NCBI GenBank assembly: GCA_013822765.1 | Contig: PNKY01000003.1 | Span: 434,001 to 498,000 of the forward strand | Direction of reading: 5' to 3' | Source of the DNA: Rhodospirillum sp. | GTDB lineage: Bacteria; Pseudomonadota; Alphaproteobacteria; Dongiales; Dongiaceae | DNA: 64,000 nt | Shown: positions 1 through 64,000 of the stretch, in pieces | Layout of the letters: every line of letters starts with the position of its first letter | How positions within the stretch are numbered: the first letter of the stretch is position 1 | Made by a program: the position numbers and the translations under genes | Notes under the pieces: model-generated | Database searches by the model: none | Seen by the model: only the letters and a program-made list of their open reading frames with translations | Told to the model about the DNA's origin: nothing

Positions 1-339
1 ACGCCGGAGACCCGCGGCATCCTCAACGCATCGCTGTTCGCGCTACTGCCGCGCGGCGCCAGCGTCATCAACGCGGCGCGCGGCGGGCATCTGGTCGAGG
101 CGGACCTGTCGGCGGCGATGGCCTCCGGGCAGATCACGGCGGCGACGCTCGACGTGTTCGAGACCGAGCCGCTGCCCGCCGACCATGTGTTCTGGTCGAC
201 CGAGCGGCTCTACATTACCCCGCACAACGCCAGCATCACCGACCCCCGCTCCGCCGCCTGGCGCATCTCCAGGCAGATCGCGAAATGCGAGGCCGGCGAA
301 GAATTGGACAACGTCGTCGATCGCGCCCGCGGGTACTAG
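1..339 (+). CDS. ghrA: Glyoxylate/hydroxypyruvate reductase A, C-terminal part (5' truncated by window edge)
   Basis: The reading frame is open from base 1 and ends at TAG 337-339, giving 112 residues of the C-terminal part of a D-2-hydroxyacid dehydrogenase. The piece NAARGGHLVEADL belongs to the NAD(P)-binding domain, LDVFETEPLP follows, and PHNAS carries the catalytic histidine of the family. The C-terminus VDRARGY is the hallmark ending of the GhrA subgroup, which reduces glyoxylate and hydroxypyruvate in the cytoplasm. The upstream half lies outside the window, so the true start and any operon partner are unknown. Its stop codon overlaps the stop of the convergent aminopeptidase gene by four bases. 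Confidence 0.85.
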   Translation, partial: TPETRGILNASLFALLPRGASVINAARGGHLVEADLSAAMASGQITAATLDVFETEPLPADHVFWSTERLYITPHNASITDPRSAAWRISRQIAKCEAGEELDNVVDRARGY

Positions 340-1793
340 CGTCTACGCCGCGTCCTTTGCTTCAGCGGCCGCTGGCGGGGCGCGGCCTTGGGCGCGATGA
401 TGGCGGCGCCTTTGCCCTTCTTCTGCTGCGACCAGGCCGACACGAACGAGAACAGCGCGCGCAGGCATAGAGCTTCGCCACCTTCCGGCCGGCCGGGCCG
501 GTCGCGCGTGTTCCAGGCCAGCGTATCGATGTGGGCCCAGCGCACGCCAGGATCAATGAACTCCTGCAGATAGAGCGCAGCGGTGATGGCGCCGGCATAC
601 GGGCCGCTGCTGACGTTGTTGATGTCCGCGACCTTGCTGTCCAGCATGGCGCGATAGCCCTTGTGCAGCGGCAGGCGCCAGAGCGGGTCGTCCTCCGCCT
701 TGCCGTGGCGCAGGATCGCGTCGGAGATGTCGTCGTCGTTGCAGAACAGCGCCGGCAGGTCGGGACCCAAGGCCACCCGCGCGGCGCCGGTCAGGGTTGC
801 GGCATCGAGGATGAGGTCGGGCCGGTCGCGGTGCGCTTCGGCCAGCGCGTCACACAGGATGACGCGGCCTTCGGCGTCGGTGTTGCCGATCTCGACCGTG
901 ATGCCTTTGCGCGTGCGGATGACGTCGAGTGGCCGGTACGAATTGCCGCTGACCGAATTCTCGACTGCGGGAATGAGCAGGCGCAGGCGGATCTTCAAGC
1001 CCGCATCCATGATCATCTGCGCCAGCGCCAGCATCAGCGCGGCGCCGCCCATGTCCTTCTTCATCAGCAGCATGCCGCTGGACGGCTTGAGGTCGAGCCC
1101 GCCGGTATCGAAGCACACACCCTTGCCGACCAGGGTCAGGCGCGGCCCGCTGTTGCCCCAATTGAGATCGATCAGCCGCGGCGGCCGCGAAGCCGCGCGG
1201 CCCACCGCATGGACCGCCGGATAGTTCTTCTTCAGCAAGTCATCGCCGACGATCACGCTGAACGACGCCTTGTGCGCCTTCGCCACCGCCTTCGCGGCGT
1301 CGGCGAGGTGCGGCGGCCCCATATCCTCCGCCGGCGTGTTGATGAGGTCGCGCGCGAGCGTCAGCGCGCTCACCAAGCGCCGAATGGCGGCGCGGTCCAC
1401 GCCTGCCGGCCATACCAGGCGCGCCAACTCGCCATCACGCTTCTTGTAGCGCTGGAACCGGTAGGCGCCGATCGCCCAGGCGAAGCAGGCAGCTTCCGCA
1501 TCGGCACCGCCGACCGACTCGGCAAGCCTGTAGGCGCCCTTCGGCAGCGACGTCGGCAGTGCGGCCAGGGACCAGCGGTCGAGTCCCTCTTCGATCCCAA
1601 CCAGCACCTGCGCCAGCCCGCCCTCCGCATTCGGAACCAGGCAGACGCTGCCCGGCTTTGCGGCGAAGCCGGCGGCCCGCACCCATTGCCCGACCGGTTG
1701 CGGCTGGCGCTTGAGCCAGGCCTCGAGTCGTTGGGCGCGCAACGGCACAATCTCGACGGCATCCGCCGCGCGGTCGATCAGATGGTCGAACAA
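336..1793 (-). CDS. Leucyl aminopeptidase family protein (peptidase M17)
   Basis: This 485-residue protein is a cytosolic zinc/manganese aminopeptidase of family M17, which removes N-terminal residues from peptides. The family signature NTDAEGR starts at residue 304 and is followed by VILCDALAEA. The metal and substrate segment GKGVCFDTGGLDLKP lies upstream of it. The frame stays open further upstream, but that stretch is antisense to the next gene. I chose the TTG at 1793 because GGGAG lies 7 bases before it and the length then fits the family. The C-terminus ends in an unusually basic tail (RRRR at the very end). It is transcribed alone and converges on ghrA with a four-base overlap. Confidence 0.9.
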   Translation of the reverse strand: MFDHLIDRAADAVEIVPLRAQRLEAWLKRQPQPVGQWVRAAGFAAKPGSVCLVPNAEGGLAQVLVGIEEGLDRWSLAALPTSLPKGAYRLAESVGGADAEAACFAWAIGAYRFQRYKKRDGELARLVWPAGVDRAAIRRLVSALTLARDLINTPAEDMGPPHLADAAKAVAKAHKASFSVIVGDDLLKKNYPAVHAVGRAASRPPRLIDLNWGNSGPRLTLVGKGVCFDTGGLDLKPSSGMLLMKKDMGGAALMLALAQMIMDAGLKIRLRLLIPAVENSVSGNSYRPLDVIRTRKGITVEIGNTDAEGRVILCDALAEAHRDRPDLILDAATLTGAARVALGPDLPALFCNDDDISDAILRHGKAEDDPLWRLPLHKGYRAMLDSKVADINNVSSGPYAGAITAALYLQEFIDPGVRWAHIDTLAWNTRDRPGRPEGGEALCLRALFSFVSAWSQQKKGKGAAIIAPKAAPRQRPLKQRTRRRR

Positions 1794-2009
1794 GACTGGA
1801 CTCCCTGGGTCGAAATGGCGCAATGGGCGCGGATTGTAGCCATGCTTCGGGCCGCTTCCTAGAGTGCGTTGACGCCGATATGCTACGGCCTTGGCGGCAT
1901 TTTCCGCGCCGACTCGAGGTCCGCGGAACAGGCGCGAAACGAGGATGGCGATTGTGAGTCTGGCGGCCGGCGAAAAGACTAATTGGTCCATGCGGGAGAA
2001 CAGAGCCCG

Positions 2010-3695
2010 ATGAGCGTCGAGGCGCTGCCCGAGGAAACCATCCTCTCGCCGTTCCTGCAGAAGCTGTCGCGCTCGGCGCCGTTGCTGTTCATGGGCGTGC
2101 TGATCTTCGGCGCGCTGGCATGGCGGCCGACCACCGCGCCGATCGAGCTGGAGACGCTGGCCTCCGCCTGGCACATGCATCTGCGCGGCGCGCTGGTGCC
2201 GCTGCGCAACGGCGTGGCCGCGCCGGAGATTCCCCCGCTGCTGCACTGGCTGATCCTCGGCGGCTGGCAGATATTCGGAGTCTGCGAATGGTGGCCGCGC
2301 CTGGTGCCGGCCCTGGCCAGCATCGGCACCGTCATCCTAGTCGGGCGCACCGCCCTGGTGCTGTGGCCGCACCGCGCCGCGACGCCGATCTTCGCGCGGC
2401 TGCTGCTGACCGGCGTCGGCGCCTTCGCCGTCGCCATGACCATGGTCGAGCCGCAGACCGTCGCCCTGCCCTTCATCCTCTTGAGCTTTCACGCGCTGAG
2501 CGAATTGTGGATGAGCCGGCCCGGTTTTTTCCGCACCCTCTTCGGCTGGATCCTCTCCGCCGCCGCGGCGGCGCTCGCGGTGATGGCCGGCGGCTGGAGC
2601 TGGGCGTTGGTGCCGGTGCTGTGCGCCATCGGCATCTGGGTGCTGGACGAGGCGACGCGGCGGGAGCGCAATGCATTCCTGTGGCTGCTGGGCGGCATCG
2701 TGATCAGCGTGCTGGCCCTGGCGCCGGCGTGGCTCTGGCTCGACCGGTACGGCAACCCCGAGCAGCTGATTTATTTCGGCAATGGCTGGAGCGACCCCGC
2801 CACCGAGGCCTCGCGGGGGGCGGCCTGGACGCTGCTGCTGCTGCCGGTGGCGCTCTATCCCTGGATCTGCTGGAAGACCTTGTGGCGCGCGCTCAGCCGG
2901 CATCTGCGCGAGACCGTCGGCGTCGGGTTCCGGCTGTGCCTCGCGTTCCTCGCCGCGTCCTGCGTCGCGGGCCTCGTCTCCGGCTGGCAGCTGGTCGGGC
3001 AGCTGGCGATCCTGTGCCCGCTGTCGCTGCTCGGCGCGCGGCTGCTGGCGACCCAGGAGATCAAGCCGAAGGATTTCCACGCCGTCGTTCCGGGCTTCTT
3101 CGCGCTGTTCGTCGGCCTCATCTTCTTCCTGATGAACATCGTGCCGACGGCGCATCTGGACGCGGTCTGGCGCCAGGTATTCGGCGCGCCGCTGCCGATC
3201 TGGCTCGGTGGCATCGGCCTCATCTCCGGCCTGTCGCTGCTGGTGATCGGCTACATCCTGGCGCAACTGTCGCCCAGCCATCAGCTGTCGCGCACCCTGC
3301 AGGTGGCGATCCTGCCGACCCTGCTCATGACCTCGCTCAACCTCGAGTTCGACGGCAACCTGCGGCCGTTCTTCGACCTGACGCCGGTGGCGAGCCGCAT
3401 GAAGCAGCTGCAGGACGCCGGCATCTCGGTTGCGGTGTTCTCCGACTATCGCGGCGAGTTCGATTTCGCCGGGCGGCTGGAGATGGCGCCCGAGCCGGTG
3501 CCGACCCGGATCGCCGCCGCACGCTGGGCCGACGAGCATCCGGCCGGCGCGATCGTCACCTATTTCGACGGCTCGCCGCTGCGCCTACCCGCTTTGCCGA
3601 TGTTCCGCGGCGTGGCGCGCGACCGCTGGGTGGCGATCTGGCCGGCGAGCGCGATCGACGGGCCCGATTCCCCTGTCCTCAATAGCCAGTTCTAG
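2010..3695 (+). CDS. ArnT/PMT-like membrane glycosyltransferase (GT39-type fold)
   Basis: The 561-residue protein has about ten hydrophobic segments and the layout of lipid-linked sugar transferases of the GT-C class (ArnT/PMT). After the first membrane helix comes a periplasmic loop, then PPLLHWLILGGWQIFGV and WWPRLVPALASIGTVIL, which resemble the ArnT PPLLYW and RLPSAL regions. The catalytic Asp-Glu pair expected in the first loop is not intact: the stretch reads IELETLA. The acceptor or activity may therefore differ or be lost. The start at ATG 2010 is preceded by GGGAG ten bases upstream. A PilZ protein follows 79 bases later, so surface polysaccharide or lipid modification is plausible but unproven. 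Confidence 0.7.
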   Translation: MSVEALPEETILSPFLQKLSRSAPLLFMGVLIFGALAWRPTTAPIELETLASAWHMHLRGALVPLRNGVAAPEIPPLLHWLILGGWQIFGVCEWWPRLVPALASIGTVILVGRTALVLWPHRAATPIFARLLLTGVGAFAVAMTMVEPQTVALPFILLSFHALSELWMSRPGFFRTLFGWILSAAAAALAVMAGGWSWALVPVLCAIGIWVLDEATRRERNAFLWLLGGIVISVLALAPAWLWLDRYGNPEQLIYFGNGWSDPATEASRGAAWTLLLLPVALYPWICWKTLWRALSRHLRETVGVGFRLCLAFLAASCVAGLVSGWQLVGQLAILCPLSLLGARLLATQEIKPKDFHAVVPGFFALFVGLIFFLMNIVPTAHLDAVWRQVFGAPLPIWLGGIGLISGLSLLVIGYILAQLSPSHQLSRTLQVAILPTLLMTSLNLEFDGNLRPFFDLTPVASRMKQLQDAGISVAVFSDYRGEFDFAGRLEMAPEPVPTRIAAARWADEHPAGAIVTYFDGSPLRLPALPMFRGVARDRWVAIWPASAIDGPDSPVLNSQF

Positions 3696-3774
3696 CGATT
3701 CCGCCTGTCTGCCGATCCGGCAGACAGCATTTGGCCTCTCTGGTAGAGTGATTCGGGCGGAAGGATCGGGACCC

Positions 3775-4128
3775 ATGACCTCTTACACCACCGGCTATCA
3801 GAACGTGCGCGGAGCGGAACGGCGGCGCGACCGGCGCCTGCCGCTGCCGATCTTCACCGTGCGGCTGGACGGCGTGACCTACCAGACCGTGAACTGGTCC
3901 TTGGGCGGGCTCCTGATCGAAGGCTACACCGGCGAGCGGATGGGCGGCGACACGGTGCAGATCGACATAAAGGCCAAGGACGCCAATGCCGACTTCCGCA
4001 TGCGGATCGCGGTCAAGGTCATCCGCGTCGTCACCGCCGAAAGCATTGCGCTGCAGTTCGAGGCCATGAGCACCGAGATCTACGAGTTCTTCGAGCGCTG
4101 CTTCGCCGACCGCTTCAAGCGGCGCTAA
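3775..4128 (+). CDS. PilZ domain protein (cyclic-di-GMP receptor candidate)
   Basis: The 117-residue protein consists almost entirely of one PilZ domain. The N-terminal arginine motif is seen as ERRRDRRLPL (about residues 15-24), and the second binding motif as NWSLGG (about 40-45), matching the D/N-x-S-x-x-G consensus. Both c-di-GMP contact motifs look intact, so binding is likely. The start ATG 3775 has AAGGA nine bases upstream. It lies between a GT39-like membrane protein and a DUF599 membrane protein, all in the same direction with short gaps. It may regulate envelope or motility functions, but the target is not evident. Confidence 0.88.
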   Translation: MTSYTTGYQNVRGAERRRDRRLPLPIFTVRLDGVTYQTVNWSLGGLLIEGYTGERMGGDTVQIDIKAKDANADFRMRIAVKVIRVVTAESIALQFEAMSTEIYEFFERCFADRFKRR

Positions 4129-4137
4129 ACCAGGGCA

Positions 4138-4857
4138 ATGGTCTTCAACGCGAGCATTCTGGATTGGCTGGCGTTGGTGCTGTTCTTCGTTGCTGTCGTC
4201 GCCTATTCCCGCTACGCCGACCATGTCGGGGACCGGCTGCTGAACGCCCGCATGCGCGAGGTCCGCGCCATCTGGATGCGGCGCTATCTGGAGCGCGAAG
4301 ACCGGGTGCTGGATTCGATCCTGACCGGTCACTCGATCAACTCGATTGCGCTGTTCAGTTCCGCGACATTGCTGATCGTGGTGGCGTTGCTCGGCGTCTT
4401 CACCAACGCCGACACTGCCTATCATATGTCGGTGACCAGCAGCTTCATCATCCACACCACCAAGGAGCTGTTCCAGCTCAAGCTGATCGGCCTGGTGTGC
4501 GTGTTCGTCTACGGCTTCTACCGCTTCACCTGGGCGCTGCTGCAATACAACTATTTCCTGGCCCTGGTCGGCTCGGCGCCGCTCAAGGATCACCTGACGC
4601 CGGCCGCGACCGCCGAGCTCGGGAACCAGATGTCGGTCGTGCTGAACAGCGCCGTCACCAGCTTCCATAGCGGCTTCCGCAGCTACTATCAGGCGCTGGC
4701 CTGGGTCGGCTGGTTCTTCCACCCGCTGGTGTTCATCGCCGCCACGGCGTTCGTGAGCTTCGTGCTGGTCTATCGGCAAATCGCCTCGCCCTCCGCCGGC
4801 GCCATCAAGGGCTACGCGGCCTTGCTGCACGAGGTCGAGAAGCAGAATCGGAAATGA
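4138..4857 (+). CDS. DUF599 family integral membrane protein
   Basis: This 239-residue protein matches the DUF599 family of membrane proteins of unknown function. It has four hydrophobic segments: about residues 8-23, 75-88, 115-140 and 190-212. The region between the first two is basic and amphipathic (MREVRAIWMRRYLERED), and TKELFQLKLIGLV precedes the third. It begins nine bases after the PilZ stop and is probably co-transcribed with it. No catalytic motif is apparent. It converges on the ferritin-like gene with no gap. Confidence 0.75.
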   Translation: MVFNASILDWLALVLFFVAVVAYSRYADHVGDRLLNARMREVRAIWMRRYLEREDRVLDSILTGHSINSIALFSSATLLIVVALLGVFTNADTAYHMSVTSSFIIHTTKELFQLKLIGLVCVFVYGFYRFTWALLQYNYFLALVGSAPLKDHLTPAATAELGNQMSVVLNSAVTSFHSGFRSYYQALAWVGWFFHPLVFIAATAFVSFVLVYRQIASPSAGAIKGYAALLHEVEKQNRK

Positions 4858-5673
4858 TCAGGCGTTGGCGGCGGTGAGCCGCCGGATGCGGATCTGCATG
4901 AACCAGCAGGCGATCGCAGTCAGCCAGCGGTTGAGCCGGCCGCTGGGCGTGAGGCCGGTTGCCTTCAGCACCATGGCGATGCCGCGCTCGATATGGTGGC
5001 GGCGGTAGACGGCATAGGCGCGGCGCGCATAGGCGCGGGTGAAGCGCTTGCGATCGTAGGTCTCGCCCGGATGGTTGGCGGCGAAATAGGCGTAGGCGAG
5101 CTCGTCATCCTCCGATTCGCCGATCCGGCTCAACGTCACCTTGAGCCGCTGCCAGCCGTTGAGGCCCTCGCGATCCAGGTAGCGCTGCAGGTAGGTGTAG
5201 AACAGCTTGTAGTGCCGAAGCTCGTCGGCCGCGATGTTGCGGCAGATCTGCTTCAGGACCGGCTCGTCGGTCGCTTCGTTGAGGGCCGTGTAGTAGGACG
5301 AAGTGCCGGTCTCCACGATGCAGCGCGCCACCAGCTCTCCGCAGCGCGAGCCGCGGATCGACTGCTCGACGTCCACGTCGATAGAATAGCCGGCGGTGAA
5401 GCGCTTGAAAGCCGACTCGAAGTCGAAATCGGGATCCGCCAGCTTGGCCCAGCGGGCCAGCGCCCGGCCGTGCTGCACTTCCTCCTGCGCCCAGGCGGCG
5501 GCGACCACCTGGAACTCGGGATCGTCCGCGAACACGCGCTTGAGATAGGTGGCGTAGTCCCCGCCGTTGAATTCCACCATGGCGGCGGCCTTCACCAGCT
5601 TGACGATCTCCGGATCGACCCGCGCGGGATCGAATCGGGTCCAGGGAATCTGTTCCAGCGTCCAGTGCTTCAT
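4858..5673 (-). CDS. Ferritin-like di-iron domain protein
   Basis: The 271-residue protein has the carboxylate/histidine pattern of ferritin-like di-iron proteins. EEVQHG and DELRHY each supply a Glu-x-x-His motif, and additional glutamates occur at VEFNGGDYATYLK and VETGTSSYYTAL. This suggests an oxidase/oxygenase or acyl-desaturase-like fold acting in the cytoplasm, though the substrate is unknown. The chosen start, ATG 5673, begins at MKHWTLEQIPW. The longer frame to 5727 adds a low-complexity leader without a ribosome site. The C-terminus is basic with one hydrophobic stretch (WLTAIACWFMQIRIRR), perhaps a membrane-associated tail. It is a single-gene unit downstream of the atp operon. Confidence 0.72.
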   Translation of the reverse strand: MKHWTLEQIPWTRFDPARVDPEIVKLVKAAAMVEFNGGDYATYLKRVFADDPEFQVVAAAWAQEEVQHGRALARWAKLADPDFDFESAFKRFTAGYSIDVDVEQSIRGSRCGELVARCIVETGTSSYYTALNEATDEPVLKQICRNIAADELRHYKLFYTYLQRYLDREGLNGWQRLKVTLSRIGESEDDELAYAYFAANHPGETYDRKRFTRAYARRAYAVYRRHHIERGIAMVLKATGLTPSGRLNRWLTAIACWFMQIRIRRLTAANA

Positions 5674-5811
5674 CGGCGGCGCGCTACGACTGAACTGACA
5701 TGACCGGCTCCCAAACCCCCAGGGCACCGGCCAAGCGTGGGATGGACCGGGAGGTTAGGCGAGGCGTCCGAGTCTGACAAGCATATGACAAGGGCCGCCT
5801 CGGCCGGCCGG

Positions 5812-6225
5812 TCAGTAAACAACCACGTCGATGGCTTGTAGCCGCGCCTCGGCCACTTCCAGGGCCTTCGCGGCCTCCTTGCGGGCCACGTCGTCCTTGG
5901 CGTCCTCGATGTCTTCCCGGGCATCCTGGATGGCTTGCTGGGCGCTCTCGCGCTGGAGCTCCGAGACCGGGACCGCATGCTCGGCCAGGACGGTGCAGCC
6001 GGTGCCGGTGACTTCGGCGAAGCCGCCTTCGACGAAAATCCGGTCCGTCACCTTGCCGTTCTGGAATATCGAGATCACACCGGGGCGGACGGTGGAGATG
6101 AGACGCGCATGGCCGGGCAGCACGCCGAAGTCGCCCTCGCTGCCGGGCACCACGACCGATTCGACATCCGCCGAGAACAGCAAGCGTTCCGGGGAGACCA
6201 GCTCGAACTTGACGGTATCCGCCAT
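5812..6225 (-). CDS. atpC: F1F0 ATP synthase subunit epsilon
   Basis: The 137-residue epsilon subunit of the F1 sector has the N-terminal beta-sandwich followed by a two-helix C-terminal hairpin. FELVSPERLLFS, PGSEGDFGVLPGHA and EGGFAEV are typical of the family. It couples rotation of the central stalk to catalysis and can inhibit ATP hydrolysis. ATG 6225 has GGAAGGA upstream. It is the last gene of atpHAGD-nudix-atpC and is separated from atpD by an inserted NUDIX gene. The stop is TGA 5812-5814, and no clear U-tract terminator follows. Confidence 0.96.
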   Translation of the reverse strand: MADTVKFELVSPERLLFSADVESVVVPGSEGDFGVLPGHARLISTVRPGVISIFQNGKVTDRIFVEGGFAEVTGTGCTVLAEHAVPVSELQRESAQQAIQDAREDIEDAKDDVARKEAAKALEVAEARLQAIDVVVY

Positions 6226-6241
6226 CTTCTATCCTTCCAAC

Positions 6242-6667
6242 CTAGCCGAGCCCCGGGTAACCAACCCTGGAAACCCAATCCCGGATCGAGCGCCGGTATC
6301 CTTCCGGCATGTTGAGCCCGTCGACCTCGGCCGGGGCGAACCGCCCCAATTCCTTATGTTCGGTGCTGAGCTGGAGTTCCCGCTCAGCCATCGGCAGAAC
6401 GCCGAAGGTCACGATCAGCACCTCGCGGGTGGGAAGCACCGGGTAGCGCCAGCAATCGAGCAGCGCGCCGATCTCGGCCGCGATCCCCAGCTCTTCCTCC
6501 AGCTCCCGCTTGAGGCAGGGAACTGGGTCCTCCCCCGCCTCCAGTCGGCCGCCGGGCAATTCCCACTCGTCGCGCTCGTTCTTCAGGAGAACGACCTTGC
6601 CGCCGACCAGGCATACGCCCTTGATGGAAACCGGCCAGACTGGAGACACGCCGGCCGGTGCCGTCAT
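6242..6667 (-). CDS. NUDIX hydrolase inserted between atpD and atpC
   Basis: This 141-residue protein carries a complete Nudix box. GGRLEAGED is followed by RELEEELGI, satisfying G-x5-E-x7-REUxEExGU at about residues 40-62. The family hydrolyses nucleoside diphosphates linked to another moiety, such as oxidised nucleotides, NDP-sugars and NADH, but the substrate cannot be read from the sequence. The gene begins 11 bases after atpD and ends 16 bases before atpC. It is therefore almost certainly translated from the ATP synthase mRNA. Its own ribosome site is weak (CGGATCGGA before ATG 6667). This placement is not part of the usual atpHAGDC arrangement. Confidence 0.9.
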   Translation of the reverse strand: MTAPAGVSPVWPVSIKGVCLVGGKVVLLKNERDEWELPGGRLEAGEDPVPCLKRELEEELGIAAEIGALLDCWRYPVLPTREVLIVTFGVLPMAERELQLSTEHKELGRFAPAEVDGLNMPEGYRRSIRDWVSRVGYPGLG

Positions 6668-6678
6668 TCCGATCCGGC

Positions 6679-9010
<2,332 letters not shown>

Positions 9011-9027
9011 GCCTTAGGCCCTTCAGG

Positions 9028-10556
<1,529 letters not shown>

Positions 10557-10557
<1 letters not shown>

Positions 10558-11114
10558 TATCCAACCCCTTTCATCGCGAGCTGCAGCTTCTGCAGCTTCG
10601 TTTTCACGGATCCATCGATCATGCGGCTGCCGACGCGGACGATGAGTCCGCCAAGCAGGCTGGGATCGACCTTCATATCAATCGAAACTTTGCCACCTAC
10701 GACGCGCTTGATGGCTTCGCTGACGGCCGCCTTCTGCGCATCGGTCAGGGCGTGGGCCGCGGTCACTTCCGCCGCCACCTCGCCGCGCTTGTCGGCCAGC
10801 ATCTTCTGGAAAGCTTTGACGATGGCGGGCAGCGCGAACAAGCGCCGGTTCGCCGCCACCAGCCCGAGGAAGCGCTGCGTCAGATCGCCGAATCCGGCGG
10901 CCTTGGCCACCGCGCCCATCGCGCGCGCCTGGTCGGTGCGGTCCATCAGGGGACTGAAGATCAGTTTCTGGAGGTCGCTGCTGTCGGCGATCATGTGGCC
11001 GAGCGCGACCAAGTCCGCCGAAATGGCGTCGAGTGCGTGCTTTTCTTCCGCCAGTTCGAGCAGCGCCCCGGCATAACGCAGCGCCATCGCGCCTTGCTCT
11101 GTCTTTTGGGCCAA
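10557..11114 (-). CDS. atpH: F1F0 ATP synthase subunit delta
   Basis: The delta subunit (OSCP) links F1 to the peripheral stalk. Visible family features are [19 protein letters not shown] near the N-terminus and the C-terminal [27 protein letters not shown]. The frame is open to a TTG at 11171. I chose the TTG at 11114, preceded by AGGGGGCGG, because it gives 185 residues, close to the usual 180-186. An ATG at 11087 is a third option but looks too short. It is the first gene of the operon, with the F0 genes elsewhere, as is usual in alphaproteobacteria. Confidence 0.93.
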
Positions 11115-11451
11115 ATCCGCCCCCTGCCCTGTCTGCGGTCGCCGGCTTGAGCTGCCGACGATCCTGCTCAACCATTGAAACGATTTGCTGACATCGCGTG
11201 GAAACCCGCGACAAACTCCGCGGCGCCGGACCGGTCAGCCAACACCACAGCCGCCCGTCGCAACCCATCCCGGCCGCGAAAAGCGTGCGGTGTGTAACAC
11301 AGGTGAGTGGGGTGCGCAACAGCACCGGGTCAAGGTGCCGCACCCCCGGTCAAGGGATTGAAACATTTACGCAAAGTCGCACCGAGGCGAACCCGATTTG
11401 GGACCGGTGCGGCGACCCGAGCGACGCCCCTTCCGCTGCGCAAAAACCCCG
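11115..11451. other. Intergenic region upstream of atpH
   Basis: No gene is visible in these 337 bases, which separate atpH from the end of the patatin-like gene on the same strand. The atp operon promoter presumably lies here, reading leftward. Visible structure includes a TGTGTAACACA palindrome at 11290-11300 and two direct copies of GGTCAAGG at 11328-11335 and 11348-11355. There is also an inverted repeat GCACCG/CGGTGC at 11379-11410. None has a U-tract. A minus-strand TTGCGC and TACACA with 17-base spacing could be a weak promoter, but I do not insist on it. Confidence 0.4.
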
Positions 11452-12726
11452 CTAGGCAACTGCCCTCTGGGCGGCCGGACCGAAGTAGCCAATCGCCTGG
11501 CTCAGCCCCTCGGAGAACCAGCGGTGGCCGATCTGGCAGTCCAGCCTGCCGTCGGCCCGCACCGGCTGGTTGGGGATATGATCGGCCATCCATTCCTCGG
11601 CAAACCGCCGGATCAGGCTGACCTCGCGGTCCTCGGTGGCGTCCATGTCCATCTCGACCAGGGCCTCGAACCGGTCATCGTCCAAGGCCGGCTGGGCCTC
11701 GCGCGGGAACTGGCCCCACTTATGGTCGGGCCCGCGCACCATCCGCGGCAGGATCCAATAGTCGCGGCCGTCGCGCGAGGCCAGGACCGGCTGGATCAGC
11801 GGATTGAGCCGGACCACCGGGCCGTTCGTCACTGGCTTCGCGGCGTCGCTCGAGGTCTTTCCGTCCAGCATGACGTGGGCCATGAAGGTTGCCGAATCCG
11901 GCGGGTCGGCGAGGACGCTGGTCGCCAGCTTCTGGATGTCGGTGGCCGGGTTGGGCTCCTTCGGCTGGGCGAGCAGGAACCGGTATTCCACGCTCCTGGC
12001 ATCGGCCAGCGGCAGGAAGGTGTTGCCGGTCCCGAGGCTGAGGACGTGGATTTCGGCGCTGGCGATCCCGTTCGCCTTGGCCTCGGTGAGCCCCGCCAGG
12101 ACCGGATTGTTGAAGCCGGTCACGCCGCCGTCCCAGAACAGGATATCGCGGTCGCCAATGCGCACCCGTGCCGGCTCTTCGAAATAGTTGATCGGCGCAT
12201 TGGTCGAAGCGTGCACCGCCTCCGCCAGGGTCACGGTCGCGCTTGAGCCCGAGCCGGACGCGAGGCTGGAAGGATTGGAGCGGAAGAACTTGGCGCGGTC
12301 GCGGTCATACTGATAGCCGACGATCACCAGCTCGCTGCGCTTCTTGTTCAGCTTGTTGATCCGCTCCGCCGCCTGATCCAGCGTGATGGCGCTGTCGGCG
12401 CCGAACACCGCACGCAAGCCTGCAAGCTTTGCTGCTGTTTCGTAGCGCGGGCCGAGGCCAGCGAGGGTCGCGATCTTTCCAAAAGGCAGCGCGACGAACA
12501 GCTTGCGCCGCTCGGCCCTGGACTCGAACAGCGCCCGAATGGCGCTGAGCTTCATGTCGAGAAACAAGGCGGCCGCCACGATGCTGCCGCCGGAATTCGC
12601 GACCACCAGGTCGAAGTTCTTCAGCACATGGGAACCCGGCGCTTCATCGCCGTAGAGCTTCTGCAGCGTCATCACCTGGATGATCGCCCATGAGCCGCCG
12701 CCGTCGAGGGAAAGAATGTTGTACAT
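11452..12726 (-). CDS. Patatin-like phospholipase
   Basis: The 424-residue protein has the patatin fold of serine acyl hydrolases. The glycine-rich oxyanion loop is DGGGS at residues 8-12. The nucleophile region is NFDLVVANSGGSIVAAAL, with Ser45 in the nucleophile position, and the dyad aspartate sits in WDGGVTGFNNP. The usual GxSxG elbow reads ANSGG, so the first glycine is alanine. No signal peptide is visible, so it probably acts in the cytoplasm on membrane lipids. I chose ATG 12726 because GGGGG lies five bases upstream; an ATG four codons earlier has no site. It is transcribed toward the atp operon. Confidence 0.82.
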   Translation of the reverse strand: MYNILSLDGGGSWAIIQVMTLQKLYGDEAPGSHVLKNFDLVVANSGGSIVAAALFLDMKLSAIRALFESRAERRKLFVALPFGKIATLAGLGPRYETAAKLAGLRAVFGADSAITLDQAAERINKLNKKRSELVIVGYQYDRDRAKFFRSNPSSLASGSGSSATVTLAEAVHASTNAPINYFEEPARVRIGDRDILFWDGGVTGFNNPVLAGLTEAKANGIASAEIHVLSLGTGNTFLPLADARSVEYRFLLAQPKEPNPATDIQKLATSVLADPPDSATFMAHVMLDGKTSSDAAKPVTNGPVVRLNPLIQPVLASRDGRDYWILPRMVRGPDHKWGQFPREAQPALDDDRFEALVEMDMDATEDREVSLIRRFAEEWMADHIPNQPVRADGRLDCQIGHRWFSEGLSQAIGYFGPAAQRAVA

Positions 12727-12814
12727 CACGACCCCCATCTGATGTTGTGGCCGTATGCGTGTAATGCCTGAAGCCTAGCCCAACAGGGCTTACGAGTCAC
12801 TTACGCCTAGCCAG

Positions 12815-15013
12815 CTACATGAAACTGTAAGGGTCGATGTCGACGTCAAGCATGAGGTCGCCGCGCGTCTTCACGCCGCCGAGCCAGTGACGCAGCACCG
12901 GCTGAAGCGATACATCACGGCGTGCTTTCACGAGAAAGCGCCGGCGATGACGACCGCGCAACAAGGCGAGCGGCGCCGGCGCGGGGCCGAGCACCTGGAC
13001 GCCATCCTGGTGCGGCGCGGTGCGCGCGAGATGCTGGCCGAGGCGATCGACCTCGTCCGGGTCGCCGCCGGAGACGATCACGGCCGCCAGCCGGCCGAAT
13101 GGCGGCATGCCGGCGATCCGACGCTCCTCCGATTCCAGGGCGTAGAAGCGGTCGCGGTCGCCCGCTTTCAGCGCCTGCATGACCGGGCGGCTGGGGTCGT
13201 AGGTCTGGATCAGGACGAGGCCCGCGAGATCGGCGCGGCCGGCGCGGCCGGACACCTGGTGCAGCAACTGGAACGTCCGCTCCGACGCCCGCAAATCGCC
13301 GCCGAAGAGGCCGAGATCGGCATCGACCACGCCCACCAGCGTGAGATTGGGAAAATGGTGCCCCTTGGCGATGATCTGGGTGCCGATCACCAGGTCGACC
13401 TCGCGGTCCGCGATCATGCGCAGCAGCTCCGCGGTCTTGGCCGGGCCGCTGGCGGTGTCGCTGGTGAGGATGAGGCGCGCGGCGTCCGGAAACAGCGCCG
13501 CCGCCTCCTCCGCCACGCGCTCGACGCCGGGGCCGCAGGCGGCCATCGAGCCTTCCGCCTGGCAGGCGGGGCACTTCGCCGGCGGCGGCGATTCGAAACC
13601 GCAATGATGGCATTGCAGCCGGCCGAGATAGCGGTGCTCCACCAGCCAAGCGCTGCAGTTCGGGCATTGCAGCCGGTGCCCGCAGGCGCGGCAGAGCGTG
13701 AGCGGCGCATAGCCGCGCCGGTTGAGGAACAGCAGCGCCTGCTCCTTGCGCGCGAGCGTCGCCTTCACTGCTTCGCGCAGCGGCGGCGACAGCCAGGATT
13801 GCCGCGGCGGCGGCTCGCGCCTGAGGTCGACCAGCCGGACCTCCGGCAATTGCGCGACGCCGTGCCGGTCGGGCAAATGAAGGAAGCGATAGCGCCCGGT
13901 CTCCACGTTGTGCATGGTTTCGAGCGACGGCGTGGCGGAGGTGAGGATCACCGGAATCTGCGCCAGATGGCCGCGCACCACCGCCATGTCGCGCGCCTGG
14001 TAGACGACGCCATCCTCCTGCTTGAACGCCTGCTCATGTTCCTCGTCGACGATGATGAGGCCGAGATCGCGGAACGGGAGGAACAAGGCCGAGCGCGCGC
14101 CCACCACCACCTTGGCATCGCCGCGCAGGACCGCGCGCCAGGTCAGGCGCCGCTCCAGTCCGGTGAGTTCCGAGTGCCACTGGCCCGGCGGCGCGCCGAA
14201 GCGTTCGGTGAATCGTTCCAGCCATTGCGAGGTGAGCGCGATCTCCGGCAGCAGGACCAGCGCCTGCTTGCCGCGCTTGAGGCACGCCGCGATCGCTTCG
14301 AAATAGACCTCGGTCTTGCCCGAGCCCGTCACGCCGTCGAGCAGCGTGACGCCGGCATGCGACAGGATCAGCTCGTCGGCGGCGGCGTGCTGCGCTGGCG
14401 AGAGCTGCGGCCCGGGCATGTCGGCGTCGGCTTGGCCGAACGGCTTGGCGAGCGGCTGCGCCACCACGCGCAATTGCCCGAGTTCCGCCATCTTGCCCAA
14501 CACGCCGCCGGTCACGCCGGCCGCGCGCGCCAGCTCGCCGGGCAGCATCGACGGCACCTCTGAAAGCGCATTCAAGACGCGCTGCCGCGCCGCCGTGACG
14601 TGCCCAGACTCCGGATCGCCGACCGCGTAGGCCTTGAGGCTGCGCTCCGGCCTGAAGGCGTCGCTGACGCTCATCGCCATCTTGAGCACTGCGCCGGGCG
14701 CGGACAGGCAGTAGGTCGCGACCCAATCGATGAAGCGCCGCGAGATTTCCGGCAGCGGCGCCATTTCGATTTTTGCTTCGATTTGTTTCAGTTTGTTGCG
14801 CGGCACATCGTCCTTGGCCCCGCCCCAGACCACGCCCAGCACCGAGCGCGAGCCGAGCGGCACCTCGACGAAATCGCCGGCTATCACCTCCATCCCCTCC
14901 GGCACCAGATAGTCGTAGGCGCCGATCAGCGGCAGCGGCAAAAGCACCCCCATCCGGCGATCCGTAGCCGGCGCCGTTTCAGGTGGTGTATCGCTGGCGA
15001 AGAGCGAAGCCAT
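12815..15013 (-). CDS. priA: Primosomal protein N' (replication restart helicase PriA)
   Basis: The 732-residue superfamily 2 helicase restarts collapsed replication forks. Walker A is [12 protein letters not shown] and Walker B is VDEEHEQAF. The zinc-binding region shows four cysteine pairs in order: CRACGH, CPNCS, CHHCG and CPACQ. The N-terminal DNA-binding domain begins with [19 protein letters not shown]. The start at 15013 lacks a strong ribosome site, and an internal ATG at MGVLLPLPL is an alternative. It is divergent from the transaldolase gene with about 110 bases between them. Confidence 0.96.
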
Positions 15014-15126
15014 GGGCTAGACTCGGGGCACCTTTTCCGGGGGTCGATTCGGACGCGGCATCGTACCGCGCCACCTCATCCGCCGGAACCTTGATTTGTG
15101 ACGATGCTGCGAGTGAAACGGGCGCC

Positions 15127-15783
15127 ATGAAGTTCTTTCTCGATACCGCTGAGATCAAGGAGATCCGCGAGCTGGCCGCATCCGGCCTGGTCGACGGCAT
15201 TACCACTAACCCATCGCTGGTGATGAAGTCCGGCCGGCAGTTTGTCGACGTCGTACGCGAGATTTGCGAGATCATCCCCGGCCCGGTCAGCGCCGAAGTC
15301 ATCTCCACCGAGCACGAGACCATGCTGGCCGAGGGTCGCAAGCTCGCGAAGATCGCGGGCAACGTCGTGGTGAAGGTGCCGCTGACGCCCGACGGGCTCA
15401 AGACCTGCTACAAGCTTTCGCAGGAAGGCACCAAGGTCAACGTCACGCTGTGCTTCTCGGCGGCGCAGGCGCTGCTCGCCGCAAAGTCGGGCGCGACCTA
15501 CATCTCGCCATTCGTCGGCCGCCTCGATGACATCGGCACCGACGGCATGCAGCTGATCCGGGACATCGTCCAGATCTACCGCGCCTATGACAACCTCAAG
15601 ACCGAAGTGCTGGTCGCCTCCGTGCGCCATCCGATCCATGTGATCGAAGCCGCGAAGATGGGCGCCCATGTCGCGACCTTGCCGCCCAGCGTGCTGAAGC
15701 AGATGTTCAATCATCCGCTGACCGACAAGGGCCTCGCCGCGTTCCTGGCCGACTGGGCCAAGACCGGGCAGAAAATCCTCTAG
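15127..15783 (+). CDS. tal: Transaldolase, small FSA/TalC-type subfamily
   Basis: The 218-residue TIM-barrel enzyme belongs to the short transaldolase family, which transfers dihydroxyacetone units in the non-oxidative pentose phosphate pathway. TTNPSLV occurs near residue 26, and the Schiff-base lysine is K83 in VVVKVPLT. The active-site segment reads [11 protein letters not shown]. Fructose-6-phosphate aldolases carry tyrosine at the position where this protein has the phenylalanine of SPFVGR, so transaldolase activity is more likely than FSA activity. The ATG at 15127 starts the conserved [10 protein letters not shown]. The DUF484 gene follows 14 bases later. Confidence 0.88.
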
Positions 15784-15797
15784 GCCGCGGTACGCTC

Positions 15798-16520
15798 ATG
15801 GCGGAACGCACCGAGGAGCTGCAGAAGAAATCGCCGGCCCTGCCGAGCGCCGCGCAAGTGATCGCCTATCTGCGGCGGCATCCCGATTTCCTCTATCGCC
15901 ATCCCGAGCTGCTGGACATCCAGACGCCGCCGGCGCGCCACAACGAGGGCCCGGTGGTCGACCTCCAGCATTTCATGGTCGAGCGCCTGCGCAACGACGT
16001 TGCCAAGCTGCGCGCCAACCAGGACGAGATCATCGCCAACAGCCGCGACAATCTCGGCACCCAGGAGCGCATCCACAAGGCGGTGCTGGCGCTGCTGGAG
16101 GCCGAGACCTTCGAGGAATTCATCGAGATCATCACCGGCGACCTGGTGCTGCTGCTCGAGGTCGACGTGGTGTGCCTGTGCATCGAGCGCACCGAAGGCT
16201 ACAACCGCCGCCCGAAGTTGGACGGATTGGAACTGCTGGAGCAGGGCGCGGTCGACCGCATCATGGGCAAGGGTCGCCAGGTCCTGCTGCGCGACGATAC
16301 GGTCGGTGATCCGGAAGTGTTCGGTGGCGCCTCCGAGCTGGTGCGCTCCGACGCGCTGGTGCGCCTGAAGCCCAGCAAGGCCGCGCCCAACGCGCTGCTC
16401 GCCTTCGGCACCCGCCATCCCGGCTATTTCCATCCGGGCCAGGGCACCGAGCTCCTGAACTTCCTCGGCCGGATCATCGAATTCGGCATCCGCTCGTGGC
16501 TGGATCTGCCGCGGTCCTGA
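15798..16520 (+). CDS. DUF484 family protein
   Basis: The 240-residue protein belongs to the DUF484 family, which commonly sits directly upstream of xerC in proteobacteria. It starts with VIAYLRRHPDFLYRHPELL, a strongly conserved DUF484 segment, followed by a short coiled coil (VERLRNDVAKLRANQDEII). A GAF-like domain occupies about residues 90-235. The stop overlaps the xerC start by one base (TGATG), so the two are translationally coupled. The function is unknown. The GAF-like fold suggests ligand sensing, but I see no evidence for a particular ligand. Confidence 0.88.
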   Translation: MAERTEELQKKSPALPSAAQVIAYLRRHPDFLYRHPELLDIQTPPARHNEGPVVDLQHFMVERLRNDVAKLRANQDEIIANSRDNLGTQERIHKAVLALLEAETFEEFIEIITGDLVLLLEVDVVCLCIERTEGYNRRPKLDGLELLEQGAVDRIMGKGRQVLLRDDTVGDPEVFGGASELVRSDALVRLKPSKAAPNALLAFGTRHPGYFHPGQGTELLNFLGRIIEFGIRSWLDLPRS

Positions 16521-17479
16521 TGGACGGGTCCGAAGCGGCGGCGGGTTTCCGCGCCGCCGCCGATTTGCAGAACGCGCTGGGCCAATGGCTGTCGTGGCTG
16601 ACGCATGAGCGCCGGGTCTCCGACCGCACGCGCGAGGCCTACGGCCGCGACATCGGCCAGTTCCTCGGCTTCCTCGCGCGCCACCAGGGGGAGTTGCCCC
16701 GCCTTGCCAGCTTGGCGGCCCTGAGCCGCGGCGATTTCCGCGCCTGGATGGCATCGCGCCAGGCAGAAGGGATCGAGGCGCGATCCCTGGCGCGGGCCTT
16801 GAGCGCGCTCAAGAACCTGTTCCGCTTCCTCAGCCGTCGCGAACTGGCCGCCAACGGCGCCATCGCCAGCCTGCGCGCGCCCAAGCTGCCGCGCGCGGTG
16901 CCGAAGCCGCTGACCGTCGGCGAGGCGATGGACATGGTGGACGAGATTGCCTCGCTGCAGGACGAGGATTGGATCGGCAAGCGCGATGCCGCGATCCTGA
17001 TGCTGCTCTATGGCGCGGGCCTGCGCATCGGCGAAGCGATGTCGCTGAACCGCCGCGACCTGCCGGAGAAAGGCGAGGCGGGCACCCTCACCGTGACCGG
17101 CAAGGGCCGCAAGACCCGCATGGTGCCTTTGCTGCCGGAGGTCGTGACGGCCGTGCGCGCCTATCTTGCCGCCTGCCCGTGGGGCGGTACCGGCAGCGAC
17201 CCGTTGTTCATGGGCGCCAAGGGCGGGCGGCTCAGCCCGCGCCTGGTGCAGAAGGCGATGCAGACCCTGCGCCTCGCCCTCGGCCTGCCGGAGACCGCGA
17301 CGCCGCACGCCCTGCGCCATTCCTTCGCCACCCACCTGCTGGGCGCCGGCGGCGACCTGCGCGCGATCCAGGAACTGCTGGGCCATTCCTCGCTGTCGAC
17401 CACCCAGCGCTACACCGATGTCGACGCCCAGCACATGTTGCAGGTGTACCAGGCCGCCCATCCCCGGTCGCGGCGCTAA
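16520..17479 (+). CDS. xerC: Tyrosine recombinase XerC
   Basis: The 319-residue site-specific recombinase resolves chromosome dimers at dif. The N-terminal SAM-like domain (about 15-110) is followed by the catalytic domain with all expected residues: R169 in GLRIGEAM, K195 in TGKGRKTR, H263 and R266 in HALRHSFATH, H289 in LGHSSLSTTQ, and nucleophile Y298. The ATG overlaps the DUF484 stop. No integrase-associated repeats or cargo are nearby and the DUF484 pairing is the housekeeping one, so this is a Xer protein rather than a phage integrase. Confidence 0.93.
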   Translation: MDGSEAAAGFRAAADLQNALGQWLSWLTHERRVSDRTREAYGRDIGQFLGFLARHQGELPRLASLAALSRGDFRAWMASRQAEGIEARSLARALSALKNLFRFLSRRELAANGAIASLRAPKLPRAVPKPLTVGEAMDMVDEIASLQDEDWIGKRDAAILMLLYGAGLRIGEAMSLNRRDLPEKGEAGTLTVTGKGRKTRMVPLLPEVVTAVRAYLAACPWGGTGSDPLFMGAKGGRLSPRLVQKAMQTLRLALGLPETATPHALRHSFATHLLGAGGDLRAIQELLGHSSLSTTQRYTDVDAQHMLQVYQAAHPRSRR

Positions 17480-17532
17480 CCATACCCCGCAAGCATTGGC
17501 GCGACTCCCGCGCTTGTGGCATGGATCGGCGC

Positions 17533-18009
17533 ATGACAATCACGATCCGCCCCCTCACCCCCGCCGACGCCGACGCCATCGTCGGCATGCACGACGCCTT
17601 CATGGCCTATCTGGGCGAGCTGGGCGACCCGGACGGCGCGCTGAAGTATTTCACGGTCGAGCGCTACCTCGCCGACGGCTTCGGACCCGATCCGGTCTTT
17701 GCCGGCTATATCGCCGAGGACGGCGGCGCACCCTGCGGCTACCTGCTTTATTGCAAAGGGTATAATGTGGACCTCGCGTATCGGCTGTTCTTCGTCTGCG
17801 ACCTGTGGGTTCGGCCTGGTACGCGCGGCAAGGGCATCGGCCGCGAGCTGGTCAAACGCTGCGCGGCGGATTGCCGAACATGGGGCGGGGAATGGCTGGA
17901 ATGGTACGTATACCGGCCCAACAAAATGGCGTTCGAGTTCTATCGCAAGGTTGGCGGGCTGGAGAGCGACGCATTGGCGGTCATGACGCTGAAGGCCGAC
18001 GCGCTCTGA
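17533..18009 (+). CDS. GNAT family N-acetyltransferase
   Basis: The 158-residue protein is a single GNAT domain. The acetyl-CoA pyrophosphate-binding motif is seen as RPGTRGKGIGRELV (about residues 98-111), preceded by the strand FVCDLWV. The N-terminus TITIRPLTPADADAI is typical. The acceptor substrate is unknown. ATG 17521 is an alternative start four codons upstream, and neither start has a strong ribosome site. The stop overlaps the apparent start of the downstream secreted glycosidase, suggesting coupling. Confidence 0.85.
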   Translation: MTITIRPLTPADADAIVGMHDAFMAYLGELGDPDGALKYFTVERYLADGFGPDPVFAGYIAEDGGAPCGYLLYCKGYNVDLAYRLFFVCDLWVRPGTRGKGIGRELVKRCAADCRTWGGEWLEWYVYRPNKMAFEFYRKVGGLESDALAVMTLKADAL

Positions 18010-18986
18010 TCAGGCTTGCGGCGTTTCTGTTCCTGTTCCTGCTGCCGGCCTCGGCGCACGCGCTCACCGTCCAGGGCAACCAGTTCATGGAAGGCGACCA
18101 GCCGGTCATCCTGCGCGGCGTCGCGATGGGCGACGTCACCGACCTGCCCAACGACGTCGACCCCTATCCCGAGATCGCCAAGGACTGGCACGCCAACGTG
18201 GTGCGCCTGTCCATCCATCCCGGCACCTGGCGCGACAAGAAGGACCAGGCCGCCTCCACCTTGAAACGCCATGTCGACATGGCGCGAGCGGCCGGGCTCT
18301 ACGTGATCGTCGACTATCACGTCATCGGCTTTCCGGACGGCTACGCGCTCGACTATTTCGACATCACCGACCCCACCACCAAGACCGACTACTATGAAAC
18401 GCGCTTCACCCTCGCGATGGATTTCTGGATGACGGTCGCGCTCAACCACACCGACCCCGCCGTCCTGTTCGAGCTGTGGAACGAGCCCAGCAGCAACACC
18501 GAGGAAGAGGAAGGCGGCGACCTCGCCTACTGGAAGAAGTACCGCCCCTACTGGCGCGTGCTGACCGATGCGATCCGCGCCAGCGGCAACAAGAACGTCG
18601 TGCTGGTCGCCCCGCCGCTGTGGGCGTTCAACCTGCGCGGCCTGCGCGAATCGCTGCTGCCGGACGAGCAGACCGGCTATGTCTGGCACGTCTATCCCGG
18701 CCACTATCCTGAGGAGTGGGCCGACACCCTCGACGATCTCGACCAGGAGAAGCCGGTCGTCGTCACCGAATGGGGCTTCGAGCCCGATGCCAAGCAGCAC
18801 TGGTCCGGGGATGCCGAAGAGTACGGCGCGCCGTTCGCGGACTTCATGGATGCGCGCGGCCTGTCATCGACCGCTTGGTGCTGGAACCCCGACTACGGCC
18901 CGAGCCTGCGCAAGCCCGGCGGCAAGCTCACGGTGTGGGGCCAGTTCGCGCAGGATTATCTGAAGAAGCACGCGGTCGGGCAGTAG
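18006..18986 (+). CDS. Secreted glycoside hydrolase family 5 (cellulase-like)
   Basis: The protein has a hydrophobic N-terminal signal (LAAFLFLFLLPASAHA) and a GH5 TIM barrel. The acid/base glutamate lies in FELWNEPSS (residue 160) and the nucleophile in VVTEWGFE (residue 255). DYHVIGF and WHVYPGHY are further family positions. It should cleave beta-1,4 or related glucans in the periplasm or outside the cell. The start is odd: no ATG, GTG or TTG lies in a sensible place before the signal peptide. I place it at CTG 18006, overlapping the GNAT stop, with GAAGG ten bases upstream; ATC 18009 is another possibility. The mature enzyme starts near LTVQGNQF. Confidence 0.8.
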   Translation: MIRLAAFLFLFLLPASAHALTVQGNQFMEGDQPVILRGVAMGDVTDLPNDVDPYPEIAKDWHANVVRLSIHPGTWRDKKDQAASTLKRHVDMARAAGLYVIVDYHVIGFPDGYALDYFDITDPTTKTDYYETRFTLAMDFWMTVALNHTDPAVLFELWNEPSSNTEEEEGGDLAYWKKYRPYWRVLTDAIRASGNKNVVLVAPPLWAFNLRGLRESLLPDEQTGYVWHVYPGHYPEEWADTLDDLDQEKPVVVTEWGFEPDAKQHWSGDAEEYGAPFADFMDARGLSSTAWCWNPDYGPSLRKPGGKLTVWGQFAQDYLKKHAVGQ

Positions 18987-18991
18987 CACCC

Positions 18992-19489
18992 ATGCTGGTT
19001 GCGTTCGCAGGCCTGCCCGGCACCGGCAAGACATCGATCGCGCGAGAGCTCGCACGGCGCCTGCGGGCGACGTATTTGCGGGTCGATACGGTTGAGCAAG
19101 CCCTCCGCTCGTGTGGAACGCTGGAGACCGTGGTGGCTGAAGGGTACGAGGCCATCTACCGGCTGGCGGAAGACAACCTGAACCTGGGCCTGACGGTGAT
19201 CGCCGACTCGGTGAACCCGCTCGAGATCACGCGCGAAGCCTGGGCGGAGGTCGCGCGCGAGGCGAATGTCCGGCTCATCAATGTTGAGATCACATGCTCC
19301 GATGAAATGGAACATCGTCGCCGCGCTGAGACGCGTTCATCCGATATTCCCGATCTCGTTCTTCCCACCTGGGACAAGATCCAGAACCGCGAATATCACC
19401 CATGGACACAGCCGCGTATCGTGATCGACACGGCCGGACGCAGCGTCAGCGCTTGCGTCGATGAGCTAATTTCACAGCTAGCATCGTGA
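18992..19489 (+). CDS. AAA/P-loop kinase-like protein (zeta-toxin/adenylylsulfate-kinase-like fold)
   Basis: This 165-residue protein begins with a Walker A motif, GLPGTGKTS at residues 7-15, followed by ARELARRLRATYLRVDTVEQAL. It is the size and shape of small P-loop kinases that phosphorylate a metabolite. A lid-like segment appears at EHRRRAETR, and the second nucleotide-fold strand at LTVIADSVNPL. The exact substrate cannot be assigned. It starts five bases after the GH5 stop and may be co-expressed with it. It converges on lpd, with a hairpin in the 66-base gap. Confidence 0.75.
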   Translation: MLVAFAGLPGTGKTSIARELARRLRATYLRVDTVEQALRSCGTLETVVAEGYEAIYRLAEDNLNLGLTVIADSVNPLEITREAWAEVAREANVRLINVEITCSDEMEHRRRAETRSSDIPDLVLPTWDKIQNREYHPWTQPRIVIDTAGRSVSACVDELISQLAS

Positions 19490-19506
19490 GCGCTCAGTAC
19501 ACCTCC

Positions 19507-19531
19507 CATCATGCCAAGCACGGGCATGATG
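19507..19531. repeat. Palindromic hairpin, single-unit relative of the repeat near the leu genes
   Basis: CATCATGCC (19507-19515) and GGCATGATG (19523-19531) form a perfect 9-bp stem with the loop AAGCACG. The segment TGCCAAGCACG is also present in the repeat at 58500-58600, and CCATCATGCCAAG recurs at the left end of that element. It lies between the convergent kinase and lpd genes. It could act as a bidirectional terminator, although neither strand has a U-tract. Confidence 0.6.
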
Positions 19532-19555
19532 AAGGGAGAGTGTGCTACGTGCCGC

Positions 19556-20962
<1,407 letters not shown>

Positions 20963-20977
20963 GTCCGATCCTCTTGT

Positions 20978-21673
20978 TCAACGGCGCCGGAGCAGCACGG
21001 TCGCGCGTTCCTTCTTGGCGCCGTAGGCCGTCATCGCGTTAAAAGCGGCCCGCGGCACGGCATAGTCGCGCATGGTCCGGCGCGTGTTGCCGAGATTGGT
21101 GGAGACCCACGGGTCGTTGACCGTGACGGTCTCGTCGTCGATGCCGGTCACCACCACCCAATGGGCGGTCGGATCCTTGTGGATGTAGTCCATGCTGACC
21201 AGCACGATCGGCACCGCGCCCTGCGCGATGTCCTGCTGCATCTGATCGATCGAGCGCGCGCCGATGCGATAGGGAATCTTGAGCCGCTTCATCTCGGCGA
21301 CATCGGCCTGCTGCAGCAGGCTCATCACCTTGGCGCGGTCCTTGGTCTTGGGTCGCCAACCGAGCAGCGTGCCCTTGTGATTGACCCAGACCTCGACCTT
21401 GAAGCCGCGGCGATGGGCGGCCAGCGCAAGGCCGGTCGCGCCGCAGCCGCCATGGCCGTCGCTGCCCATGAAGATGGTGTTGGCCTCGCGCCACAGCTGC
21501 AGCTCGTGGGTGCGCGAAAAGTCGGACTTGGGATCGAGCGACTTCATCGCCATCAGCAGCGAGGACGGCCCACAGGTGAAGTCGGTCGTCTGGTTGTAGT
21601 AGGGAACGGTGCCACGTCGACCCGATTTGGGCGCCGCCTTGCGAGCGGCACTTTTCGCCTGCAGCTTCGCCAC
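20978..21673 (-). CDS. C39-like cysteine peptidase domain protein within the suc operon
   Basis: The protein has the papain-like C39 layout: Q28 and C34 in YYNQTTDFTCGPSS, histidine in TAHWVVVTGID, and aspartate in VNDPW. The expected Gln-Cys-His-Asp set is present, so it may be an active peptidase or transferase. There is no signal peptide and no partner ABC transporter. The N-terminal 20 residues are rich in Lys, Arg and Ala. I chose GTG 21673, eight bases after GGAA in the sucB tail. GTG 21679 overlaps the sucB TGA, and ATG 21715 would overlap sucB by 40 bases. It sits between sucB and lpd with minimal gaps. The substrate is unknown. Confidence 0.78.
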   Translation of the reverse strand: MAKLQAKSAARKAAPKSGRRGTVPYYNQTTDFTCGPSSLLMAMKSLDPKSDFSRTHELQLWREANTIFMGSDGHGGCGATGLALAAHRRGFKVEVWVNHKGTLLGWRPKTKDRAKVMSLLQQADVAEMKRLKIPYRIGARSIDQMQQDIAQGAVPIVLVSMDYIHKDPTAHWVVVTGIDDETVTVNDPWVSTNLGNTRRTMRDYAVPRAAFNAMTAYGAKKERATVLLRRR

Positions 21674-21675
21674 GA

Positions 21676-22929
<1,254 letters not shown>

Positions 22930-22939
22930 TTAAGCTCTC

Positions 22940-25846
<2,907 letters not shown>

Positions 25847-25963
25847 GCGTCGCTCGCTTCAAGGACCGCGATCGGGCGACGGCCCATCATTCAGCTGTTG
25901 CTCGAACCGGGTCGGCCCGCGCCCGATCGCCGCGAACCATGACCCGATCCCGTTACAATCCCC

Positions 25964-26839
25964 CTATCGCCCCATCGCCTTCAGCATAGCGGAGCCGAGG
26001 CTGGCGGGCGATTCCGCCACGTTGATGCCGGCGGACTTCATGGCTTCGATCTTGTCCCCGGCGCCGCCCTTGCCGCCCGAGATGATCGCGCCGGCATGAC
26101 CCATGCGGCGGCCCGGAGGCGCGGTGACACCGGCGATGAAGCCGACCACCGGCTTCTTGCGCTTCTCGCGCTTCAAGAACGCGGCCGCGTCTTCCTCGGC
26201 CGTGCCGCCGATTTCGCCGATCATGACAATCCCCTGGGTCTCATCGTCCCCCAGGAACATTGCCAAACAATCAACGAAATTGGTGCCGTTGACCGGGTCG
26301 CCGCCGATGCCGATGCAGGTTGTCTGGCCGAGGCCGGCGGCGGTGGTCTGGGCCACTGCTTCATAGGTAAGCGTGCCGGAACGGGAAACAATACCGATCT
26401 TGCCGCGCTTGTGGATGTGGCCCGGCATGATGCCGATCTTGCACTCGCCCGGCGTGATGACGCCCGGGCAGTTCGGCCCGACCAGGCGGGTGTGGGATCC
26501 GGCAAGCGCCCGCTTCACCTTGACCATGTCGAGGACCGGAATCCCTTCGGTGATGCAGACCGCGAGCTCGAGACCGGCATCGACCGCCTCGACGATCGCG
26601 TCGGCCGCGAACGGCGGCGGCACATAGATGACGCTGGCGGTGGCGCCGGTTTTGGCGACCGCTTCGGCGACGGTGTCGAACACCGGCAGGTCGAGATGGG
26701 TGGTGCCGCCTTTGCCGGGCGTGACGCCACCCACCATCTTGGTGCCGTAGGCGATCGCCTGCTCGGAATGGAAGGTGCCTTGCGAGCCTGTGAAGCCCTG
26801 GCAGATGACCTTGGTGTCCTTGTTGACCAGCACTGCCAT
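25964..26839 (-). CDS. sucD: Succinyl-CoA synthetase subunit alpha
   Basis: The 291-residue alpha subunit binds CoA and carries the phosphohistidine in [14 protein letters not shown]. The N-terminal Rossmann fold shows [10 protein letters not shown], and [18 protein letters not shown] is conserved. With SucC it makes ATP or GTP from succinyl-CoA in the TCA cycle. It starts three bases after the sucC stop. No abnormality is visible. Confidence 0.98.
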
Positions 26840-26842
26840 GGC

Positions 26843-28009
26843 TCAGGCCTCCTTCACCGCTTTGACAATCTTTTCGGCGGCGTCCGCCAGATTGTCGGCG
26901 CTGAGGATCGGCAGGCCGGACTGCGCCAGTATCTTCTTGCCCAGCTCCACGTTGGTGCCTTCGAGACGGACCACCAGCGGCACGTGGAGGCTGACCTCCT
27001 TCGCCGCCGCGACCACGCCCTCGGCGATCACGTCGCAGCGCATGATGCCGCCGAAGATGTTCACCAGGATCCCTTCGACATTGGCGTCGGAGAGGATGAT
27101 CTTGAACGCGGTGGTGACGCGCTCCTTGGTGGCGCCGCCGCCGACATCGAGGAAGTTGGCCGGCGTGCCGCCATAGAGCTTGATGATGTCCATGGTCGCC
27201 ATGGCAAGGCCGGCGCCGTTCACCATGCAGCCGATGTTGCCGTCGAGCTTGATGTAGTTGAGGTTGTGCTTGCCGGCTTCCAGCTCCGCCGGGTCCTCCT
27301 CGTCCTCGTCGCGCATCTCCTCCACGTCCTTGTGGCGGTAGAGCGCGTTGTCATCGAAGTTCATCTTGGCGTCGAGGGCGATGACGTCGCCGGCGCCGGT
27401 AACGACCAGTGGATTGATCTCCACGATCGAGCAGTCGAGCTCGAGGAAGGCCTTGTACATGGCGGTGATGAACTTGGTGCAGGAGCCGACCTGGTTGCCT
27501 TCGAGGTCGAGGCCGAACGCGATCTTGCGCGCATGGAACGGCTGGATGCCGGTGGCCGGATCGACCGCCACCTTGATGATCTTCTCCGGATGCTCGGCGG
27601 CAACCTTCTCGATCTCCACGCCGCCTTCGGTCGAGGCCATGATGGTGATGCGCGAGGTGGCGCGGTCGACCAGCATGCCGAGATAGAGCTCGCGCCGGAT
27701 GTCGCAGCCGCTCTCCACATAGATGCGCTTCACCAGCTTGCCCTTGGGGCCGGTCTGGTGAGTGACGAGGGTCATGCCGATCATGCGCTTGGCGTTCTCG
27801 CGCACCTCGTCCAGCGACTTCGCGACTTTGACTCCGCCACCCTTGCCCCGGCCGCCGGCGTGGATCTGCGCCTTTACGACCCAGATGTTGCCGCCCAGCT
27901 TCTTGGCCGCCTCGACCGCCTCGTCGGCGGTGTAGGCAACCTGACCCGAAAGGACTCCGACGCCGAATTTGGCGAGCAGTCCCTTCGCCTGATACTCGTG
28001 GATGTTCAT
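26843..28009 (-). CDS. sucC: ADP-forming succinyl-CoA synthetase subunit beta
   Basis: The 388-residue beta subunit has an ATP-grasp N-terminal half starting [16 protein letters not shown], with [16 protein letters not shown] in the nucleotide site, and a C-terminal CoA-ligase domain with [16 protein letters not shown]. It provides nucleotide specificity for succinate thiokinase. It is followed immediately by sucD. Upstream, 276 bases separate it from the small basic protein gene after mdh, so a separate promoter is possible. Confidence 0.98.
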
Positions 28010-28285
28010 GTCCGGGCCTCAGTTAAGGCGACGCAAAGCGCGGCGCAGTGATGCAGGCTGCATCCGCCGGAACCCGGACCCCTGGCCTTCGAGCGAGGCC
28101 GATCTCAGTGTGAGGAAAGCGGGCGACAGCGGCAGTCCTGGAAATGCTGTGGTGCAGCAATCCGAATTTACCCATCTCTGCGGCCGGTTCAAGCCGATTA
28201 TGGCCCCTACCGACCTTTGGAGGCAGGCGGTGTGCGGACTGCCGCCGTCGCTAGCCGATTGCTAGAAAGCGAATCGGGAAGGCTA

Positions 28286-29352
<1,067 letters not shown>

Positions 29353-29501
29353 TCAGGACCTAGACCCCGGTTTACGCATCGCCGCCGTTTCCTTCGGCAG
29401 CACAGATTGCCCCATTGCGCCCGATACAAGGTGTTGTGTTAATACTATCATTTAACCCCAAGAGCAAGCGTTAACGACATTCCTCATTTTGCGTCACGCA
29501 C

Positions 29502-30686
29502 TCACGTCAAATGCGGTCCAGTGAGGTAGTCGACCGATTGCATCTCATTCAAGCGCGAGACCGTGCGCCCAAAGTCAAAAGAGCCATCCCCCGATGGATA
29601 GAGCCGCTCCGGCGGAGCAGCTGCGGCGATCACCACGTTGACGCGATGCTCGTAGAGCGCATCGATGAGCGTGACGAAGCGCCGCGCAACGTCACGCTGA
29701 TCCGGCGACAAGGTTGGCACGCAATCGATTAACACAGTGTTGAAATGCGTCGCGATTGCGAGATAGTCGGCAGCGCCGAGCGGCCGTTCGCACAGCTCGT
29801 CGAAGTCGAACCACGCGACACCCACGGCTTGGCGCGGCACATCGAGACGACGCTCCTGCACGATCAGATGATCGGCGCGCGGTGCAGCGCCGCCGGTCAG
29901 GCGCGCGAAGCTGTCCGTCATATGGCGCGCGGCCAAGTCGCCGAGCGGATGGAAATAGGTCCGCATGTCCTTGATGCGCTGCAGGCGGTAGTCGCGCGCG
30001 GCATCCAATTCCAGAATGTCGAGCTTGTCCTTGATGAGGGCGATGAACGGCAGGAACCGATCGCGCTGAAGGCCGCCCTGATAGAGGTCATCCGGCTCCC
30101 AGTTCGAGGTCGCGACCACCACCACGCCGCGATCGAACAGCGCCTCGAACAGGCGGCCGAGGATCATAGCGTCGGCGATGTTGGAGACATGGAACTCGTC
30201 GAAGCAGAGCAGGGTCGCTTCGCCCGCGATCTTGTCCGCCAGGGCGGCGATCACGTCGTCCTTGCCGTCCTTGTCCTGGCGCCAGCGATGCAGGGTCTCC
30301 TGCACCTCCAGCATGAAGGCGTGGAAATGGACCCGGCGCTTGCGCTCGATCGGCGCGGTCGCGAAGAACAGATCCATCAGCATCGACTTGCCGCGGCCGA
30401 CCGGACCGAAGATGTAGAGCCCCTGCGGCGCTTCCGCTTCGCGCCGGCGCGCGAGGCCGAGGCGCTCGCGCCAGCCACCGGCCTGTTCGCTCGGTTGATA
30501 ATTCTTCAGCGCCTTCCACAGCGACTGCAGTTTTTCGGCGGCCAGCTCCTGCGCAGCATCGTGCGCCAACGCGCCCGTACTCTGGAGAGCACGATAGCGC
30601 GACAGGGGTCCGTCTTCGAGGGATGAAGAGACCAGCGCGTCTGACACAGCGAAAGCGGCGACTCGGTCAATATGCATGTTGCGCAT
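29502..30686 (-). CDS. zapE: Cell division protein ZapE / AFG1-like ATPase
   Basis: The 394-residue protein is a member of the AFG1/ZapE AAA ATPase family. Walker A is GPVGRGKSMLMD and Walker B is LLCFDEFHVSNIADA. The family segments ATSNWEPDDLYQGGLQR and FHPLGD follow. In bacteria ZapE associates with the division ring; in mitochondria the homologue handles respiratory-complex proteins. Two close ATGs (30686 and 30677) exist and neither has a clear ribosome site, so the start is uncertain by several codons. In alphaproteobacteria this gene commonly neighbours mdh and sdh, as here. Confidence 0.9.
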   Translation of the reverse strand: MRNMHIDRVAAFAVSDALVSSSLEDGPLSRYRALQSTGALAHDAAQELAAEKLQSLWKALKNYQPSEQAGGWRERLGLARRREAEAPQGLYIFGPVGRGKSMLMDLFFATAPIERKRRVHFHAFMLEVQETLHRWRQDKDGKDDVIAALADKIAGEATLLCFDEFHVSNIADAMILGRLFEALFDRGVVVVATSNWEPDDLYQGGLQRDRFLPFIALIKDKLDILELDAARDYRLQRIKDMRTYFHPLGDLAARHMTDSFARLTGGAAPRADHLIVQERRLDVPRQAVGVAWFDFDELCERPLGAADYLAIATHFNTVLIDCVPTLSPDQRDVARRFVTLIDALYEHRVNVVIAAAAPPERLYPSGDGSFDFGRTVSRLNEMQSVDYLTGPHLT

Positions 30687-30804
30687 ATCACATCACATTT
30701 TGCGTCACTTGACTATATGGAAGTGATTCGCGCCCGTGCGATCCGTTCCCTTTTCGCCACGCGACTGAGTCATCGCTGCAACAGATGAGCGCGAGCGCGC
30801 GCAG

Positions 30805-30840
30805 AAAAAGAGCCGCACCGATCGCGACCGGTGCGGCTCG
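30805..30840 (-). terminator. Rho-independent terminator downstream of the lipoprotein gene
   Basis: GAGCCGCACCG at 30810-30820 pairs perfectly with CGGTGCGGCTC at 30829-30839, giving an 11-bp GC-rich stem with an 8-base loop. On the minus strand the stem is followed by TTTTTC. It lies 40 bases after the stop of the lipoprotein gene and ends the sdh-lipoprotein transcript. Confidence 0.88.
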
Positions 30841-30879
30841 ATGAGCGTCCGCAATGTGATGGCGGTCACATCCGCGAGA

Positions 30880-32418
30880 TCACATCGGCTGGCCGTTGAC
30901 CGTCATCTGGCCCGCCTCGTTGACCTCGATCTTGAACTTGTCGACTGGCTTGCCGTCGGCGCCTTGCTCGCGCGCCGAATAGACTTGCAGCATCTGGATC
31001 GATTGCATCGCCTGCTGCGCGTCGTAGTCCTCGGGCGTCTTCTGCGCCAGCGCCAGCAGGTCGTCGACGCCGCGGATGGCGACGTTGAGGCCGCCGACGA
31101 TGCCGAACGCGGCCTGTGGCTGCACGTCGAACGCACCGTCGGCCTTGATCTCCACCAGCTGCGAGAGCAGCTGAGACGGCGCAATCTCGACCTTGGCGCC
31201 AGAGCTCTGGAACACCGCCTGGAGCGCCACAACCATGGCCATCGCATTAGCCTGCGCCATCGCCGGATCGCTCGATGCCATCCCAGGCAGGTTGTCGGTC
31301 AGCACCTTCACCATGTCCTTGCTCGGGATGTTGCTGACCTTGATGCTAAGGTTGCCGCTCTTGGGCAGCGATGCCTGGGTGACGGGGCTCGCGACCTCGG
31401 GGCTGTTCACCATCAGGTCCTGGTGCGCGATGTCGAAGTCGAGGGTCGCCTTCTCCTGGTTGATGCCGTCGATGACGGTCCCGATAGTCAGGCCGCCCAT
31501 GGCGAAGGGCTCCTCCCCCGCCTCGGTGAACTTGAGGTCCTTGAACGCGATCTTGAAATCGCCACCCTTGATCGACGCCGCCATGGTGTTGATCGCGTCG
31601 GCCAGCGCCTTCTGCTCCTCGGGTGTGAGCGAGGCAGGCTGTGCGGAACCGGATTGCCCGGTGGCGGCCTGCTCCAGGAAGGCCGCCTGCTTCAGGACCA
31701 GCTCCTGGTATGTGAGCGCGGCGGCCTGGTACTCCGCCAGCTTCCACGAATCGTATTTTGCGTCGATCTGAGTTTCGGCGACGGTGAAGATGCCGCCCGC
31801 ACTCTCCATCGCCGTGAGCCCGGCCAGGATGGCCTTGACTGTGGCATCGGCGACCCCGCCGCCTTTGTCCGCCACATTGACCGTGAATTTGGCGTTGGCG
31901 AGCCCGACTTCGGCGCCCTGGTCGTCGGTCGCGATGATATCGGCGAACTCGGCGTCCACCTGCTGGAACGTTGTCAGCGCCTTGGAATAGACGCCGCTGA
32001 ACGACTTGGTCGTGACGACGAGCTTGCCCTTTTCCGTCCCGTCCGGCGCCTTGAACGGCATGCTCTGCGGCACGGTCAGCTTGGAAACCGAGTAGGAGGT
32101 CTCGTCCTTCGGCTTGGCGAGATAGCTGACGGTGCCGACCTCGAGATAGCCTTCCGGCGACGGCTGGACCTTCAGGCCTTCGATGGAGACGAGATAGGCA
32201 TCGTCATCCTGCGGCGTGACGTTGACGGCGCTGTGGCTGAGGACCTGTTGGCCCGCGGGACCCCCCGCCTTCTTCAGCTGCTCCTCGACGCCGGCCTTGA
32301 GTTCCGCGGCGACCTTTTCCCGATCGGGTCCCTTCTCGCAGGCGGTCAGCGCGAGCAGAGCGACGAAGCCCAGCCCCAGAATCGAACGGCCGAGCCCGGC
32401 CCCCCTATAGCGTGTCAT
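30880..32418 (-). CDS. Large predicted lipoprotein of unknown function
   Basis: This 512-residue protein has a lipoprotein signal, with GLGFVALLALTAC giving a lipobox cysteine at about residue 27. It should therefore be exported and lipidated. The remainder lacks membrane segments and catalytic motifs. It alternates beta-strand-like stretches with an Ala/Gln-rich region near the middle (EFQAAALTYQELVLKQAAF-like). Its general look recalls DUF945-type envelope proteins, but I cannot confirm that. Three in-frame ATGs exist; I chose 32418 because GAGAG lies nine bases upstream. It follows sdhB by 122 bases on the same strand and ends at a strong terminator. Confidence 0.7.
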   Translation of the reverse strand: MTRYRGAGLGRSILGLGFVALLALTACEKGPDREKVAAELKAGVEEQLKKAGGPAGQQVLSHSAVNVTPQDDDAYLVSIEGLKVQPSPEGYLEVGTVSYLAKPKDETSYSVSKLTVPQSMPFKAPDGTEKGKLVVTTKSFSGVYSKALTTFQQVDAEFADIIATDDQGAEVGLANAKFTVNVADKGGGVADATVKAILAGLTAMESAGGIFTVAETQIDAKYDSWKLAEYQAAALTYQELVLKQAAFLEQAATGQSGSAQPASLTPEEQKALADAINTMAASIKGGDFKIAFKDLKFTEAGEEPFAMGGLTIGTVIDGINQEKATLDFDIAHQDLMVNSPEVASPVTQASLPKSGNLSIKVSNIPSKDMVKVLTDNLPGMASSDPAMAQANAMAMVVALQAVFQSSGAKVEIAPSQLLSQLVEIKADGAFDVQPQAAFGIVGGLNVAIRGVDDLLALAQKTPEDYDAQQAMQSIQMLQVYSAREQGADGKPVDKFKIEVNEAGQMTVNGQPM

Positions 32419-32540
32419 AGCGCGCATCTCTCTCATGTTGGAACGTCCACCGACGGATGGGCGGCACCTTATCCATGGCAATCTGAATTGCCAGTTAAAC
32501 TTGTCGTCATTGTGACGGGGAGCACGGCGATGCAGGTGCG

Positions 32541-33317
32541 TCAGCGCCGCTCGATCATCAGCTTCTTGATCTCGCCGATCGCCTTCGCCGGGTTCAATCC
32601 CTTGGGGCAGGTCTTGGTGCAGTTCATGATGGTGTGGCAGCGATAGAGCCGGAACGGGTCTTCCAGGTTGTCGAGCCGGTCGCCGGTCGCCTCGTCGCGC
32701 GAATCCGCGATCCAGCGGTAGGCTTGCAACAGCACGGCGGGGCCGAGATAGCGGTCGCCGTTCCACCAGTAGCTCGGGCACGAGGTGGAGCAGCAGAAGC
32801 AGAGGATGCACTCCCACAGGCCGTCGAGCCTGGCGCGCTCCTCCGGCGACTGCGGGCGTTCGCGCGCCGGCGCGGCGGTGTCCGCCTTCAACCACGGCTC
32901 GATCGAGGTATATTGCGCGAAGATGGTATTGAGGTCCGGCACCAGGTCCTTCACCACCGCCAAATGCGGCAGGGGGTAGACCTTCACGTCGCCCTTCACG
33001 TCTGCGATGTATTTGGTGCAGGCAAGGGTGTTGGTGCCGTCGATGTTCATCGCGCAGGACCCGCACACGCCTTCGCGGCAGGAGCGGCGGAAGGTCAGGG
33101 TCGAATCGATCTCGTTCTTGATCTTGATCAAGGCGTCCAGGATCATCGGCCCACAGGCGTCGAGATCGACCTCGTAGCTGTCGATGGTGGGATTGCCGCC
33201 CTTGTCCGGGTCCCAGCGATAGATCTTGAAGGTGCGCGTGCGCTTGGCGCCGGCCGGCGCGGGGAACTTCTTCCCTGCGACCGGGCGATCCTTCGCGGCG
33301 AGCATCAGTTCAGCCAT
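32541..33317 (-). CDS. sdhB: Succinate dehydrogenase iron-sulfur subunit
   Basis: The 258-residue SdhB has all three clusters. The 2Fe-2S site is [15 protein letters not shown] plus a later cysteine in LACTKY, the 4Fe-4S site is [14 protein letters not shown], and the 3Fe-4S site is [14 protein letters not shown]. It conducts electrons from SdhA to quinone at the membrane. The ATG at 33317 has GAGG just upstream, and a longer frame to 33434 is antisense-like and not needed. It follows sdhA by seven bases. Confidence 0.97.
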
Positions 33318-33324
33318 GCCAACC

Positions 33325-35163
33325 TCAATACACCCGCGCCTTCGGCGGGAAGCTTTGCACGTCGTTGGTGAGCGGCTGCAGGTGGACGGGGCGGTAGTCG
33401 ATCTTGACCTTGCCGCTCTCGTCCGCCCAGGCAACCGAGTGCTTCATCCATTTCTGATCGTCGCGCTCCGCGAAATCCTCGCGGGCATGGGCGCCGCGGC
33501 TCTCCTGGCGGTTGCGCGCGGATTCGATCGTGACCGACGCCTGGTACAGCAGGTTATCGAGTTCCAGCGTCTCCACCAGGTCGCTGTTCCAGATCATCGA
33601 GCGGTCCTCGACCTTGATCTGGTCGCGCTTGGCCCAGATCCGGCGCAGATGGTCGCAGCCTTCCTGCAGGATCTCGCCGGTGCGGAACACCGCGCAGTTG
33701 GACTGCATCACCTTCTGCATCTCGAGGCGCAGGGCGGCGGTCGGGATCTCGCCCTTGGCATGGCGCGCCTTGTCCAGGCGGCTGACGGCGTAGTCGCCGG
33801 CGCCCTTGGGCAGGGAGCGCGCCGATTCTTCCGGGTTCAGGATCTCCGCGCAGCGCAGGGCGGCGGCGCGGCCGAACACCACGAGGTCGAGCAGCGAGTT
33901 GGAGCCGAGGCGGTTGGCGCCGTGGACCGAGACGCAGGCTGCTTCGCCGATCGCCATCAGGCCCTGCACCACCGAATCCGGGTTGCCGTTCTTCAGGGTG
34001 ACGACCTCGGCCCGGTAGTTGGTCGGCACGCCGCCCATATTGTAGTGGCAGGTCGGCAGCACCGGGATCGGCTCGCGCGTCACGTCGACGCCGGCGAAGA
34101 TGCGCGCTGTTTCGGCGATGCCGGGCAGGCGCTCGTGGATCACCTTCGGGTCGAGATGTTCGATGTGCAGGTGGATGTGGTCCTTGAGCGGACCGACGCC
34201 GCGGCCCTCGCGGATCTCCATGGTCATGGACCGGCTGACCACGTCGCGCGAGGCAAGGTCCTTGGCCGACGGGGCATAGCGCTCCATGAAGCGCTCGCCG
34301 GCGCTGTTGGTCAGATACCCGCCCTCGCCGCGCACGCCTTCGGTGATCAGGCAGCCGGCGCCGTAGATGCCGCTGGGGTGGAACTGGATGAACTCCATGT
34401 CCTGCAGCGGCAGGCCGGCGCGCAGCGCCATGGCGTTGCCGTCGCCGGTGCAGGTGTGGGCCGAGGTGCAGGAGAAATACGCCCGGCCATAGCCGCCGGT
34501 CGCCAGCACCACCATCTTGGCGTTGAAGCGGTGCATGGTGCCGTCATCGAGGTTCCAGGCCACCACGCCGACGCAGTTGCCCTCGTCGTCCATGATGAGG
34601 TCGACGGCGAAATACTCGACGAAGAACTGCGCCTGGTGCTTCAGCGCCTGCTGATAGAGCGTGTGCAGGATGGCATGGCCGGTGCGGTCGGCGGCGGCGC
34701 AGGTGCGCTGGGCGATGCCCTTGCCGAAGTGGGTGGTCATGCCGCCGAACGGGCGCTGGTAGATCTTGCCCGCCTCGGTGCGGCTGAAGGGCACGCCGTA
34801 ATGCTCGAGTTCGATGATCGCGGGGACGGCTTCGCGCACCATGTATTCGATCGCGTCCTGGTCGCCGAGCCAGTCGGAGCCCTTGACGGTGTCGTACATG
34901 TGCCAGCGCCAGTCGTCCTCGCCCATGTTGCCGAGCGATGCGGAGATGCCGCCCTGCGCCGCGACGGTGTGGGAGCGGGTCGGATAGACCTTGGAGATGC
35001 AGGCGGTCTTCAGCCCCTTCTCCGCCATGCCGAAGGTGGCGCGCAGCCCCGCGCCGCCGGCGCCGACCACCACCACGTCATAGACATGGTCGGTGAACGG
35101 ATAAGCCTGGCCGTTGATCTTGGGCGCGGCGACGGAGGTGTCGTGGACGTTCTCTTCGGGCAT
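33325..35163 (-). CDS. sdhA: Succinate dehydrogenase flavoprotein subunit
   Basis: The 612-residue flavoprotein oxidises succinate to fumarate. The FAD dinucleotide fold is [12 protein letters not shown], and the covalent FAD-linking histidine lies in [13 protein letters not shown]. The active-site arginine/histidine region includes [11 protein letters not shown]. It is the third gene of sdhCDAB and starts 21 bases after sdhD. No anomaly is visible. Confidence 0.98.
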
Positions 35164-35184
35164 GGTGTTTTCTTTTCCCGGTGC

Positions 35185-35583
35185 TCAGCCGCCGTAGATC
35201 GTGATCATCAGCATCGCGATGATGCCCGCCGCGACCAGCGCGATGCCGGCGAACTGGATCAGCAGCAGCAGCGTGATCTTCGCCGCATGGGAATGGATGT
35301 AATCCTCGATCACCACCTGCAGGCCCAGCACTGCATGATAGACCAGGGCAATGAGGAACAGGCTCATCAGGCCCAAGGTTATGGGCGAGCCAAGCCATTG
35401 GATCGCCGTGGCGTGATCGACGTCGATCAGGAACACGATGCAGGCGACGAACCAGAGCGACAGCGGGATCAGCGCGAGCGCGGTGACCCGCTGCATCCAC
35501 CAATGCTGCACGCCTTCCTTGGCGGAGCCGAGGCCGCGCACCCGGCCGAGATCGCTGCGCAGGCTGCCCTTGGCGCTCGCCAT
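35185..35583 (-). CDS. sdhD: Succinate dehydrogenase membrane anchor subunit SdhD
   Basis: The 132-residue anchor has three transmembrane helices, at about residues 35-55, 65-85 and 105-128. HHxx-type contacts include YHAVLGLQVVIEDYIHS, which carries the expected heme/quinone-region histidine and tyrosine. The start at ATG 35583 overlaps the sdhC stop (TGATG), and the longer frame upstream is only the antiphase of sdhC. It forms the cytochrome b anchor with SdhC. Confidence 0.92.
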   Translation of the reverse strand: MASAKGSLRSDLGRVRGLGSAKEGVQHWWMQRVTALALIPLSLWFVACIVFLIDVDHATAIQWLGSPITLGLMSLFLIALVYHAVLGLQVVIEDYIHSHAAKITLLLLIQFAGIALVAAGIIAMLMITIYGG

Positions 35584-35978
35584 CAGACGTTCCCCCGCGC
35601 CCAGTAGCCGAGCCCCCACGCGACCAGCGTCAGCACGACGCTGCCGATCAGCACGGTCCAGCCGGTGCGGTAGGCGGTCGGCAGCTCGAACCCCCACCCC
35701 GCGTCCCACGCCAGGTGCCGGATGCCGTTCAGCAGGTGATAGAAGAAGGCGCCGGTCCACAAAAACAGCGCAATGCGGCCGAGGATGGAGCCGGCGATGG
35801 CCTGGGCCTGGTCGAACGCCTCAGCACTGGTCGCAGCGGCAGCCAGCCAATAGACCAGCGCCAGGATCCCGAGAGTCAGGAACGAACCTGTGATGCGATG
35901 CAGGATCGAGGTGAACGAGGTGAGCTGCGGCCGATAGACTTGTAGATGCGGCGCGATCGGTCGCGGATGCGAAGCCAT
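35583..35978 (-). CDS. sdhC: Succinate dehydrogenase cytochrome b556 subunit SdhC
   Basis: The 131-residue membrane subunit has the family motif SFTSILHRITGSFL near residue 22 and the heme-ligand region HLLNGIRHLAWD at about 82-93. It contains three membrane helices. It begins the sdhCDAB operon, and the upstream 152 bases to mch include a hairpin that likely ends the mch transcript. Quinone-site serine and arginine are present in the motif. Confidence 0.95.
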   Translation of the reverse strand: MASHPRPIAPHLQVYRPQLTSFTSILHRITGSFLTLGILALVYWLAAAATSAEAFDQAQAIAGSILGRIALFLWTGAFFYHLLNGIRHLAWDAGWGFELPTAYRTGWTVLIGSVVLTLVAWGLGYWARGNV

Positions 35979-36056
35979 GGTCGTTTTGCCCTGTCGGTGT
36001 TGTCGCCAGGTCCCAGAGATGAGGCGCCGGCCCTGCGCAAGCCGCCAAACCTCACG

Positions 36057-36084
36057 AAAACGCTGCAGCCTGATTAGCGTTTTT
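36057..36084 (-). terminator. Hairpin between mch and sdhC, likely terminator
   Basis: AAAACGCT (36057-36064) pairs with AGCGTTTT (36076-36083) around an 11-base loop. On the minus strand the right side of the stem is itself GCGTTTT, so the U-rich end is part of the hairpin. It lies about 50 bases past the mch stop and upstream of sdhC. A bidirectional role is possible, but no gene arrives from the left. Confidence 0.6.
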
Positions 36085-36130
36085 GCAGTGCAGCGTCAAT
36101 GAAAGCAGGCGGCGCACCCATGCAGGGTCG

Positions 36131-37192
36131 TCATGCCAGCCGTCGCGGCAGCAGGATTGTGTAATCGAGGTCGAGCACCACCTCCGCCGGGTACTTGCCG
36201 GCCGCATCGGGCCCTGGAAAGTCCGCACACGGGTGGTCCTTGGCCGCGATGGTGCGCAGGCGCAAGGCGCCGAGATCGGCGCGGCCCGGCAGCTCGATCA
36301 CGTCCACCACCTCGCTCCAGGCATAGATGGTGTCGCCGGCGAAGCTCGGGTTGACGTGCCGACCGCCATTGATGGCGAGCACGCGCAAGGCGTTGGCGAG
36401 ACCGTTGAAGCTGGCCGCGCGGGCGAGGCTGATGATGTGGCCGCCATAGATCAGGCGCTTGCCGAAGCGGCCCTTGGATTCGGCATGCTGGTTGAAATGG
36501 ACCTTGGCATTGTTCTGGTAGAGCCGCGTCGCGGTCATGTGATCGCTCTCTTCCAGGGTCATGCCGTCGACGTGATCGATGCGCTCGCCCTTCTGGTAGT
36601 CCTCCCAGCCGTGCGGCGAGCCCGCGAGCGCGCGATCGTAGTGTTCCAGCTGCAGTCCCGCCGGAAGATAGAAGTCCGCCGGCGCCACCGCGGCGGCAAG
36701 CTCCGGCACCAGCGCATCCGGGGCCGGGCGCGCCTGCTCGCGCTTGCGCACCATCACCCAGCGCACGTAGTCCAGCACCACCTCGTCGCGCTGGTTGCGG
36801 CCGACCGAGCGCACATAGACGATGCCGGTCTCGCGGTTGGAATTCTCCTTGAGGCCGATGACGGTGGAGCGCGTGCTCAGCGTGTCGCCGGCATAGACCG
36901 GCGCGCCGAACTTGCACTGCGCGTAGCCGAGATTGGCGATGGCGTTGAGCGAGATGTCGGCGACGGTACGGCCGAACACGATGTGGAAGACCAGGATGTC
37001 GTCGACCGGCGCCTTGCCGTAGCCGATCGCTTGCGCGAAGGCGTCGGAGGCGTGCAGCGCAAAGCGCGAACCGGTGAGACCTATATAGAGCGCGACGTCG
37101 CCAGCCGTGACGGTGCGCGGGACCGCGTGGACGATCTCCTGCCCCAGCTGGAAGTCCTCGAAGAAGTTGCCCGGGTTGGTCTTGATCGTCAT
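36131..37192 (-). CDS. mch: Mesaconyl-CoA hydratase (tandem MaoC hotdog), ethylmalonyl-CoA pathway
   Basis: The 353-residue protein has two MaoC-like hotdog domains. The first (about 5-160) contains TNPGNFFEDFQLGQEI, the segment APVDDILVFHIVFGRTV and STVIGLKENSNR, all characteristic of mesaconyl-CoA (2-methylfumaryl-CoA) hydratases. The second ends with YGGHIISLARA and FAGDTIYAWSEV. It hydrates mesaconyl-CoA to beta-methylmalyl-CoA in acetyl-CoA assimilation. The frame runs further, but ATG 37192 (MTIKTNPG) matches the family length. Its proximity to sdhCDAB fits carbon entry into the TCA cycle. Confidence 0.87.
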   Translation of the reverse strand: MTIKTNPGNFFEDFQLGQEIVHAVPRTVTAGDVALYIGLTGSRFALHASDAFAQAIGYGKAPVDDILVFHIVFGRTVADISLNAIANLGYAQCKFGAPVYAGDTLSTRSTVIGLKENSNRETGIVYVRSVGRNQRDEVVLDYVRWVMVRKREQARPAPDALVPELAAAVAPADFYLPAGLQLEHYDRALAGSPHGWEDYQKGERIDHVDGMTLEESDHMTATRLYQNNAKVHFNQHAESKGRFGKRLIYGGHIISLARAASFNGLANALRVLAINGGRHVNPSFAGDTIYAWSEVVDVIELPGRADLGALRLRTIAAKDHPCADFPGPDAAGKYPAEVVLDLDYTILLPRRLA

Positions 37193-37363
37193 GCCCGCCG
37201 CCCGTTGAGTTTCTGTCGCAGCGCAACATACGTGCCCGACCGGGCCGGCGCAAAGGCGTCCCATCCTTAGGCTAAATGCTAACAAAGATTAACGCCGTCT
37301 TAAAACGATGGGGGTAATGACAGTCGCGGGGACTAACGGCGAACCCTGACAGGGGAGCGTTCG

Positions 37364-37924
37364 ATGGCGTCGGAATATACCACTGTGCTGGATACCGGGA
37401 GCGGCAGCCTGCCTGCGCTGCCGCTGATCCTGATGCTGGCCGCGCCGGTGCTGATGCTGGCGTGTCTCACCGTGGCCAAAGCGCGCCGTTGGCATGTCTC
37501 GCGCCCGATCAGGCTCGCGCTGTGGGGGGCCTATGCGGCCTACGTCCCAGTCGTGATGTTCCAATACTGGAGCCTGTGGGACACCCAGCAGATGGCCCGC
37601 AATGCCACCGCCATGTCGATCGAGGCCGGCCGGCTCGACTGGTCGAGCGTGCGGCAGGCGCCGGAGGGGATTTTCGTCGACACCAATCAGCGCTTCGCCG
37701 TGAACGGCGTCGAGTTTCTCTACAGCCATCGCTCCCTGCGCTACCTCGACTTTCTGGTGCCTGAGCCCGATCTGGTCGCGCTACCCTTGTTCAAGCGCGC
37801 GCAGGTGCGCGTCACCTATCTCGGCGAGGGCGAGGACCGGCGGCTGCTGAGGTTCGAGATCGCCACCAGCGTGCTCGACGCGAACGACTGGCCGATGCCG
37901 GAAACCGCCGCGCTCTCCAACTAG
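37364..37924 (+). CDS. Predicted membrane protein of unknown function
   Basis: The 186-residue protein has two N-terminal hydrophobic helices (about 17-36 and 49-66) and then a soluble C-terminal domain of about 110 residues rich in aromatic and beta-strand-like stretches (VEFLYSHRSLRYLDFLV). No motif or family is recognised. GGGGAG lies seven bases before ATG 37364, and a strong terminator follows its stop, so it is a self-contained unit. Divergent to mch. Confidence 0.75.
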   Translation: MASEYTTVLDTGSGSLPALPLILMLAAPVLMLACLTVAKARRWHVSRPIRLALWGAYAAYVPVVMFQYWSLWDTQQMARNATAMSIEAGRLDWSSVRQAPEGIFVDTNQRFAVNGVEFLYSHRSLRYLDFLVPEPDLVALPLFKRAQVRVTYLGEGEDRRLLRFEIATSVLDANDWPMPETAALSN

Positions 37925-37938
37925 CCTCCGAGACCTCG

Positions 37939-37970
37939 AAGGCCGCCACGGGTTCCGTGGTGGCCTTTTT
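37939..37970 (+). terminator. Rho-independent terminator after the membrane protein gene
   Basis: AAGGCCGCCACGG (37939-37951) pairs with CCGTGGTGGCCTT (37955-37967), a 13-bp stem with one G-T pair and a three-base loop. TTT and CGC follow. It lies 15 bases past the stop of the 37364 gene and ahead of the ArsR promoter. Confidence 0.88.
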
Positions 37971-37983
37971 CGCGCTTCGTTAT

Positions 37984-38018
37984 TTTAGTCTTGACTTAAT
38001 TAAGTGATGAACTAAATA
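37984..38018 (+). promoter_or_regulatory. Candidate ArsR promoter with embedded dyad operator
   Basis: An AT-rich dyad, TTTAGT...TTAATTAA...ACTAAA, spans 37984-38016, with TTAATTAA at its centre (37996-38003). Within it, TTGACT (37991-37996) and TAAATA (38013-38018), 16 bases apart, could be -35 and -10 boxes. Transcription would then start about at the ATG 38026, giving a leaderless mRNA, which fits the absence of a ribosome site there. Dyads over promoters are typical ArsR-family autoregulatory operators. Confidence 0.6.
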
Positions 38019-38025
38019 TCGGGTC

Positions 38026-38382
38026 ATGCAGTCGCTGATTGCCCTGGCCGACCCGAACCGCCGCCGCATCGTGGAGATGCTGGCGGGACAGGAGTTGGCG
38101 GCGGGAGAGATCGGCACCGCTTTTGACATCAGTGCCCCTGCAATCTCGCAGCATCTCAAGGTGTTAAAAGAAGCCAATATCGTCACCGTCCGGGTCGAGG
38201 GACAGCGCCGGATTTATGCACTCGACCCGTCCGGCTTCACCGAGATCGACCAGTGGCTATCGAGCGTGCGCCGCTTCTGGAATCCGAAACTGGATGAGCT
38301 GGTGCGGCAGATGGAACGCCACAAGGCCGAGCTGGCCAAGAAGCCCAGCAAGCCACGCAAACCCAAAGGAAGAAAGCCATGA
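38026..38382 (+). CDS. ArsR-family winged-helix transcriptional regulator
   Basis: The 118-residue regulator has the ArsR winged helix: LADPNRRRIVEMLAGQELAAGEI, then the recognition helix region ISAPAISQHLKVLKEANIV, then the wing VRVEGQRRIYAL. No cysteine-rich metal site (ELCVCDL type) is present, so it is not a classical metal sensor. It resembles the regulators paired with SRPBCC/AHSA1 genes. The next gene starts within its stop (ATGA). The lysine-rich tail (KPSKPRKPKGRKP) is unusual. Confidence 0.9.
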   Translation: MQSLIALADPNRRRIVEMLAGQELAAGEIGTAFDISAPAISQHLKVLKEANIVTVRVEGQRRIYALDPSGFTEIDQWLSSVRRFWNPKLDELVRQMERHKAELAKKPSKPRKPKGRKP

Positions 38383-38921
38383 GTTACGATGGAGTTCTCC
38401 ACGACCTGCACACCGTTGAATTCAAGCGCCTGATTCCCGGCCCGATCGAGCTGGCCTGGGATTACCTGACCAAGCGGGAGCTGTTGAAGACTTGGTTTGC
38501 CGATGTGACGCTGGAGCCGCGCCTCGGCGGGGCGGTCGACGTGCATTTCGACAAGGACACCTGCGGCGGCTGCTCGGCAGGTGTGCGCGGCGTGGTCCGC
38601 GAGTTCCGGCCGCCGCACGTCATCGCATTCACCTGGATCCAGCGGCGGGCGCAGCCCGATGGCTCGATCGCGGACAGCGACGAGGGCGAGGTGCGTTTCG
38701 AGCTCACCGAGCGCGGCGAGAAAGTTCTGCTGACGCTGCTGCACTCGCGCTTGCCGACCGCGGAGCTGACCAGTCACAGCGCCGGCTGGCATGCCTATCT
38801 CGAGAATCTGGAAGCGCGGATTTCCGGCCGCGGCCGCATCGACTTCATGGCCGTCGCCCGGCGCGTTCGCCCGCAATACGACGAGCGGCTCGCCGGCCTG
38901 CTGCGGTCGGGAGCGGCGTGA
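38379..38921 (+). CDS. SRPBCC / AHSA1-like protein, copy 1
   Basis: The 180-residue START-like protein is of the AHSA1 (Aha1 C-terminal) class. The segment VEFKRLIPGPIELAWDYLT starts the fold and LLKTWFADVTLEPRLGG follows. SAGWHAYLENL toward the C-terminus is conserved. Such proteins bind hydrophobic ligands; the ligand here is unknown. Its ATG overlaps the ArsR stop. A close paralogue occurs at 40656, sharing this N-terminal block and even the ribosome site AAAGGAAGAAAGCC. A cysteine pair in DTCGGCS distinguishes this copy. Confidence 0.85.
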   Translation: MSYDGVLHDLHTVEFKRLIPGPIELAWDYLTKRELLKTWFADVTLEPRLGGAVDVHFDKDTCGGCSAGVRGVVREFRPPHVIAFTWIQRRAQPDGSIADSDEGEVRFELTERGEKVLLTLLHSRLPTAELTSHSAGWHAYLENLEARISGRGRIDFMAVARRVRPQYDERLAGLLRSGAA

Positions 38922-38971
38922 CGCGGCTCTGTGTTCTTAATCGAGAAGCCCACAAGGCGAAGGATTGAACA

Positions 38972-39766
38972 ATGACAACGCACATAACCGGAACCCGGAA
39001 AGACTGGCTCGCCGCGCGGCTCGAGCTTCTCAAGGCGGAGAAGGAGCTGACGCACCGCAGTGACGCGGTGGCGCGGCAACGGCAGGAGCTGCCGTGGGTC
39101 AAGGTGGACAAGAACTATTCCTTCGAGACCGATGGCGGGAGCGCTTCGCTCAAGGACCTGTTCAAAGGGCGCTCGCAGCTGCTCGTCTACCACTTCATGT
39201 TCGGACCCGACTACAAGGCCGGCTGCCCGTCCTGCTCGGCGATCGCGGACGGCTTCAATGGGATCGCGACTCACCTGGCCAACCATGACGTGATGCTGTG
39301 GGCGGTCTCGCGGGCGCAGCTCGCGAAGCTGCAGGCGTTCAAGCAGCGCATGGGCTGGACCTTCCCCTGGGCCTCGTCGTTCGCCAGCGATTTCAATCCG
39401 GACTTCAGCGTGTGGTTCAGCGAGCAGCAGCAGCGCGACGGCGGCATCGAATACAATTACCGGCGCGAGCCGGCGCTGCAGCAACTGATCGCCGACAACA
39501 AGCCGGCCATCTCCTCGCGCGAGACACCCGATGGGCCCACGCAGGGCGCCGCGATGAGCGGCACAGACGTGGCGACATACACGCGCGAACGGCCGGGCAT
39601 GAGCGCCTTCGTGCTGGAGGACGGCATCATCTATCATGCGTACTCCGCCTATGCCCGCGGACTGGACGATCTTTGGGGCATGTACAAGTGGCTCGATCGC
39701 GCGCCCAAGGGACGCAACGAGAAAGGCGTCTGGTGGCGTCACCACGACCAGTACGACAAGCATTGA
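38972..39766 (+). CDS. DUF899 family thioredoxin-like protein
   Basis: The 264-residue protein belongs to the DUF899 family. The thioredoxin-like redox motif is GCPSCS within YHFMFGPDYKAGCPSCSAIA, preceded by LPWVKVDKNYSFET. FPWASSFASDFNPDFSVWF and the C-terminal GVWWRHHDQY are further conserved segments. The reaction is undefined; a peroxiredoxin-like or detoxifying role is suggested by the fold. It lies 50 bases after SRPBCC copy 1 in the ArsR-led cluster. Confidence 0.85.
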   Translation: MTTHITGTRKDWLAARLELLKAEKELTHRSDAVARQRQELPWVKVDKNYSFETDGGSASLKDLFKGRSQLLVYHFMFGPDYKAGCPSCSAIADGFNGIATHLANHDVMLWAVSRAQLAKLQAFKQRMGWTFPWASSFASDFNPDFSVWFSEQQQRDGGIEYNYRREPALQQLIADNKPAISSRETPDGPTQGAAMSGTDVATYTRERPGMSAFVLEDGIIYHAYSAYARGLDDLWGMYKWLDRAPKGRNEKGVWWRHHDQYDKH

Positions 39767-39817
39767 GCCGAACCGCGGGTATCGTTGGCGCAACCGGGGG
39801 ACGGGAGGTCCCAAGGC

Positions 39818-40605
39818 ATGGTTTCCGACCGAGCTTCGCAGCGAGCCTTCTTCGGCGTGTCGGCGTTGCTCTTCGCCGCCAGCGTGACAGTAACGATCGC
39901 GTGGTGCGCATCCATGTCGACGATGGGCGGAATGGCGATGCCCGGCGGCTGGACGATGTCGATGGCATGGATGCGGATGCCCGATCAAACCTGGCCCGGC
40001 GCCACGGCGTCGTTCCTCGGCATGTGGCTGGTGATGATGGTGGCGATGATGCTGCCATCCCTGGCGCCGGTGCTGTGGCGGTATCGGCAGGCGGTCGGCG
40101 AAGCAGCTGAGATGCCGGTGGGCCGGCTGACCACGCTGGTGGCCCTCGGATACTTCCTGGTGTGGACGCTGTTCGGAATGATCGCCTTCCCGCTCGGCGT
40201 CGCGCTGGCGGCGGTCGCGATGGCGGAACCATCGGTGGCGCGCGCTGTTCCGATTGCGGTCGGCGTGATGATCATGATCGCCGGCGCAATCCAGTTCACC
40301 GCGTGGAAGGCACATCACCTTGCCTGCTGTCGGCAGACGCCGGAACTCTGCCGGATGCGGCCCGCGGACGCCGGCTCGGCGTGGCGATACGGGCTCAGCC
40401 TCGGCTTCCACTGCAGCTGCTGCTGCATCGGCCTGACGGCGGTCCTCCTGGTCGTCGGGGTCATGGATTTGCGTGCGATGGCAGTCGTGGCGGTCGCCAT
40501 CACCGTCAACGACTCGCACCGGCCGGTCCGCGCGTCGCCCGGGCCATCGGAGCCGTGCTGGTCGGGTCCGGACTGTTCGTGATCGCGGCGGCAGCCGGAC
40601 TCTAG
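39818..40605 (+). pseudogene. DUF2182 membrane protein with a one-base frameshift
   Basis: The protein shows DUF2182 features: several helices, PGATASFLGMWLVMMVAMMLPS, the motif GFHCSCCCIGL and VMDLRAMAVVAVAIT. After ACCGTC at 40507 the frame shifts. The expected C-terminal ending, RLAPAGPRVARAIGAVLVG then SGLFVIAAAAGL, is encoded in the next frame and ends at TAG 40605. One missing base (GTC-AAC instead of GTC-GAAC) explains this, and the intact product would be 262 residues. As written, the frame ends at 40582 with an unrelated tail. ATG 39818 has GGGAGG nine bases upstream. A sequencing error is possible. Confidence 0.8.
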
Positions 40606-40655
40606 GAAAACAAGAAACCAACTTCGAACTCGCACAAGCCGAAAGGAAGAAAGCC

Positions 40656-41189
40656 ATGGACGGATCGATCCTCGATTTACACACCGTCGAATTCAAGCGC
40701 CTCATCCCCGGCCCGATCGAGCTGGCGTGGGACTATCTGACCAAGCAGGAACTGCTGAAGACCTGGTTCGCCGACATGACGGTGGAGCCGCGGGTCGGTG
40801 GCGCGGTCGTGATCCGTTTCAACGATGACGAATCCTGCGCCACCACCGGCGTTCGCGGCACCGTCAGCGAGTTCCGCAAACCATACGTTGTCGCGTTCTC
40901 CTGGCTGCAGCAGCGCCTGCAGCCAGACGGTTCGCGCAAGGGCGTCGATGAAGGGTCGGTGCGCTTCGAGCTGGCGGAACGCGGCGACAAGGTGCTGCTG
41001 ACGCTGCTGCACACCGGGCTGCCGATCCACGAGCTGGCCAATCACAGCGCCGGTTGGAACGCCTTCCTCGACAACCTCGATGCGCTCTTGTCCGGCCGGG
41101 GCAAGATCGATTTCATGGCGGTCTTCAAAGAGCTGCATCCGCGCTATGTCGAGCGCATCGCAGCCCTGCAGCGGGCGGGAGCGGCGTGA
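40656..41189 (+). CDS. SRPBCC / AHSA1-like protein, copy 2
   Basis: The 177-residue paralogue of the 38379 gene shares DLHTVEFKRLIPGPIEL and LLKTWFAD, and the ribosome-site region AAAGGAAGAAAGCCATG is the same. The middle differs: the CGGC cysteines are replaced by a DDESCATTG loop. It follows the frameshifted DUF2182 gene and overlaps the downstream VOC gene by one base. Tandem duplication of this cassette around DUF899-DUF2182 is the simplest explanation for the similarity. Confidence 0.85.
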   Translation: MDGSILDLHTVEFKRLIPGPIELAWDYLTKQELLKTWFADMTVEPRVGGAVVIRFNDDESCATTGVRGTVSEFRKPYVVAFSWLQQRLQPDGSRKGVDEGSVRFELAERGDKVLLTLLHTGLPIHELANHSAGWNAFLDNLDALLSGRGKIDFMAVFKELHPRYVERIAALQRAGAA

Positions 41190-41542
41190 TGGTCCGCTAT
41201 CGCGGCGGCAACAACGTCGCCATGAAGCTGCCGCCGCATCATTTCGACAGCGCGGTGAAGTTCTATCGCGAGACGCTCGGGCTCAAGGTTTCCGATCACG
41301 GCGAGTCGAAGCTGGTGGAATTCGGGCCAATCCGGCTGTGGCTCGATCCCTGCCCTCAGTTCTCCCAGACCGAGCTATGGCTGGAGGTGGTCGCCAGCAA
41401 CAGCGACGCGGCCGTGTCGGACCTGGGCGACAAGAAGGTCGTGCGCTGCGACCCGATCGAGGCGCTGCCGGAGGGATTCCGCGGCTTCTGGATCACCAGC
41501 CCGGCGGACATCGTGCATATCGTCTCGGAACAGAGCCAATAG
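41189..41542 (+). CDS. VOC (glyoxalase/bleomycin resistance) family protein
   Basis: The 117-residue single-domain VOC protein shows HHFDSAVKFYRETLGLKVSDHGESKLVEFG, split here into HHFDSAVKFYRETLGLKV and ESKLVEFG, the usual opening strand-helix-strand of the fold. The start ATG overlaps the preceding TGA (TGATG). The metal-binding residues are not all recognisable, so it may bind a ligand rather than catalyse. A strong terminator lies 30 bases after its stop, closing the ArsR-led cluster. Confidence 0.78.
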   Translation: MVRYRGGNNVAMKLPPHHFDSAVKFYRETLGLKVSDHGESKLVEFGPIRLWLDPCPQFSQTELWLEVVASNSDAAVSDLGDKKVVRCDPIEALPEGFRGFWITSPADIVHIVSEQSQ

Positions 41543-41571
41543 ATAGCGCTGTCAGATTGTGCGGCGACAAG

Positions 41572-41602
41572 ATCGGCCCCCCATAGGGGGCCGATTTCGC
41601 TT
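41572..41602 (+). terminator. Rho-independent-like terminator after the ArsR/SRPBCC cluster
   Basis: ATCGGCCCCC (41572-41581) pairs perfectly with GGGGGCCGAT (41586-41595) around a four-base loop (CATA). TTCGCTT follows, a short U-rich tail. It separates the VOC gene from pdxY. Confidence 0.8.
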
Positions 41603-41667
41603 GCAAGCGCAGCCGCGATCATGAGGATACCGGGCGTCTCGCCAACCAGAGTCCACGCGCCCGGTTC

Positions 41668-42486
41668 ATGAACGTTCTCTCCATCCAGTCCCAGGTCGTT
41701 TACGGCCATGTCGGCAATTCGGCCGCGGCCTTCGTGCTGCAGCGCCAAGGCCATGCGGTCTGGCAGGTGCCGACGGTGCTGTTCTCCAACCACCTCGGCA
41801 AGCCGACCTTCCGCGGCCGCGCCGTGCCGGCGGAGCAGGCGCGCGACTTGATCCAGGGGCTGAAGGAGCTCGGCTATCTCGACGATGTCGACATGCTGCT
41901 GACCGGCTATCTCGGCACGCCTGACACCGCGCGGCTGGCGGCGGAGCTGGCCGGCATCATCCGCACGCAGAAGCCGAGCGCCATCTTCGCCTGCGACCCG
42001 GTGATGGGCGACGACGATGCGCTCTATGTGAAGCCGGACCTGGCGGAGACCATCGCCAGCGACCTGGTGCCGATCGCCGACGTGCTGCTGCCCAACATCT
42101 TCGAGTTGGCGCGCCTCACCGGCCGCAGTGTCAAAGACGGCGCAGCCGCGCTGGAAGCCGCGCAGGCGCTGCAGCGGGCAGCCGGCGTGAAGGTGCTGGT
42201 GGCGACCGGCGTTCCCGCCGAGCGGCCGGACCGCATCGCCGCGCTGGCGCTGGCAGGCGGCAAGGTGCACCGCGCCGAAGCGCCGCGCCGCAAGCTGCGG
42301 GTATCGGGCACCGGCGATACTTTCAGCGCGCTGTTCACCGGCCGCTACGTGCGCGACCGCGACGCCGCCGGCGCGCTCGATTTCGCCATGCATGGCATGG
42401 ACGTGATCTGCACCGCGACCGAGAAGGCGGACGCCGACGAACTGATGATCGTGCAGACCCAGAGCGACTGGGCAAAGGCGCGCTAA
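41668..42486 (+). CDS. pdxY: Pyridoxal kinase PdxY
   Basis: The 272-residue ribokinase-family enzyme phosphorylates pyridoxal for PLP salvage. The N-terminus MNVLSIQSQVVYGHVGNSAA is the PdxY/PdxK signature. FACDPVMGDDDALYV carries the ATP-binding aspartate, and RVSGTGDTFSALF has the catalytic base aspartate in GTGD. It stands alone between a terminator and the convergent asd gene. Length and key residues are normal. Confidence 0.95.
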   Translation: MNVLSIQSQVVYGHVGNSAAAFVLQRQGHAVWQVPTVLFSNHLGKPTFRGRAVPAEQARDLIQGLKELGYLDDVDMLLTGYLGTPDTARLAAELAGIIRTQKPSAIFACDPVMGDDDALYVKPDLAETIASDLVPIADVLLPNIFELARLTGRSVKDGAAALEAAQALQRAAGVKVLVATGVPAERPDRIAALALAGGKVHRAEAPRRKLRVSGTGDTFSALFTGRYVRDRDAAGALDFAMHGMDVICTATEKADADELMIVQTQSDWAKAR

Positions 42487-42514
42487 GCGCACCCTTGCCC
42501 GTCGTTTTCTGAAA

Positions 42515-43546
42515 CTACGCCGCGGCCTTGCCGCTCAGGTAGTCGCTCACCAGCTTCTCGGCGATCTGCACCGCGTTGAGTGCAGCGCCCTTCCGCAGGT
42601 TGTCGGAGACCACCCACAGCGAGAGGCCGTTGTCGATGGTCGAGTCATCGCGGATGCGGCTGACATACACTTTGTCCTCGCCGGCCGCTTCGACCTGGGT
42701 GACGTAGCCCTCGTCGACGCGGTGATCGATCACGGCGACGCCGGGCGCGGACTTGAGGATCGCGCGCGCCTCATCGGCGGACAGCGGACGCTCGAACTCG
42801 ATGTTGATCGCCTCGGCATGGGAGACGAACACCGGCACGCGCACGCAGGTCGCCGTGACCTTGATCTTGGGGTCGAGGATCTTCTTGGTCTCGACCGACA
42901 TCTTCCATTCTTCCTTGGTGGAGCCGTCGTCCATGAAGACGTCGATGTGCGGAATGCAGTTGAAGGCGATCTGCTTGGTGAACTTGGTGCGCTCGATCGG
43001 CGCGTTCGTGTAGATGCCGCGAGTCTGGTTGAACAGTTCGTCCATCGCTTCCTTGCCGCCGCCCGACACCGACTGGTAGGTCGCGACCACGATGCGCTTG
43101 ATCGGCGCCACGTCGTGCAACGGCTTCAGCGCCACCACCATCTGGATGGTGGAGCAGTTCGGGTTGGCGATGATGTTCTTCTTCTTGTAGCCGGCGATGG
43201 CGTGGGCATTGACCTCCGGCACCACCAGCGGCACGTCGGGGTCCATGCGGAAATAGGAGGTGTTGTCGATGATGACGGCGCCGGCCGCAGCCGCGCGCGC
43301 CGCGAACTCGGCCGAAACCTTGGCGCCGGCCGAGGACAGCACGATGTCGATGCCCTTGAAGTTGAAGGTGTCGAGACGCTGGACCTTCAGCACATCGTCC
43401 TCGCCGAACGAGACCTCGCCGCCGGCCGAGCGCTGCGACGCCAGGGCGACGACTTCGTCGACCGGAAAGCTGCGCTCCGACAGCGTCTGCAACATCTCGC
43501 GGCCCACATTGCCCGTGGCGCCGACCACCGCTACCCGATAACCCAT
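42515..43546 (-). CDS. asd: Aspartate-semialdehyde dehydrogenase
   Basis: The 343-residue NADPH-dependent enzyme makes aspartate semialdehyde, the branch point to Lys/diaminopimelate, Thr and Met. The nucleotide loop is GATGNVGREML at residues 9-19, and the catalytic cysteine is C131 in NPNCSTIQ. ATG 43546 has AAGGAG eight bases upstream. In alphaproteobacteria asd often follows leuCDB; here leuB lies about 10 kb away. Expression is likely controlled by the leader and terminator immediately upstream (43571-43701). Confidence 0.96.
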   Translation of the reverse strand: MGYRVAVVGATGNVGREMLQTLSERSFPVDEVVALASQRSAGGEVSFGEDDVLKVQRLDTFNFKGIDIVLSSAGAKVSAEFAARAAAAGAVIIDNTSYFRMDPDVPLVVPEVNAHAIAGYKKKNIIANPNCSTIQMVVALKPLHDVAPIKRIVVATYQSVSGGGKEAMDELFNQTRGIYTNAPIERTKFTKQIAFNCIPHIDVFMDDGSTKEEWKMSVETKKILDPKIKVTATCVRVPVFVSHAEAINIEFERPLSADEARAILKSAPGVAVIDHRVDEGYVTQVEAAGEDKVYVSRIRDDSTIDNGLSLWVVSDNLRKGAALNAVQIAEKLVSDYLSGKAAA

Positions 43547-43570
43547 GACCTCGCTCCTTCGCCTAAAAGC

Positions 43571-43597
43571 AAAAAGGGCCGCATCTTGTTGCGGCCC
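43571..43597 (-). terminator. Intrinsic terminator 24 bases upstream of asd
   Basis: GGGCCGCA (43576-43583) pairs perfectly with TGCGGCCC (43590-43597) around a six-base loop. On the minus strand the hairpin is followed by TTTTTGCTTTT. It is oriented to stop transcription just before asd, so a transcript from further upstream must read through it to express the gene. Confidence 0.9.
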
Positions 43598-43626
43598 CTC
43601 GGTTCATCTGATCCTTTGTGATCCCG

Positions 43627-43701
43627 TCAGGCCGCGTTCCATCCCCCGGTCTTGGTGCCGGTGGTCTTCTTGGTCTTCAGGGTGATCACGGCCTGGATCA
43701 C
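43627..43701 (-). CDS. Thr/Lys-rich leader peptide upstream of asd
   Basis: The 24-codon ORF starts at GTG 43701, with AGGG nine bases upstream, and ends at TGA 43627-43629. It contains six threonine (all ACC) and four lysine (all AAG) codons, concentrated in ITLKTKKTTGTKTGG. Threonine and lysine are end products of the pathway that asd feeds. The stop lies about 30 bases before the terminator hairpin. The peptide itself probably has no other function. A second in-frame GTG at 43689 is an alternative start. Confidence 0.65.
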   Translation of the reverse strand: MIQAVITLKTKKTTGTKTGGWNAA

Positions 43702-43917
43702 GTTAAAAATCCCTAATCGGGGCCCATTTGCCCCGGTCGGCGGCTTTTTACAGGGGTTCGCCGATCCTGTCGACCGGAAAAGTGACGGGAAACCCGGCGA
43801 ATCGCCGGTAGCTCCCGCGTTCTCAGATTCTGGAAGAGTTATTCCTGAATCCGACCACTGCTATCTTCCCATGAAACAATCATGTTGAGAGGGCTGCAGT
43901 CATTCGGGAGAAGATTC

Positions 43918-44529
43918 ATGAAGCTCCATTACCACCCGCTGTCGGGCCATGCCCATCGCGTCCGCCTTTTCCTATCGCTGCTCGGCGTTGCGCACGAGCT
44001 GGCGCCGGTCGACCTCATGGCTGGCGCACACAAGCAGCCTGCCTTTCTACAGATGAACCGCCTCGGCCAGGTGCCGGTGCTGGATGATGACGGCACCATC
44101 GTCAGCGATTCGAACGCCATCCTGGTCTATCTCGCCAAGAAGCATCGCCGCGCCGATTGGCTGCCCGAAACCGCGGAGGGCGCGGCAGCCGTGCAGCGCT
44201 GGCTGTCGGTCGCAGCCGGGCAGATCGCCTTCGGCCCGGCGGCGGCGCGCCTCGTCACCCTGTTCGGCGCCAAGTTCAACGCCGAGGAAGTGATCGCGCG
44301 CGCCCATGCCATCCTGGCGGTGATCGACGCGGAACTCGAAGGCCGCAGCTGGATCGCCGCGCCGCAGCCGACCATCGCCGACGTCGCGCTCTACAGCTAC
44401 ATCGCCCGCGCGCCGGAAGGGAACGTCGATCTCTCCGCCTATCGCAACGTGCAGGCCTGGCTTGGCCGCGTGGAGGCGCTGCCGGGCTTCGTCGCGTTCC
44501 AGGCCTCACCGGTTGGGCTCGCCGCGTGA
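43918..44529 (+). CDS. Glutathione S-transferase family protein
   Basis: The 203-residue protein has a thioredoxin-like N-terminal domain ([21 protein letters not shown], then [19 protein letters not shown] with the cis-proline and Ser of the glutathione site) and an all-helical C-terminal domain ([13 protein letters not shown]). It probably conjugates or reduces electrophiles using glutathione. GGGAG lies eight bases before ATG 43918. A flavin-type oxidase gene follows 11 bases after its stop, and the two look like one transcript. Confidence 0.92.
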
Positions 44530-44540
44530 GAGCGCGAACC

Positions 44541-45509
44541 ATGACCGTGGAACAGCTCTCGCCCTGGCACGCCGGCGAGCTCGCGATGCAGCGCAGCGCC
44601 GGCTCCGCCGACAAGCTGGCAACGCGCGGGCATCTGCTGCTGCGCGACCATCTGATCGATCAGCACCGGCAGTTCTATCCGCTGCTGCCGTTCGTCGTGG
44701 CCGGCGCGGTCGACCGACAAGGCGATGCCTGGGCGACGATCCTTGCCGGCCAGCCGGGCTTTCTGCAATCGCCCGATCCCTACCGCCTCAGCATCGCCGC
44801 CGCGCGCGATCCGCACGACCCGGCGGATGGCGGCCTGAACGACGGCGATGCGGTCGGGCTGCTAGGCATCGAGCTGCACACGCGGCGGCGCAACCGGCTG
44901 AATGGGCTGGTGCGGCGAGAGAACGGAACTTCATTCGACGTCCTGGTGCAGCAGAGCTTCGGCAACTGCCCGCAATATATCCAGCTGCGCGATTTCGCGT
45001 TCGCGCGCGACCCGGCGACGTCGTCGCCCGCGGCCCCGCGCGAACTCGATCGGTTGGATGATCGAGCCCGCGCCATGATCGCCGGCGCGGATACCTTTTT
45101 CGTCGCGTCCTATGTCGAGGACGTGACACACGGCAGAATGGTCGACGTCTCCCACCGCGGCGGCCGGCCGGGATTCGTGCGCATCGGCGTGGACGGCATG
45201 CTCACCATCCCGGATTTCTCCGGCAACCGCTTTTTCAACACCCTCGGCAACCTGATCGCCAATCCGAAGGCCGGGCTGCTGTTCGTTGATTTCGAGACCG
45301 GCGATCTGCTGCAGCTCACCGGCGATGCCGAGGTGATCCTCTCATCGCCGGAGATCGCGGCGGTCGCGGGCGCGGAACGGCTGTGGCGCTTTGCGCCGCG
45401 CCGCATCCTCCATCGTCCCGACGCGCTGGCCTTGCGCTGGCGTTTCCAGCCGGACGGCTGGTCGCCCCAGTCGCTCCGCACCGGCACCTGGAATCACGCC
45501 GGGCGATAG
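44541..45509 (+). CDS. Pyridoxamine 5'-phosphate oxidase-family flavin protein
   Basis: The 322-residue protein carries a PNPOx-like FMN split barrel in its C-terminal half. DTFFVASYVEDVTHGRMVDVS is followed by HRGGRPGFVRI and then IPDFSGNRFFNTLGNLIANPKAGLLF, typical of the family. The N-terminal 150 residues form a second, weaker barrel-like region. In other bacteria similar modules are fused to ferredoxin reductase domains, which are absent here. A GTG at 44526 overlapping the GST stop is an alternative start. Its 3' end overlaps the convergent DHFR-like gene by 16 bases. Confidence 0.82.
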   Translation: MTVEQLSPWHAGELAMQRSAGSADKLATRGHLLLRDHLIDQHRQFYPLLPFVVAGAVDRQGDAWATILAGQPGFLQSPDPYRLSIAAARDPHDPADGGLNDGDAVGLLGIELHTRRRNRLNGLVRRENGTSFDVLVQQSFGNCPQYIQLRDFAFARDPATSSPAAPRELDRLDDRARAMIAGADTFFVASYVEDVTHGRMVDVSHRGGRPGFVRIGVDGMLTIPDFSGNRFFNTLGNLIANPKAGLLFVDFETGDLLQLTGDAEVILSSPEIAAVAGAERLWRFAPRRILHRPDALALRWRFQPDGWSPQSLRTGTWNHAGR

Positions 45510-46120
45510 ACGTGCTCGACCACGCCGCCGTCGAATGCGGTGGTGCCCACCAGCTTAAGATCGAGCGGCTTCTCGAGCTCGGTGAACAGCGGCAGGCCGC
45601 GCCCGAGCGCCACCGGATAGACGAGCAACCAATATTCATCGGGCAGCCGTTGCCGCACCAGGCTGCGAGCGAAGCTGGCGCCGCCGTGGGCCAGGATCGG
45701 CTTGCCGGCCTGTTGCTTCAATCGCGCGATCTCCGCGCCCAGATCACCCTGCGCGACGCCGGGGTTCGTCCAGGACTCCAGGACGGAGGGCGTCGGGGCA
45801 ACGGAACCCTGTGGACGCAAGCGGGTCGCATCCGCCAGCGCCTGGGTCGTCGCCGCCTGGTCCAACCCTTTGCGCGTGAAGACGACCTTCGGAATCTCGT
45901 TCATCGGCGCCGCGATCGGCTCGGTCGAGCGCGGCCAATGGGCCGCCATGTCGCGGAAGGTGCGGCTGCCCATGATGTGGACCCCCGCCTGCCACAACGT
46001 CTCGAGGGTCCAGGACATCGCACTGTCATCGAAGCTCTTGAATATCCAGTCGATCTCGCCGTTCGGCCCACCGACGAAGCCGTCGACCGACATGTTCTGT
46101 CTCAGGATCAGCTTTCTCAT
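45494..46120 (-). CDS. RibD C-terminal / dihydrofolate reductase-like protein
   Basis: The 208-residue protein has the DHFR-like fold of the RibD C-terminal family. It opens with RKLILRQNMSVDGFVGGPNG, contains HIMGSRTFRDMAAHWP near residue 48, and GKPILAHGGASFARSLV toward the C-terminus. These proteins use NADPH to reduce pterin- or flavin-like substrates; the physiological substrate is unknown. It is the only gene of its unit, overlapping the end of the plus-strand PNPOx-like gene. Confidence 0.88.
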   Translation of the reverse strand: MRKLILRQNMSVDGFVGGPNGEIDWIFKSFDDSAMSWTLETLWQAGVHIMGSRTFRDMAAHWPRSTEPIAAPMNEIPKVVFTRKGLDQAATTQALADATRLRPQGSVAPTPSVLESWTNPGVAQGDLGAEIARLKQQAGKPILAHGGASFARSLVRQRLPDEYWLLVYPVALGRGLPLFTELEKPLDLKLVGTTAFDGGVVEHVYRPA

Positions 46121-46181
46121 CGCACTGCCTCCACAGATTGCTTGTACCTGGGACGACGAACAAGGCTGGCCGCAGCCGACA

Positions 46182-46529
46182 TCACATCGCGCGGCCGTCG
46201 AATTCGATCACCGGCAGCGCAGCCACATCGATTCCCTCCAGGCAGCGCACGTTGACGTAGGCCGAGCGTTCTCCCTGCTCGCCGGCATCTTCGGCATAGG
46301 GGTGCATGCCGCAGGTCTGGCAGAAGCGATGCGCGATGGTATGGGAGTTGAAGGTGTAGCTGCCGACGCCCGCGCCGGATCCCAGCAAGCGCAGGTTGTC
46401 GCGCGAGACCGACCACAGCAGCGCGCCCTTGCGCGCGCAGATCGAGCAGTTGCACGAAACGAGCTGCGTCAACTCGCCCTCGACCTCGAATTTCATGCTG
46501 CCGCAATGGCAGCTGCCTTTGTAGACCAT
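46182..46529 (-). CDS. GFA family (glutathione-dependent formaldehyde-activating-like) protein
   Basis: The 115-residue zinc-binding GFA/CENP-V domain protein shows the cysteine pattern CHCG near residue 6, CNCSIC near 27 and CQTCG near 70. Zinc and glutathione binding is known in the family, although most members are not proven formaldehyde enzymes. ATG 46529 has GGGAGAGG upstream, and the longer open frame to 46613 lacks such a site. It is divergent from the 46595 hypothetical gene. Confidence 0.9.
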   Translation of the reverse strand: MVYKGSCHCGSMKFEVEGELTQLVSCNCSICARKGALLWSVSRDNLRLLGSGAGVGSYTFNSHTIAHRFCQTCGMHPYAEDAGEQGERSAYVNVRCLEGIDVAALPVIEFDGRAM

Positions 46530-46594
46530 CGCGCCTCTCCCATGCCTTGATCGAATAAAGACGCCGCGGGCGGCAGCGCGATATAACACGCCGC

Positions 46595-47005
46595 ATGCAC
46601 CGGCCCGGCACATCGTCGCCGCTCAATCTAACAGGCGTGTGGCACGGCCTCTACTCCTACCCGGTCGCCATGCCATCGGTGTCGTTCGTGGCGACCTTGT
46701 CGGATCAGGGCGGCTGGTTCGATGGCACGACCGAGGAAATCGGCGGCGTGGGCGACGCGCTGGGCCGAACCTTGACCGCGAGCCTACAAGGCCGCCGGTC
46801 CGGCCATTCGATCACCATGCTCAAGATCTATCACGCCGCGTCTGTCCACTATGACAGCGTCCGCTATGCCGGCGAACTGAACGAAGATGGCACGGAGATC
46901 AACGGCACCTGGCGTGTCGCGAACAACTGGTCCGGCACGTTCCTGATGGTGCGATCGCGCACGGCGGAAACCGCCACCACCAGAGAGGCAGTCGAGCAGC
47001 GCTAG
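46595..47005 (+). CDS. Hypothetical protein, small beta-rich domain
   Basis: The 136-residue protein is not assigned to a family. It contains NLTGVWHGLYSYP near the N-terminus and INGTWRVANNWSGTFLMVR near the C-terminus, a repeated G-x-W pattern that suggests an up-and-down beta barrel. There is no signal peptide. It begins 65 bases from the divergent GFA gene, without a strong ribosome site. The codon usage and conserved-looking tryptophans support a real gene. Confidence 0.65.
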   Translation: MHRPGTSSPLNLTGVWHGLYSYPVAMPSVSFVATLSDQGGWFDGTTEEIGGVGDALGRTLTASLQGRRSGHSITMLKIYHAASVHYDSVRYAGELNEDGTEINGTWRVANNWSGTFLMVRSRTAETATTREAVEQR

Positions 47006-47021
47006 CGCATTGCCCGGCGCT

Positions 47022-47897
47022 TCAGTGCGTCATGAAGACCGGCAGGTTGGCCGCGTCGATCATGTGGCTGGTCACGCCGCCAAGCACCAGATGCTTGAGC
47101 CGGCTGTGGGTGTAGGCGCCCATCACCAGCAGACCCGCTTCGGCGGTACGCGCGGCCACCAGGAGCTTCTCGGCGATGCTGCCGGGCCCTTCCGCCTCCG
47201 CCACCGAGGCCGCAATCCCGTGCCAGGCGAGATAGTGGACCAGATCCGCCGCCGACTGCACGCCGTGATGGGAATCCTGCACGTTGATGACGCGCACGCG
47301 CGGGCGATCGCGCAGCAGGGTCAGCGCGGCGTTGATGGAGCGGACGGCCTCGATGCTGCCGTTCCAGGAGATGACCGCGGAGCCCCGCAGCATCGCGTCG
47401 AGGTGCGCCTGGGTGCAGTCGGAGGGGATCAGCAGCACGGGACGGCCGGCGGCGAACAACGCATCCTCGACCGCGACTGCGATCAGGTCGAGCGCCTGCT
47501 CCGATTTGGGTCGCGCCATGACGATGAGATCGGTCAATCGCCCGAAGCGGGCGAGCAACTCGGATTCCTGCCCCTTCTCCGCGCGGAACTCCGCGGTCGC
47601 GCTCGGGTGCGGCTCGGGCCGGTCGGCGAGCGTGACGTTGTTGGCGCGCAGCCAGCCGTCGAAGGCGGACTTGGCTTGCGCCGAGCGCGCCTCGGCATGG
47701 CGCTCCGCCGCGGCCACCACCTCGGCGATGGCGACGCCGACGTCGACCATCAGCGGCGTTGTCTTCAAGGGATCGGCGACGGCGTGCAGCGCCTGGATAT
47801 GGCCCTGATGCACGCGGGCGATGGCCAGCGCCGCATCGAGCGCAGCGCGGTCCGAATCTAAGCCGAACAGCGGAACCAGGATGTGCTTGAAGGACAT
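47022..47897 (-). CDS. Universal stress protein, tandem UspA domains
   Basis: The 291-residue protein has two UspA-like halves. The first begins KHILVPLFGLDSDRAALDAAL. The second ends with LLVMGAYTHSRLKHLVLGGVTSHMI and LPVFMTH, where GAYTHSRLKHLVLGG is the ATP-binding G-x2-G-x9-G(S/T) region of the family. The first half has a degenerate ATP loop. The protein likely acts in stress or energy adaptation in the cytoplasm. It is a single-gene unit. Confidence 0.9.
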   Translation of the reverse strand: MSFKHILVPLFGLDSDRAALDAALAIARVHQGHIQALHAVADPLKTTPLMVDVGVAIAEVVAAAERHAEARSAQAKSAFDGWLRANNVTLADRPEPHPSATAEFRAEKGQESELLARFGRLTDLIVMARPKSEQALDLIAVAVEDALFAAGRPVLLIPSDCTQAHLDAMLRGSAVISWNGSIEAVRSINAALTLLRDRPRVRVINVQDSHHGVQSAADLVHYLAWHGIAASVAEAEGPGSIAEKLLVAARTAEAGLLVMGAYTHSRLKHLVLGGVTSHMIDAANLPVFMTH

Positions 47898-48015
47898 AGT
47901 CCGACCCTCCCTAGCGATTACCGTTGAAATGGAGCATAGCGCATTTCGGTTCCTAATGCTTGAGGTGGGTTTTACATGTAGGCCGGTGCAATGCGGCCAC
48001 CGGTCGCATAACCCC

Positions 48016-48885
48016 TCAGCGGCGTTCCCGATAGGCCAGCCGGAAGGCGCGCGGGGTCACCCCTTTCATGGCTTTGAACTGGCGGTGGAAGTTGGCGAGG
48101 TTGCGATAGCCAGCTTCCTCCGCGATGTGGGCCACCGGCCGATCCCCGCCGATCAGCAGGGCGGAGGCGCGGCCGATGCGCAGCTGGGTCACATAGTCGG
48201 TCACGCTCATGTGCGTGTGGCGGTGGAACAGCCGATGCAGCGTGCTGAGGCTCATGTGGACGCGCCGCGCGAGCCGCGCCACCGACAAGGCGGGATCGTT
48301 GTAGCGTTCATGCAGATAGCCGAGGACCGGCGCGATCCGCGCCTCGTCGCCGCCGGTCGTCCCGCTGGCGGCGAGGGCCGGCGATGACAGCGCCATGCAG
48401 CCATCATCGCGCGCCAGCACCGCAAGCAGGTCGATGAGGCCGATCACCTGCGCGGTCTGATCGCGCTCCAGCAGTGCCAGGATGCGGGTGTGCGCTTCCG
48501 CCGCGATCGCCGGCGAGAAGCCGAGGCCGCGGGTGGCAGCGTCCAGCATGCGGCAGGTGGCGTGGAATTCCGGCAGCGGCCGCAGCACCTGATCGACCCA
48601 GGTCTGTGTGAACCACATGACGATCGCGACATGAGGCGCGCCCGCATCGATCGGCCGCGCCGACTGCCAGCTATGCGGCAGGTTCGGTCCCACCAAGGCA
48701 AGGTCGCCGTCGCCATAGGGCGCGATGTGATCGCCGATATAGCGCTGACCCAGGCTGTTGAGGGTGAAGGTCAGCTCGTATTCGGGGTGGTAGTGCCATT
48801 CGAACGGAAACGCCGGAAGGCGCCGGTGAAACAGGGTCCAGGACGCTCCGGTCGGCACGATAACCTTCTCGAAAACAGGCTTCAT
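48016..48885 (-). CDS. AraC-family transcriptional regulator
   Basis: The 289-residue regulator has an N-terminal cupin (FEWHYHPEYELTFTLNS and DLALVGPNLPHSW) and a C-terminal double helix-turn-helix. The first HTH is LSVARLARRVHMSLSTLHRLF and the second is VAHIAEEAGYRNLANFHRQFK. It is divergent from the PhyH-family gene, with 115 bases between them, and probably regulates that gene in response to a small ligand. ATG 48885 is chosen because the longer frame to 49002 would overlap the divergent gene. Confidence 0.92.
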   Translation of the reverse strand: MKPVFEKVIVPTGASWTLFHRRLPAFPFEWHYHPEYELTFTLNSLGQRYIGDHIAPYGDGDLALVGPNLPHSWQSARPIDAGAPHVAIVMWFTQTWVDQVLRPLPEFHATCRMLDAATRGLGFSPAIAAEAHTRILALLERDQTAQVIGLIDLLAVLARDDGCMALSSPALAASGTTGGDEARIAPVLGYLHERYNDPALSVARLARRVHMSLSTLHRLFHRHTHMSVTDYVTQLRIGRASALLIGGDRPVAHIAEEAGYRNLANFHRQFKAMKGVTPRAFRLAYRERR

Positions 48886-49000
48886 CAGCCACAGGATACG
48901 ACGAAATTGACCGAATAGTATATGTTTTTGACGGAGCCAGCCAACATGGCTGGCGCCCGCGGCCCTAGCATCGCAACATTGCAAGGTCAGGGAGAGGCGC

Positions 49001-49972
49001 ATGAACCGCTACGGATATGGCGACGGCAAGCCCGGCAACCCCTCGGTCGGCTATGTCGCGACCACGCAGCTCAAGGACATCAAGAAGCGCCTGCCCCTGC
49101 GCGTGCTCTCGGCGAGCGACTGGGAGCATTGGACGACCTGGGGCTATGTGGTGGTGAAGAACGCGATCCCCGAGGCGAACATCCGCCGGCTCGCCGACCT
49201 GCTGTGGGCGTTCCAGGAGATGGACCCGCGCGACCCGGCGAGCTGGTACAAGCCGCAGCTGCGCGACAACGAGATGAAGGAGCTCAACAACAGCGGCATG
49301 GTGGAGCTCTATAACCACCAGTATCTCTGGGACAACCGCCAGCATCCGCGCATCCACGACGCGTTCGTCGACATCTGGGACCAGGAGGAGCTGTGGGTCA
49401 CCATCGACCGCGCCAACCTCAATCCGCCGAACAAGCAGGCGCGCGGCTTCAACGGCTTCATCCATTGGGATGCCGACACCCGGCTCGACCCGCTGCCGAT
49501 CAACGTCCAGGGCGTGGTATCGCTGGTCGACACCGACCCGGAGATGGGCGGCTTCCAGTGCGTGCCCGAGCTGTTCCGCACGCTGGAGGACTGGCGCAAG
49601 ACCCAGCCCGCGGACCGCAACGGCTGGGTGCCCGACACCGCCGGTTTCGACATCGTCAACGTGCAGATGCAGGCCGGCGACCTGCTGATCTTCAACTCGC
49701 TGCTGGCGCACGGCATCCGGCCGAACCGGTCCGAGAACCGCGTGCGCCTGGCGCAATACATCGCGATGACGCCCGCCGACGAGAGCAACCAGGCGCTGCG
49801 CGAGACCCGCATCACCTCCTGGCGCGACCGCGAGCCGCCGCAAGGCTTCGCCTTTCCCGGCGACCCGCGGCAGTGGGAGAAGACGCGCTACGAGCGCGCC
49901 AAGCTGACGCCGTTGGGGGAGATGCTGCTGGGCCTCAAGAGCTGGAAGGAACAGTCGGCGGCGGCCGAGTAG
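49001..49972 (+). CDS. Phytanoyl-CoA dioxygenase (PhyH) family protein
   Basis: The 323-residue Fe(II)/2-oxoglutarate oxygenase has the metal triad HWDAD (first His and Asp) and the distal histidine in LLAHGIRPNRSENRVRL, where the arginine probably binds 2-oxoglutarate. It begins MNRYGYGDGKPGNPSVGY and has no signal peptide. It likely hydroxylates a small molecule; the substrate is unknown. Control by the divergent AraC regulator is inferred from the arrangement. GGGAGAGG lies upstream of ATG 49001. Confidence 0.87.
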   Translation: MNRYGYGDGKPGNPSVGYVATTQLKDIKKRLPLRVLSASDWEHWTTWGYVVVKNAIPEANIRRLADLLWAFQEMDPRDPASWYKPQLRDNEMKELNNSGMVELYNHQYLWDNRQHPRIHDAFVDIWDQEELWVTIDRANLNPPNKQARGFNGFIHWDADTRLDPLPINVQGVVSLVDTDPEMGGFQCVPELFRTLEDWRKTQPADRNGWVPDTAGFDIVNVQMQAGDLLIFNSLLAHGIRPNRSENRVRLAQYIAMTPADESNQALRETRITSWRDREPPQGFAFPGDPRQWEKTRYERAKLTPLGEMLLGLKSWKEQSAAAE

Positions 49973-50011
49973 GCTTGGCGTCAGGCGGCCGTGTGCTCGA
50001 TACTCGGGCAC

Positions 50012-50809
50012 ATGCTCGAACCCTACCTGCGACGCTGGAACCTCGTATCCGACGGCAGACCGATCGCAACCCACAGCAGCGACCTGCTGCCGGTGCGCTC
50101 CGGTGATACGCCGGCCATGCTCAAGGTTGCGCGCGGTGAAGAAGAACGCCGCGGCGCAAGCTTGATGGCATGGTGGGACGGCACCGGCGCAGCGCGCGTC
50201 ATCGCGCATCATGGCGATGCGATTCTACTGGAACGCGCCACGGGCCGCCGCTCCCTCACAAGCATGGCGCACCAGGGCCACGACGATGAAGCCAGCCGCA
50301 TCATCTGCGGCGTGGCCGCGAAGCTCCACGTACACCATGGATCGACGCCAGCCACACTGGTTCCGCTGTCGAACTGGTGTGCGGAGCTGTCACACGCCAC
50401 CGGGACCGATGGTGGGATATTCACGCAAGCCGCGGCAACCGCAGGCGAGCTCCTGGCCTCGCCACAAGAGGTGTGCGTTCTGCATGGCGACCTGCATCAC
50501 GGAAATGTGCTGGACTTCGGTGGGCGCGGCTGGCTCGCGATCGATCCGAAGGGGTTGATCGGCGATCGCGGATTCGATTTTGCCAACATCCTCTGCAACC
50601 CCGACTCCGCGATTGCGACGAGTCCGGGGCGCATGGTTCGCCAGATCGATGTGGTCGCCGAAGCGGCCCGGCTCGACCCAGCGCGACTGCTGCGCTGGGT
50701 CTTCGCCTACGCCGGACTCTCCGCGGCATGGACCAGAGGCGAGGGTGGCGACCCCGCTCTCGCTTTGACCATGGCACACATGGCAGCAGCTGAAATCGCG
50801 GCCCCTTAG
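50012..50809 (+). CDS. Aminoglycoside/hydroxyurea phosphotransferase family protein (APH(6)/StrB-like)
   Basis: The 265-residue kinase-like protein carries the phosphotransferase loop VLHGDLHHGNVLDF and the downstream DFG-like IDPKGLIGDRGFDFANIL, as in streptomycin 6-kinases of the APH(6) group. Smaller than many resistance enzymes, it retains the catalytic Asp of HGD and the metal-binding Asp of IDPKG. Resistance is not implied; such chromosomal homologues often act on other substrates. GTG 49991 is an alternative start. It converges on the LysE gene with a four-base overlap. Confidence 0.82.
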   Translation: MLEPYLRRWNLVSDGRPIATHSSDLLPVRSGDTPAMLKVARGEEERRGASLMAWWDGTGAARVIAHHGDAILLERATGRRSLTSMAHQGHDDEASRIICGVAAKLHVHHGSTPATLVPLSNWCAELSHATGTDGGIFTQAAATAGELLASPQEVCVLHGDLHHGNVLDFGGRGWLAIDPKGLIGDRGFDFANILCNPDSAIATSPGRMVRQIDVVAEAARLDPARLLRWVFAYAGLSAAWTRGEGGDPALALTMAHMAAAEIAAP

Positions 50810-51435
50810 GCCAGCTCGCCGACAATCATTGCCGCGGCGAGCGTAAGCATGGCAAGGCCGGTGGCGAGGTCGAGCGCCGCCAGCGCCTGTGGCCGAGCGA
50901 ACAGCCGTGATAGGCGCCGGCCGCCGATCACCAAGCCGAAAAACCAGAGCGGCGAAACGATGGCCACTCCGACAGCGAACAGCACTCGCTCGGACGGCGG
51001 GAAGAGCAGCGCCATGCCACCCACCAGCACGATCATCTCAAGATAGACCTGTGGGTTCAGAAGGCTCAGCGCCAGCGCCACGACGATCGCCTGTCCATGG
51101 ACCGCGCCGACCGCCGGCGCGGGCGCCGTCGCGGGCCGGCGTCGCAACGCCCCCGCGAGTACAATGCATCCGAAGGCCGAGGCGATGATCGCACCGCCCC
51201 ATGCGCCGATGCTGGCTGCGTGCGGAAGCGATCGACTGATCGCATCCGCACCCGCGGCCGCGGCGGCAATCAACAGGAAATCGGCGAGGGTGCAGACCAT
51301 CGCGACGCCGAATGCCGCGTCGCCATGGATGCCCTGGCGCAGGACGAAGGCGCTCTGTGGCCCGAGACTGGCACAGATGGTGGCTCCCAGCACGATTCCC
51401 TGGAGCAGCGGCACGAGGTCCGAGCCACCGTTCAC
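50806..51435 (-). CDS. LysE/ArgO family amino acid exporter
   Basis: The 209-residue transporter has six hydrophobic helices. LQGIVLGATICASLGPQSAFVLRQGI near the N-terminus, here split as IVLGATICASLGPQSAFVL and RQGI, is the LysE signature with the conserved G-P-Q. LSLLNPQVYLEMIVLVGG is the fifth-helix motif. It should export basic or other amino acids. GTG 51435 is chosen with GGGAGGGAG six bases upstream. It is divergent from the MocR regulator, which probably controls it. Confidence 0.9.
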   Translation of the reverse strand: MNGGSDLVPLLQGIVLGATICASLGPQSAFVLRQGIHGDAAFGVAMVCTLADFLLIAAAAAGADAISRSLPHAASIGAWGGAIIASAFGCIVLAGALRRRPATAPAPAVGAVHGQAIVVALALSLLNPQVYLEMIVLVGGMALLFPPSERVLFAVGVAIVSPLWFFGLVIGGRRLSRLFARPQALAALDLATGLAMLTLAAAMIVGELA

Positions 51436-51696
51436 GAGCTCCCTCCCAGCTTCGCACAAATTGTTCAAGGCGTGCGGAGGCATTGGGGGAGACCGACCAT
51501 CGCCTTGCGGCGATTGGCAACGGCCCTTCCCACGAACCCGGCGCTCGCTCGTCCCGGCTTCTCTCGTGTCAGACACCTGGAGCATTTGGTTCTTGAAGAG
51601 TAAGCTTGTCGCCACCCCGAACCGTCGTTTCCGCTCCGCGGGCAATGTGCAATTGGCCTGACTTGGAGCCCTCATTTCTACGTCCGGAGCGGGCCT

Positions 51697-53226
51697 ATGA
51701 ACAGAACCAGCTCGTCCAGAAACGCAGAACCACGCGTGCGACGCTCGCCCGGCCAGCGCACGGCGAGCGCTCCGCCAGTCTCGGTGCATGTCGAGCGGGA
51801 GCAGGATGAGCTGCTGTACCGGCAGGTCTATCGCGAGCTGGTGGAGTTGATCCGTAGTGGTCGTCTGCGTCCGGCGGCGCGTCTTCCGTCGAGCCGCGTG
51901 CTGGCGCAAGAGCTGGGCATAGGCCGCAACACCGTGCTGCTCGCCCTCGAACATCTGGTGAGCGAGGGGTACGTGGAGACCCGGCGCGGCCAAGGCACCT
52001 ACGTGGCCGCCGAGCTGCCGGATCGCACGCCGTTCCGCTCTGACGCTCAAGCAGATGTCCGCCCGCGGCCACTGGACTTGCCGGAGCGCGCCCGATCGCT
52101 GGTCTCGCCTGCCCATCGGCCGGTGACGACATCCGGACTGTTGCGCCCCGGTGAACCGGGCTACGCCGGGTTTCCCTTCAAGCTGTGGGCACGGTTGTTG
52201 TGGGAGAGTTGGCGCCAGCCGCAGCGCAGGCTGCTCGACGGCAGCCATGCAGCTGGATATCCGCCGCTGAAGGCCGCGATCGCAGACTACCTTGCGGCAG
52301 TGCGCAGCATCGCCTGCACGGCGAACCAGGTTATTGTCGTCTCCGGAATCCGCCAAGCGTTGACGGTGGCCGCTCGCTTGCTGCTCGACCGGGGCGATGC
52401 AGTCTGGCTGGAAGAGCCCGGCTATCCACCGTTGCGCGGACCTCTCGTCGCGGCGGGCGCAAAGCTGGTGCCGGTCGAAGTCGACGGAGAGGGGCTGTCG
52501 GTTCGTGCCGGCCAGCGCGCTGCGCCCCGGCCGAAGCTCATATGCATCGTGCCGGCACACCAGTATCCGCTCGGCATAACGATGAGCGAGGCGCGACGGC
52601 GCGAGCTGCTCGATTACGCGCGGCAGGTCGATGCCTGGATCTTCGAGGACGACTATGACAGCGAATGGTGGTATGGCGGCCGGATCTTGCCGGCGGTGCA
52701 GAGCCTCGATCGCGACGGGCGCGTGATCTATGCCGGCACTTTTTCACAGCTCCTGTTTCCGTCGATACGGCTCGGTTATGCCGTCGTGCCAACCCATCTG
52801 GTCGAGCCCTTCCTCGCCGCCCAGCAGGCGCTGGACGACCAGCCGTCGATGCTGGTGCAGCCTGCCCTGGCGAGGTTCATCGCGGACGGTCATCTGGCGA
52901 CCCATCTGCGTCGGCAGCGACAGCGCTACAAGATCAAGCAGGAACTCATGCTGGCGGCGGCGCAAAGGCACCTCGGCGGCCTGCTCGAGCTGAGCGCCGA
53001 TCCCGGCGGCATGCAGCTCGTCGGCTATCTGCATGCCGACCTTCTCGCTCGGATGGACGACGTCGAGGCAGGCCGCCGCGCAGCGGCCGCCGGCTTCGCT
53101 GCACATGTGCTCTCGGCGCATTGGATGGGAACGGCCCAACGCCAGGGCTTGATATTGGGCTACGCTGCGCTGCCCGAGCGCCAGTTCGATACCGTCGTCA
53201 GCCGGCTCGCGCGGGCACTCTCGTAG
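51697..53226 (+). CDS. MocR-type regulator (GntR HTH + aminotransferase-like domain) lacking the PLP lysine
   Basis: The 509-residue protein has an N-terminal GntR winged helix (YRQVYRELVELIRSGRL, then RLPSSRVLAQELGIGRNTV) and a C-terminal fold-type I aminotransferase-like domain (about 140-505) with EEPGYPPLRG and FEDDYDSEWWYGG. In MocR proteins the PLP Schiff-base lysine sits in a GTFSK motif. Here the motif reads GTFSQLLFPSIRLGY, with Gln351 encoded by CAG at 52747-52749. Covalent PLP binding should therefore be lost. It is divergent from a LysE exporter and probably regulates it. Confidence 0.9.
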   Translation: MNRTSSSRNAEPRVRRSPGQRTASAPPVSVHVEREQDELLYRQVYRELVELIRSGRLRPAARLPSSRVLAQELGIGRNTVLLALEHLVSEGYVETRRGQGTYVAAELPDRTPFRSDAQADVRPRPLDLPERARSLVSPAHRPVTTSGLLRPGEPGYAGFPFKLWARLLWESWRQPQRRLLDGSHAAGYPPLKAAIADYLAAVRSIACTANQVIVVSGIRQALTVAARLLLDRGDAVWLEEPGYPPLRGPLVAAGAKLVPVEVDGEGLSVRAGQRAAPRPKLICIVPAHQYPLGITMSEARRRELLDYARQVDAWIFEDDYDSEWWYGGRILPAVQSLDRDGRVIYAGTFSQLLFPSIRLGYAVVPTHLVEPFLAAQQALDDQPSMLVQPALARFIADGHLATHLRRQRQRYKIKQELMLAAAQRHLGGLLELSADPGGMQLVGYLHADLLARMDDVEAGRRAAAAGFAAHVLSAHWMGTAQRQGLILGYAALPERQFDTVVSRLARALS

Positions 53227-53251
53227 CGCTCGTTGGCGAGCCGTCGCGCGG

Positions 53252-54364
53252 CTAGCGTGCGAGCTTGTCGAGCTCTTTCAGAATCTCGTCGCCCATGCGG
53301 GTGGTGGAAACCTTGGTGGCGCCGGCGGCCATGATGTCGCCGGTGCGGAAGCCGGCGGCGACCACGTTCTTGGCGGCCTGCTCCAGCAGGTTCGCGGAAT
53401 CGCCGAGGTCGAAGGAATAGCGGAACATCATGGCAAGGCTAAGCAGGGTCGCCAGCGGATTGGCGGCGTCCTTGCCGGCGATGTCGGGCGCGGAGCCGTG
53501 CACCGGCTCGTACAGCGCCTTGCGCCGGCCGTCCGCGTCGGGCGCGCCGAGCGAGGCCGACGGCAGCATGCCGAGCGAGCCGGTCAGCATCGCCGCGCAG
53601 TCGCTCAGCAGATCGCCGAACAGGTTGTCGGTGACAATGACGTCGAACTGCTTGGGCTGGCGCACCAGCTGCATGGCGCAGTTGTCGGCGTACATGTGGC
53701 TGAGCTCGACATCGGAGTATTCGGCCTTGTGCAGCGCGGTCACTTCCTCGCGCCACAGCACGCCGCTTTCCATCACGTTGGCCTTCTCGACCGAGCAGAC
53801 CTTGTTGCCGCGCTTGCGCGCCAGCTCGAAGGCGACGCGCGCGACGCGCACGATCTCGCTGGTGGTGTAGACCTGGGTGTTGATGCCGCGGCGCTCGCCG
53901 TTCGGCAGGGTCTCGATGCCGCGCGGCGAACCGAAATAGACGCCGCCGGTCAGCTCGCGCAGGATCATGATGTCGAGGCCGGCGACCAGCTCGCGCTTGA
54001 GGCTCGACGCATCCGCCAGCGCGTCGAACACCAGTGCCGGGCGCAGGTTGGCGAACAGCTCCATGTCCTTGCGCAGGCGCAACAGGCCACGCTCGGGCTT
54101 CTGCGCGAACGGCAGGTTGTCCCACTTCGGCCCGCCGACCGCGCCCAGCAGCACCGCGTCGGCCTTCATCGCCTTTTCCATCGCGGCGTCGGTCAAGGGC
54201 ACGCCGTGCTTGTCGATCGAGCAGCCGCCCACCAGCTCATCCTCAGTGTCGAAGCTCAGCGCCTGGTTCTTGCCGAACCAGTTCAGCACGCGCTTCACCT
54301 GCGCCATCACTTCAGGACCGATGCCGTCGCCGGCGAGGATCAGCAGTTTCTTGTTGGTGGGCAT
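53252..54364 (-). CDS. leuB: 3-isopropylmalate dehydrogenase
   Basis: The 370-residue NAD-dependent decarboxylating dehydrogenase acts in leucine biosynthesis. [14 protein letters not shown] starts the fold, [13 protein letters not shown] and [12 protein letters not shown] follow, and [20 protein letters not shown] carries the metal-binding aspartates. It follows leuD by 170 bases, a gap filled by a 96-bp palindromic element. It converges on the MocR gene. Confidence 0.97.
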
Positions 54365-54409
54365 GTAGGTTCCTCAGACTTTCACGCGGCGTTGCCGCTC
54401 TTTCTTTTC

Positions 54410-54505
54410 GTCATGGTCGTGCTTGGCACGACCATCCACGAGTTTGCTGAACGCGTCGCTTGCTCATCGAAACTCGTGGATGGTCGGACCACGTCCAACC
54501 ATGAC
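54410..54505. repeat. BIME-like palindromic repeat element between leuD and leuB
   Basis: Two 36-base arms (54410-54445 and 54470-54505) are imperfect inverted copies around a 24-base spacer. Each arm has an outer palindromic head and an inner tail CCACGAGTTT / AAACTCGTGG. The left head contains GTCGTGCTTGGCACGAC, itself a perfect hairpin; the right head is GGTCGGACCACGTCCAACC. The left arm is identical, in inverse orientation, to the right arm of the element at 58500-58600. The layout resembles paired REP units. No transposase is nearby. Confidence 0.85.
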
Positions 54506-54534
54506 GGATGAGAGCGTGACTAGCGCCGGAAAAA

Positions 54535-55143
54535 TCACCACAGCCAGGGCTGGCCGACCTTGGCCTTTGCCTCGAAGCTGTCGATGTTGGCGGCCTTTTG
54601 CATGGTGAGGCCGATGTCGTCGAGGCCGTTCAGCAGGCAGTGCTTGCGGAAGGCGTCGATCTCGAATTTCACGCAGCCGCCGTCGGGGCCGCGAATCTCC
54701 TGCTTCTCCAGGTCGATCGAGATGATGGCGTTGGCGCCGCGGTTGGCGTCATCCATCAGCTTGTCGACGTCTTCCTTCGGCAGCGCGATCGGCAGGATGC
54801 CGTTCTTGAAGCAGTTGTTGTAGAAGATGTCCGCGAACGAGGGCGCGATCACGCAGCGGATGCCGAAATCCATCAGCGCCCACGGCGCATGCTCGCGGGA
54901 TGAGCCGCAGCCGAAATTGGCGCCGGCCACCAGGATTTTGGCCTGGCGGTATTGCGGCTTGTTGAGGACGAAGTCGGGGATCTCTTTCCCGTCGGTCGTG
55001 TAGCGCATCTCGTCGAACAGGTTCTTGCCGAGCCCGGTGCGCTTGATGGTCTTCAGGAACTGCTTGGGGATGATCATGTCGGTGTCGACATTCATCATCG
55101 GCAGGGGCGCCGCGACCCCGGTGAGCTGGTCGAATTTCTGCAT
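54535..55143 (-). CDS. leuD: 3-isopropylmalate dehydratase small subunit
   Basis: The 202-residue small subunit forms the swivel domain of the isomerase that converts 2- to 3-isopropylmalate with Leu[32 protein letters not shown] and [17 protein letters not shown] are the family landmarks. It is separated from leuC by 3.5 kb containing two LysR modules, an uncommon split. The small DUF1127-like gene at 55247 lies just upstream on the same strand. Confidence 0.97.
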
Positions 55144-55246
55144 CGGACCTATCCGCTAGAGGCGGCCGCGGCGGAACGTCCGGCGGCCGACGGGCGGTTT
55201 TATGTCACGGCCCGGCGGCCCCTCACAAGCCCTTCTGCCTCATGGC

Positions 55247-55402
55247 TTACCAGCGCAGATCGCGCAGGTCGGACGGCCGCTCGCTTCGGGGCAACAGTCC
55301 CAGATCGCGGCGCAGGTGATCCGACAGCTCCTCGGTCCGTGTGCGCCGCACGCCGGCCCGCAGGAAGCTCCAGTTGAGCAGGGCTTCGCCCAACGCATCC
55401 AT
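55247..55402 (-). CDS. 51-aa microprotein with RRDLG motif (DUF1127-like)
   Basis: The 51-residue basic protein ends with LSDHLRRDLGLLPRSERP followed by SDLRDLRW. The LxDHLRRDLGL part matches the second half of the DUF1127/YjiS pattern. It follows the 55508 gene in the same direction after 105 bases and precedes leuD. No strong ribosome site is seen before ATG 55402, so the call rests mainly on the motif and on the parallel arrangement in the second LysR module. A TTG three codons later is an alternative. Confidence 0.6.
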   Translation of the reverse strand: MDALGEALLNWSFLRAGVRRTRTEELSDHLRRDLGLLPRSERPSDLRDLRW

Positions 55403-55448
55403 GCCGAGGCCATTTTAGGTCGAAAAACGCGAAACGCTTAACATCATC

Positions 55449-55473
55449 AGTCTCCTTGTCTGTGCAGGAGACT
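55449..55473. repeat. 8-bp inverted repeat upstream of the 55247 microprotein
   Basis: AGTCTCCT (55449-55456) and AGGAGACT (55466-55473) form a perfect 8-bp dyad with a 9-base loop. It lies about 50 bases upstream of ATG 55402 and just after the end of the 55508 gene. It could be an operator or a processing hairpin between the two microprotein genes. No U-tract follows on either strand. Confidence 0.5.
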
Positions 55474-55507
55474 TAGGGGGTCGGCCGCGCCGCCGAAGTG
55501 AACCGCT

Positions 55508-55678
55508 TCACTCCCCGCCGCGCCTTGGCTGCTGGAACCCGAGGTCCCGCCAGAAGTAATCCGGCAGGCGTTCGACCTCAATTTCCATAGGTTTGCGCCG
55601 GTTGGGCTGGGGAAACAGCACCCTGCCGGTCGTGCCGGTGCATAGGTGTTCGAGCCAGCGAGTGAATGCCTGAGCCAT
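55508..55678 (-). CDS. 56-aa microprotein with C-terminal WRDLGF motif, divergent from LysR
   Basis: The 56-residue protein starts MAQAFTRWLEHLC and ends LPDYFWRDLGFQQPRRGGE. GAGGAGG lies six bases before ATG 55678, a very strong site. The WRDLGF ending resembles the end of the 56882 gene (WRRDLGFDN) and the core of DUF1127 proteins. It is divergent from the LysR gene at 55756 with 77 bases between starts. The second such pair at 57019/57110 makes control by the LysR likely. The molecular function is unknown. Confidence 0.82.
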   Translation of the reverse strand: MAQAFTRWLEHLCTGTTGRVLFPQPNRRKPMEIEVERLPDYFWRDLGFQQPRRGGE

Positions 55679-55755
55679 AGTGACCTCCTCTCACCACCCT
55701 ATGCCAGTCACTCTCAGATCGACATTCGCCGTAATTAGATATATTCCATACATAA
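55679..55755. promoter_or_regulatory. Divergent control region of LysR module 1
   Basis: This 77-base region separates the 55508 microprotein and LysR1. The half near LysR1 is AT-rich. GATATATTCCATAC (55738-55751), read on the minus strand as GTATGGAATATATC, shares GTATGG-N3-ATATC with 57077-57090 in the second module. This is a candidate binding site, not a proven one. Confidence 0.45.
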
Positions 55756-56679
55756 ATGAATGCATTAACGCCAAACTGGGACGATCTGCGCCTGTTCGCG
55801 GCCATCACCGCGGAGGGGTCTCTGAGCGCCGCCGCCCGGCGGTTGAAGCTGAGCCAGCCGACCATGGGCCGGCGCCTGCAGGCGCTGGAGGAGCAGATGG
55901 GCGCCAAGCTGCTGGAACGGATGGGGGGCGGACCGGGAGGCCAGTATGTCCTCACCCCCAAGGGGGCAGAGCTCCTTCCGCTGGTCGAGCGCATGGTGGA
56001 GGCGGGCGAGGCAATCGAGCGCGCGCGGCCGGACTTCGCCGAGGACGCGAGCGGGACCGTCCGGGTCGCGTCCGGTCCCCTGACCATCCGCTTCGTCGCC
56101 CGCCGCTTGCCGGAATTGCTGGACGCGCTGCCGGGCATCGAGATCGAGTTGTACAGCTCTTATTCCCTGATCAACCTGTCGCGGCGCGAGGCGGATATCG
56201 CGTTGCGCAACCGGCGGCCAGAGGAAGGCCGGCTGGCGATGCGGGCCCTGCCACAACCGAGCTATGCCGTGTTCGGCGCCAACGCCTATGTCGCGCGGCA
56301 CCCGGTGGCGGCGACCGCGGCGCGCTACGAGGAATGCCGCTGGATCGGCTTTGACGACACGCGCGGCCACAGCGAGAGCATGCTGTGGCTGACCACCAAG
56401 ATCGGACGCGCGCCGCATGTCCGCTGCAGCAACGCCAGCGCGATCCTCGACGCGTTGATCGCCGGCGCGGGTCTCGCCGTGCTGCCCTGCTTCCTCGGCG
56501 CGGAAGAACCGGCGCTGATGCAGCTGAGCGGGCCGATCGATGACTTGGAGCGCGAGGGCCTCTGGCTCGTTCTGCATGAGGACATGCGCGATCGGCCGCG
56601 CGTGCGCCTGGCGGCCGATCGCATCGCTGCCCTCTTTCACCGCTATCGACATCAGCTGCAGCCCGAGGGCGCGGGCTAG
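55756..56679 (+). CDS. LysR-family transcriptional regulator, module 1
   Basis: The 307-residue regulator has the LysR winged helix (NWDDLRLFAAITAEGSLSAA, then LKLSQPTMGRRLQALEEQMG) and a substrate-binding domain with RREADIALRNRRPEEGRLA. It is closely related to the LysR at 57110: both share WDDLR-FAAI at the start and RREADIA-RNRRP-EGR in the effector domain. Both have divergent microprotein genes upstream. The DUF1127 gene on the other strand ends two bases past its stop. The effector is unknown. Confidence 0.93.
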   Translation: MNALTPNWDDLRLFAAITAEGSLSAAARRLKLSQPTMGRRLQALEEQMGAKLLERMGGGPGGQYVLTPKGAELLPLVERMVEAGEAIERARPDFAEDASGTVRVASGPLTIRFVARRLPELLDALPGIEIELYSSYSLINLSRREADIALRNRRPEEGRLAMRALPQPSYAVFGANAYVARHPVAATAARYEECRWIGFDDTRGHSESMLWLTTKIGRAPHVRCSNASAILDALIAGAGLAVLPCFLGAEEPALMQLSGPIDDLEREGLWLVLHEDMRDRPRVRLAADRIAALFHRYRHQLQPEGAG

Positions 56680-56681
56680 AG

Positions 56682-56885
56682 TCAGCCTTGCCAGAAGCGC
56701 TTGCTGCACTCTAAATCGATGTCGGCTTTCGACAGCCCGAGGTCATGCAGCGAGAGCCGATCCAGCTCCGCGAGCCGAGCACGCTGCCGCGAACGCTCGA
56801 GCCAGACCAGGATCAAGTCCAGCGCGCCAACCAGCCATCGGGTGCGCTCGTCACCCGTGGATCGGACTTCTGCCCGGGCGATCAA
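56682..56885 (-). CDS. DUF1127 domain microprotein
   Basis: The 67-residue protein carries a clear DUF1127 (YjiS-like) domain. LILVWLERSRQRARLAELD is followed by RLSLHDLGLSKADIDLE and the ending CSKRFWQG, where the FW close to the C-terminus is typical. I place the start at TTG 56885, overlapping the TGA of the upstream microprotein (TTGA), with GGGG eight bases before it. The open frame extends to 57038, but that part is the antiphase of the 56882 gene. It is probably translated by coupling. DUF1127 proteins are implicated in RNA or metabolic regulation in some alphaproteobacteria. Confidence 0.82.
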   Translation of the reverse strand: MIARAEVRSTGDERTRWLVGALDLILVWLERSRQRARLAELDRLSLHDLGLSKADIDLECSKRFWQG

Positions 56886-57019
56886 TTGTCGAACCCCAAG
56901 TCGCGGCGCCAGTGGGCGCTGAGCAGCCGGGGATCGAGCATGGGCACCTTGCGCTGGCGCCGGCAGCGCCAGAGCCTTCCGAGCTGCGGCAAACGTAGGC
57001 CATTCCAAATCCAGGTCAT
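56882..57019 (-). CDS. 45-aa microprotein with C-terminal WRRDLGF motif, divergent from LysR
   Basis: The 45-residue, strongly basic protein starts MTWIWNGLRLPQLGRLW and ends LLSAHWRRDLGFDN. GAGGAGG precedes ATG 57019 by a few bases. It overlaps the following DUF1127 start. The ending parallels WRDLGF in the 55508 gene, so the two appear related although the rest has diverged. It is divergent from LysR2 with 90 bases between starts. It is easily missed because a longer, wrong frame covers the same DNA. Confidence 0.8.
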   Translation of the reverse strand: MTWIWNGLRLPQLGRLWRCRRQRKVPMLDPRLLSAHWRRDLGFDN

Positions 57020-57109
57020 CGCATCCTCCTCTTGCCAACGGGCATGAGCAGGTTTACGACCTTCAGAAATGCATGAGTATGGCCGATATCAAATTGCGGA
57101 CTTTCAGTT
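57020..57109. promoter_or_regulatory. Divergent control region of LysR module 2
   Basis: The 90-base region lies between the 56882 microprotein and LysR2. It contains GTATGGCCGATATC at 57077-57090, which shares GTATGG-N3-ATATC with the control region of module 1 in the opposite orientation. CCGATATCAAATTGCGG (57083-57099) has CCG/CGG ends around an AT core, which is compatible with a LysR T-N11-A type site. No promoter boxes are certain. Confidence 0.45.
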
Positions 57110-58012
57110 ATGAATGAGGTTCGTCCCAGCTGGGACGATCTGCGGATTTTCGCGGCTATTGCGACGACCGGCAGCCTGACCAGCGCCGCCACCCAGCTGC
57201 GCCTGTCCCAGCCGACCGTGGGCCGGCGGCTGCAGGCGCTGGAGGAGTGCCTGGGCGCCGCCCTGCTGGAGCGCACGCCGCGCGGCATGCAACTGACCGC
57301 CAAGGGGCAAGCCCTGCTGCCGCTGGTCCAGCAGATGGAGCAGGCCGGTGATGCCATCGACCGGGCCGCGCCGGGCCTGGCGGACCTGCCGCTCGGGACG
57401 GTGCGCATCGCCGCCGGTCCCTGGAACAGCCGGTTCATGGCGCGGCGGCTGCGCGAGTTGCAGGCCGCGCTGCCGGGGATCGAGATCGAGCTCTCGAACG
57501 AGATGGCCTTCGCCAACCTGGCGCGGCGCGAGGCCGACATCGCGATCCGCAACCGGCGGCCGAACGAAGGCCGCGTCGCGGTGCGCCGCCTGCCGGAGCC
57601 GGTCTACGCGGTCTTCGGCGCACGCTCCTATGTCGATGCCAATCCCGCAGCCCTCACGGACGATCGCTATGGGCAGTGCACCTGGATCGGCTTCGACGAC
57701 AGCTATCAGACCTCGGCGAGCCTGGTCTGGATGCGTGACAAACTCGGCCGCTGGCCGCATGTGCGCTGCAATCACTCGACCACGATCTACGACGCGCTGC
57801 TCGGCGGCGCGGGCCTCGCGATCGTCCCCTGCTATGCCGGCGCGGAGGACCCAGGCCTCGTCCGCCTGACGCCGCCGTTGGATCTGCCGTCGCATGGATT
57901 GTGGATGGTCGTGCACGAAGACCTGCGCCACCAGCCGCGCGTGCGCCTGGTCGCGGACAATGTCGCCGCGCTGTTCGAGCGGCACGAGAAAGAACTGCGG
58001 CCGGCGGTATGA
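57110..58012 (+). CDS. LysR-family transcriptional regulator, module 2
   Basis: The 300-residue regulator is a paralogue of the 55756 gene. Its winged helix reads SWDDLRIFAAIATTGSLTSA, with recognition region LRLSQPTVGRRLQALEECLG. The effector domain shows RREADIAIRNRRPNEGRVA and GLAIVPCYAGAEDPGL. Its stop overlaps the start of the acetyltransferase gene (ATGA), so the two form an operon. It probably regulates the divergent microproteins and perhaps itself. Confidence 0.93.
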   Translation: MNEVRPSWDDLRIFAAIATTGSLTSAATQLRLSQPTVGRRLQALEECLGAALLERTPRGMQLTAKGQALLPLVQQMEQAGDAIDRAAPGLADLPLGTVRIAAGPWNSRFMARRLRELQAALPGIEIELSNEMAFANLARREADIAIRNRRPNEGRVAVRRLPEPVYAVFGARSYVDANPAALTDDRYGQCTWIGFDDSYQTSASLVWMRDKLGRWPHVRCNHSTTIYDALLGGAGLAIVPCYAGAEDPGLVRLTPPLDLPSHGLWMVVHEDLRHQPRVRLVADNVAALFERHEKELRPAV

Positions 58013-58476
58013 AGAAGGGTCTCCACATCCGGCGCCTGGATGCCGATGAGCCGGCCTTCGATATCGCCGCGCGCTGGCGCTATGACGCGTTCTTCGCGCA
58101 AGACGGGATCACATTCGAAGAGTCGCGCGACGCCTTGCGCGCGTGGATGGGCGGTCTTGGCTACGAGACGGCCTTACTGGCCGAAGTCGATGGACAACCG
58201 GCCGGCTGCTGCCTGTTCGTGCGCGAAGAGATCGATCCAAAGCATGACCTGACGCCGTGGCTTGCCGCACTTTATGTTGCCCCGGAGTTCCGCAAGCTTG
58301 GGATCGCCAGCGCACTGGTGCGTGCGATCGAACAGCATGCGCGCAGCGTTGGATGCAGCGAGCTCTATCTCTACACGATCACGGCAGAGCCGCTCTACGC
58401 CAAGCTCGGCTGGGCCGTGCGCGATCGGTTCGACTCGAACGGCGAGAAGTTCGTGCTGATGGCGCGGGAGATGTAG
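58009..58476 (+). CDS. GNAT family N-acetyltransferase
   Basis: The 155-residue GNAT protein has the acetyl-CoA loop in APEFRKLGIASALVRAIEQHA (about residues 92-112; loop core RKLGIA) and a C-terminal LYAKLGWAVRDRF. The initial glycine positions of the loop are partly substituted (Q/RxxGxG/A as RKLGIA), which is acceptable in the family. It overlaps the LysR2 stop by four bases. Substrate unknown. A palindromic repeat follows 24 bases after its stop. Confidence 0.85.
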   Translation: MKKGLHIRRLDADEPAFDIAARWRYDAFFAQDGITFEESRDALRAWMGGLGYETALLAEVDGQPAGCCLFVREEIDPKHDLTPWLAALYVAPEFRKLGIASALVRAIEQHARSVGCSELYLYTITAEPLYAKLGWAVRDRFDSNGEKFVLMAREM

Positions 58477-58499
58477 CGTCGGCACATGCTTCTTACTCC

Positions 58500-58600
58500 A
58501 TCATGCCAAGGCTTGGCCTTGGCATCCAGGAGTTTCGCTGAGTGAGACCGAGCAAGTAGTAGGCAAACTCGTGGATGGTCGTGCCAAGCACGACCATGAC
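58500..58600. repeat. BIME-like palindromic repeat element between GNAT gene and leuC
   Basis: A left unit has the palindromic head ATGCCAAG...CTTGGCAT (58503-58525) and tail CCAGGAGTTT (58526-58535). After a 29-base spacer comes a right unit with tail AAACTCGTGG (58565-58574) and head ATGGTCGTG...CACGACCAT (58575-58597). The right 36 bases (58565-58600) are identical to the inverse complement of the left arm at 54410-54445. The left head is a diverged version. It lies between two convergent genes and may also terminate transcription. Confidence 0.85.
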
Positions 58601-58622
58601 GAATCAATAAAGTGCGGAGGAT

Positions 58623-60029
58623 TTAGCTCAGCTTCCTGACATCCGTCAGGTGCCCCGTCACCGCCGCCGCCGCGGCCATCGCGGGGCTGACGAGATGCGT
58701 GCGGCCGCCGCGGCCTTGGCGGCCTTCGAAGTTGCGGTTCGAGGTCGAGGCGCAGCGCTCGCCCGGGGCGAGCTTGTCGGGGTTCATGGCGAGGCACATG
58801 GAGCAGCCTGGCTCGCGCCATTCGAAGCCGGCTTCGAGGAAGATCTTGTCCAGGCCTTCCGCTTCCGCCTGGTGCTTCACCAGGCCGGAGCCGGGAACCA
58901 CCATCGCGTTGACGTGCGCGGCGACCTTGCGGCCCTGGGCGATCTTCGCCACCTCGCGCAGGTCCTCGATGCGGCCGTTGGTGCAGGAGCCGATGAAGAC
59001 GCGGTCGACCTTCACCTCGTCCAGCTTAGTGCCGGGCGTGAGGCCCATATATTCCAGCGAACGCTCGACCGCGCGGCGCTTGTTCTCGTCGGCGATGTCG
59101 GCGGGGTTCGGCACCTTGCCGGTGATCGGCAGCACGTCTTCCGGGCTGGTGCCCCAGGTGACCTGCGGGATGATGTCGGCGGCCTTGAGCACGATCTCGG
59201 TGTCGTATTTGGCGCCGGGGTCGCTGGGCAGCGATTTCCAGAAGGCGACCGCCTGCTCCCATGCGCCCGCCTTCGGCGCCATCGGACGGCCCTTGATATA
59301 GGCGAAGGTAGTCTCGTCCGGCGCGATCAGGCCGGCTCTGGCACCCGCCTCGATCGACATGTTGCAGACCGTCATGCGGCCTTCCATCGACAAGGCGCGG
59401 ATCGCCTCGCCGGCGTATTCCATCACGTAGCCGGTGCCGCCGGCGGTGCCGAGGCGGCCGATGATGGCGAGCACGATGTCCTTCGCCGTTACGCCGGGAC
59501 CGACATTCCCTTCGACCGTGATGCGCATGTTCTTGGCCGGCTTCTGGATCAGCGTCTGGGTGGCCAGCACATGCTCCACTTCGGAGGTGCCGATCCCGAA
59601 CGCCAGCGCGCCGAACGCGCCGTGGGTCGAGGTGTGCGAATCGCCGCACACGATGGTCATGCCGGGCTGGGTGAAGCCCTGCTCCGGCCCGATGATGTGC
59701 ACGATGCCCTGCCGGATGTCGTCCATCGAGAAATACTCGATGCCGAACTCGCGGCAGTTGCTCTCGAGGGTCTCGACCTGGATGCGGCTCTCTTCCTCGG
59801 CGATGCCCTTGGAACGGTCGGTGGTGGGGACATTGTGGTCCGCCACCGCCAGGGTCGCCTTCGGCCGGTGCGCCTTGCGACCCGTATTGCGCAGGCCTTC
59901 GAAGGCCTGCGGCGAGGTCACCTCATGCACCAGGTGCCGGTCGATATAGATCAGGCATGTGCCGTCGTCCTGCTGATGGACCAGGTGGTTGTCCCAGATC
60001 TTGTCGAACAGGGTGCGAGGTTTTGCCAT
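58623..60029 (-). CDS. leuC: 3-isopropylmalate dehydratase large subunit
   Basis: The 468-residue aconitase-family enzyme holds a 4Fe-4S cluster. Cysteines are visible in [13 protein letters not shown] and in [14 protein letters not shown], and [19 protein letters not shown] is a family landmark. With LeuD it isomerises isopropylmalate. It begins 36 bases downstream of the rplS stop on the same strand, the usual alphaproteobacterial order. Length and motifs are normal. Confidence 0.97.
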
Positions 60030-60065
60030 GACCGATGCCGTTCCGAATCTGTGTGCCGTCGATTC

Positions 60066-60449
60066 CTATTCTTCGCCGCCGGCAGCCGTGGTGGTGCCGG
60101 TCTTTTCGGTGATGCGCGCCGACTTGCCGCGACGGCCGCGCAGGTAATAGAGCTTCGCCCGGCGCACATCGCCGCGGCGGATCACCTCGATCGAGACCAG
60201 GCGCGGCGAATAGAGCGGGAACACACGCTCCACGCCTTCGCCATAGCTGATCTTGCGCACGGTGAAGGCCGAGTTGATGCCGGCATTCTTGCGCGAGATG
60301 CAGACGCCTTCGAAGGCCTGCACGCGCTCGCGATCGCCTTCGACCACTTTCACGTTGACCTTCACGGTGTCGCCCGGCGCGAAGTCGAAGACCTTGCCGC
60401 TCGCGTGTTTGTCGACCTGGCTCTTCTCGAATTTCTGCAGGGTGTTCAT
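60066..60449 (-). CDS. rplS: 50S ribosomal protein L19
   Basis: The 127-residue ribosomal protein L19 lies at the 30S-50S interface. [25 protein letters not shown] and [16 protein letters not shown], here with the core [21 protein letters not shown], are family hallmarks. Its ATG overlaps the trmD stop in an ATGA junction, with GGA nine bases upstream. The C-terminus has a short Thr/Glu tail beyond the conserved GKSARITEK. Confidence 0.97.
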
Positions 60450-61180
60450 GATGCACGTCCTTTCTTTTGACTCTGGCCGGCATTCGCCGTCCGTTTCTGA
60501 TAGGCGGCCCACAGATCCGGCCGCCGCGATTCCGTTGTCTGTTCGGCCTGGAGCTTGCGCCAGGCTTTGATCTTCTCGTGATGCCCGCTCATCAGCACGT
60601 CGGGCACCTGGCGGCCGCACCACTCGGCAGGCCGGGTGTAATGGGGATATTCGAGGAGGCCGGCTTCGAAGCTCTCCTCCTCCAGCGTTTCTTCCGCGCC
60701 CATGACGCCGGGCAGCAGGCGCACCGCCGCGTCGATCAGCGCGATCGCCGCCGGCTCGCCGCCCGACAGCACGAAGTCGCCGAGGCTGACTTCCATCAGG
60801 CCGCGCGCCTCGATCACGCGCTCGTCGAGCCCTTCGTAGCGGCCGCACAAGATGACCACGCCGGGGCCGGCGGACAGTTCCTTCACCAGCTCCTGGTCCA
60901 GCACCTTGCCGCGCGGCGTCAGGTAGATCGCCGGCTTCAGGCCATCGCGCATCGCGTGATCGAGCGCGGCATCCACCACGTCCGGGCGCATCACCATGCC
61001 GGGACCGCCGCCGAACGGCGTATCGTCGACCGTGCGATGCTTGTCGGTGGCGAAGCCGCGGATGTCGATGGCCTCGATCTTCCAGTCGCCGCGCTCCAGC
61101 GCCTTGCCAGCGAGACTCGAGCCGAGCGGGCCCGGGAACATCTCCGGGAACAGCGTCAGGATGCGCGCGGTCCAGCTCAT
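60446..61180 (-). CDS. trmD: tRNA (guanine-N1)-methyltransferase
   Basis: The 244-residue SPOUT methyltransferase methylates G37 of tRNAs using S-adenosylmethionine. [17 protein letters not shown] opens the protein, [19 protein letters not shown] and [13 protein letters not shown] lie near the knot, and [15 protein letters not shown] closes it. It overlaps both neighbours by four bases (ATGA), as expected for rimM-trmD-rplS. Confidence 0.97.
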
Positions 61181-61761
61181 GGCGCGGCCTCCTGCAGCTC
61201 GGCCGCCTCTGCCTCTTCCTGCGCCGGGACTTCGAAGAAGTTCGCCGGCAGGTCGAGAACGACGCGGCCGCCCTTGATGTCGACCACCGGCACGAACGCC
61301 TTGGCGAACGGCACCACGAAGCCCTCGCCGCTCTCCGGCACCACCAGCAGCAGATCGCCCGCGCCGTAATTGTCGACCGAGACGATCTCGCCCAGCTTCG
61401 CGTCCTTGCCGTCGAACGCCGCGAGGCCGATCAGATCCGCGAGGTAGTACTCTTCCGGATCCTTGGGCATCGGCAGGCGTTCGCGGTCCACGAACAGCTC
61501 CACGCCCTTCAGCGCCTCGGCGGCGTTGCGGTCCGCGATGCCGGCGATACGCCCGATCAGGACGCCCTTCGCCGCATCGCCGACGCCGACGACGCTGAGC
61601 TCGAAGCTGCGCTTGTGCTTGGTGTCGGTGAGCGGCCCGTATTCGGCAATGTCAGCCGGCTTGGCGGCGAAGGATTTCACCTTCACCTCGCCCTTGATGC
61701 CGTGCGCGCCGAGAATGGCGCCCATCAGCACAAGCCGCTGCGATGTTGCCGAAGAGGACAT
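61177..61761 (-). CDS. rimM: Ribosome maturation factor RimM
   Basis: The 194-residue protein helps 30S maturation by binding S19. The N-terminal domain shows [20 protein letters not shown], and the PRC-barrel C-terminal half shows [15 protein letters not shown] and [19 protein letters not shown]. It follows rpsP by 21 bases and overlaps trmD by four. A glutamate/alanine-rich tail of about 15 residues ends the protein. Confidence 0.95.
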
Positions 61762-61782
61762 GGCCCTGGCCCGATCCTTCGC

Positions 61783-62148
61783 TTACTGCGCCGGAGCTTC
61801 GGCGGCCTTGGCAGCCGCGTCCGCCTGGGCCTTCGCGCGCTCCTGCGCCTTCGCCTTCGGCTTGTCCTGCTTGGTCTGCTCGTGGCGCTTCGGCGCCTCG
61901 CACAGGCCAGCCTTGTGGAAGAAGTACTGCACGCGATCGCTCGGCGTCGCGCCCATCTTCAGCCAATGCTTGGCGCGCTCGACGTCGAAGGTCACGCGCT
62001 TCGGGTCTTCCTTGCCCAGCATCGGATTATAGGCGCCGATATGCTCGACGAAGCGGCCGTCGCGCGCGAAGCGCGATTCGGCGACCACGATGCGATAGTA
62101 CGGGCGCTTCTTGGCGCCGCCGCGGGTCAGTCGGATCTTCAGTGACAC
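61783..62148 (-). CDS. rpsP: 30S ribosomal protein S16
   Basis: The 121-residue S16 begins [20 protein letters not shown] and contains [10 protein letters not shown] and [10 protein letters not shown], all standard. The start is GTG 62148 with AGAGGAG about eight bases upstream. The C-terminal 35 residues are Lys/Ala/Glu-rich ([20 protein letters not shown]), an extension seen in several alphaproteobacteria and probably disordered. Confidence 0.96.
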
Positions 62149-62187
62149 TTGGTTTTCTCCTCTGGAAGTTCGAGTGTTTCGTTCAGC

Positions 62188-62589
62188 TCATTCCGGATGA
62201 TGGCTGCAAGCTTCGATCTTGTTGCCGTCCGGGTCATACGCAAATGCGCCGTAGTAAGTCGGGTGGTAGTGAGGCCGCAGGCCGGGCGCGCCATTGTCCT
62301 TGGCGCCGGCCTTGATCGCAGCCTTGTAGAACGCATCGATCGCCTTGCGGCTCTTCGCGACGAATGCGACATGGGTGCCGCCTTTCTTGTTGGCCTTCTT
62401 GTCCAGCTTTTCCGGCTTGCCGATCCAGAAGCTCGGCTTGTCCGCTTCGCCATAGCCGTGGGCCACGACGCCCTGGCCGGGGATGTCGACGGTGAAGACG
62501 CAAGCGTAGCCGAGCGGCTTCAGCGCCGCGTCGTAGAATTCCTTGGCCTTCTTGAGGCTCGATACGCCAATCGAGATGTGATCGATCAT
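62188..62589 (-). CDS. VOC (glyoxalase-like) family protein between ffh and rpsP
   Basis: The 133-residue single-domain VOC protein starts MIDHISIGVSSLKKAKEFYD and ends FAYDPDGNKIEACSHHPE. Metal ligands are plausible at His4 (IDHIS), in THVAFVA and at the glutamate of KIEAC, so an active metalloenzyme is possible. Its ATG overlaps the ffh stop (ATGA), and 39 bases separate it from rpsP. It is therefore embedded in the ffh-rpsP-rimM-trmD-rplS operon, where no VOC protein is usual. Substrate unknown. Confidence 0.87.
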   Translation of the reverse strand: MIDHISIGVSSLKKAKEFYDAALKPLGYACVFTVDIPGQGVVAHGYGEADKPSFWIGKPEKLDKKANKKGGTHVAFVAKSRKAIDAFYKAAIKAGAKDNGAPGLRPHYHPTYYGAFAYDPDGNKIEACSHHPE

Positions 62590-63989
62590 CGCCGCCCTCC
62601 GAATGGTGGGAACCCGCCCATGCCGCCGCCGGCGCCGCCCTTCATGAGCGCAGCCATGCCGGAGCGCATCAGGCCCTTCTGACCCAGCTTGCTGACCTGC
62701 TTCATCATGCGGGCCATTTCCATGTGCTGCTTCAGCAACTTGTTGATGTCCTGCACCTGCATGCCGCAGCCCTTGGCGATGCGGTTCTTGCGCGAGGCCT
62801 TAATGAGGTCGGGGTTGCGCCGTTCCTTGGGCGTCATCGAAGAGATGATCGCGAGCGAGCGGCGGATCACCTTGTCGTCGACCTTGCCTTCGAGCTGCTT
62901 CTGCATCTTGCCCATGCCGGGCAGCATGCCGGCGATCGAGGCGAGGCCGCCCATCTTCTGCAACTGCTTGAGCTGGCTGGCGAGGTCGTTGAGATCGAAC
63001 TCGCCCTTCTGCATCTTCCTGGCGAGACGCTCGGCCTCCTCAGCCTCGGTCGACTCGATCGCCTTCTCGACCAGGCTGACGATATCGCCCATGCCGAGGA
63101 TGCGGCCGGCGATGCGGTCGGCGTGGAAATCCTCCAGCGCCTCCATCTTCTCGCCGACGCCGATCAGCTTGATCGGACAGCCGGTGATCGCGCGCATGGA
63201 GAGCGCCGCGCCGCCGCGCGCATCGCCGTCGACGCGGGTCAGCACGATGCCGGTGACGTTGACGCGCTCCTTGAAGCTCTTGGCGACGGTGACGGCGTCC
63301 TGGCCGGTCATCGCGTCGGCCACCAACAGAGTCTCGTGCGGCTTGGCGGCGGCATGCACTTCGGCAACTTCCGCCATCAGTTCTTCGTCGATCGCGAGGC
63401 GGCCGGCGGTGTCGAGCATCACCACGTCGTAGCCTTCGAGGCGGCCCATCTGGATCGCGCGCTTGGCGATTGCGACCGGCGGCTCGCCGATCACGATCGG
63501 CAGCGTGTTGACGCCGACCTGCTCGCCGAGAATCGCGAGCTGCTGCTGCGCGGCCGGGCGGCGCACGTCGAGCGAGGCCATCAGCACGCGCTTGCCCTTC
63601 TGCTCGAGCAGGCGCTTGGCGATCTTGGCGGTGCTGGTGGTCTTGCCCGAGCCCTGCAGGCCGACCATCAGGATCGGCACCGGCGCCGGCGCGTTGAGAT
63701 CGAGGCCGGGCTCCACGCCTTCGCCGGCGGAGAGCGTCTTGATCAGCTCGTCATGGACGAGCTTCACCACCATCTGGCCGGGCGTCACCGACTTGACGAC
63801 GCGCTCGCCGATCGCGCCTTCGCGCACAGTGGCGACGAAATCCTTGACCACCGGCAGCGCGACGTCGGCCTCGAGCAGGGCGACGCGCACCTCGCGCATC
63901 GCCTCGTCGACATCGGCTTCCGTCAGCGCACCGCGCCGGGTCAGCTTGTCGAAGACGCCGCTCAGTCTCTCTTGCAGCTTCTCGAACAT
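62586..63989 (-). CDS. ffh: Signal recognition particle protein Ffh
   Basis: The 467-residue SRP GTPase targets membrane proteins with 4.5S RNA and FtsY. The N domain (1-90) is followed by the G domain, with the P-loop GLQGSGKTT at residues 110-118, DTAGRLAIDEELM as G3 and TRVDGDARGG as G4. The methionine-rich M domain closes the protein (MLPGMGKMQKQ, MEMARMMKQ). The gene is complete, with ATG 63989 eleven bases from the window end. It ends with a Gly/Met-rich tail. Confidence 0.98.
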   Translation of the reverse strand: MFEKLQERLSGVFDKLTRRGALTEADVDEAMREVRVALLEADVALPVVKDFVATVREGAIGERVVKSVTPGQMVVKLVHDELIKTLSAGEGVEPGLDLNAPAPVPILMVGLQGSGKTTSTAKIAKRLLEQKGKRVLMASLDVRRPAAQQQLAILGEQVGVNTLPIVIGEPPVAIAKRAIQMGRLEGYDVVMLDTAGRLAIDEELMAEVAEVHAAAKPHETLLVADAMTGQDAVTVAKSFKERVNVTGIVLTRVDGDARGGAALSMRAITGCPIKLIGVGEKMEALEDFHADRIAGRILGMGDIVSLVEKAIESTEAEEAERLARKMQKGEFDLNDLASQLKQLQKMGGLASIAGMLPGMGKMQKQLEGKVDDKVIRRSLAIISSMTPKERRNPDLIKASRKNRIAKGCGMQVQDINKLLKQHMEMARMMKQVSKLGQKGLMRSGMAALMKGGAGGGMGGFPPFGGRR

Positions 63990-64000
63990 GTCGCTCTGTG

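Follow-up and report, generated by a model that had tools for sequence, protein, structure and literature searches.

A probable threonine- and lysine-responsive attenuator upstream of asd in a Rhodospirillum sp. and its alphaproteobacterial relatives

The asd gene of a Rhodospirillum sp. is very probably controlled by a ribosome-mediated transcription attenuator that senses the supply of threonyl- and lysyl-tRNA. The gene lies in the window, i.e., the whole 64,000-nucleotide stretch of DNA analysed here (contig PNKY01000003.1, positions 434,001 to 498,000), and supplies lysine, cell-wall diaminopimelate, threonine, methionine and isoleucine. It is preceded by a short Thr/Lys-rich ORF and a set of alternative RNA pairings, an arrangement that recurs in relatives, where the pairings covary. 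The search of the assembly for asd returned a single match, and a leader of roughly 165 nt on the reverse strand sits between a glutathione S-transferase gene and the asd start at 43546, with the following features (positions in the window):

43882–44529, plus strand: glutathione S-transferase gene, divergent neighbour of the asd leader
43745–43773, minus strand: promoter-like TCGACA-N17-TAAAAA (putative −35 at 43773–43768, putative −10 at 43750–43745)
43718–43735, minus strand: small hairpin where the leader RNA probably begins (folding)
43711–43714, minus strand: AGGG, probable Shine-Dalgarno of the leader ORF, present also in the sister species L082 and L083
43627–43701, minus strand: leader ORF, GTG start, 24 codons, (M/V)IQAVITLKTKKTTGTKTGGWNAA (ORF list and sequence)
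43689–43701, minus strand: segment 1 (GTGATCCAGGCCG), predicted partner of segment 2 when the leader is untranslated
43648–43683, minus strand: control codons 7–18, ACC CTG AAG ACC AAG AAG ACC ACC GGC ACC AAG ACC
43618–43635, minus strand: segment 2, with the core GCGGCCU (43635–43629) as 5′ strand of the antiterminator
43591–43597, minus strand: segment 3 (GGGCCGC), 3′ strand of the antiterminator and 5′ arm of the terminator
43571–43600, minus strand: intrinsic terminator, stem-loop and U5 (terminator scan, folding, covariation)
42515–43546, minus strand: asd, aspartate-semialdehyde dehydrogenase (TIGR01296 asd_B, 463 bits), the putative regulated gene

An earlier note, made from the letters of the sequence, had described a 24-codon ORF behind a plausible ribosome site, containing six ACC codons for Thr and four AAG codons for Lys, and a hairpin with a U-run 24 bases before asd; both were recovered here (ORF 43701–43627 with AGGG at 43714–43711; hairpin 43600–43571, −19.7 kcal/mol). 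All six Thr and four Lys codons fall within codons 7–18, and the terminator reads GAGGGGCCGC-AACAAG-ATGCGGCCC with U5 at 43575–43571, i.e., a short ORF rich in codons for products of the pathway is followed by an intrinsic terminator located ahead of the first structural gene, as in ribosome-mediated attenuators. The 24 nt between the terminator and asd leave too little space for a separate asd promoter, which disfavours an independent transcription start left of 43571; such a start is what the note would have held against its own reading. The promoter-like sequence upstream of the ORF was not called by a consensus promoter scan of the window; its −35/−10 spacing is identical in L082 and L083. 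The arms of the small hairpin at 43735–43718 differ in sequence in these two species, yet still look pairable. The stop codon of the leader ORF (43629–43627) is overlapped by the core of segment 2. Where the window reads ACC GGG GGA TGG, another family member (L086) reads ACC GGG GGA TGA, and by this comparison the ancestral stop appears to have been replaced by TGG in the window's genus, so that the ORF now reaches into segment 2.

In the window, the antiterminator (43635–43629 with 43597–43591, GCGGCCU:GGGCCGC) was calculated at −20.1 kcal/mol and is thus balanced against the terminator, and the leader as a whole folds more stably than shuffled sequence (z = −3.4). The earlier claim that segment 1 and the terminator arm compete for the same segment 2 was right about the overlap, but the exact spans had to be corrected: the antiterminator uses 43635–43629, over the stop codon, and segment 1 uses most of that plus 43624–43618. 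The segment 1 pairing (43701–43689 with 43634–43618) consists of two 7-bp blocks with a 3-nt bulge between them, and it is strong in the window, where 1 of 100 shuffles was equally good. General conservation of segment 1 was not seen: in the sister species L083 the pairing is weak (86 of 100 shuffles as good), and among more distant relatives it is inconsistent and mostly unremarkable. The general switch seems to be a ribosome that occupies segment 2 when it is at the leader stop codon or close to it.

The dependence of the antiterminator on ribosome position was followed with a footprint model, in which only the RNA downstream of the ribosome was folded, in the state that precedes synthesis of the last terminator arm. 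Among the positions tested, those with codons 6 to 17 in the P site let segment 3 pair with segment 2. The antiterminator was allowed with every Thr or Lys codon (7–18) in the A site and was lost from P-site codon 19, i.e., the control codons end where the switch would flip. Across 28 leaders, 255 of 258 Thr/Lys codons lay in the stretch permitting antitermination by a loose criterion, and the model is crude in that several relatives still show the pairing at the stop codon. Pairing, covariation and this model are together consistent with an antiterminator that would exclude the terminator according to where the ribosome stands.

For the leader in the window we infer transcription start, translation, stalling, termination and a physiological response, which would proceed as follows. 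RNA polymerase would initiate upstream of the leader ORF, with a ribosome trailing it. When Thr or Lys is scarce, the ribosome would wait at codons 7–18 and leave segment 2 (43635–43629) unoccupied; the free segment 2 would pair with segment 3 (43597–43591), no terminator would form and asd would be transcribed. When both amino acids are ample, the ribosome would reach the stop codon and mask segment 2, the terminator would form and transcription would end near 43571. In an untranslated leader RNA of the window, segment 1 would hold segment 2, leading to termination. If the leader does stall on Thr or Lys codons, it would act as an OR gate that serves two end products where their synthesis shares a step, needing neither a riboswitch nor a repressor, with the sensor placed at the enzyme just before the Thr and Lys pathways part.

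For comparison, asd upstream regions were taken from the 17 genomes available for the family (a search at the level of the order gave the same 17), from 80 loci of named genomes, and from about 140 additional loci drawn from a sample across the class and from two other families. A fixed rule was applied, requiring an intrinsic terminator and an ORF that ends no more than 75 nt ahead of it and whose last 22 codons include four or more Thr and at least one Lys. Of 173 non-redundant alphaproteobacterial asd upstream regions, 25 scored by this rule, versus 0.05 expected from dinucleotide shuffles (1 of 3460 shuffled regions), and Thr/Lys-rich leaders occur in eight or more family-level groups within the class. 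With the covariation described below, this bears out most of the attenuation reading in the earlier note. Thr accounts for 34.5% and Lys for 15.5% of the last 18 codons in the 28 leaders of the terminator type; since Met and Ile reach only about 2.5% each, the signal is Thr plus Lys and not every product of the pathway.

What is kept among homologous leaders is the Thr/Lys content, while peptide sequence, length and N-terminus vary. The ORF persists in L082 and L083, and the L082 copy has lost 3 nt in frame and carries a synonymous change; eight other family members (L084–L090, L092) have longer ORFs with differing N-termini and Thr/Lys-rich ends, for example TTKTTGTKKTWS, MTTTTAPKTTGTKKTGG and TTKTATKTTGKTTGV. 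An equivalent arrangement is found in Telmatospirillum, Magnetospirillum, Kiloniella, Aestuariispira, one Sneathiellales genome and others; in the same-family genera L091 and L093–L096 the leader is absent. The note had proposed that relatives be aligned, and among those examined by eye none had the hairpin without a Thr/Lys ORF (15 other terminator-like regions lie outside that set). In L005, L087, L092 and L158 (and L063), the leader ORF is 50–75 codons long; its N-terminus resembles a signal peptide and precedes a Cys, and its C-terminus is mostly Gly-Gly. An exported leader peptide would be unusual. In L215 (1–450), a Thr/Lys leader ORF (LTTKTSTKTTGD) and a U-run hairpin lie about 300–390 nt before the start of the asd match, with additional sequence between the hairpin and that start. 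Upstream of hom, lysC and thrC, no Thr/Lys leader was found in the window's family, and control thus seems to be focused on asd.

Nearly every terminator-type leader carries, at the stop codon or a few bases past it, a segment that repeats the terminator 3′ arm and can pair with the 5′ arm. In the window's family this segment 2 reads GCGGCC, most other groups have GCGGGCC, and Aestuariispira has CGAACCUC, with the replaced pair CGAACCUC/GGGGUUCG in L036; segment 2 and the terminator thus change together, a check that the note had proposed. The complementarity of segment 2 to the terminator 5′ arm beats that of shuffles (Fisher p = 2.6e-12, an optimistic value because the loci are related). In alignment A1, 88% of the antiterminator cells are paired versus at most 42% in slid controls, and 98% of the terminator cells versus at most 58%. 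One column triple changes from C/G/C to G/C/G (11 versus 11 sequences) with both pairings preserved. As counted from these sequences, the covariation may rest on few evolutionary events, namely one large clade switch plus L036.

The earlier note named no described attenuator of this kind in front of a stand-alone asd gene, and a literature search (with the proteobacterial survey of Vitreschak et al. 2004 outside its scope) found none either, apart from a remark on a possible Thr/Lys leader peptide. In its account of SEP5, a small-proteome study of Sinorhizobium meliloti from 2023 describes an sORF with six Thr and three Lys codons near its 3′ end, located in the 5′ UTR of a gene termed “aspartate dehydrogenase” and proposed to be “possibly a leader peptide”; that account has SEP5 translated and reports its conservation in Sinorhizobium only (PMC10117765). 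The gene is probably asd, and SEP5, going by its description alone, is probably the same sensor as the leader in the window, both being Thr/Lys-rich sORFs before a (probable) asd. The translation of SEP5, as given there, provides independent experimental support for translation of such an ORF and means that the idea is not wholly new. The description of SEP5 includes no terminator, antiterminator or mechanism, whereas a terminator and an antiterminator are predicted for the leader in the window. What this analysis adds is a family of leaders that spans the alphaproteobacteria, a predicted switch between terminator and antiterminator, and a branch, Rhizobiaceae-like, that has the sensor but no U-run terminator.

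The foremost alternative, itself improbable, is that the ORF is an independent small-protein gene ending at its own terminator, with the asd promoter elsewhere and the closeness of the two incidental. The long ORFs with signal-peptide-like N-termini in L087, L092, L158 and L005 would suit such a gene, as would the detection of SEP5 as a tagged protein reported in the description cited above (PMC10117765). Nevertheless, only the Thr/Lys content of the peptide is conserved, Thr and Lys are products of asd's own pathway, segment 2 and the terminator co-vary, and the 24-nt gap has no room for a second asd promoter. A protein family search with the leader peptide gave no match, and the signal-peptide variants gave sub-threshold matches only. 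It is still less probable that the leader chiefly yields a small RNA and/or peptide that is released by termination and acts in trans, attenuation of asd being of secondary importance. The terminated RNA would be about 165 nt, and products of alphaproteobacterial trp leaders (rnTrpL/peTrpL of S. meliloti) do act in trans (PMC7298713), but the peptide sequence differs between genera and this analysis gave no pointer to targets.

A metabolite riboswitch (for lysine or another ligand) that drives the terminator next to a fortuitous ORF is very unlikely. A lysine riboswitch before asd would be metabolically sensible, yet the Rfam scan of the leader returned no family at its threshold and neither a lysine riboswitch nor a T-box at E values up to 10, and these two readings were rejected on that ground; no conserved aptamer-like structure was found besides the terminator, and the enrichment of Thr/Lys codons would be left unexplained. 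The best sub-threshold Rfam model was RF00506 (Thr_leader), which matched over its full length at 43688–43568 with 18.6 bits (E 0.34), short of its gathering threshold of 55 bits. This is the family of the E. coli thr attenuator thrL, a Thr-rich leader ORF with alternative hairpins and a U-run terminator and a target in the aspartate family. The leader in the window shares this architecture; it differs in that thrL regulates thrABC, not asd, and has Ile, not Lys, as the second amino acid. The leader would work like the Thr_leader family while falling outside it, and because no Rfam family recognises the copy in the window, such leaders are probably unannotated; the comparison across genomes yields a clear rule by which asd leaders can be recognised.

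The attenuator reading of the asd leader has precedents in the class: ribosome-mediated attenuation is known in alphaproteobacteria at trpL/rnTrpL (PMC7298713) and, in Caulobacter, at the ilv leader (PMC4117421), systems of the same class and type of mechanism that differ in amino acids and target genes. Threonine, lysine and aspartate are absent from the main text of a broad attenuator survey (PMC2965389), and a survey of Rfam regulators lists attenuators for His, Leu, Thr and Trp, plus Ile/Val and Phe, and not for Lys (PMC3766115).

In a Rhizobiaceae-like family, a Thr/Lys-rich ORF lies 97–168 nt before asd in 15 of 30 genomes (L222–L224, L232, L233, L235, L236, L238, L241, L242, L244–L246, L250, L251), compared with 4 of 1500 shuffles. 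Thr is mostly encoded by ACC in the terminator-type leaders and mostly by ACG in this group, where Thr and Lys are written mainly with other codons (ACG/AAA instead of ACC), and this difference between clades points to selection on amino-acid identity and not on a DNA repeat. A chance low-complexity stretch beside a terminator, for which one could cite that GC-rich genomes use ACC and AAG often, has a negligible probability and is refuted by the single hit among the 3460 shuffled regions, the recurrence across many families and this differing codon choice.

No U-run terminator was found in the Rhizobiaceae-like asd upstream regions. Downstream of the ORF, repeated CUCUCCCC/GGGGAGAG-type segments occur close to the ribosome site of asd; complementarity between the post-stop and pre-asd regions was no better than in shuffles (Fisher p 0.14), and RNAalifold gave no consensus structure for the group. 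In place of a terminator, segments of the CUC(U/C)CCCCGG type and the CCGGGGGAG type are seen there, after the stop codon and ahead of the ribosome site of asd, which points to another kind of expression platform. On balance, we lean towards regarding the asd leaders as a class-wide alphaproteobacterial dual sensor of Thr and Lys with at least two expression platforms: the window's lineage and many Rhodospirillales-like groups have an intrinsic terminator, and the Rhizobiaceae-like group would have a platform close to the ribosome site that lacks a terminator and acts at translation or through Rho. The apparent switch of platform would be a natural case of an attenuator that changed its mechanism and retained its sensor. 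In another family (L252–L255), a Thr/Lys-rich ORF upstream of asd, e.g., ATTTTPTTKKTATTV, is followed by conserved sequence lacking a U-run terminator, which is possibly a third arrangement.
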